Shown piece by piece: positions 1 through 64,000 of a stretch of 64,000 nt of DNA. The notes under the pieces are model-generated. The model did not search any database. It was not told the origin of the DNA and saw only the letters and a list, made by a program, of their open reading frames with translations. The stretch spans positions 310,001 to 374,000 of the forward strand of contig NZ_JAUOEM010000003.1 of the NCBI RefSeq assembly GCF_030540875.1, written 5' to 3'. The first letter of the stretch is position 1. Each line of letters begins with the position of its first letter. Position numbers and translations under genes: made by a program. Origin of the DNA: Flavivirga amylovorans (GTDB lineage: Bacteria > Bacteroidota > Bacteroidia > Flavobacteriales > Flavobacteriaceae).

Positions 1-3000
1 CCAAAAGCTATTGGTGATAAGTCATCACTACATTCCGCAGTTTGATTGGCTGGTAATGTAAGTACAGGGGGTGTATTGTCTGTAACTGTAACAGTTTGAG
101 TGTGTGTTGTAACAATTCCACAAATATTAGTAGCCGTCCAAGTTCTTAAAAGAGAATATCTATTTGGACAGTCACCATCTGTTCTTGCTTCAGTAAAAGC
201 CACATCAATGTTACCACAAGAATTTGATGCTGTAAGAATCTCTGCAGGAGCTAATAAATCACATTCTACTGTTAGATCAGCAGGCAATGTACTTTGATCA
301 AAAACAGCTGAAGTTGGTTGTGTAAATGTATATGTTGCAGTTTGAGTCGTAATTCCACATAAATCTTCTACAGTCCAGGTAATAGTAATTGCTCCACCAG
401 TGCAAAAGTCAATAGATTGATTAAGAAAATCACTAGTCACCGTTGGAGAACATCCTCCAAGTATACTACCACTAATTGTATTAGTCTGATTTGAAACCCA
501 TGTAGCTATATCTGAATCTAAATTCGCTTGAGAAGCAACAAGGTCTGTTGTGCCAAATTCACATGCATCAGAAGAGTCATCTGTAGGGTTGGTATATGTA
601 ACTACCGTAGGTATAGTTAATGAATATGTAGCTGTAGGTGTTATAGTTTCACAAATATCATCAATAGTCCAAGTAACCGTAAGGTTACCTCCTGTACATA
701 AATCAATAGATTGATTTGTAAAATCATTACTTACAGTAGGAGATCCTCCAGTTAGACTACCTGTAATTACAGCAGTTTGAGCAGTAACCCAAGCAGCAAT
801 GTCAGCATCAAGATTAGCTTGAGCGACCGTAGGATCATCATTATCGAAATCACAAGAATTAGCTGTGTTTCCAGATGGATTCGTGAAACTGATTCCATCC
901 GGCTGAGTAAATGTATAATTAGCTGATACATTAATAGTTTGACAAAGATCTGTAATTGTCCAAGTAATTGTTATTGAACCTGAATTACAAAATGTAATAG
1001 ATTGATTTGTAAAATCACTTGTAACAACAGGAGCACATCCGTTAGTAATACTTCCATCAATAATAGCCGTTTGAGCAGCAACCCATGCAGCAATATCAGC
1101 ATCAAGATTAGCTTGAGCGATAGTAGCATCTGGATCATCAAATTCTGCAGCTATTGAAGTATCATTAGCAGGATTGGTAAATGAGATATCTGTCGGTGCT
1201 GTTAAATTAAAATCAGCAGTAATAGTATTAATTGTTTCGCAAAAATCTGTGATCGTCCAAGTAACCGTCGTTGTGCCACCATCACATAAAACAGGAGCAG
1301 ACACTGAAGCACTGTTATTGGAAAGAACAGGTGTACAACCATTGGTAGGAGCAATAGCAGCAGATTGAGCGATAACCCAATTATCAAATGCTGTATTTAC
1401 CTCATCTTGATCATCAAAATCACAGGATTGTACATTGTTATCTGCAGGATTGGTAAATGAGATATCTGTTGGCGCTGTTAAATTAAAATCAGCAGTAATA
1501 GTATTAATTGTTTCACAAAGATCAGTGATCGTCCAAGTAACCGTAGTTGTGCCACCATCACATAAAACAGGAGCAGACACTGAAGTACTGTTATTGGAAA
1601 GGACAGGTGTACAACCATTGGTAGGAGCAATAGCAGCAGATTGAGCGATAACCCAATTATCAAATGCTGTATTTACCTCTGTTTGATTATCAAAATCACA
1701 AGATTGTACATTGTTATCTGCAGGATTTGTAAACGAGATTGCAGTCGGCAGAGTCAAATTAAAATCAGCAGTAATATTAATTGTTTCGCAAAGATCAGTG
1801 ATCGTCCAAGTAACCGTTGTTGTACCACCATCACATAAAAGAGGAGCAGACACTGAAGTGCTGTTATTAGAAAGCACAGGAGAACAGCCATTAGAAATAG
1901 TAATAGCAGCAGATTGAGCGACAACCCAATTATCAAATGCGGTATTTAGCTCATTTTGATCATCAAAATCACAGGATTGAACGGTATTATCTGTAGGATT
2001 GGTAAATGAAACTACCGTAGGCGTAGTTAATGAATACGTAGCTGTAGGCGTTATAGTTTCACAAATATCATCAATAGTCCAAGTAACCGTAAGATCACCA
2101 CCAGTACATAAATCAATAGATTGATTCGTGAAATCATTACTTACAGCTGGTGATCCTCCAGTTAGACTACCAGTAATTACAGCAGTTTGAGCAGCAACCC
2201 AAGCAGCAATGTCAGCATCAAGATTAGCTTGAGCGACCGTAGGATCATCATTATCGAAATCACAAGAATTAGCTGTGTTTCCAGATGGATTCGTGAAACT
2301 GATTCCATCCGGCTGAGTAAATGTATAATTAGCTGATACATTAATAGTTTGACAAAGATCTGTAATTGTCCAAGTAATTGTTATTGAACCTGAATTACAA
2401 AATGTAATAGATTGATTTGTAAAATCACTTGTAACAACAGGAGCACATCCGTTAGTAATACTTCCATCAATAATAGCCGTTTGAGCAGCAACCCATGCAG
2501 CAATATCAGCATCAAGATTAGCTTGAGCGATAGTAGCATCTGGATCATCAAATTCTGCAGCTATTGAAGTATCATTAGCAGGATTGGTAAATGAGATATC
2601 TGTCGGTGCTGTTAAATTAAAATCAGCAGTAATAGTATTAATTGTTTCGCAAAAATCTGTGATCGTCCAAGTAACCGTCGTTGTGCCACCATCACATAAA
2701 ACAGGAGCAGACACTGAAGCACTGTTATTGGAAAGAACAGGTGTACAACCATTGGTAGGAGCAATAGCAGCAGATTGAGCGATAACCCAATTATCAAATG
2801 CTGTATTTACCTCATCTTGATCATCAAAATCACAGGATTGTACATTGTTATCTGCAGGATTGGTAAATGAGATATCTGTTGGCGCTGTTAAATTAAAATC
2901 AGCAGTAATAGTATTAATTGTTTCACAAAGATCAGTGATCGTCCAAGTAACCGTCGTTGTGCCACCATCACATAAAACAGGAGCAGACACTGAAGCACTG

Positions 3001-5594
3001 TTATTGGAAAGGACAGGTGTACAACCATTGGCAGGAGCAATAGCAGCAGATTGAGCGATAACCCAATTATCAAATGCGGTATTTACCTCATTTTGATCAA
3101 CAAAATTACAAGATTGAACGTTATTGTCTGTAGGATTGGTAAATGAGATATCTGTTGGCGCTGTTAAATTAAAATCAGCAGTAATAGTATTAATTGTTTC
3201 ACAAAGATCAGTGATCGTCCAAGTAACCGTCGTTGTGCCACCATCACATAAAACAGGAGCAGACACTGAAGCACTGTTATTGGAAAGGACAGGTGTACAA
3301 CCATTGGTAGGAGCAATAGCAGCAGATTGAGCGATAACCCAGTTATCAAATGCGGTATTTACCTCATTTTGATCATCAAAATCACAAGATTGTACATTGT
3401 TATCCGCAGGGTTTGTGAAAGAAATTGCGACAGGAGTAACATTTATAATTTGAGAAGCTGTAGTTGAGTTATCACAAGCATCCGTAATAGTATACGTTCT
3501 GGTAACAACAACTGGGCATGTGCCAGTAGCGCTATCAGAACTGGTTACCTCAAGGCTGGCATCATCAGTACAATCCTCTATAGTAAGGCCTAAAGCTTCA
3601 AGAGCAGCTACTGTATTTACAGGTGCAGTAACATCAGTAGCAATACATCCCTCAACTGTAGATTCTAAAATTGTTCCAGATACTAGTGGCCCCATTGTAT
3701 CAACAATAGTAATAACTTGTACATAATCACCAATAGTAACACCACAAGCATCAGTGAAATTCCACGTATTAGTATATGTTCCACCACTAGGACAAGTTGG
3801 ATTAGGAACAAATGCTCCAGGTGTTTTTGTTAATGTTAAGTTACATTTGTTTGTAACTGGTTCTAAAGCTTGTGCAGTAGTTAAACCTGCAGCGTCACTA
3901 CATTCAATAGTTGCGTCTAAGCCATTAATAGGTGTTTGCCAAGATATAGTAGGCTGTATTACGTCAATAACTATTGGGTCTAATATTCCCACCCCACAAT
4001 CATCTAGATTTGCAGAACTTACTACAGATTGAGGACTAGGATCTTGAGTCCCAGTGTAGGAGGCTTCTAATTGTAAGTTAAATTGAAGGTCGCAACTGGT
4101 TTCTAAAAAATAACACTCATCTCTAATTTCTAAATCAAAATCAACATTTACAGCTGCAGCCCCAGCATTAGCAACACCATCAGCAACAAAGAACTCTAAT
4201 AAGTTAGTTCCTGTATTATAGTTATAAGTAATTCCAGTAGGAAGCGCAGGGCTTATAGGTTCTACTAATGTTACTTGTGGAGGGAGTATAGTAGAAATTT
4301 CTAAACTTTTGGCATCATCATTTCCTTTGTTTTCAACAGTAAAACTAGCTCCGAAACTTGCTCCAGGATTTAGAGAGGTTGTAGGTGTGTCTAGTGTTAA
4401 ATGAATAGGGCCTAAATTTGGAGACCAAACATCTATAGATAAGCCCAATAAAAACAATCCATACGTTTCCTTGTTAGATGCTAGTCTAAATGTTGCGGAA
4501 GTTTGATTATTATCAATAATAGTATTGCCTGGGTTTGATAATTGAAAAATTGCAGCATCAAAACCTAGAGTATTTGTACTAGCAGGGGTTCTATTTGTGA
4601 AATTCGCATTATCAATTGTAATTTTACTATTAAAAAAGTTATTAGCATCTCTAATTGGACTTGTTGGCGATGTCGATAAGTCAACAAAAGTATTAGATGT
4701 ATTTTCTATTTGTAACCTATCACCATCTAGTCCTAAATCACCTTCTAAGGCACCAATAAGAATATTAGCATTTACATCACCAGTTGGTACCGTTTGAAAA
4801 CCATTAAAATCAATATTATAGCTACCCTGTCCATTTACAACATGTCCATATCCGTCAAAGATTGAAATATTCTTTAATGGTAATAGAGGGCTTTCATATA
4901 CAAATACTATTTGCCAACCCCCAGAGACACCAGTAGGTAAACCATTGTCATGATCATTTAAACTACCTATTTTCCCTTCAACATTAGCAACTAGATAATT
5001 ACCATAAGGACTTATATTATTGTCAATTAAATTGACAACAGAACTTGTAATGTCTTTTACACAGATATATGGATCATTACTAAAATGTCCATTGTGAGGC
5101 GGTCCTATATGATCTTCCCGGCCTCTATATATAACTTCATCTGCGGTATATGTAGTATATGCTGTTTCCGATGGAAGCATAAGTTTTATATCATTATAAT
5201 TCCAATCAGGTTGATTTTCAGAATTTGGATCTAACTCATTTGGTTCTTGATCTGCAGCAGCCCAATACAATAATACTTTTTTTATTGTTAAACAACTTGT
5301 GGTGGGAGCGGGATTAGCAAAATTAGCACTACTTGAATTGAATGTCGTATCGTCAGTATCAATATCAACATATACAAGGTTAGAAAATTGGTCATTATCG
5401 TTTCCTCCATTATAATTACCAGTAGCTGTTGTAGAAATCATATTATTTGCGATAATAGTGAAATCTCCATTTACAGCCTCATTAAAACGAGGGGCAAAAG
5501 CCTTTTTTAATTGGGCTTGGGTAAAAGCACTTATCAATAGGAAAACTACCAGTATTATTTTGTGATAGTTTATATGTTTAGTAAAGATTTTCAT
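1..5594 (-). CDS. Giant secreted Ig-like repeat adhesin, 5' part
   Basis: The reading frame is open from the ATG at 5594 to the left edge, giving at least 1,864 residues; the C-terminus lies outside the window. Residues 1-28 form a signal peptide (hydrophobic IILVVFLLISAF, ending TQAQ). An N-terminal region of several hundred residues follows, then a DUF11-like segment, then cysteine-bearing HYR/Ig-like units from about residue 720. The repeated unit is about 92 residues, starting ISFTNPxDN and containing four cysteines (SCDF, NGCTP, VLCDGG, DLCET). Family knowledge: such Bacteroidetes proteins are exported by Sec, carried to the surface by the type IX system through a C-terminal sorting domain, and serve in adhesion or gliding. 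That sorting domain is not visible here. The gene starts 37 bp after the small secreted protein gene upstream, probably in one operon. Confidence 0.85.
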   Translation of the reverse strand, partial: MKIFTKHINYHKIILVVFLLISAFTQAQLKKAFAPRFNEAVNGDFTIIANNMISTTATGNYNGGNDNDQFSNLVYVDIDTDDTTFNSSSANFANPAPTTSCLTIKKVLLYWAAADQEPNELDPNSENQPDWNYNDIKLMLPSETAYTTYTADEVIYRGREDHIGPPHNGHFSNDPYICVKDITSSVVNLIDNNISPYGNYLVANVEGKIGSLNDHDNGLPTGVSGGWQIVFVYESPLLPLKNISIFDGYGHVVNGQGSYNIDFNGFQTVPTGDVNANILIGALEGDLGLDGDRLQIENTSNTFVDLSTSPTSPIRDANNFFNSKITIDNANFTNRTPASTNTLGFDAAIFQLSNPGNTIIDNNQTSATFRLASNKETYGLFLLGLSIDVWSPNLGPIHLTLDTPTTSLNPGASFGASFTVENKGNDDAKSLEISTILPPQVTLVEPISPALPTGITYNYNTGTNLLEFFVADGVANAGAAAVNVDFDLEIRDECYFLETSCDLQFNLQLEASYTGTQDPSPQSVVSSANLDDCGVGILDPIVIDVIQPTISWQTPINGLDATIECSDAAGLTTAQALEPVTNKCNLTLTKTPGAFVPNPTCPSGGTYTNTWNFTDACGVTIGDYVQVITIVDTMGPLVSGTILESTVEGCIATDVTAPVNTVAALEALGLTIEDCTDDASLEVTSSDSATGTCPVVVTRTYTITDACDNSTTASQIINVTPVAISFTNPADNNVQSCDFDDQNEVNTAFDNWVIAQSAAIAPTNGCTPVLSNNSASVSAPVLCDGGTTTVTWTITDLCETINTITADFNLTAPTDISFTNPTDNNVQSCNFVDQNEVNTAFDNWVIAQSAAIAPANGCTPVLSNNSASVSAPVLCDGGTTTVTWTITDLCETINTITADFNLTAPTDISFTNPADNNVQSCDFDDQDEVNTAFDNWVIAQSAAIAPTNGCTPVLSNNSASVSAPVLCDGGTTTVTWTITDFCETINTITADFNLTAPTDISFTNPANDTSIAAEFDDPDATIAQANLDADIAAWVAAQTAIIDGSITNGCAPVVTSDFTNQSITFCNSGSITITWTITDLCQTINVSANYTFTQPDGISFTNPSGNTANSCDFDNDDPTVAQANLDADIAAWVAAQTAVITGSLTGGSPAVSNDFTNQSIDLCTGGDLTVTWTIDDICETITPTATYSLTTPTVVSFTNPTDNTVQSCDFDDQNELNTAFDNWVVAQSAAITISNGCSPVLSNNSTSVSAPLLCDGGTTTVTWTITDLCETINITADFNLTLPTAISFTNPADNNVQSCDFDNQTEVNTAFDNWVIAQSAAIAPTNGCTPVLSNNSTSVSAPVLCDGGTTTVTWTITDLCETINTITADFNLTAPTDISFTNPADNNVQSCDFDDQDEVNTAFDNWVIAQSAAIAPTNGCTPVLSNNSASVSAPVLCDGGTTTVTWTITDFCETINTITADFNLTAPTDISFTNPANDTSIAAEFDDPDATIAQANLDADIAAWVAAQTAIIDGSITNGCAPVVTSDFTNQSITFCNSGSITITWTITDLCQTINVSANYTFTQPDGISFTNPSGNTANSCDFDNDDPTVAQANLDADIAAWVTAQTAVITGSLTGGSPTVSNDFTNQSIDLCTGGNLTVTWTIDDICETITPTATYSLTIPTVVTYTNPTDDSSDACEFGTTDLVASQANLDSDIATWVSNQTNTISGSILGGCSPTVTSDFLNQSIDFCTGGAITITWTVEDLCGITTQTATYTFTQPTSAVFDQSTLPADLTVECDLLAPAEILTASNSCGNIDVAFTEARTDGDCPNRYSLLRTWTATNICGIVTTHTQTVTVTDNTPPVLTLPANQTAECSDDLSPIAF
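601..2010 (-). repeat. 1,410-bp tandem repeat, left copy
   Basis: Left copy of a tandem duplication inside the adhesin gene. Each copy is 1,410 bp (470 codons) and holds about five Ig-like units: three of 276 bp that closely resemble each other and two divergent ones. Positions 786-1544 match 2196-2954 without a mismatch by eye; differences appear towards both ends. Confidence 0.9.
2011..3420 (-). repeat. 1,410-bp tandem repeat, right copy
   Basis: Right copy, directly abutting the left one. The duplication length is a multiple of three, so the reading frame is kept. Internal 276-bp periodicity is clear, with unit equivalents spaced by 276 bp around 2797, 3073 and 3349. Confidence 0.9.
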
Positions 5595-5631
5595 AAGCCT
5601 TTAATTAACTAATTAATATTTTTTATAAGTT

Positions 5632-6162
5632 TTAGTGTCTTAAAATGTTTGGGTTCGGAATAAAAGCTCTTATTATGACATATTTTCCGATTGTTTCATT
5701 ATCCAATAGGTGTGTAGCTATTTTAAAACATTTCGATGTTCCCATTTCTGTATTGTTGTGACGTGTGATTTTAACATAAAACTCAATCGATTCATTTGGG
5801 TCTAAAATCATTTGATCAATCTTTTTGCTTAATGTTTTATTATAGATTTCAACAGTTAAGCTAGAGGAGGTTTTTTCATTAACTGAAACGTCTTTATTAC
5901 TATCTGCATGACCAATTTTATTCCTAACAACATCGTCATACTCGGTTTTACAGATTATCTCTTGACTTGAAATATTATAATTCATCACTTTATTTGAATT
6001 ATTAGTGAGAGATAGAAGATGTAAATGTTCAATATTAGCATCTGGTTTATCGCTATAATTAATTATATTTAAATCAAATGCATCCTGTTGTGCGTTCATA
6101 CATAATGAAAAGGAGCACGATAATAGAAAAGAGTAAAGAGTTAAAATCAATTTATTTTTCAT
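5632..6162 (-). CDS. Small secreted protein upstream of adhesin
   Basis: 176 residues with an N-terminal signal peptide (hydrophobic LILTLYSFLLSCSFSLC, mature end near NAQQDAF). I do not recognise the family. The body looks like a single beta-sandwich: an early HLHLLSLTNNSNKVMNYNI stretch and a DPNESIEFYVKI stretch are typical of Fn3/Ig-like folds. A cysteine in the signal region could make it a lipoprotein, but no clean lipobox is seen. It is the first gene of a probable operon with the giant adhesin, so an accessory role in surface display is possible but is inference only. Confidence 0.6.
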   Translation of the reverse strand: MKNKLILTLYSFLLSCSFSLCMNAQQDAFDLNIINYSDKPDANIEHLHLLSLTNNSNKVMNYNISSQEIICKTEYDDVVRNKIGHADSNKDVSVNEKTSSSLTVEIYNKTLSKKIDQMILDPNESIEFYVKITRHNNTEMGTSKCFKIATHLLDNETIGKYVIIRAFIPNPNILRH

Positions 6163-6643
6163 GATTTAGTAAAATTATTTTGTTTTAAACGATATATAAT
6201 AAACACCAAAGTGTTGAAATAGTCACATTAAGGTATTAGCGTTAATTGTTAATAAAAAAGTTTTCGAGGGAAAAAACTGTGAGGGAAAGACATTGTTAAA
6301 CAATGCTGTATTTTTATATGATATTAGATTCAGGTTCATAACTTTGTAATGTTTAAGTAGGTGCTACAAAAGAACGCATATGGAACTATGTCTTCAAAAA
6401 TAAATGGTAAATCACTTATAAATTCGTTTAAAAGCTTTTGATAATCTTTTGATCGGTATAATAAGTTTTTCATCGGTTTCTGAATCTTTAACTACTATTA
6501 TTAGCCTATTTTTTTTACCTGTTTTTACAACTTGTAACAATATTTTATACGTTAATTTTAACTAATTTTGTAAGGTAAATGAATTGAATTTCATCGATAA
6601 AAAAAACCTTTAACCGATGAATTTTATCTCTTAATCGATTTTT
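6163..6643. other. Intergenic region between divergent genes
   Basis: 481 bp without a credible gene. It separates the adhesin operon (minus) from sixA (plus). A -7-like TAATTTTG lies at 6563-6570 on the plus strand, without a -33 box at normal spacing. A 7-bp inverted repeat (TTCATCG at 6590-6596, CGATGAA at 6615-6621) lies in the probable sixA leader. Otherwise nothing recognisable. Confidence 0.5.
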
Positions 6644-7129
6644 ATGAAAAAATTAATTCTAGTAAGGCATGCCAAATCTTCGTGGAAACATAATGTGATA
6701 GATCATGAAAGACCTCTTAATGAAAGAGGCTTTAAAGATGCTGACTTGGTTTCGGATAATTTAAAGGCAACAGGTTTGAATGTTGATTTGGTTTTATCGA
6801 GTGATGCTATGCGTGCAAAAACTACAGCAGATATTTTTACCTCTAACTTAAATATTAATGCAAGTATTGTTCATTTAAACCATGATTTATATGATTTTTC
6901 TGGAGGTAATCTTATTGAGGTTATTAAAGCGTGCAATGACTCTGTGAACACGCTCATGCTTTTTGGACATAACCATGCTATTACAGCTTTCGTGAATACT
7001 TATGGTAGTATAAGTATAGATAATGTTCCCACTAGTGGTGTGGTTATTATTCAGTTTGATATTGTTAATTGGAAAAAGTTAAAAGAAGGGAAAACAATAC
7101 AAACGCTATTTCCCAGAGATTTAAAATAA
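6644..7129 (+). CDS. sixA: SixA-like histidine phosphatase
   Basis: 161 residues, the usual size for the single-domain SixA branch of the histidine phosphatase (phosphoglycerate mutase-like) superfamily. The N-terminal LVRHAKSSW carries the phospho-acceptor His9 and Arg8, and the second catalytic His is in LFGHNHA (His109). The family removes phosphate from phosphohistidine, classically on HPt domains of phosphorelays, but many homologues have unknown substrates. There is no signal peptide, so it is cytoplasmic. It lies 159 bp before ppk and may belong to a phosphate or polyphosphate theme. The symbol is by family only; the actual substrate is not shown. Confidence 0.8.
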   Translation: MKKLILVRHAKSSWKHNVIDHERPLNERGFKDADLVSDNLKATGLNVDLVLSSDAMRAKTTADIFTSNLNINASIVHLNHDLYDFSGGNLIEVIKACNDSVNTLMLFGHNHAITAFVNTYGSISIDNVPTSGVVIIQFDIVNWKKLKEGKTIQTLFPRDLK

Positions 7130-7249
7130 CTTAGTTTTCGCTTAATTTTCCAGAATAAGAGAACAGGTGTATTCGTATAATGATTAATTAATTTAAAAAC
7201 CTTACTATTTCATAATGGTTTTTGCAGATATTATTAAGCTTAAATAGAA

Positions 7250-7257
7250 TATATTTG
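7250..7257 (+). promoter_or_regulatory. Putative -7 element for ppk
   Basis: TATATTTG fits the Bacteroidetes -7 consensus TAnnTTTG and sits 31 bp before the ppk ATG. The nearest TTTG upstream (7221-7224) is 25 bp away, a little longer than the usual 19-23 bp. Confidence 0.45.
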
Positions 7258-7288
7258 TGTATCTATTCTAATTCATGAATTATTCTAA

Positions 7289-9355
7289 ATGACGAAACCA
7301 GAAATACAAGATAATAAATACATTAATAGAGAAATAAGTTGGTTGCAATTTAATGCTAGGGTTTTACAAGAAGCATCAGACGAAAATAATGTACCACTAA
7401 TAGAACGTTTAAGGTTTTTAGGTATTTTTTCTAATAATCTAGATGAGTTTTTTAAGGTCAGATATGCTACGGTTAAGCGTATTGTGGATGCTGGAAAAGG
7501 AGGAAAGAATGCTTTGGGAGGGATTAAAGCTAAAGAGTTATTGGAAATTATAACTCAAATTGTAATTAATCAGCAGAGCAAAAGTTTAGAAATATTAAGT
7601 ACCATTCATCAAAGGTTAGAGGACGAAAATATTTATATCATTGACGAGACTCAAATTGATAAAGCGCAGCATGACTTTATAAAGAAGTACTTTTTAACAA
7701 AAGTAAGCCCTGCTTTAGTGACTATTATTTTAAACGATTCTATCGTTTTACCTAATTTAAAAGATAGTGGTGCTTATTTAGCTGTTAGGATGGTCATGTC
7801 TGATAATGAAAGACAGTTTGCTTTAATAGAAATACCCAAAACCTTTAATCGTTTTGTTGAATTGCCAAAAGAAGGCGAAAAGAGCTATCTTATAATGATT
7901 GATGATTTGCTTCGTCATTGTTTGAGTGATATTTTTAATATTTTCGATTATAAAAGTATTTCTGCTCACATGATAAAGATTACTCGTGATGGAGAATTGG
8001 ATTTTGAAAGTGATTTAAGTAAAAGTTTTATTGAGAAAATATCAGATAGTGTTAAACATAGACAAATTGGAGAACCTGTTCGTTTTGTATATGATAAAAC
8101 AATAGATAAAGAAACTTTAGAGTATTTAATGTCTAAGATGGGAATAGATGATACAGATAGTATTATACCCGGAGGTCGTTATCATAACAGAAGAGATTAT
8201 ATGGGGTTTCCTAGTTTAGGAAGAAATGATCTTCTTTATAATAAAATTGAAGCATTACCTATTAAGGGACTTAGTTTAGAGGCTAGTATTTTTGAAGCTA
8301 TTAAAGAAAAAGATTATTTACTTCAGGCGCCTTATCAAACCTTTTCCTATGTTGTTAAATTTTTACGAGAAGCTGCCTTAGATCCAAATGTAAGAACAAT
8401 AAAAATCACTATTTATCGCTTAGCCCAAATCTCTCATATTGCAAGTTCTCTTATTAATGCTGCTGTTAATGGTAAATCGGTTACTGTATCTATAGAGTTG
8501 CAGGCTAGGTTTGATGAACAAGCAAATATAGATTATGCACAGCAAATGAAAGATGAAGGTGTCAATTTGGTTTTTGGAGTGGCTGGCTTAAAAGTGCATA
8601 GTAAAATGTGTGTTATAGAACGAGAAGAAGGAAAAAAACTAAAACGATACGGTTTTATAAGTACAGGGAACTTCAACGAATCTACAGCAAAAATTTATAC
8701 AGATTATACGTTGTTTACTTCAGATCAACGTATTTTAAAAGATGTAAATAAAATTTTCAGTTTCTTTGAGACCAATTATAAAATTTTCACTTATAAACAC
8801 TTAATAACATCACCTCATTACACTCAAAAAGCGGTTTTTAAGTTAATTGATGCTGAAATTGAAAGCGCTAAAAAAGGAGAACTAGGCTGTGTAAGACTAA
8901 AAATGAATAGTATTTCCAGCTATAAAATGATTGATAAGCTTTATGAAGCTAGCAGAGCAGGAGTGAAAATTCAAATGATAGTTAGGGGGATTTGCTGTTT
9001 AATTCCTGGTGTGGAAGGGATGAGTGATAATATAGAGGTTATTAGTGTTGTCGATAAATTTTTAGAACATTCTAGAGTTTATATATTTGGCAATAATGGA
9101 GACTCTAAAATTTATATTTCTTCTGCGGATTGGATGACAAGAAATATTGATAATAGGGTAGAAGTTAGCTGTCCTATTTATGACGAAGACATTAAACAAG
9201 AAATTATAGAGACGTTTAATATTAGTTGGAGTGATAATGTTAAAGCGAGGCTATTAAACGAATCACAAGAGAATAATTATAGAATAGATGATAAAGAAAA
9301 GGTGAGGTCTCAATTTGCTATGTATAATTATTATTTAAAAAAGTTAGAGGAGTAG
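7289..9355 (+). CDS. ppk1: Polyphosphate kinase 1
   Basis: 688 residues, full length for PPK1. The enzyme reversibly polymerises the gamma-phosphate of ATP into polyphosphate. N-terminal domain: YINREISWLQFNARVLQEA near residues 11-29, the hallmark start. Catalytic region: VHSKMCVIE with the autophosphorylated histidine at His437, followed by GFISTGNFNE; the second conserved histidine is in FLEHSRVYIF (His594), followed by SADWMTRN. The next gene starts one base after the stop, so it is cotranscribed with the exopolyphosphatase: synthesis and degradation of the same polymer are coupled in one operon. Confidence 0.96.
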   Translation: MTKPEIQDNKYINREISWLQFNARVLQEASDENNVPLIERLRFLGIFSNNLDEFFKVRYATVKRIVDAGKGGKNALGGIKAKELLEIITQIVINQQSKSLEILSTIHQRLEDENIYIIDETQIDKAQHDFIKKYFLTKVSPALVTIILNDSIVLPNLKDSGAYLAVRMVMSDNERQFALIEIPKTFNRFVELPKEGEKSYLIMIDDLLRHCLSDIFNIFDYKSISAHMIKITRDGELDFESDLSKSFIEKISDSVKHRQIGEPVRFVYDKTIDKETLEYLMSKMGIDDTDSIIPGGRYHNRRDYMGFPSLGRNDLLYNKIEALPIKGLSLEASIFEAIKEKDYLLQAPYQTFSYVVKFLREAALDPNVRTIKITIYRLAQISHIASSLINAAVNGKSVTVSIELQARFDEQANIDYAQQMKDEGVNLVFGVAGLKVHSKMCVIEREEGKKLKRYGFISTGNFNESTAKIYTDYTLFTSDQRILKDVNKIFSFFETNYKIFTYKHLITSPHYTQKAVFKLIDAEIESAKKGELGCVRLKMNSISSYKMIDKLYEASRAGVKIQMIVRGICCLIPGVEGMSDNIEVISVVDKFLEHSRVYIFGNNGDSKIYISSADWMTRNIDNRVEVSCPIYDEDIKQEIIETFNISWSDNVKARLLNESQENNYRIDDKEKVRSQFAMYNYYLKKLEE

Positions 9356-9356
9356 T

Positions 9357-10262
9357 ATGCTTAAAATAAAGAAATATGCAGCTATAGATATTGGTTCTAA
9401 TGCTGTAAGGTTACTTATTTCAAATATAATTGAACAAAAAGGGGAACCTGTACAATTCAAAAAAAATTCATTAGTTCGTGTGCCTATACGTTTAGGAGCA
9501 GATGTATTTATAAAGAATAAGATTTCTGAAGAAAATACTCAGCGAATTGTAGATACTATGATTGCTTTTAAATTGTTAATGAAATCTCACAAGGTAGTAA
9601 AATATAAAGCCTGTGCAACATCAGCAATGAGAGAATCTTTAAATGGCAAAAAAGTAGTCGATTTAGTTTTAAAAGCATCAGGAATAAGTATTGATGTTAT
9701 TAAAGGAAAAGAAGAAGCTGCTATAATAGCCGCTACCGATTTACATAAGTACATAGATAATAATAAAACATATTTATATGTAGATGTTGGTGGAGGTAGC
9801 ACTGAGTTTACAGTAATACATAGAGGGAAACAAGTAGCGTCTAAGTCTTTTAAAATAGGCACGGTTAGGCTTCTCAATGATATGGTTAAAAATGAATCAT
9901 GGATTGAGTTAGAGGAATGGATTGGAAAACATGCAAAATTCTACCATAAAATTGAAGTTATAGGTTCTGGAGGTAATATTAATAAAATATTTAAAATCTC
10001 TGGAAAGGCCATTGGTAAACCATTAACATATTTCTATTTATCGTCTTATTATCATACGTTACAAAGTTATTCTTATGAAGAGCGTATCACAGATTTAGGT
10101 TTAAATCAGGATAGAGCAGATGTTATTATTCCAGCCATGCGAATTTATCTTTCTTCAATGAAATGGAGTGGGGCAAAAAATATTTATGTGCCAAAAATAG
10201 GATTGGCAGATGGTATAATTAAAAGTATCTATTATGATACAGTTTCTAGCAATACACAGTAA
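9357..10262 (+). CDS. ppx: Exopolyphosphatase, Ppx/GppA family
   Basis: 301 residues with the ASKHA-fold signatures of Ppx/GppA: AAIDIGSNAVRLLI at the N-terminus (phosphate 1 loop) and YVDVGGGSTEFTVI with Asp143-Gly-Gly-Gly-Ser (phosphate 2). The length matches the short, catalytic-domain-only form common in Bacteroidetes; the C-terminal HD-like half of E. coli Ppx is absent. Members hydrolyse terminal phosphates of polyphosphate or of pppGpp. Directly following ppk, it is most simply an exopolyphosphatase, but a GppA activity cannot be excluded. Confidence 0.9.
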   Translation: MLKIKKYAAIDIGSNAVRLLISNIIEQKGEPVQFKKNSLVRVPIRLGADVFIKNKISEENTQRIVDTMIAFKLLMKSHKVVKYKACATSAMRESLNGKKVVDLVLKASGISIDVIKGKEEAAIIAATDLHKYIDNNKTYLYVDVGGGSTEFTVIHRGKQVASKSFKIGTVRLLNDMVKNESWIELEEWIGKHAKFYHKIEVIGSGGNINKIFKISGKAIGKPLTYFYLSSYYHTLQSYSYEERITDLGLNQDRADVIIPAMRIYLSSMKWSGAKNIYVPKIGLADGIIKSIYYDTVSSNTQ

Positions 10263-10363
10263 AATTGTGCACTTCACCTTTTATAGTTGTCGTTTTTTAA
10301 TTTTATAATATATATTCGTACCCAGTATAATTGCTGAAAATTATATCCCAAACCTAATTTATT

Positions 10364-10894
10364 ATGAAAAAAATATTACTATTAGCAATCCTATTTAGTT
10401 TTACTATTTATGGCTTTTCTCAAGATGTAAAATATGGTGTTAGAGGAGGTCTTAATATTTCAAATTTAGATTTCGACAATAATGCTACGGGTGTTACAAA
10501 CAAGCACAGGAATAGTATGTATATTGGTTTTTTTGCAAACATCGGTTTGTCTAAAACTATCTCTGTAATGCCAGAAATACAATTTTCTGCTGAAGGAGCA
10601 AAAGCAGAACCTTTACATTTAGATTATATTCAAGCACCCATTTTCTTTAAATTTAGATTGAGTGAAAAAATCCATTTAGGAGCTGGCCCACAAGTTGGAC
10701 TTAAAGTGCATAAGGAAGAAGATGGTGTAAAAAACTTAGCTTATTCTGGTGTAGCTGGTATAGAATATAAAATTAACTATGCCATATTTGCAGATGTAAG
10801 ATATACGTATGGTTTGTCTAATGTTTTTGATGATGATTTACTGGTTGAAGCTAAAAATTCAAATATACAAATAGGTATAGGGTATAAGTTTTAA
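10364..10894 (+). CDS. Outer membrane beta-barrel protein (PorT-like)
   Basis: 176 residues. A signal peptide (KKILLLAILFSFTIYGFSQ) is followed by alternating hydrophobic strands beginning YGVRGGLNISNL, the usual opening of the OMP_b-brl_2 (PorT-like) family of 8-stranded barrels in Bacteroidetes, and ending with an aromatic residue (IQIGIGYKF), typical of BAM substrates. Function unknown. It lies 101 bp after ppx; its 3' end overlaps the convergent miaE stop by four bases. Confidence 0.8.
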   Translation: MKKILLLAILFSFTIYGFSQDVKYGVRGGLNISNLDFDNNATGVTNKHRNSMYIGFFANIGLSKTISVMPEIQFSAEGAKAEPLHLDYIQAPIFFKFRLSEKIHLGAGPQVGLKVHKEEDGVKNLAYSGVAGIEYKINYAIFADVRYTYGLSNVFDDDLLVEAKNSNIQIGIGYKF

Positions 10895-11472
10895 CCGTGT
10901 ATAGCTTCAGTATTTCCTAAATTAGACATAATTTCCGCTTCATATTCAAGAAGTTGTTGCCATTTGGTATCAACTTCTTTTTTATTTCCATATTTACGGG
11001 CAAATCCTAAAAACATGGTATAATGGTTTGCTTCACTAACCATTAAATTTCTGTAAAAGGTCGCTAGTTCTTTGTCTTGAAGCTCTTCAGAAAGTAACCT
11101 GAAGCGTTCACAGCTTCTAGCTTCTATTAATGCTGCATATAATAAACGATGAACCAATTGCGTTGTTCTACTACCTCCTTTAGGGAAGAATTTCACTAAC
11201 TGGATCACATAATCATCACGTCTGTCGCGGCCAAGAATCCATCCGCGTTCTATAATCTTATCGTGTACCATTTTGAAATGACTCATCTCTTCTTTTACCA
11301 GTGCCGTCATTTCTTGTACCAATTCGGTATATTCTGGAAAGCTAACAATAAGAGAAATGGCAGTACTCGTTGCCTTTTGTTCACAAAAAGCATGATCGGT
11401 AAGTATTTCTTCTATATTTTTTTCTACAATATTAACCCATCGTGGATCTGTAGGAAGTTTTAGTCCAAGCAT
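10891..11472 (-). CDS. miaE: tRNA-(ms2io6A)-hydroxylase
   Basis: 193 residues of the MiaE family, a non-haem diiron, ferritin-like four-helix enzyme that hydroxylates the isopentenyl side chain of ms2i6A37 in tRNAs reading UNN codons. Diiron-ligand motifs are visible in order: KEEMSHFKMVHD (ExxH), EARSCERF, and VSEANHYTMFLG (ExxH). It starts two bases after the stop of the lipoprotein gene and is the last gene of the dnaX-lipoprotein-miaE operon. Confidence 0.92.
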   Translation of the reverse strand: MLGLKLPTDPRWVNIVEKNIEEILTDHAFCEQKATSTAISLIVSFPEYTELVQEMTALVKEEMSHFKMVHDKIIERGWILGRDRRDDYVIQLVKFFPKGGSRTTQLVHRLLYAALIEARSCERFRLLSEELQDKELATFYRNLMVSEANHYTMFLGFARKYGNKKEVDTKWQQLLEYEAEIMSNLGNTEAIHG

Positions 11473-11474
11473 TA

Positions 11475-12044
11475 TTATATGGTATTAGAAAGAATATCTA
11501 TTTTTTCAATTTGAATACCTCCATTTTCATCTATTTTTATAATGAAATCTTTACATTCTTCAGTATTAGGAATGCAAAAAGACGTATTTAAGTAAAGTAT
11601 ATCGTTATTTGATGCGTCATGATCTATCCATATAAATTGCATAACGGCGCTTGCCCAAAATGTAGGGTTTTCAAATTCATAAAAAAGCTTTTTACTGATT
11701 AAGCTTTTGTTAATAATAATATCATCCTTAAATACAAGAAGTTCGGCTTCAAAATTTTTGTGATGAATTTTAGCTATAGAGTCATTTTTCATTTTTCTGG
11801 ACTCTAAAACAAAATCATTTTCTAAAGAATGATAAATCATTTTAACTTTAAAGCCATTGCTTAAAATAGTATCTGTTTTAATTTCAGTATATGTTTCTGG
11901 AATAAATTTTATTTCTTCAGTAAAGGATTCTAAAAGCTTATTTTCTGTTAAAATCTCAGCATTGGTTTTATATTTCCTATCTCTACCATCACAACTACTT
12001 AAAGTCATAATGCATGTTAAAATTAAAAGTGTTAATATTCTCAT
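11475..12044 (-). CDS. Lipoprotein of unknown function
   Basis: 189 residues with a lipoprotein signal (ILTLLILTCIMTLSSC, then DGRDRK; lipobox LSSC, Cys18). The mature protein has no family I recognise; it is beta-rich with an ILYLNTSFCIPNTEECKDFII stretch holding two cysteines that could form a disulfide. It sits 10 bp after dnaX and 2 bp before miaE, so it is cotranscribed, although it acts in the envelope while its neighbours are cytoplasmic. Confidence 0.75.
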   Translation of the reverse strand: MRILTLLILTCIMTLSSCDGRDRKYKTNAEILTENKLLESFTEEIKFIPETYTEIKTDTILSNGFKVKMIYHSLENDFVLESRKMKNDSIAKIHHKNFEAELLVFKDDIIINKSLISKKLFYEFENPTFWASAVMQFIWIDHDASNNDILYLNTSFCIPNTEECKDFIIKIDENGGIQIEKIDILSNTI

Positions 12045-12054
12045 TTTGGGGCTT

Positions 12055-13788
12055 TTATATATCTAAATCGAAAGTTTTTCTTAAGATGTCGATGTTGGGG
12101 TTTTTTTCTTTTAATTTCTCAAATTTATCAGCAGAAGTATAAACATATTTTTTTTCCATAATTTCGTTTATACTAATGGATAAACTAATATCATAGTTGT
12201 TTAAAGACTTTCTAACGTAAGATAAAAGATCATATTGATTGCGTTCTACTTCTACCTTATTTGTAGCATTAGGAAATTCTAAATAGACCTTAGTGCCTTT
12301 AACTTTTGGAGTATCAATAGATAGAATAGAGGCTAAATTGTGTTTCCCTTTTCCTCTTATTATTTCTATAAAAGTATTCCAAACGTTAATGAGTTCTTCC
12401 TCAGTAAAATCTTCTTTAGGTAAATCTTCTTCTTCAATAACAACATCCATTTGCTTTATAAGATGTTCTTTTTTTGCTCGTATACTACTTAAGGAAAGAC
12501 CAGAAGCACGTTTTGTTTCTTTTTTTAAAAGAATTTTTGGAGGTTCATTTACCTGAAAAGGATTTACTTTATTGGAATATGGTAATTGAGTTTTTACATG
12601 TTCCTCTTTTGTACTGTCGGTTCCTACATTATTTTGTTCTTGTTTAGGTGCCGTTACCGGAATAGGTGTAATGCCTTTCTTTTTAAAGTATGAAGCTGGA
12701 ATTATGTAATGTCTGCTATTTTTTTTTTCTCCATCAAAAGTGATAGAGGCAAGCTGCATTAAACATAACTCGATAAGTAAGCGCTGATTTTTACTGGTTT
12801 TGTATTTGAGATCGCAGTCGTTAGCGAGGTTTATGCCTTGGAGGAGAAACTCTTGTGAAGCCTTTTTAGATTGCTCTAAGTATTTTGCTTTAGTTTGATC
12901 TCCTACTTCGAGCAATTCAATCGTATCAGGGGTTTTACTTACTAATAAATCTCTAAAATGAGATGCTAAGCCTGCAATGAAATGATGACCATCAAAGCCT
13001 TTGGACAATGTATTATTAAATTGTAGTAGTAATTCTGGAATCTTGTTTTCTAAAATTAAATCGGTACTTGTAAAATAAGTTTCGTAATCAAGTACATTTA
13101 AATTCTCTGTAACGGCTTGCCTTGTTAGGTTTTTACCTGAAAAACTTACTACTCTATCAAAAATAGACAGAGCATCTCGCATGGCACCATCTGCTTTTTG
13201 AGCTATAATATGCAATGCATCATCATCTGCAGTTATATTTTGTTCTTCTGCAATATATTTTAAATATTCTTTTGCATCTTTTACAGTGATGCGTTTAAAA
13301 TCGAAAATCTGACAACGGGATAAAATAGTTGGAATTATTTTATGCTTTTCGGTCGTTGCTAAAATAAAAATACAATGCTTTGGAGGTTCTTCTAACGTTT
13401 TAAGAAATGCATTAAAAGCCGCCTGAGATAGCATGTGGACCTCATCAATAATATAGACTTTGTATTTTCCAACTTGTGGTGGTATTCGAACTTGATCTGT
13501 TAAGCTTCTAATATCATCTACAGAGTTGTTTGAAGCTGCATCGAGTTCAAAAATATTGAAGGCAAAATCTTCATCACCAGTTTCAGTGCCATCACTATTG
13601 ATCATTTTCGCAAGAATACGTGCACAGGTAGTTTTACCTACACCACGTGGTCCTGTAAAGAGGAGGGCTTGAGCTAAATGATGATTATCTATAGCATTCA
13701 GTAAAGTATTTGTAATAGCCTGCTGCCCCACAACATCTTTAAATGTTTGTGGTCTGTATTTTCTAGCCGATACAACAAAGTGTTCCAA
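12055..13788 (-). CDS. dnaX: DNA polymerase III subunit gamma/tau
   Basis: 577 residues. This is the AAA+ clamp-loader subunit that opens the beta clamp in replication. Motifs: VSARKYRPQTF (7-17), Walker A TGPRGVGKTT (45-54), SRC-type region ILSRCQIF and Walker B IIDEVHML (113-120), then domain III and a charged linker from about residue 370 to a C-terminal tau-like domain. The four-cysteine zinc module that normally sits between Walker A and the ELDAASNNSVDDIR motif is missing: only about 17 residues lie between ARILAKM and NIFELDA, with no cysteine. First gene of an operon with a lipoprotein and miaE. I see no obvious slippery site for a gamma form. Confidence 0.95.
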   Translation of the reverse strand: MEHFVVSARKYRPQTFKDVVGQQAITNTLLNAIDNHHLAQALLFTGPRGVGKTTCARILAKMINSDGTETGDEDFAFNIFELDAASNNSVDDIRSLTDQVRIPPQVGKYKVYIIDEVHMLSQAAFNAFLKTLEEPPKHCIFILATTEKHKIIPTILSRCQIFDFKRITVKDAKEYLKYIAEEQNITADDDALHIIAQKADGAMRDALSIFDRVVSFSGKNLTRQAVTENLNVLDYETYFTSTDLILENKIPELLLQFNNTLSKGFDGHHFIAGLASHFRDLLVSKTPDTIELLEVGDQTKAKYLEQSKKASQEFLLQGINLANDCDLKYKTSKNQRLLIELCLMQLASITFDGEKKNSRHYIIPASYFKKKGITPIPVTAPKQEQNNVGTDSTKEEHVKTQLPYSNKVNPFQVNEPPKILLKKETKRASGLSLSSIRAKKEHLIKQMDVVIEEEDLPKEDFTEEELINVWNTFIEIIRGKGKHNLASILSIDTPKVKGTKVYLEFPNATNKVEVERNQYDLLSYVRKSLNNYDISLSISINEIMEKKYVYTSADKFEKLKEKNPNIDILRKTFDLDI

Positions 13789-13849
13789 TCTTACTGAATT
13801 TATCTTGTTTTAATATTCGGTATTTTTTGATGCCGATTTTAATGTTTAA

Positions 13850-13857
13850 CAAAGTTA
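13850..13857 (-). promoter_or_regulatory. Putative -7 element for dnaX operon
   Basis: On the minus strand the sequence reads TAACTTTG, matching TAnnTTTG, 61 bp before the dnaX start. No -33 TTG at normal spacing was found. Confidence 0.4.
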
Positions 13858-13934
13858 AAAATTAAGCTTAAAATTAAAGGAAAAGCTCATGAAATTTAAA
13901 GCGAGTTATTAACAACTTACAATAATGAGACTAA

Positions 13935-14095
13935 GAACTCATTTAGAGGTTTTCAATTAGTTAAAAAATGGCTGTTTTCAGCTCTGTTTTTGTCTTTTTT
14001 TCCTTCTGTAGCTCTGCTATGCAACTCAAAAAAGTCTTCAACATAGGCTAAAACTTCTAATTTTCGCTTAAATCCAAAAAGTCCAAAATGAGTTC
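13935..14095 (+). mobile_element. MITE-like element, copy A
   Basis: About 161 bp with terminal inverted repeats: GAACTCATTTAGA at the left end and the imperfect complement at the right (TCCAAAATGAGTTC). It contains no ORF. The interior (ATGGCTGTTTTCAGCTCTG, CATAGGC) recurs in inverted orientation at 40250-40409 with high identity. It lies between the dnaX and rnpB promoters. No target duplication is obvious. Called MITE-like because of the two dispersed copies with shared ends; the transposase source is unknown. Confidence 0.7.
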
Positions 14096-14142
14096 TAAAG
14101 TAAAAAAGTGTTTTTAAGATTTAGGAATAGTTCTGTTTATTT

Positions 14143-14175
14143 TTTGAAATTTAAACTTTCTTTATTGTAATTTTG
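14143..14175 (+). promoter_or_regulatory. rnpB promoter
   Basis: TTTG at 14143-14146, a 21-bp spacer, then TAATTTTG at 14168-14175. This is the Bacteroidetes sigma-A consensus (TTTG-N19-21-TAnnTTTG). A start about six bases after the -7 box coincides with the 5' end deduced for RNase P RNA (14181). Confidence 0.85.
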
Positions 14176-14180
14176 CGCAT

Positions 14181-14524
14181 AAGTAGATTGCCTTATCGCT
14201 CTTGTGCTGAACTTGTTCAGCGCTGGGGAGGAAAGTCCGAACACCGTAGTGCAATATAGTGGTTAATTACCACCAGCCGTAAGGCTAGGAAAAGTGCAAC
14301 AGAAAGTATGTACAGGTTATGCTGTAGTGAAATCAGGTAAACTCTATGTGGTGCAATGTCATGTATACCAGTGTTTGAGGGCTGCACGCTCGATGCTGGA
14401 GGGTAGACAGCTAAAGTGTATTGGTAACAATGCACTCAGATAAATGATAAGGTATTTTTCTACTAGTTTTTGGAGTTCCAAAAACTAGTAGAAAATGAAC
14501 AGAATTCGGCTTATAGATTTACTT
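14181..14524 (+). ncRNA. rnpB: RNase P RNA
   Basis: Catalytic RNA of RNase P, which matures tRNA 5' ends. The universally conserved block GAGGAAAGTCCGAACACC lies at 14227-14244; further on are the conserved ACAGAAA segment (14299-14305), GTGAAATCAGGTAAACTCTA (14327-14346), AGATAAATGATAAGG and, near the 3' end, ACAGAATTCGGCTTA. AAGTA at the 5' end pairs with TACTT at the 3' end (helix P1). A strong AT-rich hairpin (CTACTAGTTTTTGG with its complement, about 14459-14491) is one of the variable arms. Type A architecture; boundaries are estimated from P1. Confidence 0.95.
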
Positions 14525-14531
14525 GAATATA

Positions 14532-14570
14532 AATAAACCCTTCTCTATTACAAAGAAGGGTTTATTCTTA
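14532..14570. terminator. Bidirectional terminator after rnpB
   Basis: A perfect 13-bp stem (AATAAACCCTTCT at 14532-14544, AGAAGGGTTTATT at 14554-14566) with a 9-base loop. It can end rnpB on the plus strand and the 18-kb-side operon ending at 14591 on the minus strand. Confidence 0.85.
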
Positions 14571-14590
14571 AAATTGGTTGGTGAGTTGTC

Positions 14591-15337
14591 TTATTTAGGA
14601 GAATAAGATAAATCAGGTCTCATTTCTCCACTATACTCTTCCATTCTGGTTATGTGGTTTATTACTTTACTAAAAGTTTCCCAGCGATCTGGCCCTAAAA
14701 CGTCTTCATTAGCCTTGGCCTGTGTTGCACCATCTACTTCATCTTTAGCGGCAACAGATACCAGATAATAGTTTTCCATGGCTCCAAATCCATTTCGGTA
14801 TATACGGTAATAACTTTTGGACCCTTTGCTTGCAAATAATTCTTTAACGGCTTTCATGCCCTCTTTTACCTTTTTGGCATTTTTGGGTGCATAATACATA
14901 TAAAACCATTTGCGGTAGTTTTTACCTTCTATTGCTTCTTTAGAGCCGTCTGGCATATAGCTAAGTTCTTCATCATGTACCACAATATAAGAGCCATGCG
15001 AATTGTAACATTTATCATAACGTTCAAACATTTCTCCAAATTTATCTCCCATGGCCTTTGCCATATCAGCCATTGGACGTTTATCTAATTCAGCAAAATT
15101 TTCAATAGGAGTGATATAAAAATATTTAAAATCATTAGATACTGCCGTTACCCATTCGGTTTGTAAATTATGTTCTACAGAGGCGGCATGGAATTCTTTA
15201 GCAATTTTCTCATATTCCATCACCTTTGATGGTTTTACATTGTCTTGGTGTACCAAGAACATTTGTTGTGCTTGCGATAGGTTACATATTAAGCATAAAA
15301 TGAATACTGGAATTAAAGTTGTTTTTAATGTTTTCAT
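14591..15337 (-). CDS. Secreted protein with duplicated ferredoxin-like halves
   Basis: 248 residues, signal peptide (TTLIPVFILCLICNLSQAQ). The mature protein appears to be two similar halves: FLVHQDNVKPSKVMEYEKIA... and FYMYYAPKNAKKVKEGMKAV..., each a strand, a helix rich in charged residues, then strands (KYFYITPI, NYYLVSVAA). This is the pattern of a dimeric alpha-beta barrel duplicated in one chain, as in NIPSNAP-like domains. No catalytic residues can be assigned. It is 29 bp downstream of the broken NTF2-like gene and probably shares its transcript. Confidence 0.65.
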   Translation of the reverse strand: MKTLKTTLIPVFILCLICNLSQAQQMFLVHQDNVKPSKVMEYEKIAKEFHAASVEHNLQTEWVTAVSNDFKYFYITPIENFAELDKRPMADMAKAMGDKFGEMFERYDKCYNSHGSYIVVHDEELSYMPDGSKEAIEGKNYRKWFYMYYAPKNAKKVKEGMKAVKELFASKGSKSYYRIYRNGFGAMENYYLVSVAAKDEVDGATQAKANEDVLGPDRWETFSKVINHITRMEEYSGEMRPDLSYSPK

Positions 15338-15366
15338 AAATTTAATATTTGGTTAGTTAGTCGTTT

Positions 15367-15884
15367 TTATTCTTTTTCGGCCTCAGCCTCAACTTCAGCT
15401 TTGTCAGTTGCTATGGCGGCAAATTCTTGATTCATTGCAGTACCATCAAAGTAAATATGTTCTTCTATAATTTTTCCTTTATCAAATCGTACAGCTAAAT
15501 GTACAGGTATCGATAATTCTTTGTCATTTGCTGCAAAGGTACCTTTGTGTAAGGCCCAGTAATAAACCCATGTTTCATCATCTTTATCTAGTACCATTTC
15601 TATATATTCCTTATCATGATTAAAACCATAAGTAGACATGGCATTAGTCATAGCCTTTAAGCTCTCTAGTCTTTTTCTGCTGTTATTGGTTTAATAGAAT
15701 TAACAAATATTTTTGCTGTGTCTGCAAAATGACTTTTCCATGTGTCCCAATCGCCACTTTCGTAAGCTTTAATGCCAGCTTTTAATGTTTCAATTTCAGT
15801 AGATTCAGCAAAGTAGCGCTGTGGCTTTTTTTCACAAGCAATAAAAATAATTACTGTAAATAGTAGTAAAAGAAGTTTTTTCAT
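15367..15884 (-). pseudogene. NTF2/SnoaL-like lipoprotein, frameshifted
   Basis: Two adjacent frames make one sensible protein. The upstream part starts best at the ATG at 15884 (KKLLLLLFTVIIFIAC, lipobox Cys), runs through YFAESTEIETLKAGIKAYESGDW, the usual helix 1 of the NTF2 fold, and stops at 15666. The downstream part (to 15367) continues with LESLKAMTNAMSTYGF, then WVYYWALHKGTF and HLAVRFDKGKIIEEHIYFDG, the NTF2-like beta-sheet. The frame changes at a run of five A on the coding strand (15672-15676 on the plus strand): one extra A would join the two into about 170 residues. It is either a real frameshift or a sequencing error. Intact homologues are small lipoproteins of unknown ligand. 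Confidence 0.75.
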
Positions 15885-16051
15885 TTTGTTTATGGTTTTA
15901 AAGTTAGTACTCAAATTAAGCCATAAGTAACTGTGAGAAAAATGTGCTTTCAGACTCGTTAAATAGTAGTGGGGTAGAGCCTGGTATCTTTAAGGAAAGA
16001 TTCTAAAGTACTGAAAAAAAAGGAATTAACAAAAAAAAGGAATAGCCATCT

Positions 16052-16591
16052 TTAAGTTACTTCAAAAAAACTGAACATATTACCGCCATAACTTTTAGAA
16101 TGACTATAATGATTTAGGTCAGATAAATTTGTGTGCTTGGAATGTTCGATAATTAGGATGCCATCTTCCAGCAGCATGTTGTTTTGAAAAATTAATTCTG
16201 GAATTTTGGCAAATTGTTCTTCCGAAAAACTATAAGGAGGATCCGCAAATATAATATTGGTTTGTAAACTAGATTTTTCTAAAAATTTAAAAACGTTACT
16301 TTTTATTGTATTTATTGGCATTTCAAAAGCCTCGGCAGTTTGGTTTATAAACTTAATACAACCATGGTCTTGATCTACACAAGTAATATTTTGAGTACCT
16401 CTTGATGCAAATTCGTAACTAATATTACCTGTTCCAGCAAACAAATCTAAAACAGAGATCTCATCAAAATAAAACTGATTATTTAAAATATTGAATAAGG
16501 ACTCTTTAGCCATATCTGTAGTAGGCCTTACCGGTAAGTTTTTTGGTGCAACAATTTTTCTACTTTTATAAATACCAGAAATTATACGCAT
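16052..16591 (-). CDS. rsmD: 16S rRNA (guanine966-N2)-methyltransferase
   Basis: 179 residues. The N-terminal MRIISGIYKSRKIVAP and RPTTDMAKESLFNIL are diagnostic of RsmD; the SAM-binding motif LDLFAGTG is at 48-55 and the catalytic DPPY at 117-120. It methylates N2 of G966 in 16S rRNA on the assembled 30S subunit. The ATG overlaps the TAA/stop region of the DUF3822 gene, so translation is probably coupled. Confidence 0.95.
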   Translation of the reverse strand: MRIISGIYKSRKIVAPKNLPVRPTTDMAKESLFNILNNQFYFDEISVLDLFAGTGNISYEFASRGTQNITCVDQDHGCIKFINQTAEAFEMPINTIKSNVFKFLEKSSLQTNIIFADPPYSFSEEQFAKIPELIFQNNMLLEDGILIIEHSKHTNLSDLNHYSHSKSYGGNMFSFFEVT

Positions 16592-17412
16592 TAAAAACTT
16601 TTTATTAGAGTGAAATCTGAATGACTGTATTTTGGACTTTCATCATAATTATAATCATCATTTCGTTTAGAAAAACTTATATTCCTAATGTATTTATATG
16701 CGATTTGATATAAATCGTCATTTTCATTTATATCACCAATAAAAGCTAAATGTAATGTTTCTGGATTTAAACCTAATTGTTCTACGGTAAATAGAACGTA
16801 GTATATAAAGTCTTCTTTAGTAGTGTATTCAAATGTATTATAGAGTAGCAATTTGCCTTTTTCAATAATAACTATTTCAAAATGGTTTTTGCTAATGTTT
16901 AAGTATACTTTAGGGGTGTTATTGTTCTTTTCAATTAATAAAATTTCTTCAATTAAAATAGTAGAAACATGTTTAAAAGTAAACGCTCCAAATTCTTCGT
17001 ATATAAAATTATTAATGTTTATATATGGGACATAAACATTAACACTATCGTTTAAAACAATTTCATCGTAAGTGATAAAATCTGTTTTAAGAATTTTAGA
17101 ATTAAACTTCAAATAATCAGCTAAACTATCTTCTTCGAAAAGAGGTTTAGGAACTAGAGTGGACAATTCGTTATCATGAATGACACAAATATTATTAAAT
17201 GATTCTTGTAAATCTGTTTCTGTGTTGAAGATGTTCTTGCAAGAATCTAAAAGCTCTAAAGGCGTCAGCCTTTTGTTAAAATCAAAGTGCTTTAAGGCAG
17301 AGATTTTATTAGAATCTTTTTGTAGTATAGAAAAAGAAAGTCCACTCAAACTTATTTGAATGGACAATTCTACATTAGTTAGTTTATTAGTGTTTTTATT
17401 TTGCTGCGGCAT
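16591..17412 (-). CDS. DUF3822 family protein
   Basis: About 273 residues if started at the MPQQNKN methionine (17412); a Met seven codons earlier (17433) is also in frame. Matches the Bacteroidetes DUF3822 family in its ELSIQISLSGLSFSIL opening, an ASKHA-like beginning, and its fixed position next to rsmD. No catalytic function is established. The start overlaps the end of the upstream membrane protein gene by about 17 bases. Confidence 0.8.
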   Translation of the reverse strand: MPQQNKNTNKLTNVELSIQISLSGLSFSILQKDSNKISALKHFDFNKRLTPLELLDSCKNIFNTETDLQESFNNICVIHDNELSTLVPKPLFEEDSLADYLKFNSKILKTDFITYDEIVLNDSVNVYVPYININNFIYEEFGAFTFKHVSTILIEEILLIEKNNNTPKVYLNISKNHFEIVIIEKGKLLLYNTFEYTTKEDFIYYVLFTVEQLGLNPETLHLAFIGDINENDDLYQIAYKYIRNISFSKRNDDYNYDESPKYSHSDFTLIKSF

Positions 17413-18133
17413 AATTAGTTGGCCAGTTTCCAACAGTTTTAACTTCTTCCATAGAACCCACTACTAATTGATCTCCATTTACACCGTCCACCGAAACAAT
17501 TTGGTTTTCTTGCATAAGAAGATCTCTGTTTTGATCGTGTAAAATAACATTCTTTTTTACAGAAGCTTCAAAAACAGGTATTTGTATATCGTTTTGTTCT
17601 ATATATCCAGCTTTTAATTTAAATCTGGCACCTTCTTCACCTACAGGCACGTTCATCATTTGTTTATAACGATCTGAAGATTTAAATAACGAATCTTTTA
17701 CAGAAACAAAACCTAAAGTATCAATAATAACAATTTCTTTAGTAGTATCAACACCGTATAATTTTGTTAACTCTTCATCTATAACAGTTGAATCACGACG
17801 TTGAGTAATTGTGTATTTAGCTGTGTCAATAAATTTAATTAAGCTTTCAAAATTACCTGAAAATTTACCAGTTACTTGTTTATGAGCAAGTTGAGAGTCT
17901 CTAATATCGATTAAGCTTGTAATAACTTCTTTATAGCGTTTATTTTTAAGTTTGTTAAATTGAATAGGCTCATAAATAGACATATACGTTTGATAGCCTA
18001 GAAAACCAATTAACACCCAAAGCGCTATGGTTAAAAAAGGTTTAAACTTTGAAGGTATAAATTTGTCAACCAGCTTTACTAAGCCAATTGTAAGTAGTAT
18101 CACTGCTACTGCGATAAGAATAAATGTCAACAT
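17396..18133 (-). CDS. Membrane-anchored protein, unknown function
   Basis: 245 residues. Two N-terminal transmembrane helices (LTFILIAVAVILLTIGLV, FLTIALWVLIGFLGYQTYM) are followed by a soluble region with a helical YKEVITSLIDIRDSQLAHKQVTG segment and beta-rich C-terminus (DQLVVGSMEEVKTVGNWP). This layout is familiar from Bacteroidetes proteins encoded upstream of DUF3822-rsmD, but I know no function. First gene of this operon. Confidence 0.75.
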   Translation of the reverse strand: MLTFILIAVAVILLTIGLVKLVDKFIPSKFKPFLTIALWVLIGFLGYQTYMSIYEPIQFNKLKNKRYKEVITSLIDIRDSQLAHKQVTGKFSGNFESLIKFIDTAKYTITQRRDSTVIDEELTKLYGVDTTKEIVIIDTLGFVSVKDSLFKSSDRYKQMMNVPVGEEGARFKLKAGYIEQNDIQIPVFEASVKKNVILHDQNRDLLMQENQIVSVDGVNGDQLVVGSMEEVKTVGNWPTNYAAAK

Positions 18134-18217
18134 AGGATGTTCTATTAATTAAAAGTCTTTTCGCAAATCTACAATTTTTTTTTAACCGTAAAAACCTAAG
18201 AGAGTAAAAATCATTTC

Positions 18218-18225
18218 TATCTTTG
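18218..18225 (+). promoter_or_regulatory. Putative -7 element for helicase gene
   Basis: TATCTTTG, the commonest form of TAnnTTTG in Flavobacteriia, 28 bp before the ATG at 18254. No clear -33 box. Confidence 0.5.
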
Positions 18226-18253
18226 AATAATTTTTAATTTGTCGAAATTTTAG

Positions 18254-19681
18254 ATGACGTCATCCGAATTTTATTCCCTTATAAACCAGCAGTTCCCGTT
18301 TAAACCAACGTTAAAACAAAATATTGTTCTGCAACAGCTTTCAGAGTTTATTTTTAACAAGGCACCAAACCTGCTCTATGTGCTCAAAGGGTATGCAGGT
18401 ACAGGTAAGACAACAATAGTAGGAATTATTGTGTCTAACTTATGGAAAGCAAAAAAAAGTGCTGTTTTAATGGCTCCTACGGGTAGAGCGGCTAAAGTTA
18501 TTTCTAATTATTCGGGAAAAGAAGCATTTACGATTCATAGAAAAATATATTTTCCGAAGAAAGATAAGGGAGGTGGGGTTAAGTTTGTTTTACAACCTAA
18601 TAAACATAAAAACACTGTTTTTATAGTTGATGAGGCATCAATGATACCAGATACTCCCGGGGAATCAAAACTTTTTGAAAATGGTTCGTTGTTAGATGAT
18701 TTAATACAATATGTGTATTCTGGGCATCAATGTAAGTTGCTTTTAATTGGTGATACAGCTCAATTACCTCCAGTAAAGTTAGATATTAGCCCTGCTTTAA
18801 ATGAAGATTCCCTTGGATTAAATTATAATAAGGAAGTCACTAGAATGGAATTGGACGAAGTTGTAAGACAAGGACAAGATTCGGGTATTCTTGCAAATGC
18901 AACTGTATTGCGTGAAGCCTTATCACATAGTATTCATGATAATTTTAAATTTGATTTAGCCGATTTCAAAGATATTATTAGGCTAATAGATGGCCATGAA
19001 ATAATGGATGCTATTAACGATGCTTATAGCGACTTAGGTAAGGAAGAAACAGCTATTATTGTGAGAAGTAATAAACGAGCTAATTTGTATAACCAGCAAA
19101 TACGTAATAGAATATTATTTAACGAAAGTGAACTCTCTGCTGGAGATTATTTAATGGTTGTTAAGAATAATTACTTTTGGATTAAGCCTACTACAGAAGC
19201 TGGTTTTATTGCTAATGGAGACATTATTGAAGTCCTCGAAATTTTTAGTATTCAAGAGCTTTATGGTTTTCGATTCGCCGAAGTTAAAATACGGATGGTA
19301 GATTACCCTAAAATGAGTCCTTTTGAAACAGTTTTACTTTTAGATACTATTGAAGCAGAAACACCGTCTTTACCCTATGACGACTCCAATAGGCTATATC
19401 AAGAGGTTATGAAAGATTTTGAAAGTGAATCCACTAAGTATAAAAAATTTCTAAAAGTAAAAGGAAATAAACATTTTAATGCACTTCAGGTAAAATTTTC
19501 TTATGCTATTACATGTCATAAATCACAAGGAGGGCAATGGCATACTGTTTTTGTCGAGCAGCCTTATTTACCAAACGGCATAGATAAAGAGTATTTACGT
19601 TGGCTATATACAGCTGTAACTAGAGCTAAAGAAAAACTATACCTTATTGGTTTTAAAGATGATTTTTTTGAAGAAGATTGA
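18254..19681 (+). CDS. RecD/Dda-like DNA helicase
   Basis: 475 residues of superfamily 1B. Walker A GYAGTGKTT (46-54), motif Ia MAPTGRAAKV, Walker B VFIVDEASMI, motif III LLIGDTAQLPPV, and the C-terminal UvrD_C_2 motifs SYAITCHKSQGGQW and YTAVTRAKEKLYL. The size and absence of an N-terminal RecD domain make it closest to the short Dda-like helicases annotated in Bacteroidetes as AAA family ATPase. Likely a 5'-3' helicase in repair or fork restart; it is not next to recB or recC. Confidence 0.88.
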   Translation: MTSSEFYSLINQQFPFKPTLKQNIVLQQLSEFIFNKAPNLLYVLKGYAGTGKTTIVGIIVSNLWKAKKSAVLMAPTGRAAKVISNYSGKEAFTIHRKIYFPKKDKGGGVKFVLQPNKHKNTVFIVDEASMIPDTPGESKLFENGSLLDDLIQYVYSGHQCKLLLIGDTAQLPPVKLDISPALNEDSLGLNYNKEVTRMELDEVVRQGQDSGILANATVLREALSHSIHDNFKFDLADFKDIIRLIDGHEIMDAINDAYSDLGKEETAIIVRSNKRANLYNQQIRNRILFNESELSAGDYLMVVKNNYFWIKPTTEAGFIANGDIIEVLEIFSIQELYGFRFAEVKIRMVDYPKMSPFETVLLLDTIEAETPSLPYDDSNRLYQEVMKDFESESTKYKKFLKVKGNKHFNALQVKFSYAITCHKSQGGQWHTVFVEQPYLPNGIDKEYLRWLYTAVTRAKEKLYLIGFKDDFFEED

Positions 19682-19834
19682 TTCGGTATGTAACCTTGAT
19701 TTATAGAGTACGCTTTGCAAATTGTCTTCACTAAAAGAGACTTTCACTTATTAACTTTACTTGGTGAAGCTTATCATTTTTATACTGTTTAAAAAGTTTA
19801 GACTGGATAAAAGTAAAATCTATAATAATTGTTC

Positions 19835-19842
19835 TATTTTTG
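19835..19842 (+). promoter_or_regulatory. Putative -7 element for kdsB
   Basis: TATTTTTG, 24 bp before the kdsB ATG. No -33 box at normal spacing. Confidence 0.4.
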
Positions 19843-19866
19843 AATTAGATTCTGACCTTAATAATT

Positions 19867-20595
19867 ATGAAAATTATTTCAATGATTCCTGCGCGTTACA
19901 GTGCATCGCGATTTCCAGGAAAACTTATGCAAGACCTAGGGGGAAAAACGGTCATATTGCGTACATATGAAGCCACTGTGGCCACTAATTTGTTCGACGA
20001 TGTTTTTGTTGTTACAGATAATAAAATTATTTATGATGAAATTATAAATAATGGAGGCAAAGCAATGATGAGTAAAAAAGAGCATGATTGTGGTAGTGAT
20101 AGAATAGCTGAAGCCGTCGAATTTATGGATATAGATATTGTTATTAATGTCCAAGGAGACGAACCGTTTACAGATAGAAAGTCGCTAGCAAAATTGATTG
20201 AAGTTTTTAAAGAAGATCATGATAAAAGTATCGATCTAGCGTCTTTAATGGTTCATATTACGGATTTGGATGAGATTAATAATCCGAATACTGTAAAGGT
20301 GATAGTAGATCAATCAAATTTTGCGCTTTATTATTCTCGAAGTCCAATTCCTTATCCAAGAGAAAAAAATGTAGGTGTAAAATACTATAAACATAAAGGC
20401 GTTTATGCTTTTAGAAAAGATGCTATACTTGATTTTTATAAGTTACCTATGTTGCCATTAGAAGCTTCAGAAAAAATAGAATGCATTCGTTATTTAGAAT
20501 ATGGGAAACGAATTAAAATGATAGAAACAGATATTGAAGGTGTTGAGATTGACACACCTGAAGATTTGGAACGTGCTAAAAAATTGTGGAAATAA
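19867..20595 (+). CDS. kdsB: CMP-Kdo synthetase
   Basis: 242 residues, full length. The opening [20 protein letters not shown] is the nucleotide-binding signature of KdsB, followed by [15 protein letters not shown]-type sequence ([11 protein letters not shown]) and INVQGDEPF. It activates Kdo, or its 8-amino analogue, to the CMP sugar for transfer to lipid A. A kdnB-like gene lies 1.4 kb downstream on the same strand, suggesting that Kdo8N is the real substrate here, as in Shewanella. Confidence 0.95.
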
Positions 20596-20639
20596 AGTAT
20601 GTGCAAAACTTATTTCAGTAACTAATTAAATAAAATTAA

Positions 20640-21344
20640 TTGATAAAAGACTACAAAAACATAAAAGTTATAGGCTTTGATGCAGATGATACCCTTTGGG
20701 TTAATGAAACTTATTTTCGTGAGGCAGAAGAAGCTTTTGGGAGATTATTGTCAGACTATGAAACCCCAAATAAAATAGACCAAGAATTGTTTAAAATGGA
20801 AATGAGCAACCTGCCTATATATGGGTATGGAGTTAAAGCTTTTGTTTTATCGATGGTTCAATCTGCTTTAGAATTATCTAATTATAATGTGCCCCATAAA
20901 ACCATTGAAGAGATCCTTAACATAGGTAAAAGTATGCTCGAAAAGCCAGTTGAGCTGTTAGATGGTGTTGAAGACGTTTTAAAAGCATTATCAAATAAAT
21001 ATCGTTTAATATTGGCGACTAAAGGCGATTTATTAGATCAGGAACGCAAATTGGAAAAGTCTGGTCTTACAAGTTATTTTCATCATATAGAAATATTAAG
21101 TGATAAACAAGACCTTAATTATTCTAAACTGTTAAATCATTTAGAAGTCAAACCATCAGAATTTTTAATGATAGGAAACTCTTTGAAATCGGATGTTTTA
21201 CCATTGGTAAATATAGGAGCTCAAGCAATTCATGTCCCTTTTCATACTACTTGGGCTCATGAAGAGGTTACTGAAAAGGATACAAATGGAAAAGCGTATA
21301 AAACGATAAGTAGTTTGCGAGATGTTATAAAATTATTAGAGTAG
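20640..21344 (+). CDS. HAD-family hydrolase
   Basis: 234 residues from a TTG start. HAD motif I is GFDADDTLW (Asp14, Asp16), motif II LATKGD, motif III/IV MIGNSLKSDVLP. A helical cap is inserted after motif I, so it is a C1-cap phosphatase rather than the cap-less tetrameric KdsC. Substrate unknown. It lies 44 bp after kdsB and its stop codon abuts the start of the acetyltransferase gene, so it is in the same transcript. Confidence 0.8.
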   Translation: MIKDYKNIKVIGFDADDTLWVNETYFREAEEAFGRLLSDYETPNKIDQELFKMEMSNLPIYGYGVKAFVLSMVQSALELSNYNVPHKTIEEILNIGKSMLEKPVELLDGVEDVLKALSNKYRLILATKGDLLDQERKLEKSGLTSYFHHIEILSDKQDLNYSKLLNHLEVKPSEFLMIGNSLKSDVLPLVNIGAQAIHVPFHTTWAHEEVTEKDTNGKAYKTISSLRDVIKLLE

Positions 21345-21962
21345 TTGAAAACAATAAATATAAATACTTGGAATAGAAAGCAGCACTACGAGCATTTTCG
21401 TGGGTTGAAGGATCCATATTTTTCTGTAGTAATTCCTTTTAATGTTACTAAAGCATATAAATTTTCAAAAGAAAATAATACAAGTTTTTTTGCTAAGTAT
21501 CTACATGACTGTATGAAAGCCATTAATGCTATTGATAATTTTAGATATAGAATAGAAAATGAAAAAGTAATAGACTATGGAATAATTCATGCGTCAGCTA
21601 CGATCATGAGATCCAATAAAACATTTGGCTTTTCATTTATTGAATTTAGTGATGATTTGAATATTTTTGCAGAAAACATAGTAATAGAAAAAGAAAGAAT
21701 TGAAAATTCAGCTGAGTTATATCCGCCTCAAAATGGATTAAACTGTATACATTGTTCTGCTATGCCCTGGCTTCATTTTTCCGGACATAAAGAACCTGCT
21801 TCTGGAGAGTTAAATTCTATACCTGAAATTGCGTTTAGTAAGATAACTCAAATAGACAAAGAATTAATTATGAATGTTTCTGTTAACGTAAACCATGCAT
21901 TAGTCGATGGTTATCATGTTGGTTTGTTTTCAGAAAAGTTTCAAGAATATTTAAACGAATAA
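21345..21962 (+). CDS. CatA-like acetyltransferase
   Basis: 205 residues from a TTG start directly after the preceding stop. It belongs to the chloramphenicol acetyltransferase fold: NTWNRKQHYEHFRG near the N-terminus and the catalytic histidine in NHALVDGYHVG (His184, HxxxDG). Slightly short of CatA (about 215). Many Bacteroidetes homologues are not resistance enzymes; position in a probable LPS operon suggests acyl transfer to an unknown metabolite or sugar. Chloramphenicol activity should not be assumed. Confidence 0.75.
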   Translation: MKTININTWNRKQHYEHFRGLKDPYFSVVIPFNVTKAYKFSKENNTSFFAKYLHDCMKAINAIDNFRYRIENEKVIDYGIIHASATIMRSNKTFGFSFIEFSDDLNIFAENIVIEKERIENSAELYPPQNGLNCIHCSAMPWLHFSGHKEPASGELNSIPEIAFSKITQIDKELIMNVSVNVNHALVDGYHVGLFSEKFQEYLNE

Positions 21963-22012
21963 AATTTAAAATAAATACATATTTTTACTTTTTGTAAAAA
22001 AAAATCTGTTAA

Positions 22013-23095
22013 ATGAATTATAAAAACTTTCCAATGGTGCCAAGAGTGATTTTTGGCAGAGGTAGTTTCAATCAGTTAAACGAAATTTTGACCCCAAAAC
22101 GTTTAAACATCAATGCCCCTTTTATTTATTTGGTAGATGATGTTTTCAAAAACAATTCTTGGTTAACTTCAAGAATCCAGTTATCATATGATGATAAGAT
22201 TATTTTTATATCTTCAAAAGAAGAACCAAAAACCACTCAAGTTGATGCATTAGTTGAAGACATTATTTTATTAACAAAAGAACGCCCATCTGGAATCATT
22301 GGTATTGGAGGCGGAACACTTTTAGATATGGCTAAAGCTGTAGCTATTATGCTAACCAATGAAGGAGAAGCTAAAGATTATCAGGGCTGGGATTTAGTAA
22401 AAAATGAAGGAATATATCATGTTGGTATTCCAACAATATCTGGAACAGGAGCAGAAGTTTCTAGAACAACTGTACTAACTGGGCCACATAAAAAACTTGG
22501 TATAAACTCGGATTTCACACCATTTGACCAGGTTATATTAGACTCAGAACTTACAAAAGATATTCCGATAGACCAATGGTTTTATACAGGAATGGATTGC
22601 TATATTCATTGCGTAGAATCATTAAATGGGACTTATTTAAATGCTTTTAGTCAAAGCTATGGTGATATGGCCTTAAATTTGTGTAAAGAAATCTTTTTAA
22701 GTGATGATCTTACAGAAGTTGAATCTCAAGAAAAATTGATGATGGCTTCTTGGCATGGTGGTATGAGTATAGTATATTCTCAAGTTGGTGTTGCTCACGC
22801 TATGAGTTATGGTTTGTCTTATTTATTAGGAACAAAACATGGAATTGGTAATTGTATTGTTTTTGATCAGTTAGAAGAATTTTATCCAGAAGGGGTAAAA
22901 CTTTTTAAAGACATGAAAGTAAAGCATAATATTGAATTGCCTGTTGGTATTTGTGCTAATTTATCGGATGATGAATTTAATATAATGATTGATATCTCAT
23001 TAAGTTTAGAGCCATTATGGGAAAATGCTTTAGGGAAACACTGGAAAAATACAATAACCAGAGAAAAACTAAGAGCTCTCTATCAAAAAATGTAG
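22013..23095 (+). CDS. kdnB: Kdo 8-oxidase, iron-containing alcohol dehydrogenase
   Basis: 360 residues of the type III (iron) alcohol dehydrogenase family. GIGGGTLLDMAKA is the NAD(P)-binding GGGS-type loop, and TISGTGAEVSRT, GINSDFTPFDQV and FYTGMDCYIHCVESLNGTYLNAF closely resemble, from memory, KdnB of Shewanella, which oxidises C8 of Kdo before KdnA adds the amino group. Metal ligand histidines are in DCYIHCVES and HAMSYGLSYLLGTKHGIG. KdnA is not in this window. A generic alcohol dehydrogenase function is the alternative. Confidence 0.78.
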   Translation: MNYKNFPMVPRVIFGRGSFNQLNEILTPKRLNINAPFIYLVDDVFKNNSWLTSRIQLSYDDKIIFISSKEEPKTTQVDALVEDIILLTKERPSGIIGIGGGTLLDMAKAVAIMLTNEGEAKDYQGWDLVKNEGIYHVGIPTISGTGAEVSRTTVLTGPHKKLGINSDFTPFDQVILDSELTKDIPIDQWFYTGMDCYIHCVESLNGTYLNAFSQSYGDMALNLCKEIFLSDDLTEVESQEKLMMASWHGGMSIVYSQVGVAHAMSYGLSYLLGTKHGIGNCIVFDQLEEFYPEGVKLFKDMKVKHNIELPVGICANLSDDEFNIMIDISLSLEPLWENALGKHWKNTITREKLRALYQKM

Positions 23096-23096
23096 T

Positions 23097-23645
23097 ATGC
23101 GATGGCTGGCTAAACTTTTTTATTTTAAAATTTTAGGGTGGAAAGTTGTTGGTAATACTCATATATCTAAAGATTCAGTAAAAAAAGCAATTATTATTAC
23201 GGTGCCGCATACAAGCTGGCATGACTTTTATATTGGTATTTTATTACGTTCTGTATTACATATAAAAACAAATTTTATTGGTAAAAAAGAACTATTCGTA
23301 TTTCCCATTGGATGGTTTTTTAGAGCATTAGGAGGTATACCAATAGATAGACACAATAAAGAAAAGAAAGTAGATATAATAGCTAAACTATTTGAAGAAA
23401 AAGAAGAATTCAGAATGTCTTTAGCGCCAGAAGGAACTCGTAAAAAAGTTAATAAATGGCGTACAGGGTTTTATTATATGGCTAAAAAAGCTAAGGTGCC
23501 TATTATAATGATTACACTTGATTTTGAGAATAAGCAAAATAAGATTTCAGAACCTTTTTATCCGACTGATGATATGGAAGCTGATTTTAAGTTTATGTAC
23601 AATTATTTTAAGGATGTAAAAGGAAAGATAGTTAAATATTCTTGA
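23097..23645 (+). CDS. PlsC-like acyltransferase
   Basis: 182 residues. The acyltransferase HX4D motif is in VPHTSWHDF (His38, Asp43), and the substrate-binding APEGTRKK follows. It lacks a clear transmembrane helix and is shorter than PlsC (about 240), as is usual for the Bacteroidetes subgroup annotated as 1-acylglycerol-3-phosphate acyltransferase. It starts one base after kdnB. A role in phospholipid or lipid A acylation fits the neighbourhood but is inference. Confidence 0.8.
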   Translation: MRWLAKLFYFKILGWKVVGNTHISKDSVKKAIIITVPHTSWHDFYIGILLRSVLHIKTNFIGKKELFVFPIGWFFRALGGIPIDRHNKEKKVDIIAKLFEEKEEFRMSLAPEGTRKKVNKWRTGFYYMAKKAKVPIIMITLDFENKQNKISEPFYPTDDMEADFKFMYNYFKDVKGKIVKYS

Positions 23646-23764
23646 TATTTTTATGCATATTTAGAATATGGCACAGAATTTGAATATTGCTTAATTGTAG
23701 GACTGAAACATAAAGTAAACAATTTATTTGTCCCTAAAAAGAAACATTTCTACTCCATAGAAAC

Positions 23765-23800
23765 AAAAGCTACCGCATAAGTAATGAGGTAGCTTTTTTG
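23765..23800. terminator. Convergent bidirectional terminator
   Basis: AAAAGCTACC (23765-23774) pairs with GGTAGCTTTT (23788-23797), followed by T's. It lies between the kdnB-acyltransferase transcript and the convergent metalloprotease gene. Confidence 0.85.
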
Positions 23801-23831
23801 TTTGAAACATATGGTGTCTTTAAGAAACTTA

Positions 23832-26426
23832 TTATTTCACTTCTTTTAAAGCGTTATCAATAAGTGTTCTTAAATGTTGTTTATGGGCTCTGGATGATAC
23901 ATTTCCTGTATTTGAAGCCATGGTCTTAATATTTTTTAAATTATATAACGCCATAGACTTCGCATTATTGGTATATATACTATTTTGCTTACCTGTAAGC
24001 ATATTTATGAGCATATTGGTATATTCTAACTGCAAATTTTGTCTAAAAGAGTTTATATTAGAATAAATATCGGTCTTAAAGATAGCACGGTTTAAATCAT
24101 TCATAAAGGTAGACATCCCATATGCATTACCATATAGTTCTGAGTCTGTAATTCGTTGTAATGTATTGGGGTGTAATATGTGATTAAGTACATTTTTTTG
24201 ATATCCTAAAACCTGTTTATGAATTTTAGGGTCTTCAGGTGTTCTAAAATTGTATCCTCTTCTTTGCATAGCCAGATAGTTATATAAATCATTTGGTGCA
24301 TTAAAAGCATTAGGAGCAAACACATATTTGCTTAAAGCAGACATGGCTCTTTTTTGATCTTCTAGACTGACTGGTGTATAAGGTTGCTTTTCACCATTTT
24401 GTCCTGCCATAGCTCTGTCTACGTATACGCCACCAATAAACCTGGAAATCACATTAGCAGCATTACCTCTTTGACTACTTAAAATATAATAAGCTTGTCT
24501 TAACTCTTGATAGGATTGGCCAGACTTAGTAAACTTATCTTTTATGCCAGACATCATCGTATTAATAGTCTCAAATCGATCAATAGAATATTTAATTTGA
24601 TCATTCGACATGTCTCCAACCATAACCCTTGGGTCAATCGCTTTTCCAGGGGAACGCATATCATCTGCATCATTACCAAAAATAAGTTCTGGTTTGGTTG
24701 ATTGTTCTAATAGTGTCGTTTTTTCAAGTTTAGTTTTAAAAGGCGTATATCCAAATTGAATGGCCCAAACATCATAAGGTCCAACAGCCGTATCATAGTA
24801 TTGACCTTGCTTTGTTCTGTCTTTAGTTATATTGATAGCCGCATAATCCATCACAGAGCCTGTTAAGCATTTGCCTTTAATAAAATCGGCATCTGCCAAT
24901 TGCTCAGGAGAGAATAGTTGACTCGCTTTCATATTATGGTTTAATCCCAATGTATGACCAACTTCATGCATAATTAAAGCCGTCATGGCTTCTTTTTTCA
25001 TACGTTTCATTTCTAAATCTGAAGCATTTGTAGCTTTTAATACCGTATTACCAAAGAGTGTATTTTCATGCATAACATGACCTAAAGAGCAATACATATT
25101 ATGATCTTCTTCAATATTTGAATTTTCAAAAGTATGATGCAATGACGTTAAATCAAATAGCTTATCATACATCACTCTGTTAGTAAAATGTACATATTCT
25201 AACATGATGTCTGCTCCTAAAATTTGCCCTGTTTTTGGATTCACAAAGCTTGGTCCATAACCACCAAAAGGAGGTTGAGGAGAGGATGTCCAACGTAACA
25301 CGTTATAATTTATATCTCCAGCATCCCAATCGGCATCGTCTGGTTGAATTTTAACAGCCATAGCATTTTTAAAACCAGCTTTTTCAAAAGCTACATTCCA
25401 TTGTAAAACAGCTTTTTCTATAGTGTCTCGCCATTCAACTGGCGTTGAGTTTTCTATCCACCATGTAATAGGTTCAACAGGTTCTGAAATAGTGGCATTT
25501 GGATCTTTCTTTTTTAAGTTCCAACGATGTACTAAATCTCTATATGGTGTTGAGCTAGTAGATGTTTGGTCATCTACTTGACTTGTAAAATAACCAACTC
25601 TAGGGTCGTCATACCTAATTTCATAATCGTTTTCTGGCATGGCAATTAGGCTATGAAACACTTTAATACTTACATTTCTTCCATCAGCCAAAGCATTAGA
25701 ACCTCTATTTAAAACAGAAGAAGAAGAATATACATATTCTACTGCTAGATCTGTATTGTTATCATAATTACGAATCTCTTTTATTTTAGTTTTTGCTTTA
25801 TTTAAATTCCCTAATTTAAAAGCGGTTGGGGGAGTTCTTGGGGAATTTGGCCGCTTAATTTGTGATAGGGTTTCTGCTAAAAACAGATTGTCAGCCTTTA
25901 TTAAATAAAGCCCCTTTTTTTTGTCGTGACTTTCAATTTTAATGCTGGCCATGTTTCCGTTACTAATATTGGCGTCTTTAGATTTTGAAAGTGCGCTTTC
26001 AGGGTCAAAATAAAACGATGTGTTTTGTGTTATAAATTCAATTTTATCAAAATATTTTTCAATTTTAAACACTTTAGATCCTCTGTAAGATCCTCTAATG
26101 ATTCTTCCTGCATCCATAACACCATCAGCAATTTGACTGAAATAGATATACTCTTTGTTTAGTTGATCATCAGAAATAATCATTTGTATAGAACCTGTTA
26201 TGGTATCTCGGTAAATAGTAAATAATCCGTCAATTTTTTTACTTGATTTAACGAGGTCAGTAATTGTTTTTGCTTTCTTCTTTTCAGGTTTTGCAACAAC
26301 TTCTACTTGATTTTTTTTCTTTCCTTTTTTTCTTTTTTGAGCTTGAGCATTTTCTGATACAGAGAAAAGCAATAGTGTCAATACAAAACAAATGAGTTTT
26401 GTTACTCTCAGTTTTTTTAAATTCAT
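23832..26426 (-). CDS. Secreted zinc-dependent metalloprotease (DUF5117/DUF4953)
   Basis: 864 residues with signal peptide (LICFVLTLLLFSVSENAQAQ). A lysine-rich segment follows, then the DUF5118/DUF5117-like N-terminal region and a met-zincin domain with HEVGHTLGLNH (His487, Glu488, His491, His497). The downstream GSVMDYA motif supplies the Met-turn. Such proteins are abundant in marine Bacteroidetes as exported proteases of unknown substrate. No C-terminal type IX sorting domain is apparent. Single-gene transcript, ended by the terminator at 23765. Confidence 0.9.
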   Translation of the reverse strand: MNLKKLRVTKLICFVLTLLLFSVSENAQAQKRKKGKKKNQVEVVAKPEKKKAKTITDLVKSSKKIDGLFTIYRDTITGSIQMIISDDQLNKEYIYFSQIADGVMDAGRIIRGSYRGSKVFKIEKYFDKIEFITQNTSFYFDPESALSKSKDANISNGNMASIKIESHDKKKGLYLIKADNLFLAETLSQIKRPNSPRTPPTAFKLGNLNKAKTKIKEIRNYDNNTDLAVEYVYSSSSVLNRGSNALADGRNVSIKVFHSLIAMPENDYEIRYDDPRVGYFTSQVDDQTSTSSTPYRDLVHRWNLKKKDPNATISEPVEPITWWIENSTPVEWRDTIEKAVLQWNVAFEKAGFKNAMAVKIQPDDADWDAGDINYNVLRWTSSPQPPFGGYGPSFVNPKTGQILGADIMLEYVHFTNRVMYDKLFDLTSLHHTFENSNIEEDHNMYCSLGHVMHENTLFGNTVLKATNASDLEMKRMKKEAMTALIMHEVGHTLGLNHNMKASQLFSPEQLADADFIKGKCLTGSVMDYAAINITKDRTKQGQYYDTAVGPYDVWAIQFGYTPFKTKLEKTTLLEQSTKPELIFGNDADDMRSPGKAIDPRVMVGDMSNDQIKYSIDRFETINTMMSGIKDKFTKSGQSYQELRQAYYILSSQRGNAANVISRFIGGVYVDRAMAGQNGEKQPYTPVSLEDQKRAMSALSKYVFAPNAFNAPNDLYNYLAMQRRGYNFRTPEDPKIHKQVLGYQKNVLNHILHPNTLQRITDSELYGNAYGMSTFMNDLNRAIFKTDIYSNINSFRQNLQLEYTNMLINMLTGKQNSIYTNNAKSMALYNLKNIKTMASNTGNVSSRAHKQHLRTLIDNALKEVK

Positions 26427-26594
26427 AGTGTTAAAAACGATTATAGTTTTATTATTTCATTAGGTTATTTGAATTAGTCACTATAAAATTAAAAATAAAG
26501 AATAGGTTATATCCATAATTAAATGTTAAAAGAAACCTAATGTTGCATATTTTAAAGACGTTCAATAAATAATATATCTGTATCTTTAAACATT

Positions 26595-27323
26595 ATGATA
26601 AAAGATACTAAGATTGCCGTATTAATTGATGGAGATAATATTCCATCAAAGTATATTTCTGAAATGATGGAAGAAATAGCAAAATACGGTACACCAACCA
26701 TAAAAAGAATTTACGGAGATTGGACGAAGCCACACCTCACCAAGTGGAAAAACATACTCCTTGAAAATGCGATTACACCCATTCAGCAGTATGGCTATAC
26801 CACAGGGAAGAATGCTACAGACTCTGCTATGATTATTGATGCTATGGATATTTTATATTCTGAAAAAGTAAATGGTTTTTGTTTGGTGTCCTCAGATAGT
26901 GATTTTACAAAATTAGCAACACGATTACGAGAAGCAGGTATGCAAGTTTACGGCATGGGAGAGAAGAAAACACCTAATCCGTTTATTGTTGCTTGCGATA
27001 AGTTTATTTATTTGGAGATTCTTAAAAAGGATCTTGAAAAAGATGATAAAGAAGGTAAATCTAAAAAAGCTAACTTATATAATATTACACCTAAGGTTAT
27101 TAGACTTCTTAAAAACTCAGTATCGGATGCTGCAGATGATGATGGATGGGCATTTCTTGGTGATGTTGGCTCTTTGATACTGAAAAAACAACCTAATTTT
27201 GATTCCAGAAACTTTGGTTTTGATAAATTAACACCTCTTTTTAAATCGTTAGATAATTTTGAAATGGAACAGCGAGACCAGAGTAATGGACGGTTTAAAT
27301 TAATTTATGTTAGGAATAAATAG
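26595..27323 (+). CDS. NYN-domain protein with C-terminal LOTUS domain
   Basis: 242 residues. The N-terminal NYN (PIN-like, LabA-type) domain has IDGDNIPSK (Asp12, Asp14), ATDSAMIIDAM and SSDSDFTKLATRLRE (Asp101, Asp103), the acidic cluster of a metal-dependent RNase. After a lysine-rich linker, residues from about 165 (DDDGWAFLGDVGSLILKKQPNFDSRNFG) match the OST-HTH/LOTUS winged helix, thought to bind RNA. It is probably an RNA-processing or RNA-decay nuclease. Single gene, followed by palindromic repeats. Confidence 0.85.
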   Translation: MIKDTKIAVLIDGDNIPSKYISEMMEEIAKYGTPTIKRIYGDWTKPHLTKWKNILLENAITPIQQYGYTTGKNATDSAMIIDAMDILYSEKVNGFCLVSSDSDFTKLATRLREAGMQVYGMGEKKTPNPFIVACDKFIYLEILKKDLEKDDKEGKSKKANLYNITPKVIRLLKNSVSDAADDDGWAFLGDVGSLILKKQPNFDSRNFGFDKLTPLFKSLDNFEMEQRDQSNGRFKLIYVRNK

Positions 27324-27334
27324 ATTAGATATTT

Positions 27335-27434
27335 GTCATTCCTGCGAAGGCAGGAATCCACTTATGAATGATAAAATATTCAAGATTTAACTAAGAAGAC
27401 TTATAATAATGAGATTCCTGTTTTCGCAGGAATT
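27335..27434. repeat. Pair of REP-like palindromes
   Basis: Two copies of a palindromic unit: GTCATTCCTGCGAAGGCAGG starting at 27335 (to 27359) and GAGATTCCTGTTTTCGCAGG starting at 27411 (to 27434). Each is a hairpin with an ATTCCTG..CAGGAAT stem. The second overlaps the stop codon of the Gfo/Idh gene. A related unit is at 34643-34666. Between convergent genes they may act as terminators. Confidence 0.75.
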
Positions 27435-28440
27435 AATTTCCTAAAATCTTATCCATAACCCAACTCGTGTGAAGTCCAGAAGCTCCAGAGGAAGGGTGAA
27501 TATAATTTTTTTTGATAAGCATATCTCTCATGCCTTCTACATGATGAATTTGTATATGCTTAGGGTGACCAATCATCAATTCTTCATGTTTTGTATTACT
27601 GTTTAATATGATTGGATTATCATGGAAAACAGAAAATTGAATGGATCCTTTATTTCCAAAAATTTGGACTTTATCAATATGCTCATTGCAACCAAAATTC
27701 CAATTACCAGCTCCCGTAATACCATTTTCATGTATCCAACATGCTGTGACTGCATCTTTTGAAGTATAAAGATTTTGCTGATTAATGCTTAAACCATGAG
27801 CAGTTTTTATATTACCAAGTAGATAAGTAAACAAATCAATTCCATGACTAGCCAAATCATCAAAGTAGCCACCAGGAGCTATTTTAGAATCTGTTCTCCA
27901 ATTGTATGATTTTGATTTATCTAAATCGCTAGCAGGTTTACTCAAATGCCAATTTATATGCCTAACATCCCCTATATATTTATTTTCTAACCAGTTTTTA
28001 ATTTGATTGAAACGCGGTAATGATCTTCTGTAATACGCAATAAATAAAGGCAAACCTTTATCCTCGAATGCGTTATAGATTTCTAGGCTATCTTTATAAG
28101 AAGGAGACATCGGTTTTTCTATGCAGCAAACTTTTCCTGCGTTCGCAACTTTTAAAGCATAAAGTTTATGTGAGTCTGGAGGTGTAGCGATATATACAGC
28201 ATCGATTTCAACATCATTAATTAAATCATCTGCATTGTCGTAAACCTTTTCTATATTATGTCGTTGTGCATAGTCCTTAGCTTTAGCCAAATCACGTCTC
28301 ATAACAGCAGTTAGTTTAAAACCTTCTGTTGCGTTATAAGCAGGACCGCTTTTAACCTCTGTTACGTTTCCACAGCCTATAATTCCCCATCTAATTGTTT
28401 TATTGGATTCTTGGGAATGTGGTTTTTCGACTGCGCTCAA
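27433..28440 (-). CDS. Gfo/Idh/MocA-family oxidoreductase
   Basis: 335 residues. The Rossmann dinucleotide motif GIIGCGNVTEVKSGPA is followed by CIEKPMSPS, the conserved EKP lysine of the family, and YYRRSLPRFNQIKNWL; the HGIDLF histidine is also typical. Substrate unknown, probably a sugar or inositol. The only usable start is a TTG at 28440 that lies inside a REP-like sequence, so the first about 14 residues (SAVEKPHSQES) are repeat-encoded and conserved homology begins at TIRWGIIG. Its stop codon is also inside a palindromic repeat. Confidence 0.85.
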   Translation of the reverse strand: MSAVEKPHSQESNKTIRWGIIGCGNVTEVKSGPAYNATEGFKLTAVMRRDLAKAKDYAQRHNIEKVYDNADDLINDVEIDAVYIATPPDSHKLYALKVANAGKVCCIEKPMSPSYKDSLEIYNAFEDKGLPLFIAYYRRSLPRFNQIKNWLENKYIGDVRHINWHLSKPASDLDKSKSYNWRTDSKIAPGGYFDDLASHGIDLFTYLLGNIKTAHGLSINQQNLYTSKDAVTACWIHENGITGAGNWNFGCNEHIDKVQIFGNKGSIQFSVFHDNPIILNSNTKHEELMIGHPKHIQIHHVEGMRDMLIKKNYIHPSSGASGLHTSWVMDKILGN

Positions 28441-28446
28441 AATGAC
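28414..28446. repeat. REP-like sequence at oxidoreductase start
   Basis: The plus strand reads GGTTTTTCGACTGCGCTCAA followed by AATGACA (about 28420-28446). From general knowledge, TTTCGACTGCGCTC..AATGAC is a frequent dispersed intergenic repeat in Flavobacteriaceae. Here it reaches into the coding region of the oxidoreductase. Confidence 0.6.
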
Positions 28447-28470
28447 AATTTTTAGACGTTTAAAATTTCT

Positions 28471-29190
28471 TTACTCAGCACTTTCTTCCATGGTATGGTA
28501 CACGTTCTGTACATCATCGTCTTCTTCAAGTTTTTCTAAAAGCTTTTCAACATCAGCAACTTGTTCTGTAGTGAGCGGTTTTGTTACTTGAGGAATACGC
28601 TCAAAACCAGAAGATAAAATTTCAATGTCGCGTGTTTCTAATTCGGCTTGAATAGATCCAAAACTTTCAAAAGGCGCATATATTAATATACCATCGTCAT
28701 CTGCAAAAACTTCTTCAGCTCCAAAATCTATAAATTCCAGTTCAATTTCTTCGGGGTCTAAACCTTCTGCATTGATTCTAAAATTACAAGTATGATCAAA
28801 CATAAAAACAACAGATCCGGATGTGCCTAAGCTACCATCACATTTGTTAAAATAACTACGTACGTTAGCAACAGTACGGGTATTATTATCGGTTGCTGTT
28901 TCAACTAAAATGGCGATTCCATGAGGTGCATATCCTTCAAAAACGACTTCTTTATAATCCCCTTGACTTTTATCACTGGCTTTTTTAATAGCGCGTTCTA
29001 CATTGTCTTTTGGCATGTTAACGGCCTTAGCATTTTGTATAACGGCTCTTAAACGGGAATTACTAGCTGGGTCTGGACCTCCTTCTTTTACTGCCATAAC
29101 AATATCCTTACCTATACGTGTAAAGGCTTTGCTCATTGCAGACCAACGTTTCATTTTCCTTGCTTTTCTAAATTCAAAAGCTCTTCCCAT
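28471..29190 (-). CDS. YebC/TACO1 family protein
   Basis: 239 residues, with the family opening MGRAFEFRKARKMKRWSAMSKAFTRIGKDI, then NMPKDNVERAIKKAS and the acidic C-terminal DDDVQNVYHTM. Long annotated as DNA-binding regulators, YebC proteins have more recently been linked to resolving ribosome stalls at proline runs; which applies here cannot be told. It lies 31 bp upstream of the oxidoreductase on the same strand. Confidence 0.93.
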   Translation of the reverse strand: MGRAFEFRKARKMKRWSAMSKAFTRIGKDIVMAVKEGGPDPASNSRLRAVIQNAKAVNMPKDNVERAIKKASDKSQGDYKEVVFEGYAPHGIAILVETATDNNTRTVANVRSYFNKCDGSLGTSGSVVFMFDHTCNFRINAEGLDPEEIELEFIDFGAEEVFADDDGILIYAPFESFGSIQAELETRDIEILSSGFERIPQVTKPLTTEQVADVEKLLEKLEEDDDVQNVYHTMEESAE

Positions 29191-29335
29191 AATACTGATA
29201 TTTTATTTTTAGTGTCCTCGAAAGAGGAAATCTCATTAATTTTAACAGACTGTTATTTATATTGACAAATTTAAAAAAATCTACTAACCAAAATAATAGT
29301 TGCCTGTTTAAATTTTTAGAATATATTGATAACCT

Positions 29336-29356
29336 ACTGAACACTGAACACTGAAC
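29336..29356. repeat. Short tandem repeat, 3 x 7 bp
   Basis: Three exact copies of ACTGAAC in the intergenic region between yebC and the pterin dehydratase gene. A related TTCAGTATTCAGT sequence lies at 49897-49909. Copy number may vary between strains. Confidence 0.8.
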
Positions 29357-29364
29357 ACTATACT

Positions 29365-29658
29365 TTACTCCTCGTCTGGTTCTACTATTGTTTCTATAGC
29401 TTCGGCTAATTTAAAATCTTTGTTGGTGACGCCATTGGCATCATGGGTAGATAGCGAAATGGTGAGAACATTGTATACATTAGACCAATCTGGATGATGG
29501 TTTAATGCTTCGCATTCAAAAGCAATTCGACTCATCGCGCTAAAGCAATCTTTAAAGTTTTCGAATTCAAATTCAGCGTGAATGGCGTTATCGTAATAAT
29601 CCCAATCAGGAAAGTGTAATAATCGTTTTTCTATATCTTGTTCTGAAAGTTTACTCAT
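29365..29658 (-). CDS. 4a-hydroxytetrahydrobiopterin dehydratase
   Basis: 97 residues from the ATG at 29658, chosen over an upstream in-frame Met (29718) because homology starts at SKLSEQDIEKRL. The pterin carbinolamine dehydratase core is seen: ALNHHPDWSNVYNVLTISL, with the paired histidines that dehydrate 4a-hydroxytetrahydropterin, and THDANGVTNKDFKLAEAIE. It recycles the pterin cofactor of aromatic amino acid hydroxylases, although no such hydroxylase lies nearby. Confidence 0.92.
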   Translation of the reverse strand: MSKLSEQDIEKRLLHFPDWDYYDNAIHAEFEFENFKDCFSAMSRIAFECEALNHHPDWSNVYNVLTISLSTHDANGVTNKDFKLAEAIETIVEPDEE

Positions 29659-29718
29659 AAAATATGTGTTTATGTGAATGTATTTTACTAATTTAAAGAT
29701 TTCAGAGGTGATAATCAA

Positions 29719-30561
29719 TTATAATTTTAGTTCTGATAAAATTTGTTGACTTGTAAGTTGAAGATGTTTGGGTAATAGGTTATACTTTGGTAATACGGCT
29801 AAATACCTGTCGTCATTAGTTGTGTAAACATTTTTATAAGTGACCGTTTTATTATTCAATTCGAAGGAAGCAATAATTTCTTTTATAAAATCGTCATGGT
29901 GCACCAAATCACTACTTCCTAAATGAAATACACCCGATTTATTTCTATTTATTATATAATGAACTTGTTGTGTTAGTTTGAAATCGTTCGTCACATTCAT
30001 AATCAGGTTTGGAAATACTTCTATGGGCTCTTTTTCTTTTATATGTCCCTGTATTTCCAATATTCTTGGGGATTGTGCTCCAAAAACCATTGGCAATCTT
30101 AAAATGACGATTTGCTTTTTAGGCATGCGTAATAGCATGTTTTCAATTTTAATTTTGAAATGCCCGTAAATGCTATTGCTTAAGGTTTTATCTGTTTCGT
30201 AACTAGGATATTTACTATAGGCATCAAAAACATTCGCAGAGGATATAAAAATGAGTTTTATTTTATTTGTAAACACATATTCTGCCAAGTGCTGATGTGC
30301 TATTACTTGTGCTGAGAAATCACCGCGTACTGCTGAAATAATAATGGTGGGTTTTACTATTTCTAATATTTCGTAAACATCATCTTCCTCAATATTATAT
30401 TGAAAAAAATGTTTATTCTTTTCATGCAGTTTATTTGAAGTATTGTATGTCCCAAATGTTTTAAAGTAGGAGCAGAGCTCTCTATAAATAGCACCACCTA
30501 AAAAACCACTAGCTCCTAATATTAAGATTCTATGTTTACTTTCTTTCGCCAGCCCTTTCAT
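29719..30561 (-). CDS. SDR-type NAD(P)-dependent sugar-nucleotide reductase-like protein
   Basis: 280 residues. N-terminal ILILGASGFLGGAIYREL is an extended-SDR glycine motif; IFISSANVFDAY and SIYGHFKIKIE (YxxxK) supply the catalytic Ser/Tyr/Lys region, and the layout resembles RmlD (dTDP-4-dehydrorhamnose reductase). The other rml genes are absent, so the substrate is unassigned. It sits 17 bp downstream of gcvT in the same direction. Confidence 0.75.
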   Translation of the reverse strand: MKGLAKESKHRILILGASGFLGGAIYRELCSYFKTFGTYNTSNKLHEKNKHFFQYNIEEDDVYEILEIVKPTIIISAVRGDFSAQVIAHQHLAEYVFTNKIKLIFISSANVFDAYSKYPSYETDKTLSNSIYGHFKIKIENMLLRMPKKQIVILRLPMVFGAQSPRILEIQGHIKEKEPIEVFPNLIMNVTNDFKLTQQVHYIINRNKSGVFHLGSSDLVHHDDFIKEIIASFELNNKTVTYKNVYTTNDDRYLAVLPKYNLLPKHLQLTSQQILSELKL

Positions 30562-30578
30562 TTAATAAAAACTACTTT

Positions 30579-31661
30579 TTAACCTTTATAAAAAGGCAAT
30601 TTCACTACGGTTGCAGGAACAGCATTTTTACGTATTTGAATATTAATTTTGCTATTAATGTCTGTAAAAACAGTAGGAACATAGCCTAAGCCAATACCTT
30701 TCCCTAATGATGGTGACATGGTGCCCGAAGTAACAACACCTATTTTATTGCCATTACCATCAACAATATCGTAGCCTTGTCTAGGAATACCTCTTTCATC
30801 TAATTCAAAAGCGATTAGCTTTCGTTCTACCCCCCGTTCTTTTTCTGCTTTTAAAGCTTCAGAATTTGTAAAGTCTTTTGTGAATTTTGTTATCCATCCT
30901 AAACCAGCTTCAATAGGAGAGGTGGTGTCGTCAATATCATTTCCATAAAGACAATATCCCATTTCTAAGCGTAAGGTATCACGAGCAGCTAACCCAATAG
31001 GTTTGATACCATAATCTGCACCAGCTTTAAATACGTTATCCCAAATTTGCTTTACTTCACTGTTCTTACAGTAAATTTCAAAACCACCACTTCCTGTATA
31101 GCCTGTGGCCGATATAATAACATGGTCTATACCAGCAAAGTCACCGACTACAAAATTGTAGAATTTTATAGCGGATAAATCATGACTGGTAATAGCTTGC
31201 ATAGCTTCGATGGCTTTTGGACCTTGAATAGCTAATAACGAGTAGTCTTCACTTAAATTGCGCATGGTAGCACCAGCATCATTTTTTGACTGTATCCAGT
31301 TCCAATCTTTTTCAATATTACTAGCATTGACAACTAATAAGTAAGTCTCTTCTTTTACTTTATATATGATTAAATCGTCTACAATTCCGCCATCATCATT
31401 TGGTAAACAACTGTATTGTGCTTTACCAATTGTTAATTTTGAGGCATCGTTACTAGATACTTTTTGTATTAAATCTAATGCATGTTCACCTTCAATTAAA
31501 AACTCACCCATGTGCGATACATCAAACACACCAACAGCTTTTCTAACAGTTTCGTGTTCTATATTTACACCTTCGTATTGTACAGGCATATTATAGCCCG
31601 CAAAAGGAACTATTTTTGCTCCAAGAGCTTCATGTGTTGATGTTAATGCAGTGTTCTTCAT
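30579..31661 (-). CDS. gcvT: Aminomethyltransferase (glycine cleavage T protein)
   Basis: 360 residues, full length. It transfers the methylene group from the aminomethyl-lipoyl H protein to tetrahydrofolate, releasing ammonia. Visible motifs: [34 protein letters not shown] and [16 protein letters not shown], all diagnostic of GcvT. gcvH and gcvP are not in the window. A good promoter lies upstream (31693-31722). Confidence 0.97.
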
Positions 31662-31692
31662 GGTTGTTTATTAATAATTAAATTTTGTAGCG

Positions 31693-31722
31693 CAAAACTA
31701 CACAAATTCGCAATATTCCCAA
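31693..31722 (-). promoter_or_regulatory. gcvT promoter
   Basis: Read on the minus strand: TTG (31722-31720), a 19-bp spacer, then TAGTTTTG (31700-31693), matching the Bacteroidetes -33/-7 consensus, 31 bp before the ATG. Confidence 0.7.
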
Positions 31723-31934
31723 CTAAAAAAGGTTTGTTAAATGGTGAAGATTTTCAGTTTGGTTTAATAGTCTTATGTTTTTAATCATTAATGGCTTTTA
31801 CTTCTTTCATTTTCTCTTTAAAAAAGGTTAATTGGTCATATAACTTATTAAATTAAAAAGCCATAATGATTTGAAGTGATCCCCAAATTAAATTGCTATT
31901 GCTTTTATATTTATTTTATTTGTTTTGCTAAAGA

Positions 31935-32810
31935 TTATTGATAGCTTTTTTTAAACTCTAAAGGCGTAACATGCGTTTTTAACTTAAATACTTTAGAGAA
32001 ATAAGCATAATCTTGGTATCCCAGTATTTGTGCAATAGAAGATAAAGAATTTTTGGAATGAACAATTAATCGTTTAGACTCGAGTATCACACGTTCGGTA
32101 ATTAAATCGGTAGTTGTTTTTCCTAAAGTTGCTTTTACTATTCTATTTAGATGTTTGGATGTGATATTTAAAGCATTAGCATAAAATTTTGCCGATTTTT
32201 CTGTTCGATAATGGATGTCGATTATTTTTTCTAGCGATCTCAAGGCTTCTATATAGGTAACAGATGTTATGTCTTTTAAGGGTTCGGAGATATTATAGTG
32301 TCTTGCTAAATCTATGTAAGCTGCGTTTATTAAACTGGCTATTTTTTGTTTTTTATAGACGAAGTTATTATGGTATTCTTTATTGATGGTTTTAAATATG
32401 GGCTCTAAAGAAGTTGTTTCATTTGAATTTAAATAAAGTGCTGGTGTATTTTTATATGAGTAGTAATACGGAAATTGTTCAAGTTTGCTTTTTGAAAAAT
32501 GGAGTTCATAAAAGTTTTGAGTATGAAAAAAAATGTATCCTTCCGGGGTTGTATCGAATGTCCAATAATGTGTTTGACCTGGCTTTAAAAAATAGACACT
32601 TCCAGGTTTTATTTTATAGGTGTTAAAATCTATTTCATGTACACCAGAGCCTTTAGTAAACAATACACATAGAAAAAAATCATGCCTATGAGGTTTGTGG
32701 AAAAAGTCTTTATTCCTATCTAAATGACTGGTTAAGTCATTACTATAAAAATCGGACATTGGAACATCTTGCTCAAATTGTTGAATGTTTAAAATAGGAA
32801 TCGTATTCAT
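31935..32810 (-). CDS. AraC-family transcriptional regulator
   Basis: 291 residues. An N-terminal cupin-like sensing domain (HKPHRHDFFLCVLFTKGSGVHEIDF, KPGSVYFLKPGQTHYWTF) and a C-terminal pair of helix-turn-helix motifs (SAKFYANALNITSKHLNRIVKATLGKTTTDLI; SLSSIAQILGYQDYAYFSKVFK) typical of AraC/XylS. Ligand and targets are unknown; it is divergent from the DUF983 gene and 273 bp from gcvT. Confidence 0.92.
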   Translation of the reverse strand: MNTIPILNIQQFEQDVPMSDFYSNDLTSHLDRNKDFFHKPHRHDFFLCVLFTKGSGVHEIDFNTYKIKPGSVYFLKPGQTHYWTFDTTPEGYIFFHTQNFYELHFSKSKLEQFPYYYSYKNTPALYLNSNETTSLEPIFKTINKEYHNNFVYKKQKIASLINAAYIDLARHYNISEPLKDITSVTYIEALRSLEKIIDIHYRTEKSAKFYANALNITSKHLNRIVKATLGKTTTDLITERVILESKRLIVHSKNSLSSIAQILGYQDYAYFSKVFKLKTHVTPLEFKKSYQ

Positions 32811-32881
32811 AAAGCGTAATTATGTCCTAAAAGTACAAAAAATGGCGTGTTATTTATGAACGATGTTTTTATATGTGATAG

Positions 32882-32889
32882 TAACTTTG
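32882..32889 (+). promoter_or_regulatory. Putative -7 element for DUF983 gene
   Basis: TAACTTTG, 24 bp before the ATG at 32914, fits TAnnTTTG. Confidence 0.5.
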
Positions 32890-32913
32890 CAAAATGATTC
32901 TCAATTATAAAAG

Positions 32914-33270
32914 ATGACACTAATTTCAATTTTTAAAGGTAAGTGCCCCCAATGCAAAAAAAACAACATTTTTAGTTCAAATGGTAATTTACTATTGTTT
33001 AAAATTCCAAAAATGAATGATAGTTGTGAAACTTGCAATTTCAAGTTTGAAAAAGAACCCGGTTTTTTCTTTGGAGCTATGTTTGTGAGTTACGCTGTTG
33101 CTGTAGCAGAATTTGTAGGTGTTTTTATAATTTCTTATTTCTTTCTTGGCTTATCACTTTTAGCGTCCTTTTTTGGAATCATAATATCTGCCATTTTGTT
33201 TAGCACGATAAACTTTAGATTATCAAGAACCATTTGGATTTATCTGTTTTATAAAAAGTTAGAAGCTTAA
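32914..33270 (+). CDS. DUF983 membrane protein
   Basis: 118 residues. Two zinc-ribbon-like cysteine pairs (CPQCKKNN, CETCNF) precede two transmembrane helices (GAMFVSYAVAVAEFVGVFIISYFFL and LLASFFGIIISAILF). This is the DUF983 layout. Function unknown. Confidence 0.88.
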   Translation: MTLISIFKGKCPQCKKNNIFSSNGNLLLFKIPKMNDSCETCNFKFEKEPGFFFGAMFVSYAVAVAEFVGVFIISYFFLGLSLLASFFGIIISAILFSTINFRLSRTIWIYLFYKKLEA

Positions 33271-33343
33271 TGTAATCCCTATATTCTTTTTGTTCGTATT
33301 GAACATACTTTAAAACATTTTGCAAAAATAGAATAAGGTTGTT

Positions 33344-34636
33344 TTATTTTAATAAAAAAGCTTTTAAATCGTCGTAAGTAGAAATTGCTATAGCAACTTT
33401 CTCTTTGCCCATTACGGATTGAATTTGTTCTGGTAATGGTTGTTCTTCTTTTATAACGTCTTCCACAACATCTAAAAATTTGGTAGGATGTGCTGTTTCT
33501 AAAAAAACACAATGCGCATTCGGATTTTCTTTTAGATATGCTTTAGAGCCTAAATAACCCACGGCACCATGAGGATCTGCCACATAATTATATTGTGTGT
33601 AGATTTCTTTCATAGCTTCTCTGGTTTCATCATCAGAAAAACTAAAAGAAGATACATTATCCTTTAATGTCTCAAATTTGTTTTTATAGATTTCCTGAAT
33701 ACGAATAAAGTTACTAGGATCCCCAACATCCATAGCATTACTGATGGTTTGTACTGACGGCTTTGGAGTGTATAACTGTGTTTTTAAATACTCCGTAACC
33801 ACATTGTTTTTATTGTTTGATGCAATAAAGTGATTAATTGGTAGGCCTAATTGCTGTGCCATCATGCCTGCACAAACATTTCCGAAATTCCCACTTGGTA
33901 CAGAGAACACAATATCATCATACTTTTTATGAAGTTGCTTGTATGCAAACATAAAGTAGAATAATTGTGGTAACCAACGGGCTACATTTATAGAGTTAGC
34001 AGAGGTTAACTGCATGTTGTTTGTTAATGTATGATCTAGAAAAGCTGTTTTAACCATAGCTTGGCAATCATCAAATGTGCCATTAACTTCTAAGGCAGTA
34101 ATGTTTTGTCCAAGTGTGGTTAATTGTTTTTCCTGTATATCACTCACTTTTCCGCTAGGGTAGAGGATCACTACATTTACACCCTTAACGCCTAAAAAAC
34201 CATTAGCTACAGCACCACCGGTATCACCAGAAGTAGCGACTAAAACAGTCACTTTATTGATGTTATTTTTATTAAAATAGCCTAGACAACGTGCCATAAA
34301 ACGTGCACCTACATCTTTAAATGCCATGGTTGGACCATGGAATAGCTCTAAAGTTGAGATATTATCATTCAATTGAACCACAGGAAATTCAAAAGACAAG
34401 GTTTCCTCAACAATAGTTTTTAAAACATCTTCTGGAATTTCTGGAGATACAAATTGTTTAATGGCCTGAAACGCAATCTCTGTATGTGATAATTGATCTA
34501 TATTTTTAAAGAAATCATCACTTAAAGGGGTAATGCTTTCTGGAAAATAGAGTCCTTTATCTGGCGCCAACCCTTTTATAACCGCATCTTTAAAAGATGT
34601 ATTTGGTGCTTGTTTGTTTAGTGAGTAATAATTCAT
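33344..34636 (-). CDS. thrC: Threonine synthase
   Basis: 430 residues. PLP-dependent conversion of O-phosphohomoserine to threonine. The PLP lysine is in GPTMAFKDVGARFM, with ATSGDTGGAVANGFLG (phosphate binding) and SANSINVARWLPQ downstream; the N-terminal YYSLNKQAPNTSFKDAVIKGLAPDKGLYFPE is typical of the long bacterial/yeast class. Last gene of thrABC; 143 bp separate it from thrB, containing dispersed repeats. Confidence 0.97.
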   Translation of the reverse strand: MNYYSLNKQAPNTSFKDAVIKGLAPDKGLYFPESITPLSDDFFKNIDQLSHTEIAFQAIKQFVSPEIPEDVLKTIVEETLSFEFPVVQLNDNISTLELFHGPTMAFKDVGARFMARCLGYFNKNNINKVTVLVATSGDTGGAVANGFLGVKGVNVVILYPSGKVSDIQEKQLTTLGQNITALEVNGTFDDCQAMVKTAFLDHTLTNNMQLTSANSINVARWLPQLFYFMFAYKQLHKKYDDIVFSVPSGNFGNVCAGMMAQQLGLPINHFIASNNKNNVVTEYLKTQLYTPKPSVQTISNAMDVGDPSNFIRIQEIYKNKFETLKDNVSSFSFSDDETREAMKEIYTQYNYVADPHGAVGYLGSKAYLKENPNAHCVFLETAHPTKFLDVVEDVIKEEQPLPEQIQSVMGKEKVAIAISTYDDLKAFLLK

Positions 34637-34642
34637 TTTTCT

Positions 34643-34730
34643 ATCATTCCTACGAATGCAGGAATCTGTTTATTAGTAATTTGTAGTTTTATTTTTATAA
34701 TGTGATTTCTCACATGAGTTCGAAATAACA
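34643..34730. repeat. REP-like repeats between thrC and thrB
   Basis: ATCATTCCTACGAATGCAGG starting at 34643 is a degenerate copy of the palindrome at 27335. TGATTTCTCACATGAGTTCG (34703-34722) recurs in similar form between thrB and thrA (35727-35746). Confidence 0.65.
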
Positions 34731-34779
34731 GACTTTTCAAATTTAAAATTAGTCATAATGATTAAATGTATATCATTTA

Positions 34780-35703
34780 TCATAAAACCTTAATGCCTTC
34801 CGTATTAATTTTCGTTATATGAATTTCGAATGCAATCTTTGTTTTAGAATACACGTTATTCATGGCTTCTTTTACATTTTTAGCGTTTTCTAATCCTTTG
34901 CTTAACGCAAAAATGGATGGGCCAGAACCAGATATTCCAGCTCCTAGAGCGCCTTGTTCTAGTACAGCTTCTTTTACTTCTTTGTAATGAGGAATTAATT
35001 GACTTCTATAAGGTTCTACAATAACATCATGCAACGATTTTTGTATTACATTATAATCACTTGTGTGCAGTCCATGGATTAAACTTCCAAAATTTGCCCA
35101 TTGCGTAATAGCATCTTGCAATGGTACTTCTTTTGGAAGAATGCCTCTAGCTTCAGATGTTTTTACTTCTATTTGTGGATGAATAATGGTCGCATATAAA
35201 TCCTTAGGAGAAGGAATTTCTAAAATATCTATAGGCGAAACACTTTTAACCAATGTAAAACCTCCAAAAATAGCAGGAGCTAGGTTATCTGCATGGTCAC
35301 ATTTACTTGCTAATGCTTCTCCTTTAATAGCAAATTGTGTTAATTCCGTTTTGCTATAAGGTCTCCCTAAAAGTTCGTTCATTCCAAAAACACTACCAAC
35401 AGCACTGGCAGCACTACTACCTATACCACTACCAGGTTTTATATTTTTGTAAATTTCAATTTCAAAGCCACAATCTGGTTTAGCAGCTTCATACATGGCC
35501 AAAGCTGAAACACCAGCCACATTCAATGCTGCCTCAAACGGTAAATCAAAGCCTTCAATTTTGGTGATGTGAATCCCTTTTTTATCGGTTTTTCTTATCA
35601 CCATTTCATCGCCAATACTGTCTAAACAGAATCCTAATACATCAAATCCACAGGCTACATTAGCAACCGTTGCAGGCGAAAATATTTTTATTTCGTTTTT
35701 CAT
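34780..35703 (-). CDS. thrB: Homoserine kinase
   Basis: 307 residues of the GHMP kinase family. The phosphate-binding loop is PGSGIGSSAASAVG, the opening SPATVANVACGFDVLGF is specific for homoserine kinases, and the C-terminal GAGISGSGPSIFAL is the third GHMP motif. It makes O-phosphohomoserine for ThrC. Middle gene of the operon. Confidence 0.97.
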   Translation of the reverse strand: MKNEIKIFSPATVANVACGFDVLGFCLDSIGDEMVIRKTDKKGIHITKIEGFDLPFEAALNVAGVSALAMYEAAKPDCGFEIEIYKNIKPGSGIGSSAASAVGSVFGMNELLGRPYSKTELTQFAIKGEALASKCDHADNLAPAIFGGFTLVKSVSPIDILEIPSPKDLYATIIHPQIEVKTSEARGILPKEVPLQDAITQWANFGSLIHGLHTSDYNVIQKSLHDVIVEPYRSQLIPHYKEVKEAVLEQGALGAGISGSGPSIFALSKGLENAKNVKEAMNNVYSKTKIAFEIHITKINTEGIKVL

Positions 35704-35725
35704 TCTAAATTTAACTCTAAATTAT

Positions 35726-35754
35726 GCGATTTCTCACATAGGTTCGAAATGACT
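35726..35754. repeat. Dispersed repeat between thrB and thrA
   Basis: GCGATTTCTCACATAGGTTC starting at 35726, then GAAATGACT. It is near-identical over 29 bp to the sequence at 34702-34730, so both junctions of the thr operon hold the same element. Confidence 0.7.
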
Positions 35755-35797
35755 AATCTTTATTACTGTAAACTACGACTGAATACTGTTTATTAAA

Positions 35798-38242
35798 TTA
35801 ATTATTCCCTATTCTAATAATATCCGCAAATAACCCCGAAGCTGTTACTTCTGCACCTGCACCAGCACCTTTAATAATCATAGGCTGTTCTGGGTAACGT
35901 TGTGTGTAAAACATAACAATGTTATCTTTCCCTTCCAGGTTATAAAAAGGATGCCCTTCTGGTATTTCCTGTAGACCAACATTTGCTTTGCCGTTATTTA
36001 ATTGTGCTACATATTTTAATTGGCAGTTTTTCGCTTTCGCGGAAGCGTATAAACCTTGATAATGCGTTTCATCTTCTATTAATGTTTGATAAAAATCATC
36101 AACCGAATCACTTTTCAGTCCAGATTCAGATAAGAAAGGTGTATTTGAAATATCTTCCAAATTCATTTCCATACCACTTTCACGAGCTAAAATCAATATT
36201 TTTCTAGCCACATCAACACCACTTAAATCGATTCTTGGATCTGGTTCTGTATAGCCCTCTGCTGCTGCTTGTTTAACAACATCATAAAACTTAGTAGTAT
36301 CATTAAAATTGTTAAATACAAAGTTTAAACTTCCAGATAAAACAGCTTGAATGGATGTGATTTTATCACCTGAAGCTATTAAATTATTCAGGGTATCAAT
36401 AATAGGCAAACCAGCCCCTACATTAGTTTCAAATAAATAAGGCGCATTATATTTAAGAGATAAACGTTTTAATAAACTGTAGTTTTCATAATCACTTGAA
36501 CAAGCAATTTTATTACAGGCTACTACACCAATACTTTGACGTAAGTAGTTTGCATATAAATTTGCAACATCTTTATTAGCTGTAACATCGACAAAAATAC
36601 TATTACGTAAGTTTAGAGACTTTGTTTTTTCAAAAAAGCCTTCTAACGTGGCTTTTTCTCCAGAAACGAGTTGATCTTTCCAATTGTCTAAATTGAGACC
36701 TTCCTCATTAAAAATCATGGTTCTGGAATTTGATAATCCAGCAATGCGTAAATTGATTTTTAAATTTTCTTTTAAATACTTGTTTTGCTGCTCTATTTGA
36801 TCTACTAATTTTTCACCAACGTTTCCAACACCAGTAATAAATACATTTAACTGTTTTGTTTCAATTTCAAAGAATTGTTCATGTAAGGTATTTAAAGCCT
36901 TTTTTACATCGTTTTCTGATATTACGGCTGAAATGTTCTTCTCGGAAGCTCCTTGTGCAATAGCACGGATGTTAATATTGTTTTTTCCTAAAGTGCTAAA
37001 CATCTTACCACTAATCCCTTGATGGTTTTTCATATTGTCACCAACCAGTGCAATAATGGAAAGGTTTGTTTCTACTATAATAGGATCAATTTTATTTAAA
37101 GCAATTTCGTTTTCAAAAGCAGTGTCAATAGCTTGTTTAGCCATTTCAGCATCTTTTTCTTCAATCCCTAAACATATGGAATGTTCAGACGATGCTTGAG
37201 TAATCAAGATGATGTTAATCTTTTCCTGAGATAAAGTCTCAAATAAACGCCTAGAAAACCCAGGAATTCCAATCATACCACTGCCCTCTAAAGTTAATAA
37301 AGCAATATCTCCTATATTACTAATACCTTTTACAGGAGATGTAGAGTGTGTTTCTTCATTGGAAATAATGGTTCCTACAGCATTGGGTTCTAACGTATTT
37401 TTTATGTGAATAGGAATTTCTAAGTCTAATACGGGTTGTACTGTTGGTGGGTATAAAACTTTGGCACCAAAGTGAGATAATTCCATAGCTTCCTGATATG
37501 AAATTTTATCAATAGGATAAGCTTGTTTTACCAGTTTAGGATTAGTCGTATACATACCACTAACATCTGTCCAAATTTCTAACTGATTAACTTTTAATGC
37601 AGCAGCAACAATAGCAGCAGTAAAGTCTGAACCGCCACGACCTAAAGTTGTTTGTTCTCCAACTATAGATTTTGAAACAAATCCGGGAAGGATCGTAATT
37701 TGCTGTGCAGCCGTTTTGAAATAATCTACTATATTTTTATTAGTAAGATTATATTCAACTTCAGCCTTGGTGAAATTTGAATTTGTTATGATTAATTCTT
37801 GAGAGTTTTTACGATTTACAGATAAACTACGATTTTTCATAGTTTCTGAAATAATATATGAAGACAATAACTCACCAAAACTCACTAATTTATCGGATGT
37901 TTTTGGAGATAACTCGTTTATTAAATAGATACCATCTAGTAAACTTTTTAATTCATCTAGTCTGGTTTCTGTGTATGCTATAATGGATTCTGCACTGTCT
38001 GGGTTTAATTCATTTATAGTATTTAAATGAATATCTTTTATAGTATTAAAGGTGTCTCTAAAACCTGTGTTTTTATTTTGAGCTTGTTTACCAGCTAAAA
38101 GTAGCTTGTCTGTAATACCACCTACAGCAGAAACAACACATATTATGGAATCTTCTTGTGAATATCTAGTTAAGATATCTATGACGTTATTTATGTTTTT
38201 TGCAGAACCAACTGAAGTTCCTCCAAATTTTAAAACTTTCAT
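35798..38242 (-). CDS. thrA: Bifunctional aspartate kinase/homoserine dehydrogenase
   Basis: 814 residues, the full fused length. Aspartokinase domain: KFGGTSVGSAKNI at the N-terminus, GRGGSDFTAAI, WTDVSGMYTTNPK; two ACT regions (about 310-460) for allosteric control; homoserine dehydrogenase from about residue 465: FITGVGNVGEKLVDQI, ETNVGAGLPIIDTLNNL, GSLNFVFN, AAAEGYTEPDPRIDLSGVDVARK. It catalyses the first and third steps from aspartate to threonine. A Thr/Ile-rich leader ORF and hairpin lie just upstream. Confidence 0.97.
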   Translation of the reverse strand: MKVLKFGGTSVGSAKNINNVIDILTRYSQEDSIICVVSAVGGITDKLLLAGKQAQNKNTGFRDTFNTIKDIHLNTINELNPDSAESIIAYTETRLDELKSLLDGIYLINELSPKTSDKLVSFGELLSSYIISETMKNRSLSVNRKNSQELIITNSNFTKAEVEYNLTNKNIVDYFKTAAQQITILPGFVSKSIVGEQTTLGRGGSDFTAAIVAAALKVNQLEIWTDVSGMYTTNPKLVKQAYPIDKISYQEAMELSHFGAKVLYPPTVQPVLDLEIPIHIKNTLEPNAVGTIISNEETHSTSPVKGISNIGDIALLTLEGSGMIGIPGFSRRLFETLSQEKINIILITQASSEHSICLGIEEKDAEMAKQAIDTAFENEIALNKIDPIIVETNLSIIALVGDNMKNHQGISGKMFSTLGKNNINIRAIAQGASEKNISAVISENDVKKALNTLHEQFFEIETKQLNVFITGVGNVGEKLVDQIEQQNKYLKENLKINLRIAGLSNSRTMIFNEEGLNLDNWKDQLVSGEKATLEGFFEKTKSLNLRNSIFVDVTANKDVANLYANYLRQSIGVVACNKIACSSDYENYSLLKRLSLKYNAPYLFETNVGAGLPIIDTLNNLIASGDKITSIQAVLSGSLNFVFNNFNDTTKFYDVVKQAAAEGYTEPDPRIDLSGVDVARKILILARESGMEMNLEDISNTPFLSESGLKSDSVDDFYQTLIEDETHYQGLYASAKAKNCQLKYVAQLNNGKANVGLQEIPEGHPFYNLEGKDNIVMFYTQRYPEQPMIIKGAGAGAEVTASGLFADIIRIGNN

Positions 38243-38261
38243 TTTTAATGAATTGATAATT

Positions 38262-38302
38262 GAAAAAATATTTTTTGATGTTGTAATTGTATAAATTACA
38301 AC
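38262..38302 (-). promoter_or_regulatory. thr attenuator hairpin
   Basis: On the minus strand: GTTGTAATT (38302-38294), loop TATAC, AATTACAAC (38288-38280), a perfect 9-bp stem, followed by an A-run and then TATTTTTTC, 38 bp before thrA. The 5' arm can instead pair over eight bases with ATTACAAC inside the leader ORF (38347-38340). This is the arrangement expected of leader-peptide attenuation. The terminator is AT-rich, so its strength is uncertain. Confidence 0.65.
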
Positions 38303-38323
38303 GATAGCCTGAAGAATATATAG

Positions 38324-38431
38324 TTAGTAACCCCAAAGGGTTGTAATAATTGTAGTTGTTCCAAAAATAGCAGTAGTTCCTTCTGTTAAAGAAGAGATAC
38401 GTATATCTGTATTTTGGTTTAAATGATTCAC
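38324..38431 (-). CDS. thrL: thr operon leader peptide
   Basis: 35 codons from a GTG at 38431 to TAA at 38324. The C-terminal half reads EGTTAIFGTTTIITTLWGY: residues 19-31 include seven threonines and three isoleucines, the two amino acids whose supply depends on ThrA. E. coli thrL is similarly rich in Thr and Ile. The start is about 22 bases after a promoter-like -7 box. Between the leader stop and thrA lies a hairpin that overlaps the regulatory pairing. No homologue search was possible; the composition and position are the evidence. Confidence 0.75.
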   Translation of the reverse strand: MNHLNQNTDIRISSLTEGTTAIFGTTTIITTLWGY

Positions 38432-38452
38432 TATATTCTATATATTACTACT

Positions 38453-38487
38453 CAAAAGTATTACTTTTAGCCTAATAAAAAAACAAA
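38453..38487 (-). promoter_or_regulatory. thrLABC promoter
   Basis: On the minus strand: TTTG (38487-38484), a 23-bp spacer, TACTTTTG (38460-38453). Slightly long spacing, but both boxes match; predicted RNA starts just upstream of the leader ORF. Confidence 0.6.
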
Positions 38488-38637
38488 TGTTGCTTTATTT
38501 ATAATATTCTTATATAGAAGCTGTTTTCTTAAAATAAACGCGACGAAAGTAATGGAGAATTGAAAAATTAATAATAGAACTCATCTTGAATTTTCACTTA
38601 AATATAAAAGTATGGGTTTATCAATAAAAAAGAGTAA

Positions 38638-40188
38638 ATGAAAGTATTTTCTAAAGAACAAATTTATGAAGGAGATAAATTAACTTCAGAACGTCAAAAA
38701 ATATCATCAACAGATTTGATGGAGCGTGCAGGTACGCAAATATTTAATTGGATACATATGCGCATGCAGGGAGCGCAGGTTCCTATTCATATATTTTGTG
38801 GTATTGGAAATAATGGAGGAGATGGTTTGGTGTTAGCTAGACATTTAATTCTAGATGGTTATAATGTTAAGACCTATATTGTTAATTGTAGCGACAAAAG
38901 GTCAAAAGATTTTTTAATTAATTATGACAGAATTAAAAATGTAACTAAAGATTGGCCAACGCTTTTAAGTTGTACAGAAGACTTTCCCGAAATTGATCAG
39001 GATGATATTATTGTTGATGCTGTTTTTGGTATAGGCTTAAACAGACCTGTAGGTGATTGGGTAAAGTCATTGTTCATGCATTTTAGAAGTACTAAAGCAT
39101 TTACGTTATCTATTGATATTCCTTCAGGGTTGAGTACGGATAAGGTTTTAGAAGATGAAGATAGTGCAGTTTGGGCTGGGTATACACTAAGTTTCGCATC
39201 TCCTAAATTGGTCTTCTTTTTACCAGAAACGGCAAAATATACTGTACAATGGGAAGTGTTAGATATTGGTCTTGATCAAGAGTTTTTATTCACGACTAAT
39301 ACAGAGGCGGAATTAATAGGGAAGCATGACGTGTTGCCATTGTACAAACCGCGAGAAAAGTTTTCTCATAAAGGGCAATTTGGTCATAGCCTTATCATTG
39401 GAGGAAGTTATGGGAAAATAGGAGCCATAACATTATCAAGTAAAGCCGCTTTATCTGCGGGTGCTGGTTTAATTACGGCCTATGTTCCAAAATGTGGATA
39501 CATACCTTTGCAAGGATCTTTCCCAGAGGCTATGGTACTAACGGACATAGATGAGGACATCATCACAGACATTAAATTTGATATAGAACCGACTGTTATT
39601 GGTTTTGGAATAGGAGCAGGGACAAATACCAAAACGATAAAGGCTTTTGAAGCTTTTTTGAAGAATAACAAAACACCTTTAGTTATAGATGCAGATGGTA
39701 TTAATATACTAGCAAAAAAGAAAGCATTATTAAAATTGTTGCCAGAACAAACCATTTTAACGCCACATCCTAAAGAATTAGAGCGTTTAATAGGCACGTG
39801 GAAAGATGATTTTGATAAATTAAAAAAAGTAAAGGCGTTTTCGAAAAAATATACGTGTATTGTTGTAATAAAAGGTGCCAATACAATTACTGTATTTGAT
39901 GAAAAACTTTATGTAAATACTACAGGGAATCCAGGACTATCAACCGCTGGTAGTGGTGATGTGTTAACTGGAATTATTACAGGATTGATGTCTCAAGGTT
40001 ATATCCCATTAGAAGCTACAGTATTTGGTGTGTATTTACACGGAAGGTCGGCAGATATAGCCGTTGAGAACTTTGGCTATCAAAGTTTAATCGCTAGTCA
40101 CGTTATAGATTATTTAGGTGAAGCTTTTATCGATTTGTTTAAACAACCAGAGCAACCTACAGCTCCAGAAGAACAAGAGCAAGACTAA
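38638..40188 (+). CDS. nnr: Bifunctional NAD(P)HX epimerase/dehydratase
   Basis: 516 residues, fused YjeF-type metabolite repair enzyme. The N-terminal epimerase domain has GIGNNGGDGLVLARHL and DAVFGIGLNRPV; the C-terminal ribokinase-like dehydratase domain has HKGQFGHSLIIGGSYGKIGA, LTPHPKELERL and NPGLSTAGSGDVLTGI (431-446). It restores hydrated NADH/NADPH: the epimerase interconverts R and S forms, the ADP-dependent dehydratase removes water. The gene is divergent from thrA. Confidence 0.96.
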   Translation: MKVFSKEQIYEGDKLTSERQKISSTDLMERAGTQIFNWIHMRMQGAQVPIHIFCGIGNNGGDGLVLARHLILDGYNVKTYIVNCSDKRSKDFLINYDRIKNVTKDWPTLLSCTEDFPEIDQDDIIVDAVFGIGLNRPVGDWVKSLFMHFRSTKAFTLSIDIPSGLSTDKVLEDEDSAVWAGYTLSFASPKLVFFLPETAKYTVQWEVLDIGLDQEFLFTTNTEAELIGKHDVLPLYKPREKFSHKGQFGHSLIIGGSYGKIGAITLSSKAALSAGAGLITAYVPKCGYIPLQGSFPEAMVLTDIDEDIITDIKFDIEPTVIGFGIGAGTNTKTIKAFEAFLKNNKTPLVIDADGINILAKKKALLKLLPEQTILTPHPKELERLIGTWKDDFDKLKKVKAFSKKYTCIVVIKGANTITVFDEKLYVNTTGNPGLSTAGSGDVLTGIITGLMSQGYIPLEATVFGVYLHGRSADIAVENFGYQSLIASHVIDYLGEAFIDLFKQPEQPTAPEEQEQD

Positions 40189-40249
40189 TTATAAAGCAGC
40201 TTGATGTTTCAATCTTGGAAATATGCTAAGCTGTTTTTTGAATAGTGGT

Positions 40250-40409
40250 GAACTCATTTAGACTTTTAGGATTTAAGCGAAACTTATAAGTTTTTGCCTA
40301 TGTTGAAGACTTTTTAGAGTTGCATAGCAGAGCTACGGAAGGAAAAAAAGACAAAAACAGAGCTGAAAACAGCCATTTTTTAGCAAATTGAAAAAGTCTA
40401 AATGAGTTC
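40250..40409 (-). mobile_element. MITE-like element, copy B
   Basis: 160 bp with perfect 18-bp terminal inverted repeats, GAACTCATTTAGACTTTT at 40250 and AAAAGTCTAAATGAGTTC ending at 40409. Inverted relative to copy A (13935-14095), with high identity across the interior. No ORF. It lies between nnr and the ECF sigma gene. Flanking bases show no obvious target duplication. Confidence 0.75.
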
Positions 40410-40435
40410 GATACTTTACAAAAAAAATAGTACAA

Positions 40436-40470
40436 AAGGAGGGTTTTTTTAATTTGAAACGTTTGATAGT
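40436..40470 (+). promoter_or_regulatory. Putative ECF promoter motif, copy 1
   Basis: GAGGGTTTTTTTAATTTGAA at 40439-40458, then ACGTTTGATAG. The block from the G-run to GAAAC is almost the same as at 41051-41070, upstream of the anti-sigma gene, and the GAGGGTTTT-N12-CGTTT frame recurs upstream of the lipoprotein gene. Suggests autoregulation by the encoded sigma factor. Confidence 0.5.
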
Positions 40471-40511
40471 AGGATTACTGTTTATATTAAACCCTGAAAT
40501 ATTTTAAATTA

Positions 40512-41048
40512 ATGAATTGTGATGATTACTCATCTAAAGATTCTATTTGTGAAGAACGTAATTATAACATAGCTTTTAAGAAGCATTCTAAAGAAGTTTT
40601 TAACTATTTAGTATATAATTATGGAGATAAGCAATTAGCAGAAGATATTATACAAGAAGCATTTTTAACATTATGGAAAAACTGTAAAAGTGTGCCTTTA
40701 AAAAATGTGAGAGCTTATTTATATACCATTTCTAAAAACAAAATAATTGACGCTTTTAGAAATCATAATCATGCTAAAAACTATAAAAAGAATGTTATAA
40801 ATACAGCAGAAAAACGAACACCTGAATATATTTTTGAAGAAAAAGAATTTCATCAAAAATTAAACGGTATTCTGGACAAAATGCCAGAAAAGTATAGAGT
40901 GCCATTTTTACTTAACCGAATAGATAAAAAGAAATATAAAGAAGTTGCTGAAATAATGGATGTTTCAGTAAAATCGGTAGAAAAAAGAATTTTTAATGCT
41001 TTAGAATTTTTACAAAAAGAATTACAAATTGATAAAAAACGATTTTAA
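40512..41048 (+). CDS. ECF RNA polymerase sigma factor (FecI-like)
   Basis: 178 residues. Region 2 (FNYLVYNYGDKQLAEDIIQEAFLTLW, AYLYTISKNKIIDAFR) and region 4 with a helix-turn-helix (YKEVAEIMDVSVKSVEKRIF) are present; no region 3 or 1, as expected for an ECF factor. The next gene is a FecR-type anti-sigma factor and the third a TonB-dependent receptor: the Bacteroidetes cell-surface signalling arrangement in which ligand uptake releases the sigma factor. Confidence 0.94.
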   Translation: MNCDDYSSKDSICEERNYNIAFKKHSKEVFNYLVYNYGDKQLAEDIIQEAFLTLWKNCKSVPLKNVRAYLYTISKNKIIDAFRNHNHAKNYKKNVINTAEKRTPEYIFEEKEFHQKLNGILDKMPEKYRVPFLLNRIDKKKYKEVAEIMDVSVKSVEKRIFNALEFLQKELQIDKKRF

Positions 41049-41050
41049 AA

Positions 41051-41080
41051 GAGTTTTTTTAGTTTGAAACATTACATAAT
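41051..41080 (+). promoter_or_regulatory. Putative ECF promoter motif, copy 2
   Basis: GAGTTTTTTTAGTTTGAAAC (41051-41070) then ATTACATA, 25 bp before the anti-sigma start. It matches copy 1 at about 18 of 20 bases. Confidence 0.5.
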
Positions 41081-41094
41081 TAATAGCAATTATT

Positions 41095-42024
41095 ATGAAA
41101 AACAATAAATCTAAGGATATAAAGAACTTTTTAAATTTTGAATTTTCTTCTGAAGAAGAAAAAGAAACTTTTAAGAAATCATCTAAGACATATTCAGAAT
41201 ACAAAGAAATTATTGAGCTATTTGACAATGTTAAACCCTTAGATTATAATGAAGAGGTTATTTTAGAACAGTTAGACCATGCTCGTTTAAAACCATCTAC
41301 TAAAAAACAACAAGTCATTCCATTGTATAAAAAGTGGATGCCTATATCTATATCTGCTACAGTATTACTATTCGTTTCAGTAGCTTTGTTCAATATTAAA
41401 AGTAACCTTGAACACCATACGCTTGCTGGAGAGTCTGTGCAAATTTCACTTCCCGATGCGTCTAAGGTTTGGTTAAATGCAAAATCTAACATAGCCTATA
41501 ATAAGGCTTGGGAGAAGTCAAGGGCAATCAACCTAAAAGGGGAAGCTTATTTTGAAGTTGCAAAAGGAGAAACATTTACGGTTAAAACACCTCAAGGAAT
41601 CGTGACGGTTTTAGGAACTAAATTTAATGTAAAACAGCGTGATACTTCTTTTGAAGTTTATTGTTACGAAGGGACTGTAGCTGTTATGTATAAAGGAAAA
41701 GAAACCATTTTAAAAGCAAATAATTTTTTCAATTCGAAGACATTAGATATAGATATGCAGAAAAGCATTGCTGCTAAAACGAAACCAAATTGGATAGAAA
41801 ATGTATCGATTTTTGAAAATACACCAATATATGATGTCGTTTCAGATATAAGTATTCAATACGATATAGAGTTTGACATAAATAGTAACTTAAATAAAGA
41901 CTTAAAATATACAGGTAGTTATCATTATGATGACACATTAGAAACGGTTTTAAGTGTTTTTTGTGAATCACTGGATTTGGAGTATGTTAAGAAAGGAAAA
42001 AGTATTTATTTGAATAAAAAGTAG
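41095..42024 (+). CDS. FecR-family anti-sigma factor
   Basis: 309 residues. A cytoplasmic N-terminus (NFEFSSEEEKETF) binds sigma in this family; one transmembrane helix (PISISATVLLFVSVALFNI, about 80-100); then the periplasmic FecR domain (VQISLPDASKVWLNAKSNIAYNKAW, GEAYFEVAKGETFTVKTPQGIVTVLGTKFNV) and the C-terminal DUF4974-like domain (DISIQYDIEFDINSNLNKDLKYTGSY). Stop codon abuts the receptor ATG, so the two are translationally coupled. Confidence 0.94.
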   Translation: MKNNKSKDIKNFLNFEFSSEEEKETFKKSSKTYSEYKEIIELFDNVKPLDYNEEVILEQLDHARLKPSTKKQQVIPLYKKWMPISISATVLLFVSVALFNIKSNLEHHTLAGESVQISLPDASKVWLNAKSNIAYNKAWEKSRAINLKGEAYFEVAKGETFTVKTPQGIVTVLGTKFNVKQRDTSFEVYCYEGTVAVMYKGKETILKANNFFNSKTLDIDMQKSIAAKTKPNWIENVSIFENTPIYDVVSDISIQYDIEFDINSNLNKDLKYTGSYHYDDTLETVLSVFCESLDLEYVKKGKSIYLNKK

Positions 42025-44556
42025 ATGACCTCCAAAAAAAAGCCTACAGCAAATATATTGACTGCTCTATTTTTGCTTTTTTCAGTATTCACCTTTGCTC
42101 AAAAACATGCTATTTCACTTGAAATGCATTTAAAAAAAATAGAAACCTTTTTTAAGGTTTCTTTCAACTACGAATCATCATTGCTTAAAGATGAAATATG
42201 CGCAGATTGTTTTTATAATGAAAAAGCAACTTTAAAGGCACATTTGGAGTATTTAGAAAGAGATTTTATGATTTCTTTTACGGTAGTTACGCAAAATAAA
42301 ATTATAATAAAACCTTTTAAAAAGGAAGCATTGTATTTTTATGATCATGAAGACGGCACACCTTTAGAGAATCTGTTAATAACAGATGTGAACAGTAGTA
42401 AAATATGGGCAACTAATAAAGAAGGAAAAGTGTTTTTTGAAGATGTGATCCCTAAAGAAGTTTTAATATCTCACCTTATTTATGGAAAACAACATATAAA
42501 TGTTAGTAAATTAAAAACTAATAAAATATATATTGCTAAACGAATTCAAGGTTTAGAAACCTTATTTATTTACCCCTTCTTTTCTACGGGAACTTATAAG
42601 CACACAGATGGTACTTTTTTTATAAAAACTAAAGAAGTAGGTAATTTGGCTGGGTTAACATCACATGATGTTATTAAGAACCTAGAAAATTTACCCCAGG
42701 TTAGTAGTAATAGCGAGTCTATTTCAGATTTAATCGTAAAGGGAAGTACTCAAGATCAAAATTTATTTGTGTGGAATGATATTAAAATTTATCAGAACAG
42801 TCATTTTTTTGGGATGATTTCTGCATTTAATGAAAACCTGCTATCAACAATTACTTTGTATGATAATGCGACACCAGCAGAGTATGGGAATAGCACAAGT
42901 AGTGTTATTAGTTTGGAGCATGACAATGCTTTTTCAAAAAAAATAACAGGAGGTATAGGGGTTAATTTTTTAAGTGCAGATGGATATGTTAAAATACCTA
43001 TAAATAAGAAGTCAGAATTATTACTTTCAACAAGAAAATCACTCACAGATATTTGGGGTTCACCAACGTATTTGAATTACGCTAAAAAGGCTTTTCAAAC
43101 GTCACATATTTATATTGATGGGGCATCAAATACTACTAATAGTAATATTGTAGATACTAAAAATACAGTTGATTTTTATGACTCGCAATTACAATACAAA
43201 TTAGCAATAAATGACTTTAATACTATTGGATTTAATGTATTGTCCTTTGCAAACAATTTATCTTATGAAGAAACAAGTGTATTAAATAATACCCGTAAAG
43301 AAAGTACGTTAAGACAAGAAAATATGGCTTTAGGCTTTAATTGGCAGTATGTTTTTGCTAATAAATCTCAAATAGAAACTATTATTAATTATTCTAATTA
43401 TAAGCTAAGTGGCGGGAATTTTTTGTTGTCTAGAGATATTTCAAGTTTCCAAAGTAATAAAGTTAGAAATTATGGAACCGTACTAAAATATAGTTCTAAA
43501 GCCAAAGTTTCGGGCGTTACATACGAAGTAGGAATTAGTCAAGAACATTTAACTGTAACCAATAGGATTAACAATTTTAATCAGTTTTTTAAGAGCTATA
43601 AAAAGCAGCAGAGTAATATTTATGGGGTATTTGGAACACTTAATTACTATAAGAATAAAGTTAAAGGAGGGCTAAACTTAAGACATGTTTATTATAAATT
43701 TTTAGAATCATATCAATTCGAACCCAGATTTCACCTCACTTATAACCCAATACCAGAAATAGATATTCAAATTAGAGGAGAGAGAAAAACGCAAAACATT
43801 TCCCAGGTTATTAATCTGGAGAATAATTTTTTAGGAATTGAAAAACGACGATGGTTCCTTGCAAACGATTCTATTGCACCTTTACAAAAAAGTAAACAGT
43901 TGGAATTATCTTTTGGTTTCAAGAAAAGAAAACACATGTTTCATGCTAGTATTTATGCTAAAATTGTAGAAGGCACCACTACCAATAATCAGGGTTTTCA
44001 AAATCTTAATCAGTTCGATAACCTTTTTGGTTCCTATGATATTAAAGGGTATACATGCCATTATAATTATAAAAATCATTATTTAAACGCTTGGGTAAGT
44101 TATAATTATAGTACAAATAAATATGAATTTAAAGACCTTGATCCATCTCGTTTTTATAATAATAATGATATTAGGCATAGTCTTATCTCTGGAGTAAATA
44201 TTAAGCATAAATCATTAAACTTTTCTTTAGGGATGGAATATAATTCAGGGAAGCCCTATACCTCAATAAATGAAAACACACCAATCATAATTGATGCCTT
44301 TAACAGGATAAATTATAATGAACCCAACACAGAACGGTTAACGGATTATTTAAGATTTGACGCTTCTGTAAGCTATAGTTTTAACATATCAAAAAAGATA
44401 GATTACGAACTAACATTGGGATTAATTAATATAGGGAATAAGAAGAATATTCTTAACCGTTATTATACTTTAACAGAAGACAAAAAAGACATAGAGATTT
44501 TAGATAGATATGGATTAGAGTTTACTCCAAACGTATCGCTAAATATTGATTTTTAA
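42025..44556 (+). CDS. TonB-dependent receptor with STN domain
   Basis: 843 residues. Signal peptide (ILTALFLLFSVFTFAQ), an STN (secretin/TonB short N-terminal) domain (ISLEMHLKKIETFFKVSFNY...VVTQNKIIIKPF), a beta-sandwich segment, a plug domain (VIKNLENLPQVSSNSESISDLIVKG...NATPAEYGNSTSSVISL), and a barrel ending NVSLNIDF with a terminal aromatic. The STN domain contacts FecR and fits its neighbours. No SusD-like partner follows, so it need not be a glycan system; the substrate (siderophore, haem, peptide or glycan) is unknown. Confidence 0.92.
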   Translation: MTSKKKPTANILTALFLLFSVFTFAQKHAISLEMHLKKIETFFKVSFNYESSLLKDEICADCFYNEKATLKAHLEYLERDFMISFTVVTQNKIIIKPFKKEALYFYDHEDGTPLENLLITDVNSSKIWATNKEGKVFFEDVIPKEVLISHLIYGKQHINVSKLKTNKIYIAKRIQGLETLFIYPFFSTGTYKHTDGTFFIKTKEVGNLAGLTSHDVIKNLENLPQVSSNSESISDLIVKGSTQDQNLFVWNDIKIYQNSHFFGMISAFNENLLSTITLYDNATPAEYGNSTSSVISLEHDNAFSKKITGGIGVNFLSADGYVKIPINKKSELLLSTRKSLTDIWGSPTYLNYAKKAFQTSHIYIDGASNTTNSNIVDTKNTVDFYDSQLQYKLAINDFNTIGFNVLSFANNLSYEETSVLNNTRKESTLRQENMALGFNWQYVFANKSQIETIINYSNYKLSGGNFLLSRDISSFQSNKVRNYGTVLKYSSKAKVSGVTYEVGISQEHLTVTNRINNFNQFFKSYKKQQSNIYGVFGTLNYYKNKVKGGLNLRHVYYKFLESYQFEPRFHLTYNPIPEIDIQIRGERKTQNISQVINLENNFLGIEKRRWFLANDSIAPLQKSKQLELSFGFKKRKHMFHASIYAKIVEGTTTNNQGFQNLNQFDNLFGSYDIKGYTCHYNYKNHYLNAWVSYNYSTNKYEFKDLDPSRFYNNNDIRHSLISGVNIKHKSLNFSLGMEYNSGKPYTSINENTPIIIDAFNRINYNEPNTERLTDYLRFDASVSYSFNISKKIDYELTLGLINIGNKKNILNRYYTLTEDKKDIEILDRYGLEFTPNVSLNIDF

Positions 44557-44579
44557 TATAATTTTTTTTTAACACAAAG

Positions 44580-44616
44580 AGGGTTTTATATTTTACAATC
44601 GTTTCTATAGTATGAA
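44580..44616 (+). promoter_or_regulatory. Putative ECF promoter motif, copy 3
   Basis: GAGGGTTTTATATTTTACAA starting at 44579, then TCGTTTCTATAG, 25-55 bp before the lipoprotein start. It shares with copy 1 the GAGGGTTTT and CGTTT blocks at identical 12-bp spacing. Confidence 0.45.
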
Positions 44617-44634
44617 ACCCAATAAATTAATAAC

Positions 44635-45645
44635 ATGAAACATTTTTTTAAAACCCCATTTATTACGGTATTGTTTTTAGGAAGCTTACTATCTTGCTCG
44701 TCTGATGAAACGACAACTGAAACAACATCGGATGAAAAGATTTCATCGAGTTTAATAAATAAAATAATTGAAACTGCAGCCTCAACTAATGATATTGATA
44801 TCATTAATTTTGAATGTGATAGGGAGGTGACTCTAGTTGGTCATTTTATAAATAATCAAGGAGATTACTATGGGCCATTTAATACGCCACTACCAAAATG
44901 GGATGAACGAATTTTATCTTCTAAAGAACATGCTTTTTCTATGACAGGGATTAAGTTTACTAATGATGATTACTTTATAGATCTTATATTTGATTTTAAC
45001 GGAGGATTTGGCATATTACAAAGTAAGGAGAATATGATTGATTATTTTCAAGACTGTAGTTTTGAAGGAGATATAAAATTTTTCCCTGAGATTGGGCCAA
45101 TAACTGTATCCGAGATCAATTACAGTTGTTCAGGAAAGGCAAAGTATTATATTGATGTAGCAGATGATGATGTGTACATTACTAATGATCCTATACCATT
45201 AAGTGGTGGTATTAATGCCGTAGAAGAGGCTTTGTTAGCCCACAACACAGCAAACAATTCTACATACTCTCTGGATGAACTTAGAATTAATTCTGTTGAG
45301 TTTATTTCACCAGGAGGCACCACTTCTTTTGCTATTGGTAAACCTCAAATGGTTAATTATTTTGAAGACTGTGTTTTAGATAGAAATACTAATGACTGCA
45401 TAAATTTCACATATCCATTAGTAATGAATAAGATTAATCTTCAAACAGATGAAATTGTACCTATAACGATAACTAACGATAGTGAATTGACTCAAGATTT
45501 CTTTGATCAGTTTGAGAATTTAACAATTGTTTATCCTATAACTCTAAGAACATTAAACTATGATATTATTGTAGTGGAATCGAATGAGGAGCTTGAAAAC
45601 GTTTTGACTGACTCAGCAACTTTTTGTACAGATGACGATTGGTAG
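44635..45645 (+). CDS. Surface lipoprotein of ECF cassette, unknown function
   Basis: 336 residues with a lipoprotein signal (ITVLFLGSLLSCSS; lipobox LLSC) and a Thr/Ser/Glu-rich linker. The body contains three similar segments, each starting with a cysteine pattern (NFECDREVTLVG, NYSCSGKAKYY, NDCINFTYPLVMNKINL) and YFEDC/YFQDC endings. Family not recognised, but lipoproteins with this F-x-YP pattern commonly follow TonB receptors in such cassettes. It probably sits at the outer membrane with the receptor. Confidence 0.7.
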   Translation: MKHFFKTPFITVLFLGSLLSCSSDETTTETTSDEKISSSLINKIIETAASTNDIDIINFECDREVTLVGHFINNQGDYYGPFNTPLPKWDERILSSKEHAFSMTGIKFTNDDYFIDLIFDFNGGFGILQSKENMIDYFQDCSFEGDIKFFPEIGPITVSEINYSCSGKAKYYIDVADDDVYITNDPIPLSGGINAVEEALLAHNTANNSTYSLDELRINSVEFISPGGTTSFAIGKPQMVNYFEDCVLDRNTNDCINFTYPLVMNKINLQTDEIVPITITNDSELTQDFFDQFENLTIVYPITLRTLNYDIIVVESNEELENVLTDSATFCTDDDW

Positions 45646-45692
45646 CAATGTAGTAATAAATTAATTTACTTATTATTAAATCTATTTACTAC

Positions 45693-45727
45693 AAAAGCCT
45701 ATGAAACTTGTTTCATAGGCTTTTATT
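45693..45727. terminator. Convergent bidirectional terminator
   Basis: AAAAGCCTATGAAA (45693-45706) pairs with TTTCATAGGCTTTT (45711-45724) around a CTTG loop; a 14-bp perfect stem between the lipoprotein gene and the convergent TlpA gene. Confidence 0.9.
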
Positions 45728-45744
45728 TATATGCTTTTAATATA

Positions 45745-46755
45745 TTAAATATTTAAAGAAGTAAATAATTCGATTAGCTTTGGGCTAGATGGTCTAGGCG
45801 CATCGGCATTAACGACATTACCAGCTGGATCTATAAGGATAAAACGAGGAATCCCTTGAATCTTATAACCTTGAACAAATTCCGATTGCCAATTATTATC
45901 GGCAAATAATTGTACACCACCTAATTCTTTATCCGTAACCATTTTTTTCCATGCGTCATGGTCTTTTTGGTTATCAATAGAAATACTAACAAACTCAATG
46001 TTTTTTCCATGATATTGACCTTCAACTTTTTTAAGATCAGGAATTTCTTTTTTACAAGGTCCACACCAAGTAGCCCATACATCTATATAAACATACTTTC
46101 CTTTTAAGTCTGTTAAAGATGTTGTTCCTCCTTTATGATTTTCATAATTAACGAAGTCTGGAGAAGGTTTACCTACAAAGCTTGATAATTGCTTCGTTCT
46201 CTGTTTTTGTTGGGTATAAGCAGCTGTAATCCCTGCGTTAAATTGCTCAAGACCAGCTTTTTCATTTGCATGAATTGAGGAATCGATATCTTTATTACTT
46301 TCAATAAACTCAGTTAGTGTCTTCTCTATTTCGCTAACTTTAGTTTTAAAAGCGGCTTCTTCTAATTCAAATATATCTGGTGAAAAAATACTTTCTTGAA
46401 GTAGCATTTTTTTAGCTAGATAATTACTGGTTTTTGCACCCGTACCTGTATATTTAATAGTTTCATCAAATTCTTTTGCATTAAATGTTAAATTAATATC
46501 AAATCCATTTTCAAGAAACATGTTAGTAGATTCTGCTCCATCAAAAAGGTTGTGAATACCAGATACTACTTTTAAGGTATCACTAAATGTGCCATCTTCA
46601 TTAACTTTAATGGTTTTTGAATATGTTCGTGTTCTAACTACTAAGGAATCGCTGTTTTTATCAGTGATTTTACCTGAGAAAGTTACGTAGTCTTTGGGAG
46701 CATTTTCACAAGCTACTATAGCTACTGTTAATGCTAAAAAAAGTATTTTTTTCAT
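45745..46755 (-). CDS. TlpA-like thiol-disulfide lipoprotein
   Basis: 336 residues. Lipoprotein signal (ILFLALTVAIVAC, Cys16), an N-terminal DUF4369-like beta domain (YVTFSGKITDKNSDSLVVRT), a helical middle, and a C-terminal thioredoxin-like domain with WATWCGPCKKEIPDL (Cys231, Cys234). The cis-proline is in QGIPRFILID. Bacteroidetes proteins of this build are thought to act as periplasmic reductases for cytochrome or other exported thiols; the specific partner is not known. Monocistronic. Confidence 0.9.
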   Translation of the reverse strand: MKKILFLALTVAIVACENAPKDYVTFSGKITDKNSDSLVVRTRTYSKTIKVNEDGTFSDTLKVVSGIHNLFDGAESTNMFLENGFDINLTFNAKEFDETIKYTGTGAKTSNYLAKKMLLQESIFSPDIFELEEAAFKTKVSEIEKTLTEFIESNKDIDSSIHANEKAGLEQFNAGITAAYTQQKQRTKQLSSFVGKPSPDFVNYENHKGGTTSLTDLKGKYVYIDVWATWCGPCKKEIPDLKKVEGQYHGKNIEFVSISIDNQKDHDAWKKMVTDKELGGVQLFADNNWQSEFVQGYKIQGIPRFILIDPAGNVVNADAPRPSSPKLIELFTSLNI

Positions 46756-46886
46756 ATTTTCGTTTAATTAATAAACCAAAAATAAACTTTTATACAAAAC
46801 GGTGTTAATTATTAACATTTTGTTAGGTATTAGATCCTAGTTACTTGGTAGGGATTAAGGTGGATGTTATAGCAAATAATATTTAT

Positions 46887-47741
46887 TTATAGCTCACAAG
46901 TTAATGTCTTGTAATCTACTATTTCTGGTATAATATTTAGAGCGTACAATTGTTTTTGCACATTCATTATGGTTGGCTTATCAATTAAATTTTGAGACCA
47001 TTCAGTAATGCTTAACCATTCTTGTACGTCTTCAAGTTGCTGCTCATAGCGATTTGAAATTGTTTTATCTATACTAGGTATCTCTTTAAATTCTGAGGTG
47101 GTATTATTTATAATCTCTAAAATGGTTTCTAAATCTTCTTTATTCGATGTAATAAAATCTTCTCGTACTGCAATCACAAAACAGGGCCATGGTGACGGAC
47201 AATTGCCTAGTCTTCTAAATATACCATCGTCTACTAATGGTTTTGTTGTGAATTTTTCCCATAAAAAATAATCAGCTTTACCAGTAGTAAGTCCTTCTAC
47301 AGCACCGTTTAAATTTTTTATAATCTCAAAATTAAGATCTTTTTCTAAATCCCATTTGTTGTTTTCAGCATTGATATAAGCCATTAAATGAGACCCTGAA
47401 CCATATCTACTTATAGCTGCTTTCGTTCCTTTTAAATCTTCAATAGTTTTATAAGAGGAATCATGAGCAACATGAATCCCCCAGTTTAAAGGTGTTTGAA
47501 CAAAAGTTTGTACAATTTTACTAGGATTACCATCTATGATATCTTTTATAATACCTTCCGTAAGTATAACGGCTATATCAATTTCTTTGTTCCGAAGGGC
47601 TTTACACATTGCGCCAGTTCCACCAGCGTAATCATGCCAACGCAAATTAATGTCTTCCCTTTTATAATCCCCATTTTTTAGTGTTAAATACCAAGCTAAG
47701 TTAAAATGCTCTGGTACACCACCAATATTTACTTTCTTCAT
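46887..47741 (-). CDS. Cytoplasmic NMT1/THI5-like binding protein (Ca3427-like)
   Basis: 284 residues with a type II periplasmic-binding-protein fold: VPEHFNLAWYLTLKNGDYKRE, GTGAMCKALRNKEIDIAVILTEG, IEDLKGTKAAISRYGSGSHLMAY, GAVEGLTTGKADYFLWEKF. It has no signal peptide and no transporter genes adjoin, so it is not a normal ABC solute receptor. It resembles the Ca3427-like group, cytoplasmic homologues of the THI5/NMT1 family found in yeasts and bacteria, whose ligand is unknown to me. It starts 12 bp after the nucleoside phosphorylase gene. Confidence 0.75.
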   Translation of the reverse strand: MKKVNIGGVPEHFNLAWYLTLKNGDYKREDINLRWHDYAGGTGAMCKALRNKEIDIAVILTEGIIKDIIDGNPSKIVQTFVQTPLNWGIHVAHDSSYKTIEDLKGTKAAISRYGSGSHLMAYINAENNKWDLEKDLNFEIIKNLNGAVEGLTTGKADYFLWEKFTTKPLVDDGIFRRLGNCPSPWPCFVIAVREDFITSNKEDLETILEIINNTTSEFKEIPSIDKTISNRYEQQLEDVQEWLSITEWSQNLIDKPTIMNVQKQLYALNIIPEIVDYKTLTCEL

Positions 47742-47753
47742 TAAGTCAATCTG

Positions 47754-48623
47754 TTAGTCTGTAATTTTATTGAGAGTATATTTAATAAGTTTATCAATAA
47801 CCTCTGACGGGTTTTTACTAAAAGTTCCACTAGCTCTATTAGCTATAATAGCGTTTAGAGACAAGGCATGATGTCCCAATAGCTTTGCTAATCCATATAT
47901 AGCAGATGTTTCCATCTCCAAATTAGTGATACGTGAGCCTTTAAAATTAAAGGTATCCATTTTGTTGTTTAGGCTAGCATCTTGAACAGGTAACCTTAAA
48001 ACACGTCCTTGAGGGCCATAAAAGCCGCCAGCTGTAGCGGTTAGTCCTTTGTGAGTTTCATTGCTTTCAAATTGTGTTTCGAGTAAATCACTGTTTTTTA
48101 TAATGATTGGTCTTGCCTTGTGTTCATGCCAATTTGTTTGCTTTATGAAAGCATCTTCAATATCAGGATTGTTGATGGTGTTTATTTGGTAAGCATGTAG
48201 CATACCGTTAAGGTCTAACCCATGAGTGCTCAAGAGAAATGAATCTACAGGGATATCTTTTTGTAAGGAGCCAGAAGTACCTATTCTTATAATGTTTAAA
48301 CTTGTGATAGTGTTTTTTGGGACTTTAGTAACTAAGTCAATATTAAAAAGGGCATCTAATTCATTTAAAACAATATCAATATTATCTGGTCCAATACCAG
48401 TAGATATAACAGTTATGCGCTTGCCTTTATAATAGCCAGTTTGAGTTTTAAATTCACGTTTTTGCGTAGAGAATTCTATACGGTCAAAATATTTAGTGAC
48501 TTTTTCAACACGATTTTGATCACCAACAAAAATGATGGTATTCGAAACATGTTCAGGTTTTAAATTTAAATGATAAACGCTACCATCTGGATTTAGTATA
48601 AGTTCAGATTCCTTAATGGGCAT
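47754..48623 (-). CDS. Nucleoside phosphorylase, uridine phosphorylase-like
   Basis: 289 residues of the PNP/UDP phosphorylase family: VGDQNRVEKVTKYFD, VISTGIGPDNIDIVLNEL, IIRIGTSGSLQKDIPVDSFLLS, and the ribose-binding NLEMETSAIYGLAKLLGHHALSLNAIIANR. It cleaves a nucleoside with phosphate to base plus ribose-1-phosphate in salvage. The base specificity cannot be read here. Its ATG overlaps the end of the DUF1835 gene by 11 bases. Confidence 0.87.
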   Translation of the reverse strand: MPIKESELILNPDGSVYHLNLKPEHVSNTIIFVGDQNRVEKVTKYFDRIEFSTQKREFKTQTGYYKGKRITVISTGIGPDNIDIVLNELDALFNIDLVTKVPKNTITSLNIIRIGTSGSLQKDIPVDSFLLSTHGLDLNGMLHAYQINTINNPDIEDAFIKQTNWHEHKARPIIIKNSDLLETQFESNETHKGLTATAGGFYGPQGRVLRLPVQDASLNNKMDTFNFKGSRITNLEMETSAIYGLAKLLGHHALSLNAIIANRASGTFSKNPSEVIDKLIKYTLNKITD

Positions 48624-49554
48624 TTAATACAGTTTTTACAAGTTTATTTTGTTTCTTATTAAATTGAAAATCGAACTTTTTAAGTCCTCCATAAACCATG
48701 TTGTTGTCAATTTCTGTGGCAACATTGTGCTGACCCAATAAGGCTTCATGCCCATTTCTGTTAAGGTGGATATGCTGACCTTCATTTGTAAAAAAGACAC
48801 TAAGTTTATCTATAATTCTAGAAATTTGAAGGTCGCCAAAGCCATAGTATCCCTGATAGTTAAGAACGTACCCTAATAAATGATGCTTGGATTTTATAGT
48901 GTTGCTTTTAACAATTTCCAATATATTTTTTTCTAAAGCATTTAAACCATGTACAGAATCTGGAAAACGCTCTAAATGTGCTTTTAGACAATTACTTAAA
49001 TATTTAAATGATGATACAGTTATAATATAAGGTTTTAATAAATTATGATCTTTACCACAATAAATACCCCAAATAGTCTTAACTAAATCTAAATCATCAG
49101 AGTTTAGTTTTACTCTGTTTTTATAGTGATTTATTAATTGCTCAGCATTAAGTTCGGCTAAGCCTTTTAAAATTTTACTGCCTTTAATTCTGCCACTACA
49201 AACTAAGTAAATGGGGAGGTTGATTTTCTTTTGTATTATCAAGTTTATAACCGCTATCATGTTGATATGGCAAAACAAATCGTACTCAAACCATAGAATA
49301 ATTTCTGAATAGTTTTTATAAGCATCCAGTTTGTTTAATTCAGATTTAATTTTGTCTGTATCTAAGTCTATATCATAAAACTCACTAAAAAAAGATTTTC
49401 TTACATCTAAAAAAGTTTCAGAATTTATGTCTACAATAGTAGATCCTTCGCAAAGCATTTCTTGCCAGGTTAGTTTTTCTCCAACAATGTCTAACTCATT
49501 TAAATAGTTGGTTAAAACATCGCCATTAGTAATATGAAGAGGTTGTTTGTCCAT
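48613..49554 (-). CDS. DUF1835 domain protein
   Basis: 313 residues. LHITNGDVLTNYLNELDIVGEKLTWQEMLCEG is the DUF1835 opening (a GD-containing beta-alpha start), and LWFEYDLFCHINMIAVINLI continues it. No catalytic function is established. It overlaps the nucleoside phosphorylase gene by 11 bases and lies two bases after the SUI1 gene, a four-gene operon. Confidence 0.85.
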   Translation of the reverse strand: MDKQPLHITNGDVLTNYLNELDIVGEKLTWQEMLCEGSTIVDINSETFLDVRKSFFSEFYDIDLDTDKIKSELNKLDAYKNYSEIILWFEYDLFCHINMIAVINLIIQKKINLPIYLVCSGRIKGSKILKGLAELNAEQLINHYKNRVKLNSDDLDLVKTIWGIYCGKDHNLLKPYIITVSSFKYLSNCLKAHLERFPDSVHGLNALEKNILEIVKSNTIKSKHHLLGYVLNYQGYYGFGDLQISRIIDKLSVFFTNEGQHIHLNRNGHEALLGQHNVATEIDNNMVYGGLKKFDFQFNKKQNKLVKTVLNAH

Positions 49555-49556
49555 AA

Positions 49557-49886
49557 TTAACCGCCTACGCGTTTTACTTTAAACCCTTTGTCTTGGAGTA
49601 TTTTCATTATTTTATCACGATAATCCCCTTGAATAATAATCTTATCATCTTTAAAACTACCACCAACACTTAGCGTTGTTTTAATGTCTTTCGCTAATGC
49701 CTTAAAATCCTCATTAGCTCCGGTATAGCCTTCTAAAATAGTGATAGGTTTCCCTTTGCGCTTTTCATATTTGCAAATAATAGGATCGTCTTGCATCCAT
49801 ATTTCAGAGGCTTCACTATCATTTTTAATAGGTTCTTCTTGTACGTGATCTGGAAACAAATTTTTTAATTGGTCTTGTAAATCCAT
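49557..49886 (-). CDS. SUI1/eIF1-like translation factor (YciH family)
   Basis: 109 residues. The SUI1 domain occupies the C-terminal two thirds: CKYEKRKGKPITILEGYTG, LAKDIKTTLSVGGSFKDDKIIIQGDYRDKIMKIL, ending GFKVKRVGG. Bacterial homologues (YciH) are thought to affect start-codon fidelity. First gene of the operon to 46887. Confidence 0.92.
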   Translation of the reverse strand: MDLQDQLKNLFPDHVQEEPIKNDSEASEIWMQDDPIICKYEKRKGKPITILEGYTGANEDFKALAKDIKTTLSVGGSFKDDKIIIQGDYRDKIMKILQDKGFKVKRVGG

Positions 49887-49994
49887 CTTTTTAGTGTTCA
49901 GTATTCAGTGGTTCGGTTGACATTGTTTACTGGTTAGTTAGCAGTTTTTTGCATTGCTATTTTTTACTGTTGACTGTAAACTGAATATTGCCAA

Positions 49995-50945
49995 CTACTT
50001 TTTAATTAGCCCTAATTCTATTAATCGTTCATTTAAAAATTCACCAGCGGTAATATCTTCAAATGCTTTAGGGGTATTTTCATCAATACAACCTTCTAAA
50101 ACATCCAATTTCATATCACTTATTGGGTGCATAAAAAATGGAATAGAGTAGCGTGATGTTCCCCAAAGTTCTTTTGGTGGGTTTATAACGCGATGTATTG
50201 TCGATTTTAATTTGTTATTAGTATGTCTTGATAACATATCTCCAACGTTAATCATAAGTTCATCAGGTTGAGCTATTGCATCAATCCATTCACCTTTATG
50301 ATTTTGCACCTGTAAACCACGTCCTTGAGCCCCCATTAAAAGTGTAATTAGATTAATGTCTCCATGTGCCGCAGCACGAACAGCTTCCTTAGGTTCTTCA
50401 GAAATAGGGGGATAATGAATAGGCCTTAAGATGGAATTTCCATTATGGATAAATTTATCAAAATACGTTTCTTCAATACCTAAATGAATTGCTAATGCAC
50501 GTAACACATACTTAGCCGTTTTTTCAAGCATTTTATAAGTCTCCTTGCCTACGGCATTAAATTCTGGGAGTTCATTAACAATCACGTTTTTAGGATATTC
50601 AGCTTCAAGTTTGGGATTGTTTTCAACATATTGACCAAAATGCCAAAACTCTTTTAAATCACCTTCTTTTTTGCCTTTAGCACTTTCTTTGCCGAAAGAT
50701 ACATAACCACGCTGTCCGCCAATTCCTGGAATTTCATAGTTTTGTTTCGTTTCTGTTGGCAAGCTAAAAAAATCTTTAACCTCTTTATATAAGTTTTCAA
50801 CTAAAGTATCATCAAGAAAATGACCTTTTAAAGCAACAAACCCGATGTCTTCATAAGCCTTTCCGATAGCATCAACAAATTGTTGCTTTTTTGTTGGGTT
50901 ATCAGAAATAAAATCGCTTAAATCTACACTTGGAATACTAGTCAT
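49995..50945 (-). CDS. Isopenicillin N synthase-like 2OG/Fe(II) oxygenase
   Basis: 316 residues. N-terminal IPSVDLSDFISDNP (DIOX_N), then the iron-binding HGDINLITLL (His194, Asp196) and HRVINP (His251), with the 2-oxoglutarate-contacting RYSIPFF region. The double-stranded beta-helix is complete. Substrate unknown; isopenicillin production is not implied. Upstream on the minus strand is a -7 box TACATTTG (50980-50973). Confidence 0.9.
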   Translation of the reverse strand: MTSIPSVDLSDFISDNPTKKQQFVDAIGKAYEDIGFVALKGHFLDDTLVENLYKEVKDFFSLPTETKQNYEIPGIGGQRGYVSFGKESAKGKKEGDLKEFWHFGQYVENNPKLEAEYPKNVIVNELPEFNAVGKETYKMLEKTAKYVLRALAIHLGIEETYFDKFIHNGNSILRPIHYPPISEEPKEAVRAAAHGDINLITLLMGAQGRGLQVQNHKGEWIDAIAQPDELMINVGDMLSRHTNNKLKSTIHRVINPPKELWGTSRYSIPFFMHPISDMKLDVLEGCIDENTPKAFEDITAGEFLNERLIELGLIKK

Positions 50946-50972
50946 GTATTATTATTTAATATGGATGTATTA

Positions 50973-50980
50973 CAAATGTA
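50973..50980 (-). promoter_or_regulatory. Putative -7 element for oxygenase gene
   Basis: TACATTTG on the minus strand, 28 bp before the ATG. Confidence 0.4.
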
Positions 50981-51048
50981 CAAAAACATTGCAAAGTTTG
51001 GTATAAGGAGGTTTATATAACTTTTATATAATTTTTATCTTTTTATGG

Positions 51049-51056
51049 TATATTTG
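51049..51056 (+). promoter_or_regulatory. Putative -7 element for E1 gene
   Basis: TATATTTG, 23 bp before the ATG at 51079. Confidence 0.45.
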
Positions 51057-51078
51057 ATCAAGATAATATATTTAATCT

Positions 51079-53082
51079 ATGAGTACAGAATCCACTCCAA
51101 TTGTTATGGAATACAATATTGAAAATCTTGAAAAAGATGTATTGATTCAATTGTATAAAAATATATTAAAGCCAAGATTGATAGAGGAGAAGATGCTTAT
51201 TTTACTACGTCAAGGAAAAATAAGTAAATGGTTTTCTGGCATTGGTCAAGAAGCTATTGCTGTAGGTGTTACCATGGCGCTAAATAAAGATGAGTATATA
51301 TTACCCATGCATAGAAATCTAGGGGTGTTTACGTCTCGTGAGATTCCTTTGTACAGATTGTTTGGACAGTGGCAAGGCAAAGCATCTGGATTTACAAAAG
51401 GTAGGGATCGATCCTTTCATTTCGGAACTCAAGACTATAAAATAGTTGGAATGATTTCTCATTTAGGACCGCAATTAGGTGTTGCAGATGGTATTGCTTT
51501 GGCTTCCAAATTGAAAAACAAAAATAGCGTAACAGCAGTATTTACAGGTGAAGGAGGTACAAGTGAAGGTGATTTTCATGAAGCTTTAAATGTGGCATCA
51601 GTATGGCAGTTGCCTGTATTATTTTGTGTTGAAAATAATGGTTACGGATTGTCGACTCCCACAAGCGAACAATATCATTGTGAAAATATAGCAGATAGAG
51701 GTCTTGGATATGGTATGGAATCACATATTATTGATGGCAATAATATTGTTGAAGTTTATAAAAAAGTTAGTGAATTATCACAAAGCGTAAGAGAAAATCC
51801 TAGGCCTATTTTATTAGAATTTAAAACATTTAGAATGCGAGGGCATGAAGAGGCAAGTGGTGTTAAATATGTTCCAAAAGAACTTATGGATGCCTGGGCT
51901 GTTAAAGATCCTGTTTTAAACTTTGAAACTTTCTTAAAAGAAAATGATTTTTTAAGTAACACAGAAAACACATCTATTAAAGCTGAAATTATAGCAGAAA
52001 TCAATAAAGGCTTGGATACCGCTTTCGCTGAAGAAGCTGTGATTCCAAATGAAATAAATGAATTAAGTGATGTGTATCAAGAATTTGATTATAAGGAGTT
52101 TGGTGATAATTTAAAATCAACAGAAATTCGTTTCATTGATGCTATTTCTGATGGATTAAAACAAAGCATGGAGCAACATGAAGACCTGGTTATTATGGGG
52201 CAAGATATTGCTGAATATGGAGGTGCTTTTAAAATAACACAAGGGTTTGTTGAGCAATTTGGAAAAGCGCGTGTACGTAATACCCCCATTTGCGAATCAG
52301 CAATTGTAGAAGCTGCCATGGGATTGTCTATAGCGGGTATTAAAAGTGTTGTTGAAATGCAGTTTGCAGATTTTGTGACATCAGGATTTAATCCAGTCGT
52401 TAATTATTTAGCAAAGTCTCATTATAGATGGGGACAACAAGCCGATGTTGTTATTAGAATGCCTTGCGGCGGCGGTGTGGCAGCTGGTCCTTTTCATTCA
52501 CAAACTAACGAAGCCTGGTTTACAAAAACACCAGGTTTAAAAGTCGTCTACCCTGCATTTCCTTATGATGCTAAGGGGTTGTTGGCTACAGCTATTAATG
52601 ACCCTAATCCTGTCCTGTTTTTCGAACATAAAGGATTATACAGAAGCATTCGTCAAGAAGTACCAACAGATTACTACACATTGCCTTTTGGTAAGGCTTC
52701 TGTGATTAAAGAAGGTCATAATGTTACCATTATTAGCTATGGAGCCGCTGTTCATTGGGCTTTAGAAACTTTGGAAAATAACCCTGAAATGTCAGCAGAT
52801 GTCATAGATTTAAGAACACTTCAACCTTTAGATACCGAAACATTGTATACTTCAGTTAGAAAAACGGGAAAAGTGATTATTTTACAAGAAGATTCCCTAT
52901 TTGGAGGTCTTGCAAGCGATATTTCTGCACTCATTATGGAACAGTGTTTTGAGTCTCTTGATGCGCCAGTAAAGCGTGTTGCTAGTATGGAAACACCTAT
53001 ACCTTTTGCTAGTCAATTAGAAGCTCAATATCTGTCTAAAAACAAGTTTGAAGGGGAGCTAAAAAAACTTTTAGAGTATTAA
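51079..53082 (+). CDS. Fused 2-oxoacid dehydrogenase E1 alpha-beta
   Basis: 667 residues joining the alpha and beta subunits of E1. Alpha half (1-330): RLIEEKMLILLRQGKISKWF, and the thiamine-diphosphate motif GEGGTSEGDFHEALNVASVWQLPVLFCVENN starting at residue 157. Beta half (from about 345): RFIDAISDGLKQSMEQHEDLVIMGQDIAEYGGAF, then VEMQFADF and FLEHKGLYR-type FFEHKGLY. The closest match is the 2-oxoisovalerate (branched-chain) type common in Bacteroidetes. E2 and E3 are not nearby, so they are supplied elsewhere. Confidence 0.93.
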   Translation: MSTESTPIVMEYNIENLEKDVLIQLYKNILKPRLIEEKMLILLRQGKISKWFSGIGQEAIAVGVTMALNKDEYILPMHRNLGVFTSREIPLYRLFGQWQGKASGFTKGRDRSFHFGTQDYKIVGMISHLGPQLGVADGIALASKLKNKNSVTAVFTGEGGTSEGDFHEALNVASVWQLPVLFCVENNGYGLSTPTSEQYHCENIADRGLGYGMESHIIDGNNIVEVYKKVSELSQSVRENPRPILLEFKTFRMRGHEEASGVKYVPKELMDAWAVKDPVLNFETFLKENDFLSNTENTSIKAEIIAEINKGLDTAFAEEAVIPNEINELSDVYQEFDYKEFGDNLKSTEIRFIDAISDGLKQSMEQHEDLVIMGQDIAEYGGAFKITQGFVEQFGKARVRNTPICESAIVEAAMGLSIAGIKSVVEMQFADFVTSGFNPVVNYLAKSHYRWGQQADVVIRMPCGGGVAAGPFHSQTNEAWFTKTPGLKVVYPAFPYDAKGLLATAINDPNPVLFFEHKGLYRSIRQEVPTDYYTLPFGKASVIKEGHNVTIISYGAAVHWALETLENNPEMSADVIDLRTLQPLDTETLYTSVRKTGKVIILQEDSLFGGLASDISALIMEQCFESLDAPVKRVASMETPIPFASQLEAQYLSKNKFEGELKKLLEY

Positions 53083-53115
53083 ACTATTTTAGTATTCTAG
53101 TTAAAAATAACATCA

Positions 53116-53131
53116 TGTAACTTTTGTTACA
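53116..53131. promoter_or_regulatory. Operator-like inverted repeat before sulfite dehydrogenase
   Basis: TGTAAC-TTTT-GTTACA, a perfect 6-4-6 inverted repeat about 55 bp before the sulfite dehydrogenase ATG. The geometry is that of Crp/Fnr-family sites. The regulator is unknown. Confidence 0.5.
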
Positions 53132-53184
53132 ATCGTAAAAGGTTATTAATTGTAATTTTTACAAAAATTAATGACTCTTTTTAT

Positions 53185-54405
53185 ATGAAAAGACGAAAGT
53201 TTATCAGAAATACTTTTTTAGGTACAGCTGCATCACTCATGGGTGCAGACATAGTATTTTCGGCATCAATACCTAAAGGATACACACCAATAGCATTACA
53301 AAATCCAGACCCATACAAGTTATTTAATAAGGATAAAGGGATGACGATATTGAATGATAAGCCATGGAATATAGAAGCTAAAGCTCATTTGTTGGATGAT
53401 AACATTACACCCAATAAATACATGTTTATTAGGAATAATGGTTTAATACCTCAAAATATTGATATAGCTAACTGGAAACTCACTATTGATGGAGAGTCGG
53501 TTTCCTCTCCAAAAACATATACACTTCAAGAGTTAAAAAGTAAATTTAAAAACTATACCTATCAGTTAACGTTAGAATGTGGAGGTAATGGGAGAAGTGA
53601 ATTTAATCCACCTGCTAAAGGCAATCAATGGACAGTTGGTGCCGTTTCTTGTGCAGAGTGGACTGGTGTAAGGTTAAAAGATATACTTGAAGATGTAGGT
53701 GTTAAAGATCATGCTGTTTACATAGGCTATCATGCAGCAGATACGCATTTAAGTGGAGATCCTAAAAAAGAACCTATTTCTAGAGGGGTTCCAATGCATA
53801 AAGCACTTCAGGAAGAGACCTTGCTAGCTTTTAAAATGAATGGTGAGGATATTCCACTTGCTCATGGGTATCCATTACGATTAGTTGCCGGTGGTTGGCC
53901 AGCATCAGCTTCTGGAAAATGGATAAACAGAATAAGTGTTAGAAATAAAGTTCATGATGGTACAAAAATGAAGGCACCAGCCTATAGAGTGCCTTGCAAA
54001 CCTGTAGCGCCTGGAGAAAAAGTAAAAGATGCCGATATGTGCATTATTGAAAGCATGCCCGTAAAATCTTTAATTACGTATCCCAAGTCTGGAGCTATGA
54101 TTAATGAAGAGGAAATACTAAATATTAGGGGGCATGCATGGGCTGGAGAATTACAAGTTGAAACTATGGAATATTCTATAGATTTCGGAGCTACTTGGAA
54201 TGCTTGTAAGTTAGAAAATCCAGTAAACCGTTTAGCATGGCAACATTTTAAAGCATCTATTGAATTTCCAAAGAAAGGTTATTATGAAATTTGGGCAAGA
54301 GCAACAGATAATAAAGGTGTTAGTCAGCCCATGATATTACCAGGTTGGAATCCTAAAGGGTATTTAAATAATGCATGCCACAGAATAGCTGTTAAAGTTA
54401 AATAA
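53185..54405 (+). CDS. sorA: Periplasmic sulfite dehydrogenase, molybdopterin subunit
   Basis: 406 residues of the sulfite oxidase family. A twin-arginine signal (KRRKFIRNTFLGTAASLMG) exports the folded Mo protein. The molybdenum-ligating cysteine is in TLECGGNGRSEF (Cys132), followed by the SUOX core, GYHAADTHLSGDPKKEPISRGVP and HGYPLRLVAGGWPASASGKWINRI. The C-terminal Mo-co dimerisation domain (GAMINEEEILNIRGHAWAG) is present. It oxidises sulfite to sulfate. The next gene, overlapping its stop codon, is a haem protein, the presumed electron acceptor. Confidence 0.9.
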   Translation: MKRRKFIRNTFLGTAASLMGADIVFSASIPKGYTPIALQNPDPYKLFNKDKGMTILNDKPWNIEAKAHLLDDNITPNKYMFIRNNGLIPQNIDIANWKLTIDGESVSSPKTYTLQELKSKFKNYTYQLTLECGGNGRSEFNPPAKGNQWTVGAVSCAEWTGVRLKDILEDVGVKDHAVYIGYHAADTHLSGDPKKEPISRGVPMHKALQEETLLAFKMNGEDIPLAHGYPLRLVAGGWPASASGKWINRISVRNKVHDGTKMKAPAYRVPCKPVAPGEKVKDADMCIIESMPVKSLITYPKSGAMINEEEILNIRGHAWAGELQVETMEYSIDFGATWNACKLENPVNRLAWQHFKASIEFPKKGYYEIWARATDNKGVSQPMILPGWNPKGYLNNACHRIAVKVK

Positions 54406-54872
54406 TGAAAGACCAGGAATTTAGAAATAAAGTAAAGCGAATTTATTTAGGCGTCACTCTTTTTTTTGGATTGCTAGTAATAGGGGCGGGCGCATTGATT
54501 TATAAGCTGGCATACCCTTCATTCCTTTCATTTGATGATGTAAAACAAATAGAAACGTATCGTGAAGTAGAAGATCTCGATAAAATAGAAAATGGTATTC
54601 ATTTAGCTACTGGTTTTAAAGATGACGTAGGACTTCAAACTGTTATAGTAAGTTGTACGCCCTGTCATTCGGCAAAGTTAGTGACTCAAAACAGAGCAAA
54701 TAAAGAAGGTTGGGTGAGCATTATACGTTGGATGCAGGAAACACAAAATCTCTGGGATTTGGGCAAAAATGAGTCTGTAATAGTTAACTATTTAGCTAAA
54801 AACTATGCGCCAGAAGAAAAAGGTAGACGTGTTAATCTGGAAGATATAGAGTGGTATGATTTGGAAAAATAA
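54405..54872 (+). CDS. Membrane-anchored monohaem cytochrome c
   Basis: 155 residues. One N-terminal transmembrane segment (LGVTLFFGLLVIGAGALIYKL) and a single haem site CTPCH (Cys84, Cys87, His88) with an axial methionine candidate in IIRWMQETQNLW. It starts on the last base of the sulfite dehydrogenase gene and is probably its electron acceptor, SorB-like in role. Confidence 0.85.
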   Translation: MKDQEFRNKVKRIYLGVTLFFGLLVIGAGALIYKLAYPSFLSFDDVKQIETYREVEDLDKIENGIHLATGFKDDVGLQTVIVSCTPCHSAKLVTQNRANKEGWVSIIRWMQETQNLWDLGKNESVIVNYLAKNYAPEEKGRRVNLEDIEWYDLEK

Positions 54873-55821
54873 AATAGCTATCCTGCTTATATGTTTTGTG
54901 TCTTGTAAAAAAGATTCAAAAACACAATTAAAAGATATGTCTAAAGAGCGTCTTAATTCTAATACAGGTTACTATAGTACAAAACACCTTATAGAATGTG
55001 AGGAGTTAATGATGCTACAAACAGCTTCTAACATTAAAATAATTGATTTTAGAAAGCCAAAAGTATTTCTAAAAGAACATATAGTGAATGCTATAAATAT
55101 TTGGAGAACAGATATTGAAGACAATTCGCTTTCTTACAAAGGAATTATGGCCAGTAGGTCTAAAATTGAAGCTCTTTTTAGTCGATTAGGAATTAAACAA
55201 GAAGATGAACTTATTATTTATGATGATAGTGGAGCTTGTGATTCGTCTCGTTTATGGTGGCTCTTAAAAAATTATGGGTTTCATAATGTCAAAATTTTAA
55301 ATGGTGGGTTCACAGAGTGGAAACGCAAAAAAGGAGGGTTGACTTCTAACTTTATAAAATATGACGCTTCTAATTTTAAATTTCCTTTTAAAAAGAACAT
55401 GTCTTTATATGCAAGTTTAGAAGATATAAAATCGCTAATAATTGATGAAAACACCATACTTCTGGATACAAGAAACGAAGATGAGTTTTCAGGAAAACGT
55501 CAAAAAAAAGGATCAAGTAGAAGTGGGCATATTCCTAATAGTACATTATTAGATTGGGCACATGCGGTAGATTTTAATACAACAAAAAAATTCAAATCTT
55601 ATAAAGACTTATTAGATTTGTATCAATTAAAAGGAATTACAAAGGAAAAAGAAATTTATGTCTATTGTCATTCTGGAGTCCGATCTGCTCATACCGCTTT
55701 TGTGTTAACAGAATTATTGGGGTATAAAAACGTTAAAAACTATGATGGATCATGGATAGAGTGGAGTTTTAATAAGGATTTACCTGTTCAACAAGATACG
55801 ATAACGACCATATTTAAATAA
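54856..55821 (+). CDS. Lipoprotein double-rhodanese sulfurtransferase
   Basis: 321 residues, overlapping the cytochrome gene by 17 bases. A lipoprotein signal (IAILLICFVSC) precedes two rhodanese domains. The first (IIDFRKPKVFLKEHIVNAINIWR...LIIYDDSGACDSSRLWW) has no cysteine at the loop start, as in inactive first domains; the second has the active loop CHSGVRSAHT (Cys271). This is the layout of thiosulfate or mercaptopyruvate sulfurtransferases, here on the outside of the inner membrane. With thiosulfate as donor it would release sulfite next to the sulfite dehydrogenase. Confidence 0.88.
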   Translation: MIWKNKIAILLICFVSCKKDSKTQLKDMSKERLNSNTGYYSTKHLIECEELMMLQTASNIKIIDFRKPKVFLKEHIVNAINIWRTDIEDNSLSYKGIMASRSKIEALFSRLGIKQEDELIIYDDSGACDSSRLWWLLKNYGFHNVKILNGGFTEWKRKKGGLTSNFIKYDASNFKFPFKKNMSLYASLEDIKSLIIDENTILLDTRNEDEFSGKRQKKGSSRSGHIPNSTLLDWAHAVDFNTTKKFKSYKDLLDLYQLKGITKEKEIYVYCHSGVRSAHTAFVLTELLGYKNVKNYDGSWIEWSFNKDLPVQQDTITTIFK

Positions 55822-55823
55822 TT

Positions 55824-56699
55824 ATGAATACTTATATAGAAGCTTTTATAAATGCATTTTCAGGAACTGTAAATTGGACATGGAAATCGATACTCTTTGA
55901 AGTGCCATGGTATACTAATTATTTCTGGGGATTAGTTGTTATATCAATCGCTGTTTGGATTTTAGAAATTATGTTTCCTTGGAGAAAAGAACAGTCTATT
56001 TTCAGGAAAGACTTTTGGATAGATGCTATTTATATGTTCTTTAACTTTTTTGTTTTTGCGATTATTATAAGTGGTATCTATGCCATGTTAGAACAACTTT
56101 TTTCAAGTATAGGTGTTACAATGAAATCTGTTGCCTTGATAAACCTAAAAGAACTACCAGTATGGGGACAATTATTGATTTTCTTTTTAATATCAGATTT
56201 TGTGCAATGGTTTACGCATGTGTTATTACATCGATTTAACTTTTTATGGCGTTTTCATAAAGTACATCATTCAGTAAAAGAAATGGGTTTTGCTGCCCAT
56301 TTACGCTATCATTGGATGGAGAATATTTTTTATAAACCTCTAAAAATATTTGCTGTAATGTTACTTGGTGGTTTTGAGCCAGATCAAGCTTTTATTGTAC
56401 ATTTTGTAGCCATAGCCATCGGTCATTTAAATCATGCCAACATTAAGCTTACCTATGGGCCTTTAAAATATGTATTTAACAATCCTGTTATGCATTTGTA
56501 TCATCATGCATACACGTTACCAAAGGAGCGTAATTATGGCGTTAATTTTGGGATTAGTTTAAGTCTTTGGGATTATATTTTTAAAACTAATTATATACCA
56601 GAAGCTAGTGGTAAATTACCATTAGGATATTCAGATGACACAAGAATGCCAAAAAATTTCTTTGCCCAGTTGCTTTATGGTTTTAGAAACGGAGACTAG
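55824..56699 (+). CDS. Sterol desaturase/fatty acid hydroxylase family membrane protein
   Basis: 291 residues with several transmembrane helices and the diiron histidine clusters of the fatty acid hydroxylase superfamily: HVLLHRFNFLWRFHKVHHS, HLNHANI and HLYHHAYTLPKERNYG. Substrate unknown; many Flavobacteriia carry homologues acting on carotenoids or lipids. It begins two bases after the rhodanese stop, so it shares the sulfite-oxidation transcript, without an obvious functional link. Confidence 0.88.
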   Translation: MNTYIEAFINAFSGTVNWTWKSILFEVPWYTNYFWGLVVISIAVWILEIMFPWRKEQSIFRKDFWIDAIYMFFNFFVFAIIISGIYAMLEQLFSSIGVTMKSVALINLKELPVWGQLLIFFLISDFVQWFTHVLLHRFNFLWRFHKVHHSVKEMGFAAHLRYHWMENIFYKPLKIFAVMLLGGFEPDQAFIVHFVAIAIGHLNHANIKLTYGPLKYVFNNPVMHLYHHAYTLPKERNYGVNFGISLSLWDYIFKTNYIPEASGKLPLGYSDDTRMPKNFFAQLLYGFRNGD

Positions 56700-56957
56700 C
56701 TGGAATATTTTGTAATTCATATCGTAGCGAAGAATTTTTATGAACTGTAGGAGATTAGCTAAGAGAGTCCTCGGTCTTTCCTCCCTCTTAATAACAGGAT
56801 GGTTTTACTTTGTATAAAAGGTGTTGCTATTCTAAGAAGCATTAAAGTGTGATGTGTATATCTGTTTGATTCATAGCTATAATCGTTTAAAATAACTTTT
56901 TTCTATCTTCAACGTTATTAATGAGTTCAATATATAAGATTAACCTACATATATTTT

Positions 56958-57374
56958 ATGATTCGTAATAGATTTTTAATACCAGTTCTTTTCTTAGTCC
57001 TTTTTCATTGTAAAAAAAAAGAGAGTGATAGTGATAAAGATATTTATGAGTGGAAAACTATAAACGTTACGGCATCTGCCTATAATTCATTAGCATATCA
57101 AACAGATTCTAACCCAAGTATCGCAGCTTTTGGAGATACTTTAACTCCAGGAATGAAATGCATTGCTGTATCCAGAGATTTGTTAGAATTGGGGCTAGAA
57201 CATAATACTCCTGTTAAAATTGAGGGGTTAGATAGTCTTTATTTAGTTAAAGATAAAATGAATAAACGCTGGAAAAAGCATATAGACGTTTATATGGGAA
57301 CCGATGTGAAAGCAGCAAGAAAATGGGGCAAGAAAAAAGTGGCTATAACCTATGGTGTTCTCATAGAAAAGTAG
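56958..57374 (+). CDS. 3D-domain lipoprotein
   Basis: 138 residues. Short lipoprotein signal (PVLFLVLFHCKKK), then a 3D domain: VTASAYNSLAYQTDSNPSIAAFGDTLTPGMKCIAVSRDLL, ending DVYMGTDVKAARKWGKK with the Asp cluster and KKVAITYGVLIE. The 3D fold is a double-psi beta-barrel found in lytic transglycosylase MltA and resuscitation-type proteins, so a peptidoglycan role is plausible but not shown. Confidence 0.85.
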   Translation: MIRNRFLIPVLFLVLFHCKKKESDSDKDIYEWKTINVTASAYNSLAYQTDSNPSIAAFGDTLTPGMKCIAVSRDLLELGLEHNTPVKIEGLDSLYLVKDKMNKRWKKHIDVYMGTDVKAARKWGKKKVAITYGVLIEK

Positions 57375-57407
57375 ATTATGGATCTATCGTTAGGATAGTT
57401 TTTAAAA

Positions 57408-57487
57408 GACACGAATTTTCACTAATTAATCTGTTTAGATACAAAGTAAGACAACAGATTCTTATAAATTAGTAAAAATTCGTGTCC
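57408..57487. repeat. Intergenic inverted repeat
   Basis: GACACGAATTTTCACTAATT (57408-57427) and the near-complement AAATTAGTAAAAATTCGTGTC (57466-57486) form a long hairpin with an inner ATCTGTT/AACAGA pairing. Similar ACACGAATTTTCACTAATT sequences are frequent between Bacteroidetes genes. May also end transcription between convergent genes. Confidence 0.65.
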
Positions 57488-57551
57488 AACTTTTAGTGTG
57501 TCCATTTCATATGTCAATATTTGTATGCACAATAGGTTATAGATCTATTTC

Positions 57552-58109
57552 TTATTTGGTCTCCGCTTCCGAAAGTATAAAAGGATAGGCATCTTTCACT
57601 TGTTTTAACTCTTTCTTAGATAGTTTGTCAGAAGGTTTTTTTAATACATTCATGCTATACGTATTTCTTAATTCGTAATAAGCTTTTGAAAGTTCATCCT
57701 GTACGGCAATAAATTGTTTATAAGACGTGTGTCTTCCATTTTGTAGTGATAGGACGGCTTCTTTAGGATTGTCAGATGCATTTGAAGCTTTTGTACCATG
57801 GCAATAATGACAACTACTATCACCATTATTATCCAAAAAAGTTTTAGTAATCTCTTTTAATTCAGAAATTGGAATAATGTTATTTTCAATCATAATGTCA
57901 TCATCATTATTGATCATAATGCGAAGGATATTGCGTTCCGCTATTACAGCATCGCAAACCTGTCCAGGTGGGCATTCTTTTGGAAGTAATCTATTTATAC
58001 CCTCATCTGAAGATATGGTAGCAGTCACTAGAAAAAAGATAAGTAGTAAAAATGCAATGTCCGCCATGGATCCTGCATTTACTTCAGGAATTAATTTTGA
58101 TCGTCTCAT
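57552..58109 (-). CDS. ExbD/TolR-family protein
   Basis: 185 residues from the ATG at 58109 (upstream in-frame codons lack homology). MRRSKLIPEVNAGSMADIAFLLLIFFLVTATI is the ExbD start: a cytoplasmic tail and one transmembrane helix with the conserved Asp of the proton channel in MADIAF. The periplasmic part is long and contains CHYCHG (Cys100, Cys103, His104). ExbD works with ExbB and TonB to energise outer membrane transport; no ExbB lies adjacent. A divergent structured region follows upstream. Confidence 0.85.
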   Translation of the reverse strand: MRRSKLIPEVNAGSMADIAFLLLIFFLVTATISSDEGINRLLPKECPPGQVCDAVIAERNILRIMINNDDDIMIENNIIPISELKEITKTFLDNNGDSSCHYCHGTKASNASDNPKEAVLSLQNGRHTSYKQFIAVQDELSKAYYELRNTYSMNVLKKPSDKLSKKELKQVKDAYPFILSEAETK

Positions 58110-58214
58110 AATTATATATTTAAATGTTAATATGTTAACGGAATCACAAAAACGATACCACATTCTTACATATTGCTATGAGTGATAAATAGTTACTAAT
58201 TGTTAAATAAATGG

Positions 58215-58385
58215 TAATCCGATAGTGTGGACTTAAGGTACAAATCCGATCCATCGGGGTTCGGTTAAGAATTGTGCCCGCTGTTTCTTGGTATGTAGCT
58301 GCCGCTAATTTCCAAAACTAGGGCAGTCAAGAGTAAGAAATAACAAGCTAAGAAGCTACTTTAGAAAAAGAGTAGCCTTTCTATT
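58215..58385 (+). ncRNA. Candidate structured RNA with terminator
   Basis: A relatively GC-rich stretch without ORF in an AT-rich gap. Local pairings: AATCC/GGGTT (58243-58247, 58257-58261), CTTAA/TTAAG around it, TTTCTT/AAGAAA (58284-58289, 58335-58340), CTGCC/GGCAG (58299-58303, 58322-58326), then a terminator-like GCTACT/AGTAGC (58355-58360, 58371-58376) plus CTTTC. In order it shows GGTACAAATCC, GCCCGC, TGCCGCT and AGTCAAGAG, which loosely resemble conserved blocks of cobalamin riboswitches, but spacings differ. A 6S-like RNA is the alternative. Identity unproven. Confidence 0.35.
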
Positions 58386-58680
58386 TATAGTTTTTAACTA
58401 AAACATTCATAATTTTACTTATAATTATATTTTTTATTTAACAATAGTTAAATTTAGTTGTTAAAGTAGAGATAGGTTCCGCAGTTTTCTTGTGGTTTGC
58501 CTCTAACTTAATAACATTCAACTAACGGTACATTTAATAAACATAACGTTTCAAACGCTTCCAACCATCCCGCAAAGTTTTTTAACCGTTTTCATGTGTC
58601 TTCATGAGAATTGATACAGTTCGGTATCATTATATTAGTAAATAGTTTTTATTGAACCATGCTTCCTTTAAAAGATAAGG

Positions 58681-58712
58681 TAAAACCTTACTTCTAGTAA
58701 GGTTTTGTTTTT
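58681..58712 (+). terminator. Terminator-like palindrome 1
   Basis: AAAACCTTAC-TTCTA-GTAAGGTTTT followed by GTTTTTC; a 10-bp perfect stem. It shares the core ACCTTACTTCTAGTAA with the palindrome at 58865 in inverted orientation. Confidence 0.75.
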
Positions 58713-58864
58713 CAAGTTATTAACAAATGGTAATATAATATGAAATCCTTTTGTTTTAAAGACTTAAAGCTTTTAAAAGATTATGAAAATAATGTCTTTA
58801 AAAAAAAATATGTCGTGTTAAATATTTGATTATCAAAGTATTATATAAAGTTATTAACCTTTAC

Positions 58865-58893
58865 TAGAAGTAAGGTAAAACCTTATTTTTTAT
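58865..58893 (+). terminator. Terminator-like palindrome 2
   Basis: ACTAGAAGTAAGGTAAAACC then TTATTTTTTATT: a TAAGGT/ACCTTA stem with a T-run, 50 bp before the RHS gene. It is an inverted partial copy of palindrome 1, and AGTTATTAAC occurs beside each. Confidence 0.55.
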
Positions 58894-58945
58894 TCATAAG
58901 GCATTTCTAATTTTATAGACACATCTCAAAACCTAATATTTTCCT

Positions 58946-61900
58946 ATGAATCCACGTTTTTTTATTTTGTTTTTATTTTTCATTCTTTATTTTCAAATCA
59001 GTTTTACTCAAAATATGGAAAGACAAATTATTCCACCCTCACCTACTGCTTCTGCCTTAGCACAGTATGCTGATGTCCCAGTAGGGTATTACACAGGAAC
59101 ACCTAATATATCAATACCTATATATGAAGTTTCTGATAAAGATATTTCTCTATCTATTAGTTTATCCTATAATGCTTCGGGAATTAAAGTCAATCAAGAA
59201 GCTAGCTGGGTAGGACTTGGTTGGTCTTTAAATGCAGGCGGTGTAATAACAAGACAAGTACGAGGTCTTGATGATCTTATGGAATACGGAGCAGGTGGGG
59301 AAGCTGGATATACAGTTGCAGAATTACCAGAGAGAGATGGTAACGGCGTAAACACTTCTTTTAATACACAGTGGAGTTTAAATGATTTTACAAACTTGTT
59401 AAATGATTACAAAGTTTCAACGCAGGATCCAGAGCCAGATATATTCTATTATAATTTCGCAGGAAAATCTGGGAAATTTTATCTTGAGAAAGGCTCTAGG
59501 AATAATGGTGTTTATACTGCAACCTTAGAGAAGAAAGAAGGGTTACTTATAGAATATAATACTGCTGGGAAGTATTGGACAATAATAGATTTAGATGGTA
59601 CGGTTTATCAATTTAGTGTTAAAGAGACAACAAATGTGCGTTCTGCAGTAAAACAAAATCCAGTACCTGATTCATTCGACTTAGATTTAATATCAAACGG
59701 AACGACGAGCAAAGCAAATTCAGCGTGGTATTTAAATGATATTAAATCAAGATCTGGGGGGCATATTATTTTAGAATACGACACTGGTTTTGCTTCCAAA
59801 AGTCAATTGAATAGGTTAGAAAAAGTTTTAAACGCCTATAATATGAGTAATATTGCATGTACTAATAGTTGTTTTTCTACTAATGGATTCTTGGACTCTC
59901 AATATTATGAATATGCACTTTCTAGAACTGATATTGACGAAGTTTATTTGAAAGAAATAAGAACTTCAAATTTTAAAGTAGAGTTTGTTAAGAGTTCTAG
60001 AGAGGATATAATTCCTCTTTATAACATTGTGTCTACGTTTCCTCAAAAACTTGATGAAATAAAAATATTGCAAACAAATAATCCAACTCCAGTCAAATCA
60101 TTTATTCTAAATAACGATTATTTTAAACAGAACCCAACCGATCAAGATTCTCGATCTCTGCGTTTAAAGCTAAAAGAAATTCAGGAAGTTTCAGGAACTG
60201 AAAATATTCCTCCATATGTGTTTGATTATTATGACGATATGTCTTTGCCATCCAAATTGACTTATAATATTGATCATTGGGGATATTATAATGGCTCATA
60301 TAATGATAACTTAAGTAGGTGGGGGAATGTATCCTATCCAAATGCAGGTACTTTAATTCCTACGTTTACATATCAAAATCCTTATAATAATAATCAGTAT
60401 ACCACAATTGAAGGAGCAAATAGAGAACCAAATTTTAATTTTGCGAAATTATTAAGCCTTAAGAAAATTAAATATCCTACTTCTGGAATACACTTATTTG
60501 AATACCAACTTAACGAATATGGTAACTTTAGTGCGTCTTCTACAACGGAACTCGTACCTACTTTTTTAATAGCAGAGGAGATTTGTAACAATACGGGATA
60601 TTGTGATGATGTTCCTGGGAATTATCCAACGGAGATTGATGAGATTTTTGAAATCACATCCGCCCAAACGCCTGTTGATATTTATTCTGAGCTATTTGGT
60701 TATATGCCAGATATACAAAGTATTCCAAATGGGTATTTTGTAAAAATATATAATGTAGCTACAAATCAGGGAGTATATCAGCATGATTATCCTGGATACA
60801 ATAATCCCAATACCATACCTCAAGGTGAATATATGTACGATGACAAGGAAGTTACCATATATCTTGACCCGGGTCAATATAGAGTAACAACATACTTAGC
60901 GGATACAATGTTTGGTAGAGTAGATGTAATTAGAAATGATTTGGTTACAACAACTACGGAAACCAAAAAGAAAGGCTCTGGATTAAGGTTAAAAAAACTG
61001 ACCATTAAAGATGGTATTACTAATAACGACATTATTAAATCATATACTTATGATAACGGTAGTGCTGAAAGTACATCAGGTATTTTAATGAGCTCACCCA
61101 AATATTTCTTTACTGATTTAGTTGTGGGAGCTACTACTTTTGTAAGTAATCCTAGTTGTTTGGGGCAATGCAATCAATCAGCCCATTATATGTATGCAAC
61201 TTCAAATAGTATTTTACCTTTATCATCTTCTGCCAATGGAAGTTATATTGGATATTCTAAAGTTCAAGAGCATTTCGGAGAAAATGATGAAAATGGTAGT
61301 GTTAAATATATTTATTGGAATGGAAGTGATTTGACAAACTCGGCGAATTCACTAGGAATGCCTACTTATCCAGTACTGAGCAATGGGCTTTTGTCAAGTA
61401 TTGAATATTTAGACAGTAATTCTAATTATAAGAAAACTATTGTTTACGATTATATTCCTGAAAATTATGACGAATTAGATGATAAAACAATACCAGGGTT
61501 TTATATAAATTCAAATTCTTTTTTTAATTCTGAATTTGGAATTCATGAAGGTGCATATAGTTATGGGTTTTACGACATACCCATAAATTGGTGGAAGTTA
61601 GATACAGAAACAACCACGGCATATTTTGATAATGGCAATTCTGTTACAACTAAGAATTATGAAAGATATAATGATGTAAACAAATTACCCGAAAAAATTA
61701 GTTTTCTAAATAGCAAAAACGAAACAGTGGAGACTGAAATCTGGTATTCTACAAGTTTTGCCAGTAATGATAATGCATTTGGGGGTAATCTACTAAGAGA
61801 TGCCCATATGATTTCTATCCCTCTACAAGAACAAACTAAGATAAACGGTATTATAACTAATAGAACAACCACAGACTATGAAATAATAGGAAGCCTTAAT

Positions 61901-62422
61901 AATATTGATTTAATTCTTCCAACTAAACAATCTGTTATCCCTAAAAATGATCTAAATAGTTTAATTGACTTTAATTATAGTTATGAGAATGATACAGGAA
62001 ACCTTTTAGAATCCTATCGTACAGATGGAACAAAAACAAGCTACCATTGGGGGTATAATGATACTTATCCTGTTATAAAAGCAGAAAACATTACGGTTAA
62101 CCTTTCTAGTATAGCTGAAAATACTTCCTATCTGCCTTCAGGATATAGCAATATGGAAAGTCTATTGCTTAGTTTAAACAATATAGCCACCGATTCACAG
62201 CAGAAGCTACGTTGGAAAACTTATAATGAAAACCTAAGAGCTGCCTTACCAGATGTCATGGTCACTACTTATACCTACGATCCACTCATAGGCGTCACGA
62301 GTATCACAGATCCCAAAGGTTATACTATGTATTATGAGTACGATGAGTTTAACCGATTAAAACAGGTTAAAGATGCTGATGGCCATATTTTAACCAAGAA
62401 CGAATACAATTATAAACAATAA
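58946..62422 (+). CDS. Secreted RHS/YD-repeat protein, first of a pair
   Basis: 1,158 residues. Signal peptide ([17 protein letters not shown]), then a SpvB/RHS-like N-terminal region: [59 protein letters not shown]. The middle holds long beta-rich repeats. The C-terminus has YD repeats ([39 protein letters not shown]) and stops at 62422 without an RHS core or toxin tip. The next gene starts three bases later and begins a second RHS protein, so the shell is made in two pieces. Typical Bacteroidetes WapA-like proteins. Confidence 0.88.
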   Translation: [1158 protein letters not shown]

Positions 62423-62425
62423 ATA

Positions 62426-64000
62426 ATGATGATTATGAAAAAGCTACTATTTTCAATGGCCACTATTTTTGTTTCATCATTAGTTATGGGGCAAACCACA
62501 ACAGAGAACTATATTAAAAACACCACTTATCAAACTGAAACTACTACGGGAAGTGTTTCTCCAGATGATAAAATAGAAACCATAACTTATTTTGATGGCT
62601 TGGGTCGCCCCAAACAAAATATTGGTATTCGAGCTGGAGGAAACAGCGAAGACATTATTACTTATATGGGTTATGATGATTTTGGCAGACAGGATAAAGA
62701 CTATTTACCTTATGCACTATCAAGTGGAGATGGGAGTTATCAACCTAATGCAGAGAGTGACACACGAAGTTATTATGATACAGCCACAAGGTATACAGAT
62801 GATTTTATAGGCATGACTACTACTGAGATTAATCCGTTTTCCCAAAAGGAATTTGAAACCTCACCACTTAATAGAGTCTTAAAACAAGCAGCTCTAGGAA
62901 AAGATTGGAAACTAGGTAGCGGCCATGAAATAGAGTTTGAATACCAAAGTAATGCCACTGGAGAGGTGAGACAATTTGATGTTGAGCTAACTGCTGTAAA
63001 CACTAATGGAGGCACCTTCTACGATCCTGTTCTTACATTAAACACTAATTCCGAATTTTATTCTGCGGGTGAGCTCTACAAAACCATTACAAAAGATGAG
63101 AACCATGATGGAAGCACTAGCAAGGAACATACCACCGAGGAGTTCAAGGACAAACAAGGTATGTTGGTACTCAAGCGTACCTATACTTTGGCAAACAATG
63201 TAGAAATACCCCATGATACTTATTACGTCTACGATGACTATGGTAACCTTACCTATGTGTTGTCCCCTAAGATGAATGCAAGTACCAATACATTAAGTGT
63301 AATTAACCAACAATTGAATGGACTGGGCTATCAGTACACCTACGATTACAGAAACCGCCTTATAAAAAAGCGCATACCAGGCAAAGCCCCTGAGGAGATC
63401 GTCTATGACAAACTGGATAGACCTATATTCACCCAAGATGGCAACCTTAAGGCTCAGGGCAAATGGCTTTTTACAAAATACGATGCCTTTGGCAGAGTCG
63501 TTTACACGGGTATTTACAGTTCCCCAAAGAACAGGAAACAGCTCCAGAAAGATGCCAACGAGAGCTCTGCGGTACATGAGACCAAACAACAATCTTCAAA
63601 CATGACATTATCTGGTATTTATTATTCTAACAATAGTATTACTACAGACGCTTCAAATGTAGAGGTGCTTACCGTAAACTATTACGACAACTATGATTTT
63701 GATATAGATGGAGGAGTCCATCCAGGATTTGTGTTTAGCGTATCCCCTACAGATAAGGTAAAAGGATTGACTACAGGTAGCAAGGTCAAGGTATTGGATG
63801 ATGACCCTAATACCAACGATTGGATTACAACGGTAAGCTACTATGATGAAAAGGCCAGGCCTATCCATATATATAGCCATAACGAATATCTGGTTACGAC
63901 AGACAGGACGGAAAGCAAATATGATTTTACAGGGCGAGTGATCTTCTCTGAAACAGAGCATACCAAAAATGGCACGACCGTAAAAACGAAGGATAATTTT
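62426..64000 (+). CDS. DUF6443-type RHS protein, partial
   Basis: At least 525 residues, open to the right edge. In-frame ATG codons are at 62426, 62429 and 62435; the last gives the best signal peptide (KKLLFSMATIFVSSLVMGQ). The opening YQTETTTGSVSPDDKIETITYFDGLGRPKQNIGIRAGG is the DUF6443 signature, followed by YD-type repeats (YMGYDDFGRQDKDYLPYA, YQYTYDYRNRLIKKRIPGK, KYDAFGRVVYTG). Codons in the second half end more often in G or C than in neighbouring genes. The RHS core, variable toxin tip and any immunity gene would lie beyond the window. Confidence 0.88.
   Translation, partial: MMIMKKLLFSMATIFVSSLVMGQTTTENYIKNTTYQTETTTGSVSPDDKIETITYFDGLGRPKQNIGIRAGGNSEDIITYMGYDDFGRQDKDYLPYALSSGDGSYQPNAESDTRSYYDTATRYTDDFIGMTTTEINPFSQKEFETSPLNRVLKQAALGKDWKLGSGHEIEFEYQSNATGEVRQFDVELTAVNTNGGTFYDPVLTLNTNSEFYSAGELYKTITKDENHDGSTSKEHTTEEFKDKQGMLVLKRTYTLANNVEIPHDTYYVYDDYGNLTYVLSPKMNASTNTLSVINQQLNGLGYQYTYDYRNRLIKKRIPGKAPEEIVYDKLDRPIFTQDGNLKAQGKWLFTKYDAFGRVVYTGIYSSPKNRKQLQKDANESSAVHETKQQSSNMTLSGIYYSNNSITTDASNVEVLTVNYYDNYDFDIDGGVHPGFVFSVSPTDKVKGLTTGSKVKVLDDDPNTNDWITTVSYYDEKARPIHIYSHNEYLVTTDRTESKYDFTGRVIFSETEHTKNGTTVKTKDNF

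Follow-up and report, generated by a model that had tools for sequence, protein, structure and literature searches.

The thrABC locus and its leader region

The stretch of DNA analyzed here (referred to as the window) comprises 64,000 nt of a Flavivirga amylovorans contig and carries thrA, thrB, and thrC on the minus strand, as are all the leader features described below. The thrA gene (35798 to 38242; bifunctional aspartate kinase/homoserine dehydrogenase I) matches NCBIfam NF006959 with 1034 bits against a cut-off of 726, thrB (34780 to 35703; homoserine kinase) exceeds the cut-offs of both NF002288 and TIGR00191, and thrC (33344 to 34636; threonine synthase) exceeds that of TIGR00260. Upstream of the three genes, on the same strand and directly before thrA, lies a Thr-rich leader ORF of 35 codons (38324 to 38431), the translation of which (38431 to 38324) is VNHLNQNTDIRISSLTEGTTAIFGTTTIITTLWGY. 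It begins with GTG (mostly ATG in relatives), is immediately preceded by an in-frame TAG, and ends 81 nt from thrA. Among the 876 ORFs of 15 to 60 amino acids in the six frames of the window, the leader is the only one with at least 6 Thr in 14 residues. Its codons 25 to 31 (TTTIITT; 38339 to 38359), referred to below as the control codons, form the linker joining two hairpins of the leader RNA (P0 and P1; see below). This RNA is predicted to fold more stably than shuffled sequences (z = -2.35), 3 of 200 of which matched it.

The leader ORF lies behind a putative promoter, composed of a -7 box of the form TAnnTTTG, i.e., TACTTTTG (38453 to 38460), and a TTTG (38484 to 38487) resembling what we take to be the -33 consensus. 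The spacing (TTTG at 38487 to 38484, 23 nt, then TACTTTTG at 38460 to 38453) and the 35-codon ORF between these boxes and thrA had been given in a preliminary description of this DNA, and both are present in the sequence. TAnnTTTG is the form of the -7 box described in the text of a study on F. psychrophilum (PMC9723704). The box is kept in relatives, with TAnnTTTG 85 to 130 nt upstream of hairpin P1 in 73 of the 75 loci bearing the hairpin motif introduced below. The -33-like TTTG is weakly supported: TTG occurs within -29 to -21 of the -7 box in 30 of the 73 loci, and the -33 box is less well conserved than the T-tract around it. The leader promoter (38460 to 38500; 73 loci) sits in a strikingly conserved A-tract and T-tract. 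With the transcript start placed from the -7 box, positions 38433 to 38448 would presumably be the first transcribed nucleotides. What is expected of a leader-peptide attenuator is found at this locus, namely, a promoter (with a weak -33 box) and a short ORF rich in codons for the product of the operon and located directly before it.

Conservation of the leader peptide and its RNA structure

Relatives were collected in one scan of genome contigs with ThrA, and the best 80 of 357 loci (Flavivirga and others, mostly Flavobacteriaceae) were compared with the window. A hairpin motif, ACCC..GGGGT, precedes thrA in 75 of these 81 loci; it was not matched upstream of thrA in six (L083, L087, L097, L103, L106, and L107), of which L107 has a similar hairpin visible by eye. 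When the peptides were traced upstream from the hairpin, with its ACC codon setting the frame, 73 of the 75 loci proved to have a start codon downstream of the -7 box (70 ATG, 2 GTG, and 1 TTG). These 73 leader peptides have a mean length of 34.8 residues and contain 22% Thr and 11% Ile; their best-conserved stretch is GTTT..TTLWGC, and most have Thr before LWG, PWG, or RLG. In a codon table that ended at codon 27 and held the six commonest codons per position, Thr was found at codon 27 in 53 of 57 loci, at codon 26 in at least 47, and at codon 25 in at least 44. Codons 19 and 20, at which the preliminary description had placed the stalled ribosome, are variable and encode Thr at some of the 57 loci but not at others. 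The diversity of codon positions provides weak evidence of synonymous change, and the start codon and the ORF are conserved.

A model of the leader (R1) was tested on its own genome and on loci outside the model. It found one copy in the genome (next match, E = 4.6) and, with E below 0.01, 16 of 24 thrA loci outside the model, which are 16 of the 18 that bear the motif. Twenty of 30 further family loci were read (L011 to L030; L015 is apparently the same locus as L091); the model detected 5 of these 20 with E below 0.01, and by eye a P1-type hairpin ends the leader in 15 of them within the stretch printed. A P1-type leader was likewise seen by eye in 4 of 16 loci from a class-wide sample of 80 genomes, and L023 and L139 were judged by their ORFs to be further leader candidates. 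A search of the genome for the hairpin motif returned the thrA leader and two sites inside ORFs. In L087, L103, and L014, a -7-like box lies only ~50 to 125 nt before thrA and no leader was seen; the leader looks as if it had been lost by deletion. The leader stop of L040, L049, and L056 is 65 to 191 nt farther than usual from the aligned thrA start; the true start of thrA may be located farther upstream in these loci.

Comparison of the leaders supports four predicted helices. The pairings were assessed on alignment A1, which includes 57 of the 75 motif loci and leaves out 18 that are more divergent or lack the promoter. Hairpin P0 (38361 to 38417) has an outer stem, CCAAAA with TTTTGG (38417 to 38412 with 38366 to 38361), and an inner stem, TCTTCT with AGAAGG (38395 to 38390 with 38384 to 38379). 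Hairpin P1, AACCC-TTTG-GGGTT (38329 to 38342), spans the last Thr, Leu, Trp, and Gly codons. Hairpin P2, GTTGTAATT-TATAC-AATTACAAC (38280 to 38302), is the one that had been proposed as a terminator, and its 9-bp stem (GTTGTAATT, 38302 to 38294, with AATTACAAC, 38288 to 38280) is confirmed. The fourth, PX, is a putative long-range helix with moderate support, in which the 5' end of the RNA (38433 to 38448, before the leader start codon) would pair with 38328 to 38313, i.e., with the spacer following the leader stop (38313 to 38328). P0 and P2 covary strongly, and P1 is nearly invariant.

A pairing scan without prior structure compared the complementarity of 12-nt windows within and between sequences (54 sequences and 2407 window pairs, with L040, L049, and L056 dropped for their odd distance to thrA). 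Among signals backed by appreciable pairing energy, the inner stem of P0 was the strongest in the leader (z = -9.0), followed by P2 (-7.5), PX (-5.8), and the outer stem of P0 (-4.4). The z values should not be read as probabilities, since values of -6.6 and -5.2 also arose for window pairs with a near-zero energy of their own (about -0.8 kcal/mol). Better pairing within than between sequences was likewise seen for a hairpin formed by the first codons of thrA (38199 to 38226; GGAAC..GTTC; z = -4.5). In a test of own versus swapped partners, applied to the 57 sequences and to sets thinned to 40, 29, and 16, the inner stem of P0 and P2 each gave P = 0.0002 on 40, 29, and 16 sequences. The corresponding values were 0.0002 (57 sequences), 0.005 (40), 0.013 (29), and 0.08 (16) for PX and 0.0002 (40), 0.0008 (29), and 0.11 (16) for the outer stem of P0, and five control pairs gave P values of at least 0.07. 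P1 gave no signal because it hardly varies: all 57 sequences share the same three C-G pairs and inner A-U pair, and 18 of them lack the outer A-U pair. More distant loci retain P1 with changed letters or with the leader's stop codon inside.

Double changes were seen at 6 of 6 pairs in the inner stem of P0, 8 of 9 in PX, and 5 of 9 in P2, of which the outermost pair is mostly missing in relatives; PX pairs in 54 to 68% of cells. None of 500 shuffles reached the whole structure, on any of five measures. In a tree-based single-pair test, one P2 pair alone stood out (E = 0.10), the best P0 pair had an E value of 7, and PX was absent from the top 60; RNAalifold returned P1 and P2 only. Several other pairings were tried and rejected. 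The 3' arm of P0 with the spacer TTCTTC, as an antiterminator, showed no covariation (z = -0.70), nor did the 3' arm of P1 with the spacer (-0.39) or with the 5' arm of P2 (+1.86), though the P1 letters hardly vary. The Thr codons with the 5' arm of P2 were weak (-3.1; the lowest 1% of the scan begins at -3.7), and a pairing of the leader start with the region upstream of thrA (AATGAAT with ATTCATT) was seen by eye only and is uncompensated in several loci.

Partition functions, i.e., equilibrium folding that leaves out the order of RNA synthesis, were calculated for 54 sequences in seven states (no ribosome, or a ribosome footprint at codon 19, 20, 25, 27, or 30 or at the stop). P2 had a mean probability of 0.80 to 0.84 in all seven. 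The mean score of PX (summed pair probability over 10) was 0.36 without a ribosome (window, 0.93) and 0.26 to 0.36 across six states (window, 0.93 to 1.09), and PX was absent (0.00) only with the ribosome at the stop. The probability of P1 was 0.90 to 0.95 in the ribosome-free state and with the ribosome at codons 19 to 25, 0.15 at codon 27, and 0.00 at codon 30 and at the stop, and P0 likewise shifted with the position of the ribosome. The zeros of PX at the stop and of P1 at codon 30 and the stop arise because the footprint blocks those bases.

Terminators, the gap before thrA, and models of control

The preliminary description had P2 act as an intrinsic terminator and the leader segment ATTACAAC (38347 to 38340), paired with the 5' arm of P2, as the antiterminator, the position of the ribosome deciding between two exclusive structures. 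We consider such a classical two-way attenuator unlikely. The 8-nt complementarity of ATTACAAC to GTTGTAAT is indeed exact in the window, at least 7 contiguous pairs are possible at 19 of 57 loci, and real terminators of the classical kind are present in the hisG leaders and in some other thr leaders. The alternative pairing, however, does not covary: 71.7% of its cells are paired, a frequency equaled or exceeded in 492 of 500 shuffles, and own versus swapped partners gave P = 0.85 on 57 sequences and 0.76 to 0.94 on the thinned sets. Its mean probability was 0.000 to 0.001 (54 sequences, largest single value 0.049) in the seven states, codons 19 and 20 included, in several of which the ATTACAAC arm lies partly or wholly under the ribosome footprint. 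The switching of P2 by the ribosome was not borne out either, P2 being unchanged across the states. The T-run said to follow the hairpin exists (38268 to 38263) but starts 11 nt past a stem with only two G-C pairs; P2 is conserved but AU-rich, with no T-run adjoining it, and a terminator scan of the window found no terminator in the thr leader. The 8 nt 3' of P2 contain a mean of 3.07 T (57 loci), fewer than the 3.44 that the T content of the gap would predict. In the alignment of upstream regions, proposed earlier as a check, the ORF is conserved and P2 shows compensatory changes; the alternative pairing does not covary. The broader reading, a Thr-rich leader under its own promoter before thrABC that most likely serves leader-peptide attenuation, is supported by the conservation seen; the leader is a real, conserved element, and the mechanism proposed for it needs replacing.

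The hisG leaders offer a comparison from the same genus. By the same script, all 17 hisG leaders have a terminator-like site, as against 2 of the 75 thr leaders when sites behind P1 are considered; counting P1 itself, 13 of the 75 have a weak terminator-like site, 11 of these being P1 with 5 T in 8 nt. Among other thr leaders, 8 of 20 were positive, mostly as P1, as were all three thr leaders of another design (L024, L144, and L145). The latter, from other Bacteroidota, have Thr/Ile leader ORFs in a classical design with a strong terminator before thrA; therefore, the phylum contains thr leaders of two kinds. In Flavivirga-like genomes, hisG (L113, L114, L116, L119 to L122, and L124) has a textbook attenuator with a His run (MNFIQLHHHFHICSQA.., by eye) and a G+C-rich hairpin with a T-run, the 5' arm of which is complementary, by eye, to the leader segment UCUCAAGCG. 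L114, the hisG leader of the window's own genome, has the His run and a strong terminator. By eye, the two leaders are alike in being short with a run of codons for the amino acid produced; unlike the thr leader, hisG has the G+C-rich hairpin and T-run in all 17 loci fetched and, in Flavivirga-like genomes, the leader segment complementary to the hairpin's 5' arm. The genus therefore has a classical attenuator (hisG), and the thrA leader is built differently.

The gap behind P1 has an unusual composition. Its 86 nt contain 13 C and 4 G in the window and 14.4% C and 5.9% G across the 75 loci, compared with 12 to 13% C and 14 to 16% G in the background; it is mainly a shortage of G that produces the C>G signal. 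In 52 of the 75 gaps, there are at least two C for every G, a ratio reached in 7 of 160 segments upstream of ORFs in these loci, in 5 of 44 such segments in the window, and in 8 of 17 further P1-type leaders (76 nt), with the caveat that the loci are related to each other and that background segments partly overlap genes. The genome has a rho gene, so that Rho and a G-poor, C>G gap, as judged by composition alone, are both at hand. Taken together with PX, the gap and Rho suggest attenuation of the Rho type.

We consider it probable that the thrABC leader is a threonine-responsive leader-peptide attenuator built on a four-helix RNA. In our working model, of Rho-type or pausing attenuation with PX formed at a Thr stall, scarcity of Thr-tRNA would stall the ribosome on codons 25 to 31, leaving the spacer free so that PX can form. 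With plentiful Thr, the ribosome would reach the stop codon and cover the spacer, and PX could not form. The G-poor, C>G gap of ~80 nt before thrA would then be exposed and transcription stopped there, with Rho and/or pausing at P2 as the most likely cause, in preference to an intrinsic terminator. Hairpins P0 and P1 may act as pause sites, by which the polymerase is kept in step with the ribosome. We put forward tentatively the possibility of a distinct Bacteroidota class of amino-acid attenuators that lack an intrinsic terminator. In such a class, PX formed at the Thr stall would mask the region of Rho loading, and polymerase could proceed to thrA; with the ribosome at the stop, PX would be blocked and the operon thereby turned off.

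Other readings of the leader have to be weighed against this one. The Thr-sensing leader might instead act on the translation of thrA or on mRNA stability, via P2 and a conserved AU-rich stretch that precedes the thrA start; the scarcity of terminator-like sites, the conservation of P2, and the similar sequence up to the thrA ATG in close relatives are consistent with this. P2, however, ends 37 nt before the thrA start, and the mean unpairedness of the start region is 0.47 to 0.48 in all states (window, 0.56, and 0.49 with the ribosome at the stop), which makes such control somewhat doubtful. That the polymerase is stopped by P1 rather than P2, with P1 serving as a weak terminator or pause site that a ribosome at the late Thr codons keeps from closing, seems to us quite unlikely. 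No hairpin of the leader is more constant, and P1 resembles a terminator in 11 of the 75 leaders and in several of the further family loci. The P1 of the window and of the other leaders among the 75, however, does not pass even this loose test, and a ribosome at the stop would open P1 as well.

Two further explanations would deprive the leader of any role. Constraints on the promoter and 5' untranslated region could account for the conservation of a nonregulatory ORF and hairpins, a reading to which the absence of the leader from some relatives lends itself; we nevertheless regard it as very improbable, given an enrichment of Thr exactly before the Thr operon, the conservation of start and frame, and the compensatory changes. 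The least probable alternative is that an internal promoter located after the leader (TATCTTTG, which precedes P2 in some of the loci) makes the leader irrelevant to thrA. A TAnnTTTG near -65 does occur in a minority of loci, but it is absent from the window, and the T's and G of this box are part of the covarying P2.

Relation to known leaders

The leader RNA had no match in Rfam, either at the gathering threshold or with E up to 10, with the Thr_leader family (RF00506) included, and Rfam searches of the window returned no T-box covariance match. The sole gathering match within the window was RNase P RNA (RF00010; 14180 to 14529). The E. coli thrABC attenuator has a Thr/Ile-rich leader peptide. 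The leader described here resembles it in having a Thr/Ile-rich peptide before thrABC, with presumed stalling at Thr codons, and differs from it (RF00506) in having no canonical terminator, another peptide end, and a four-helix RNA. Rho-dependent leader-peptide systems, such as tnaC, mgtL, and corL, sense tryptophan, Mg2+, or proline by other stalls; the presumed translation of a leader without an intrinsic terminator, and the Rho action in the gap proposed here, are the points of likeness. To our knowledge, none of these three has a PX-like helix.

Leader peptides have been considered in Bacteroidota before. In F. psychrophilum, clues for leader-peptide attenuation before amino-acid operons are described (PMC9723704); thrA and threonine are absent from the main text of that paper, and its section 19 contains no structure such as the one proposed here. 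Small ORFs in long 5' untranslated regions of B. thetaiotaomicron are called reminiscent of attenuation leader peptides in the text of PMC7366714, in which the example is a hypothetical gene and the main text does not mention threonine. The terms Bacteroid-, Flavobacter-, and thrA do not occur in PMC2965389, and among the matches listed in the open-access literature, we found no description of a thr leader in Bacteroidota. An origin of attenuators in gamma-proteobacteria is suggested in PMC3766115.

Thr-dependent leader-peptide control of thrABC outside Proteobacteria is, at the level of comparative evidence, well supported by the loci presented here, and the four-helix thr leader RNA would represent a structure for which Rfam has no family. 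The presence of a hisG leader with a textbook terminator and a thr leader without one in a single genome makes the question of how the polymerase is stopped directly testable.
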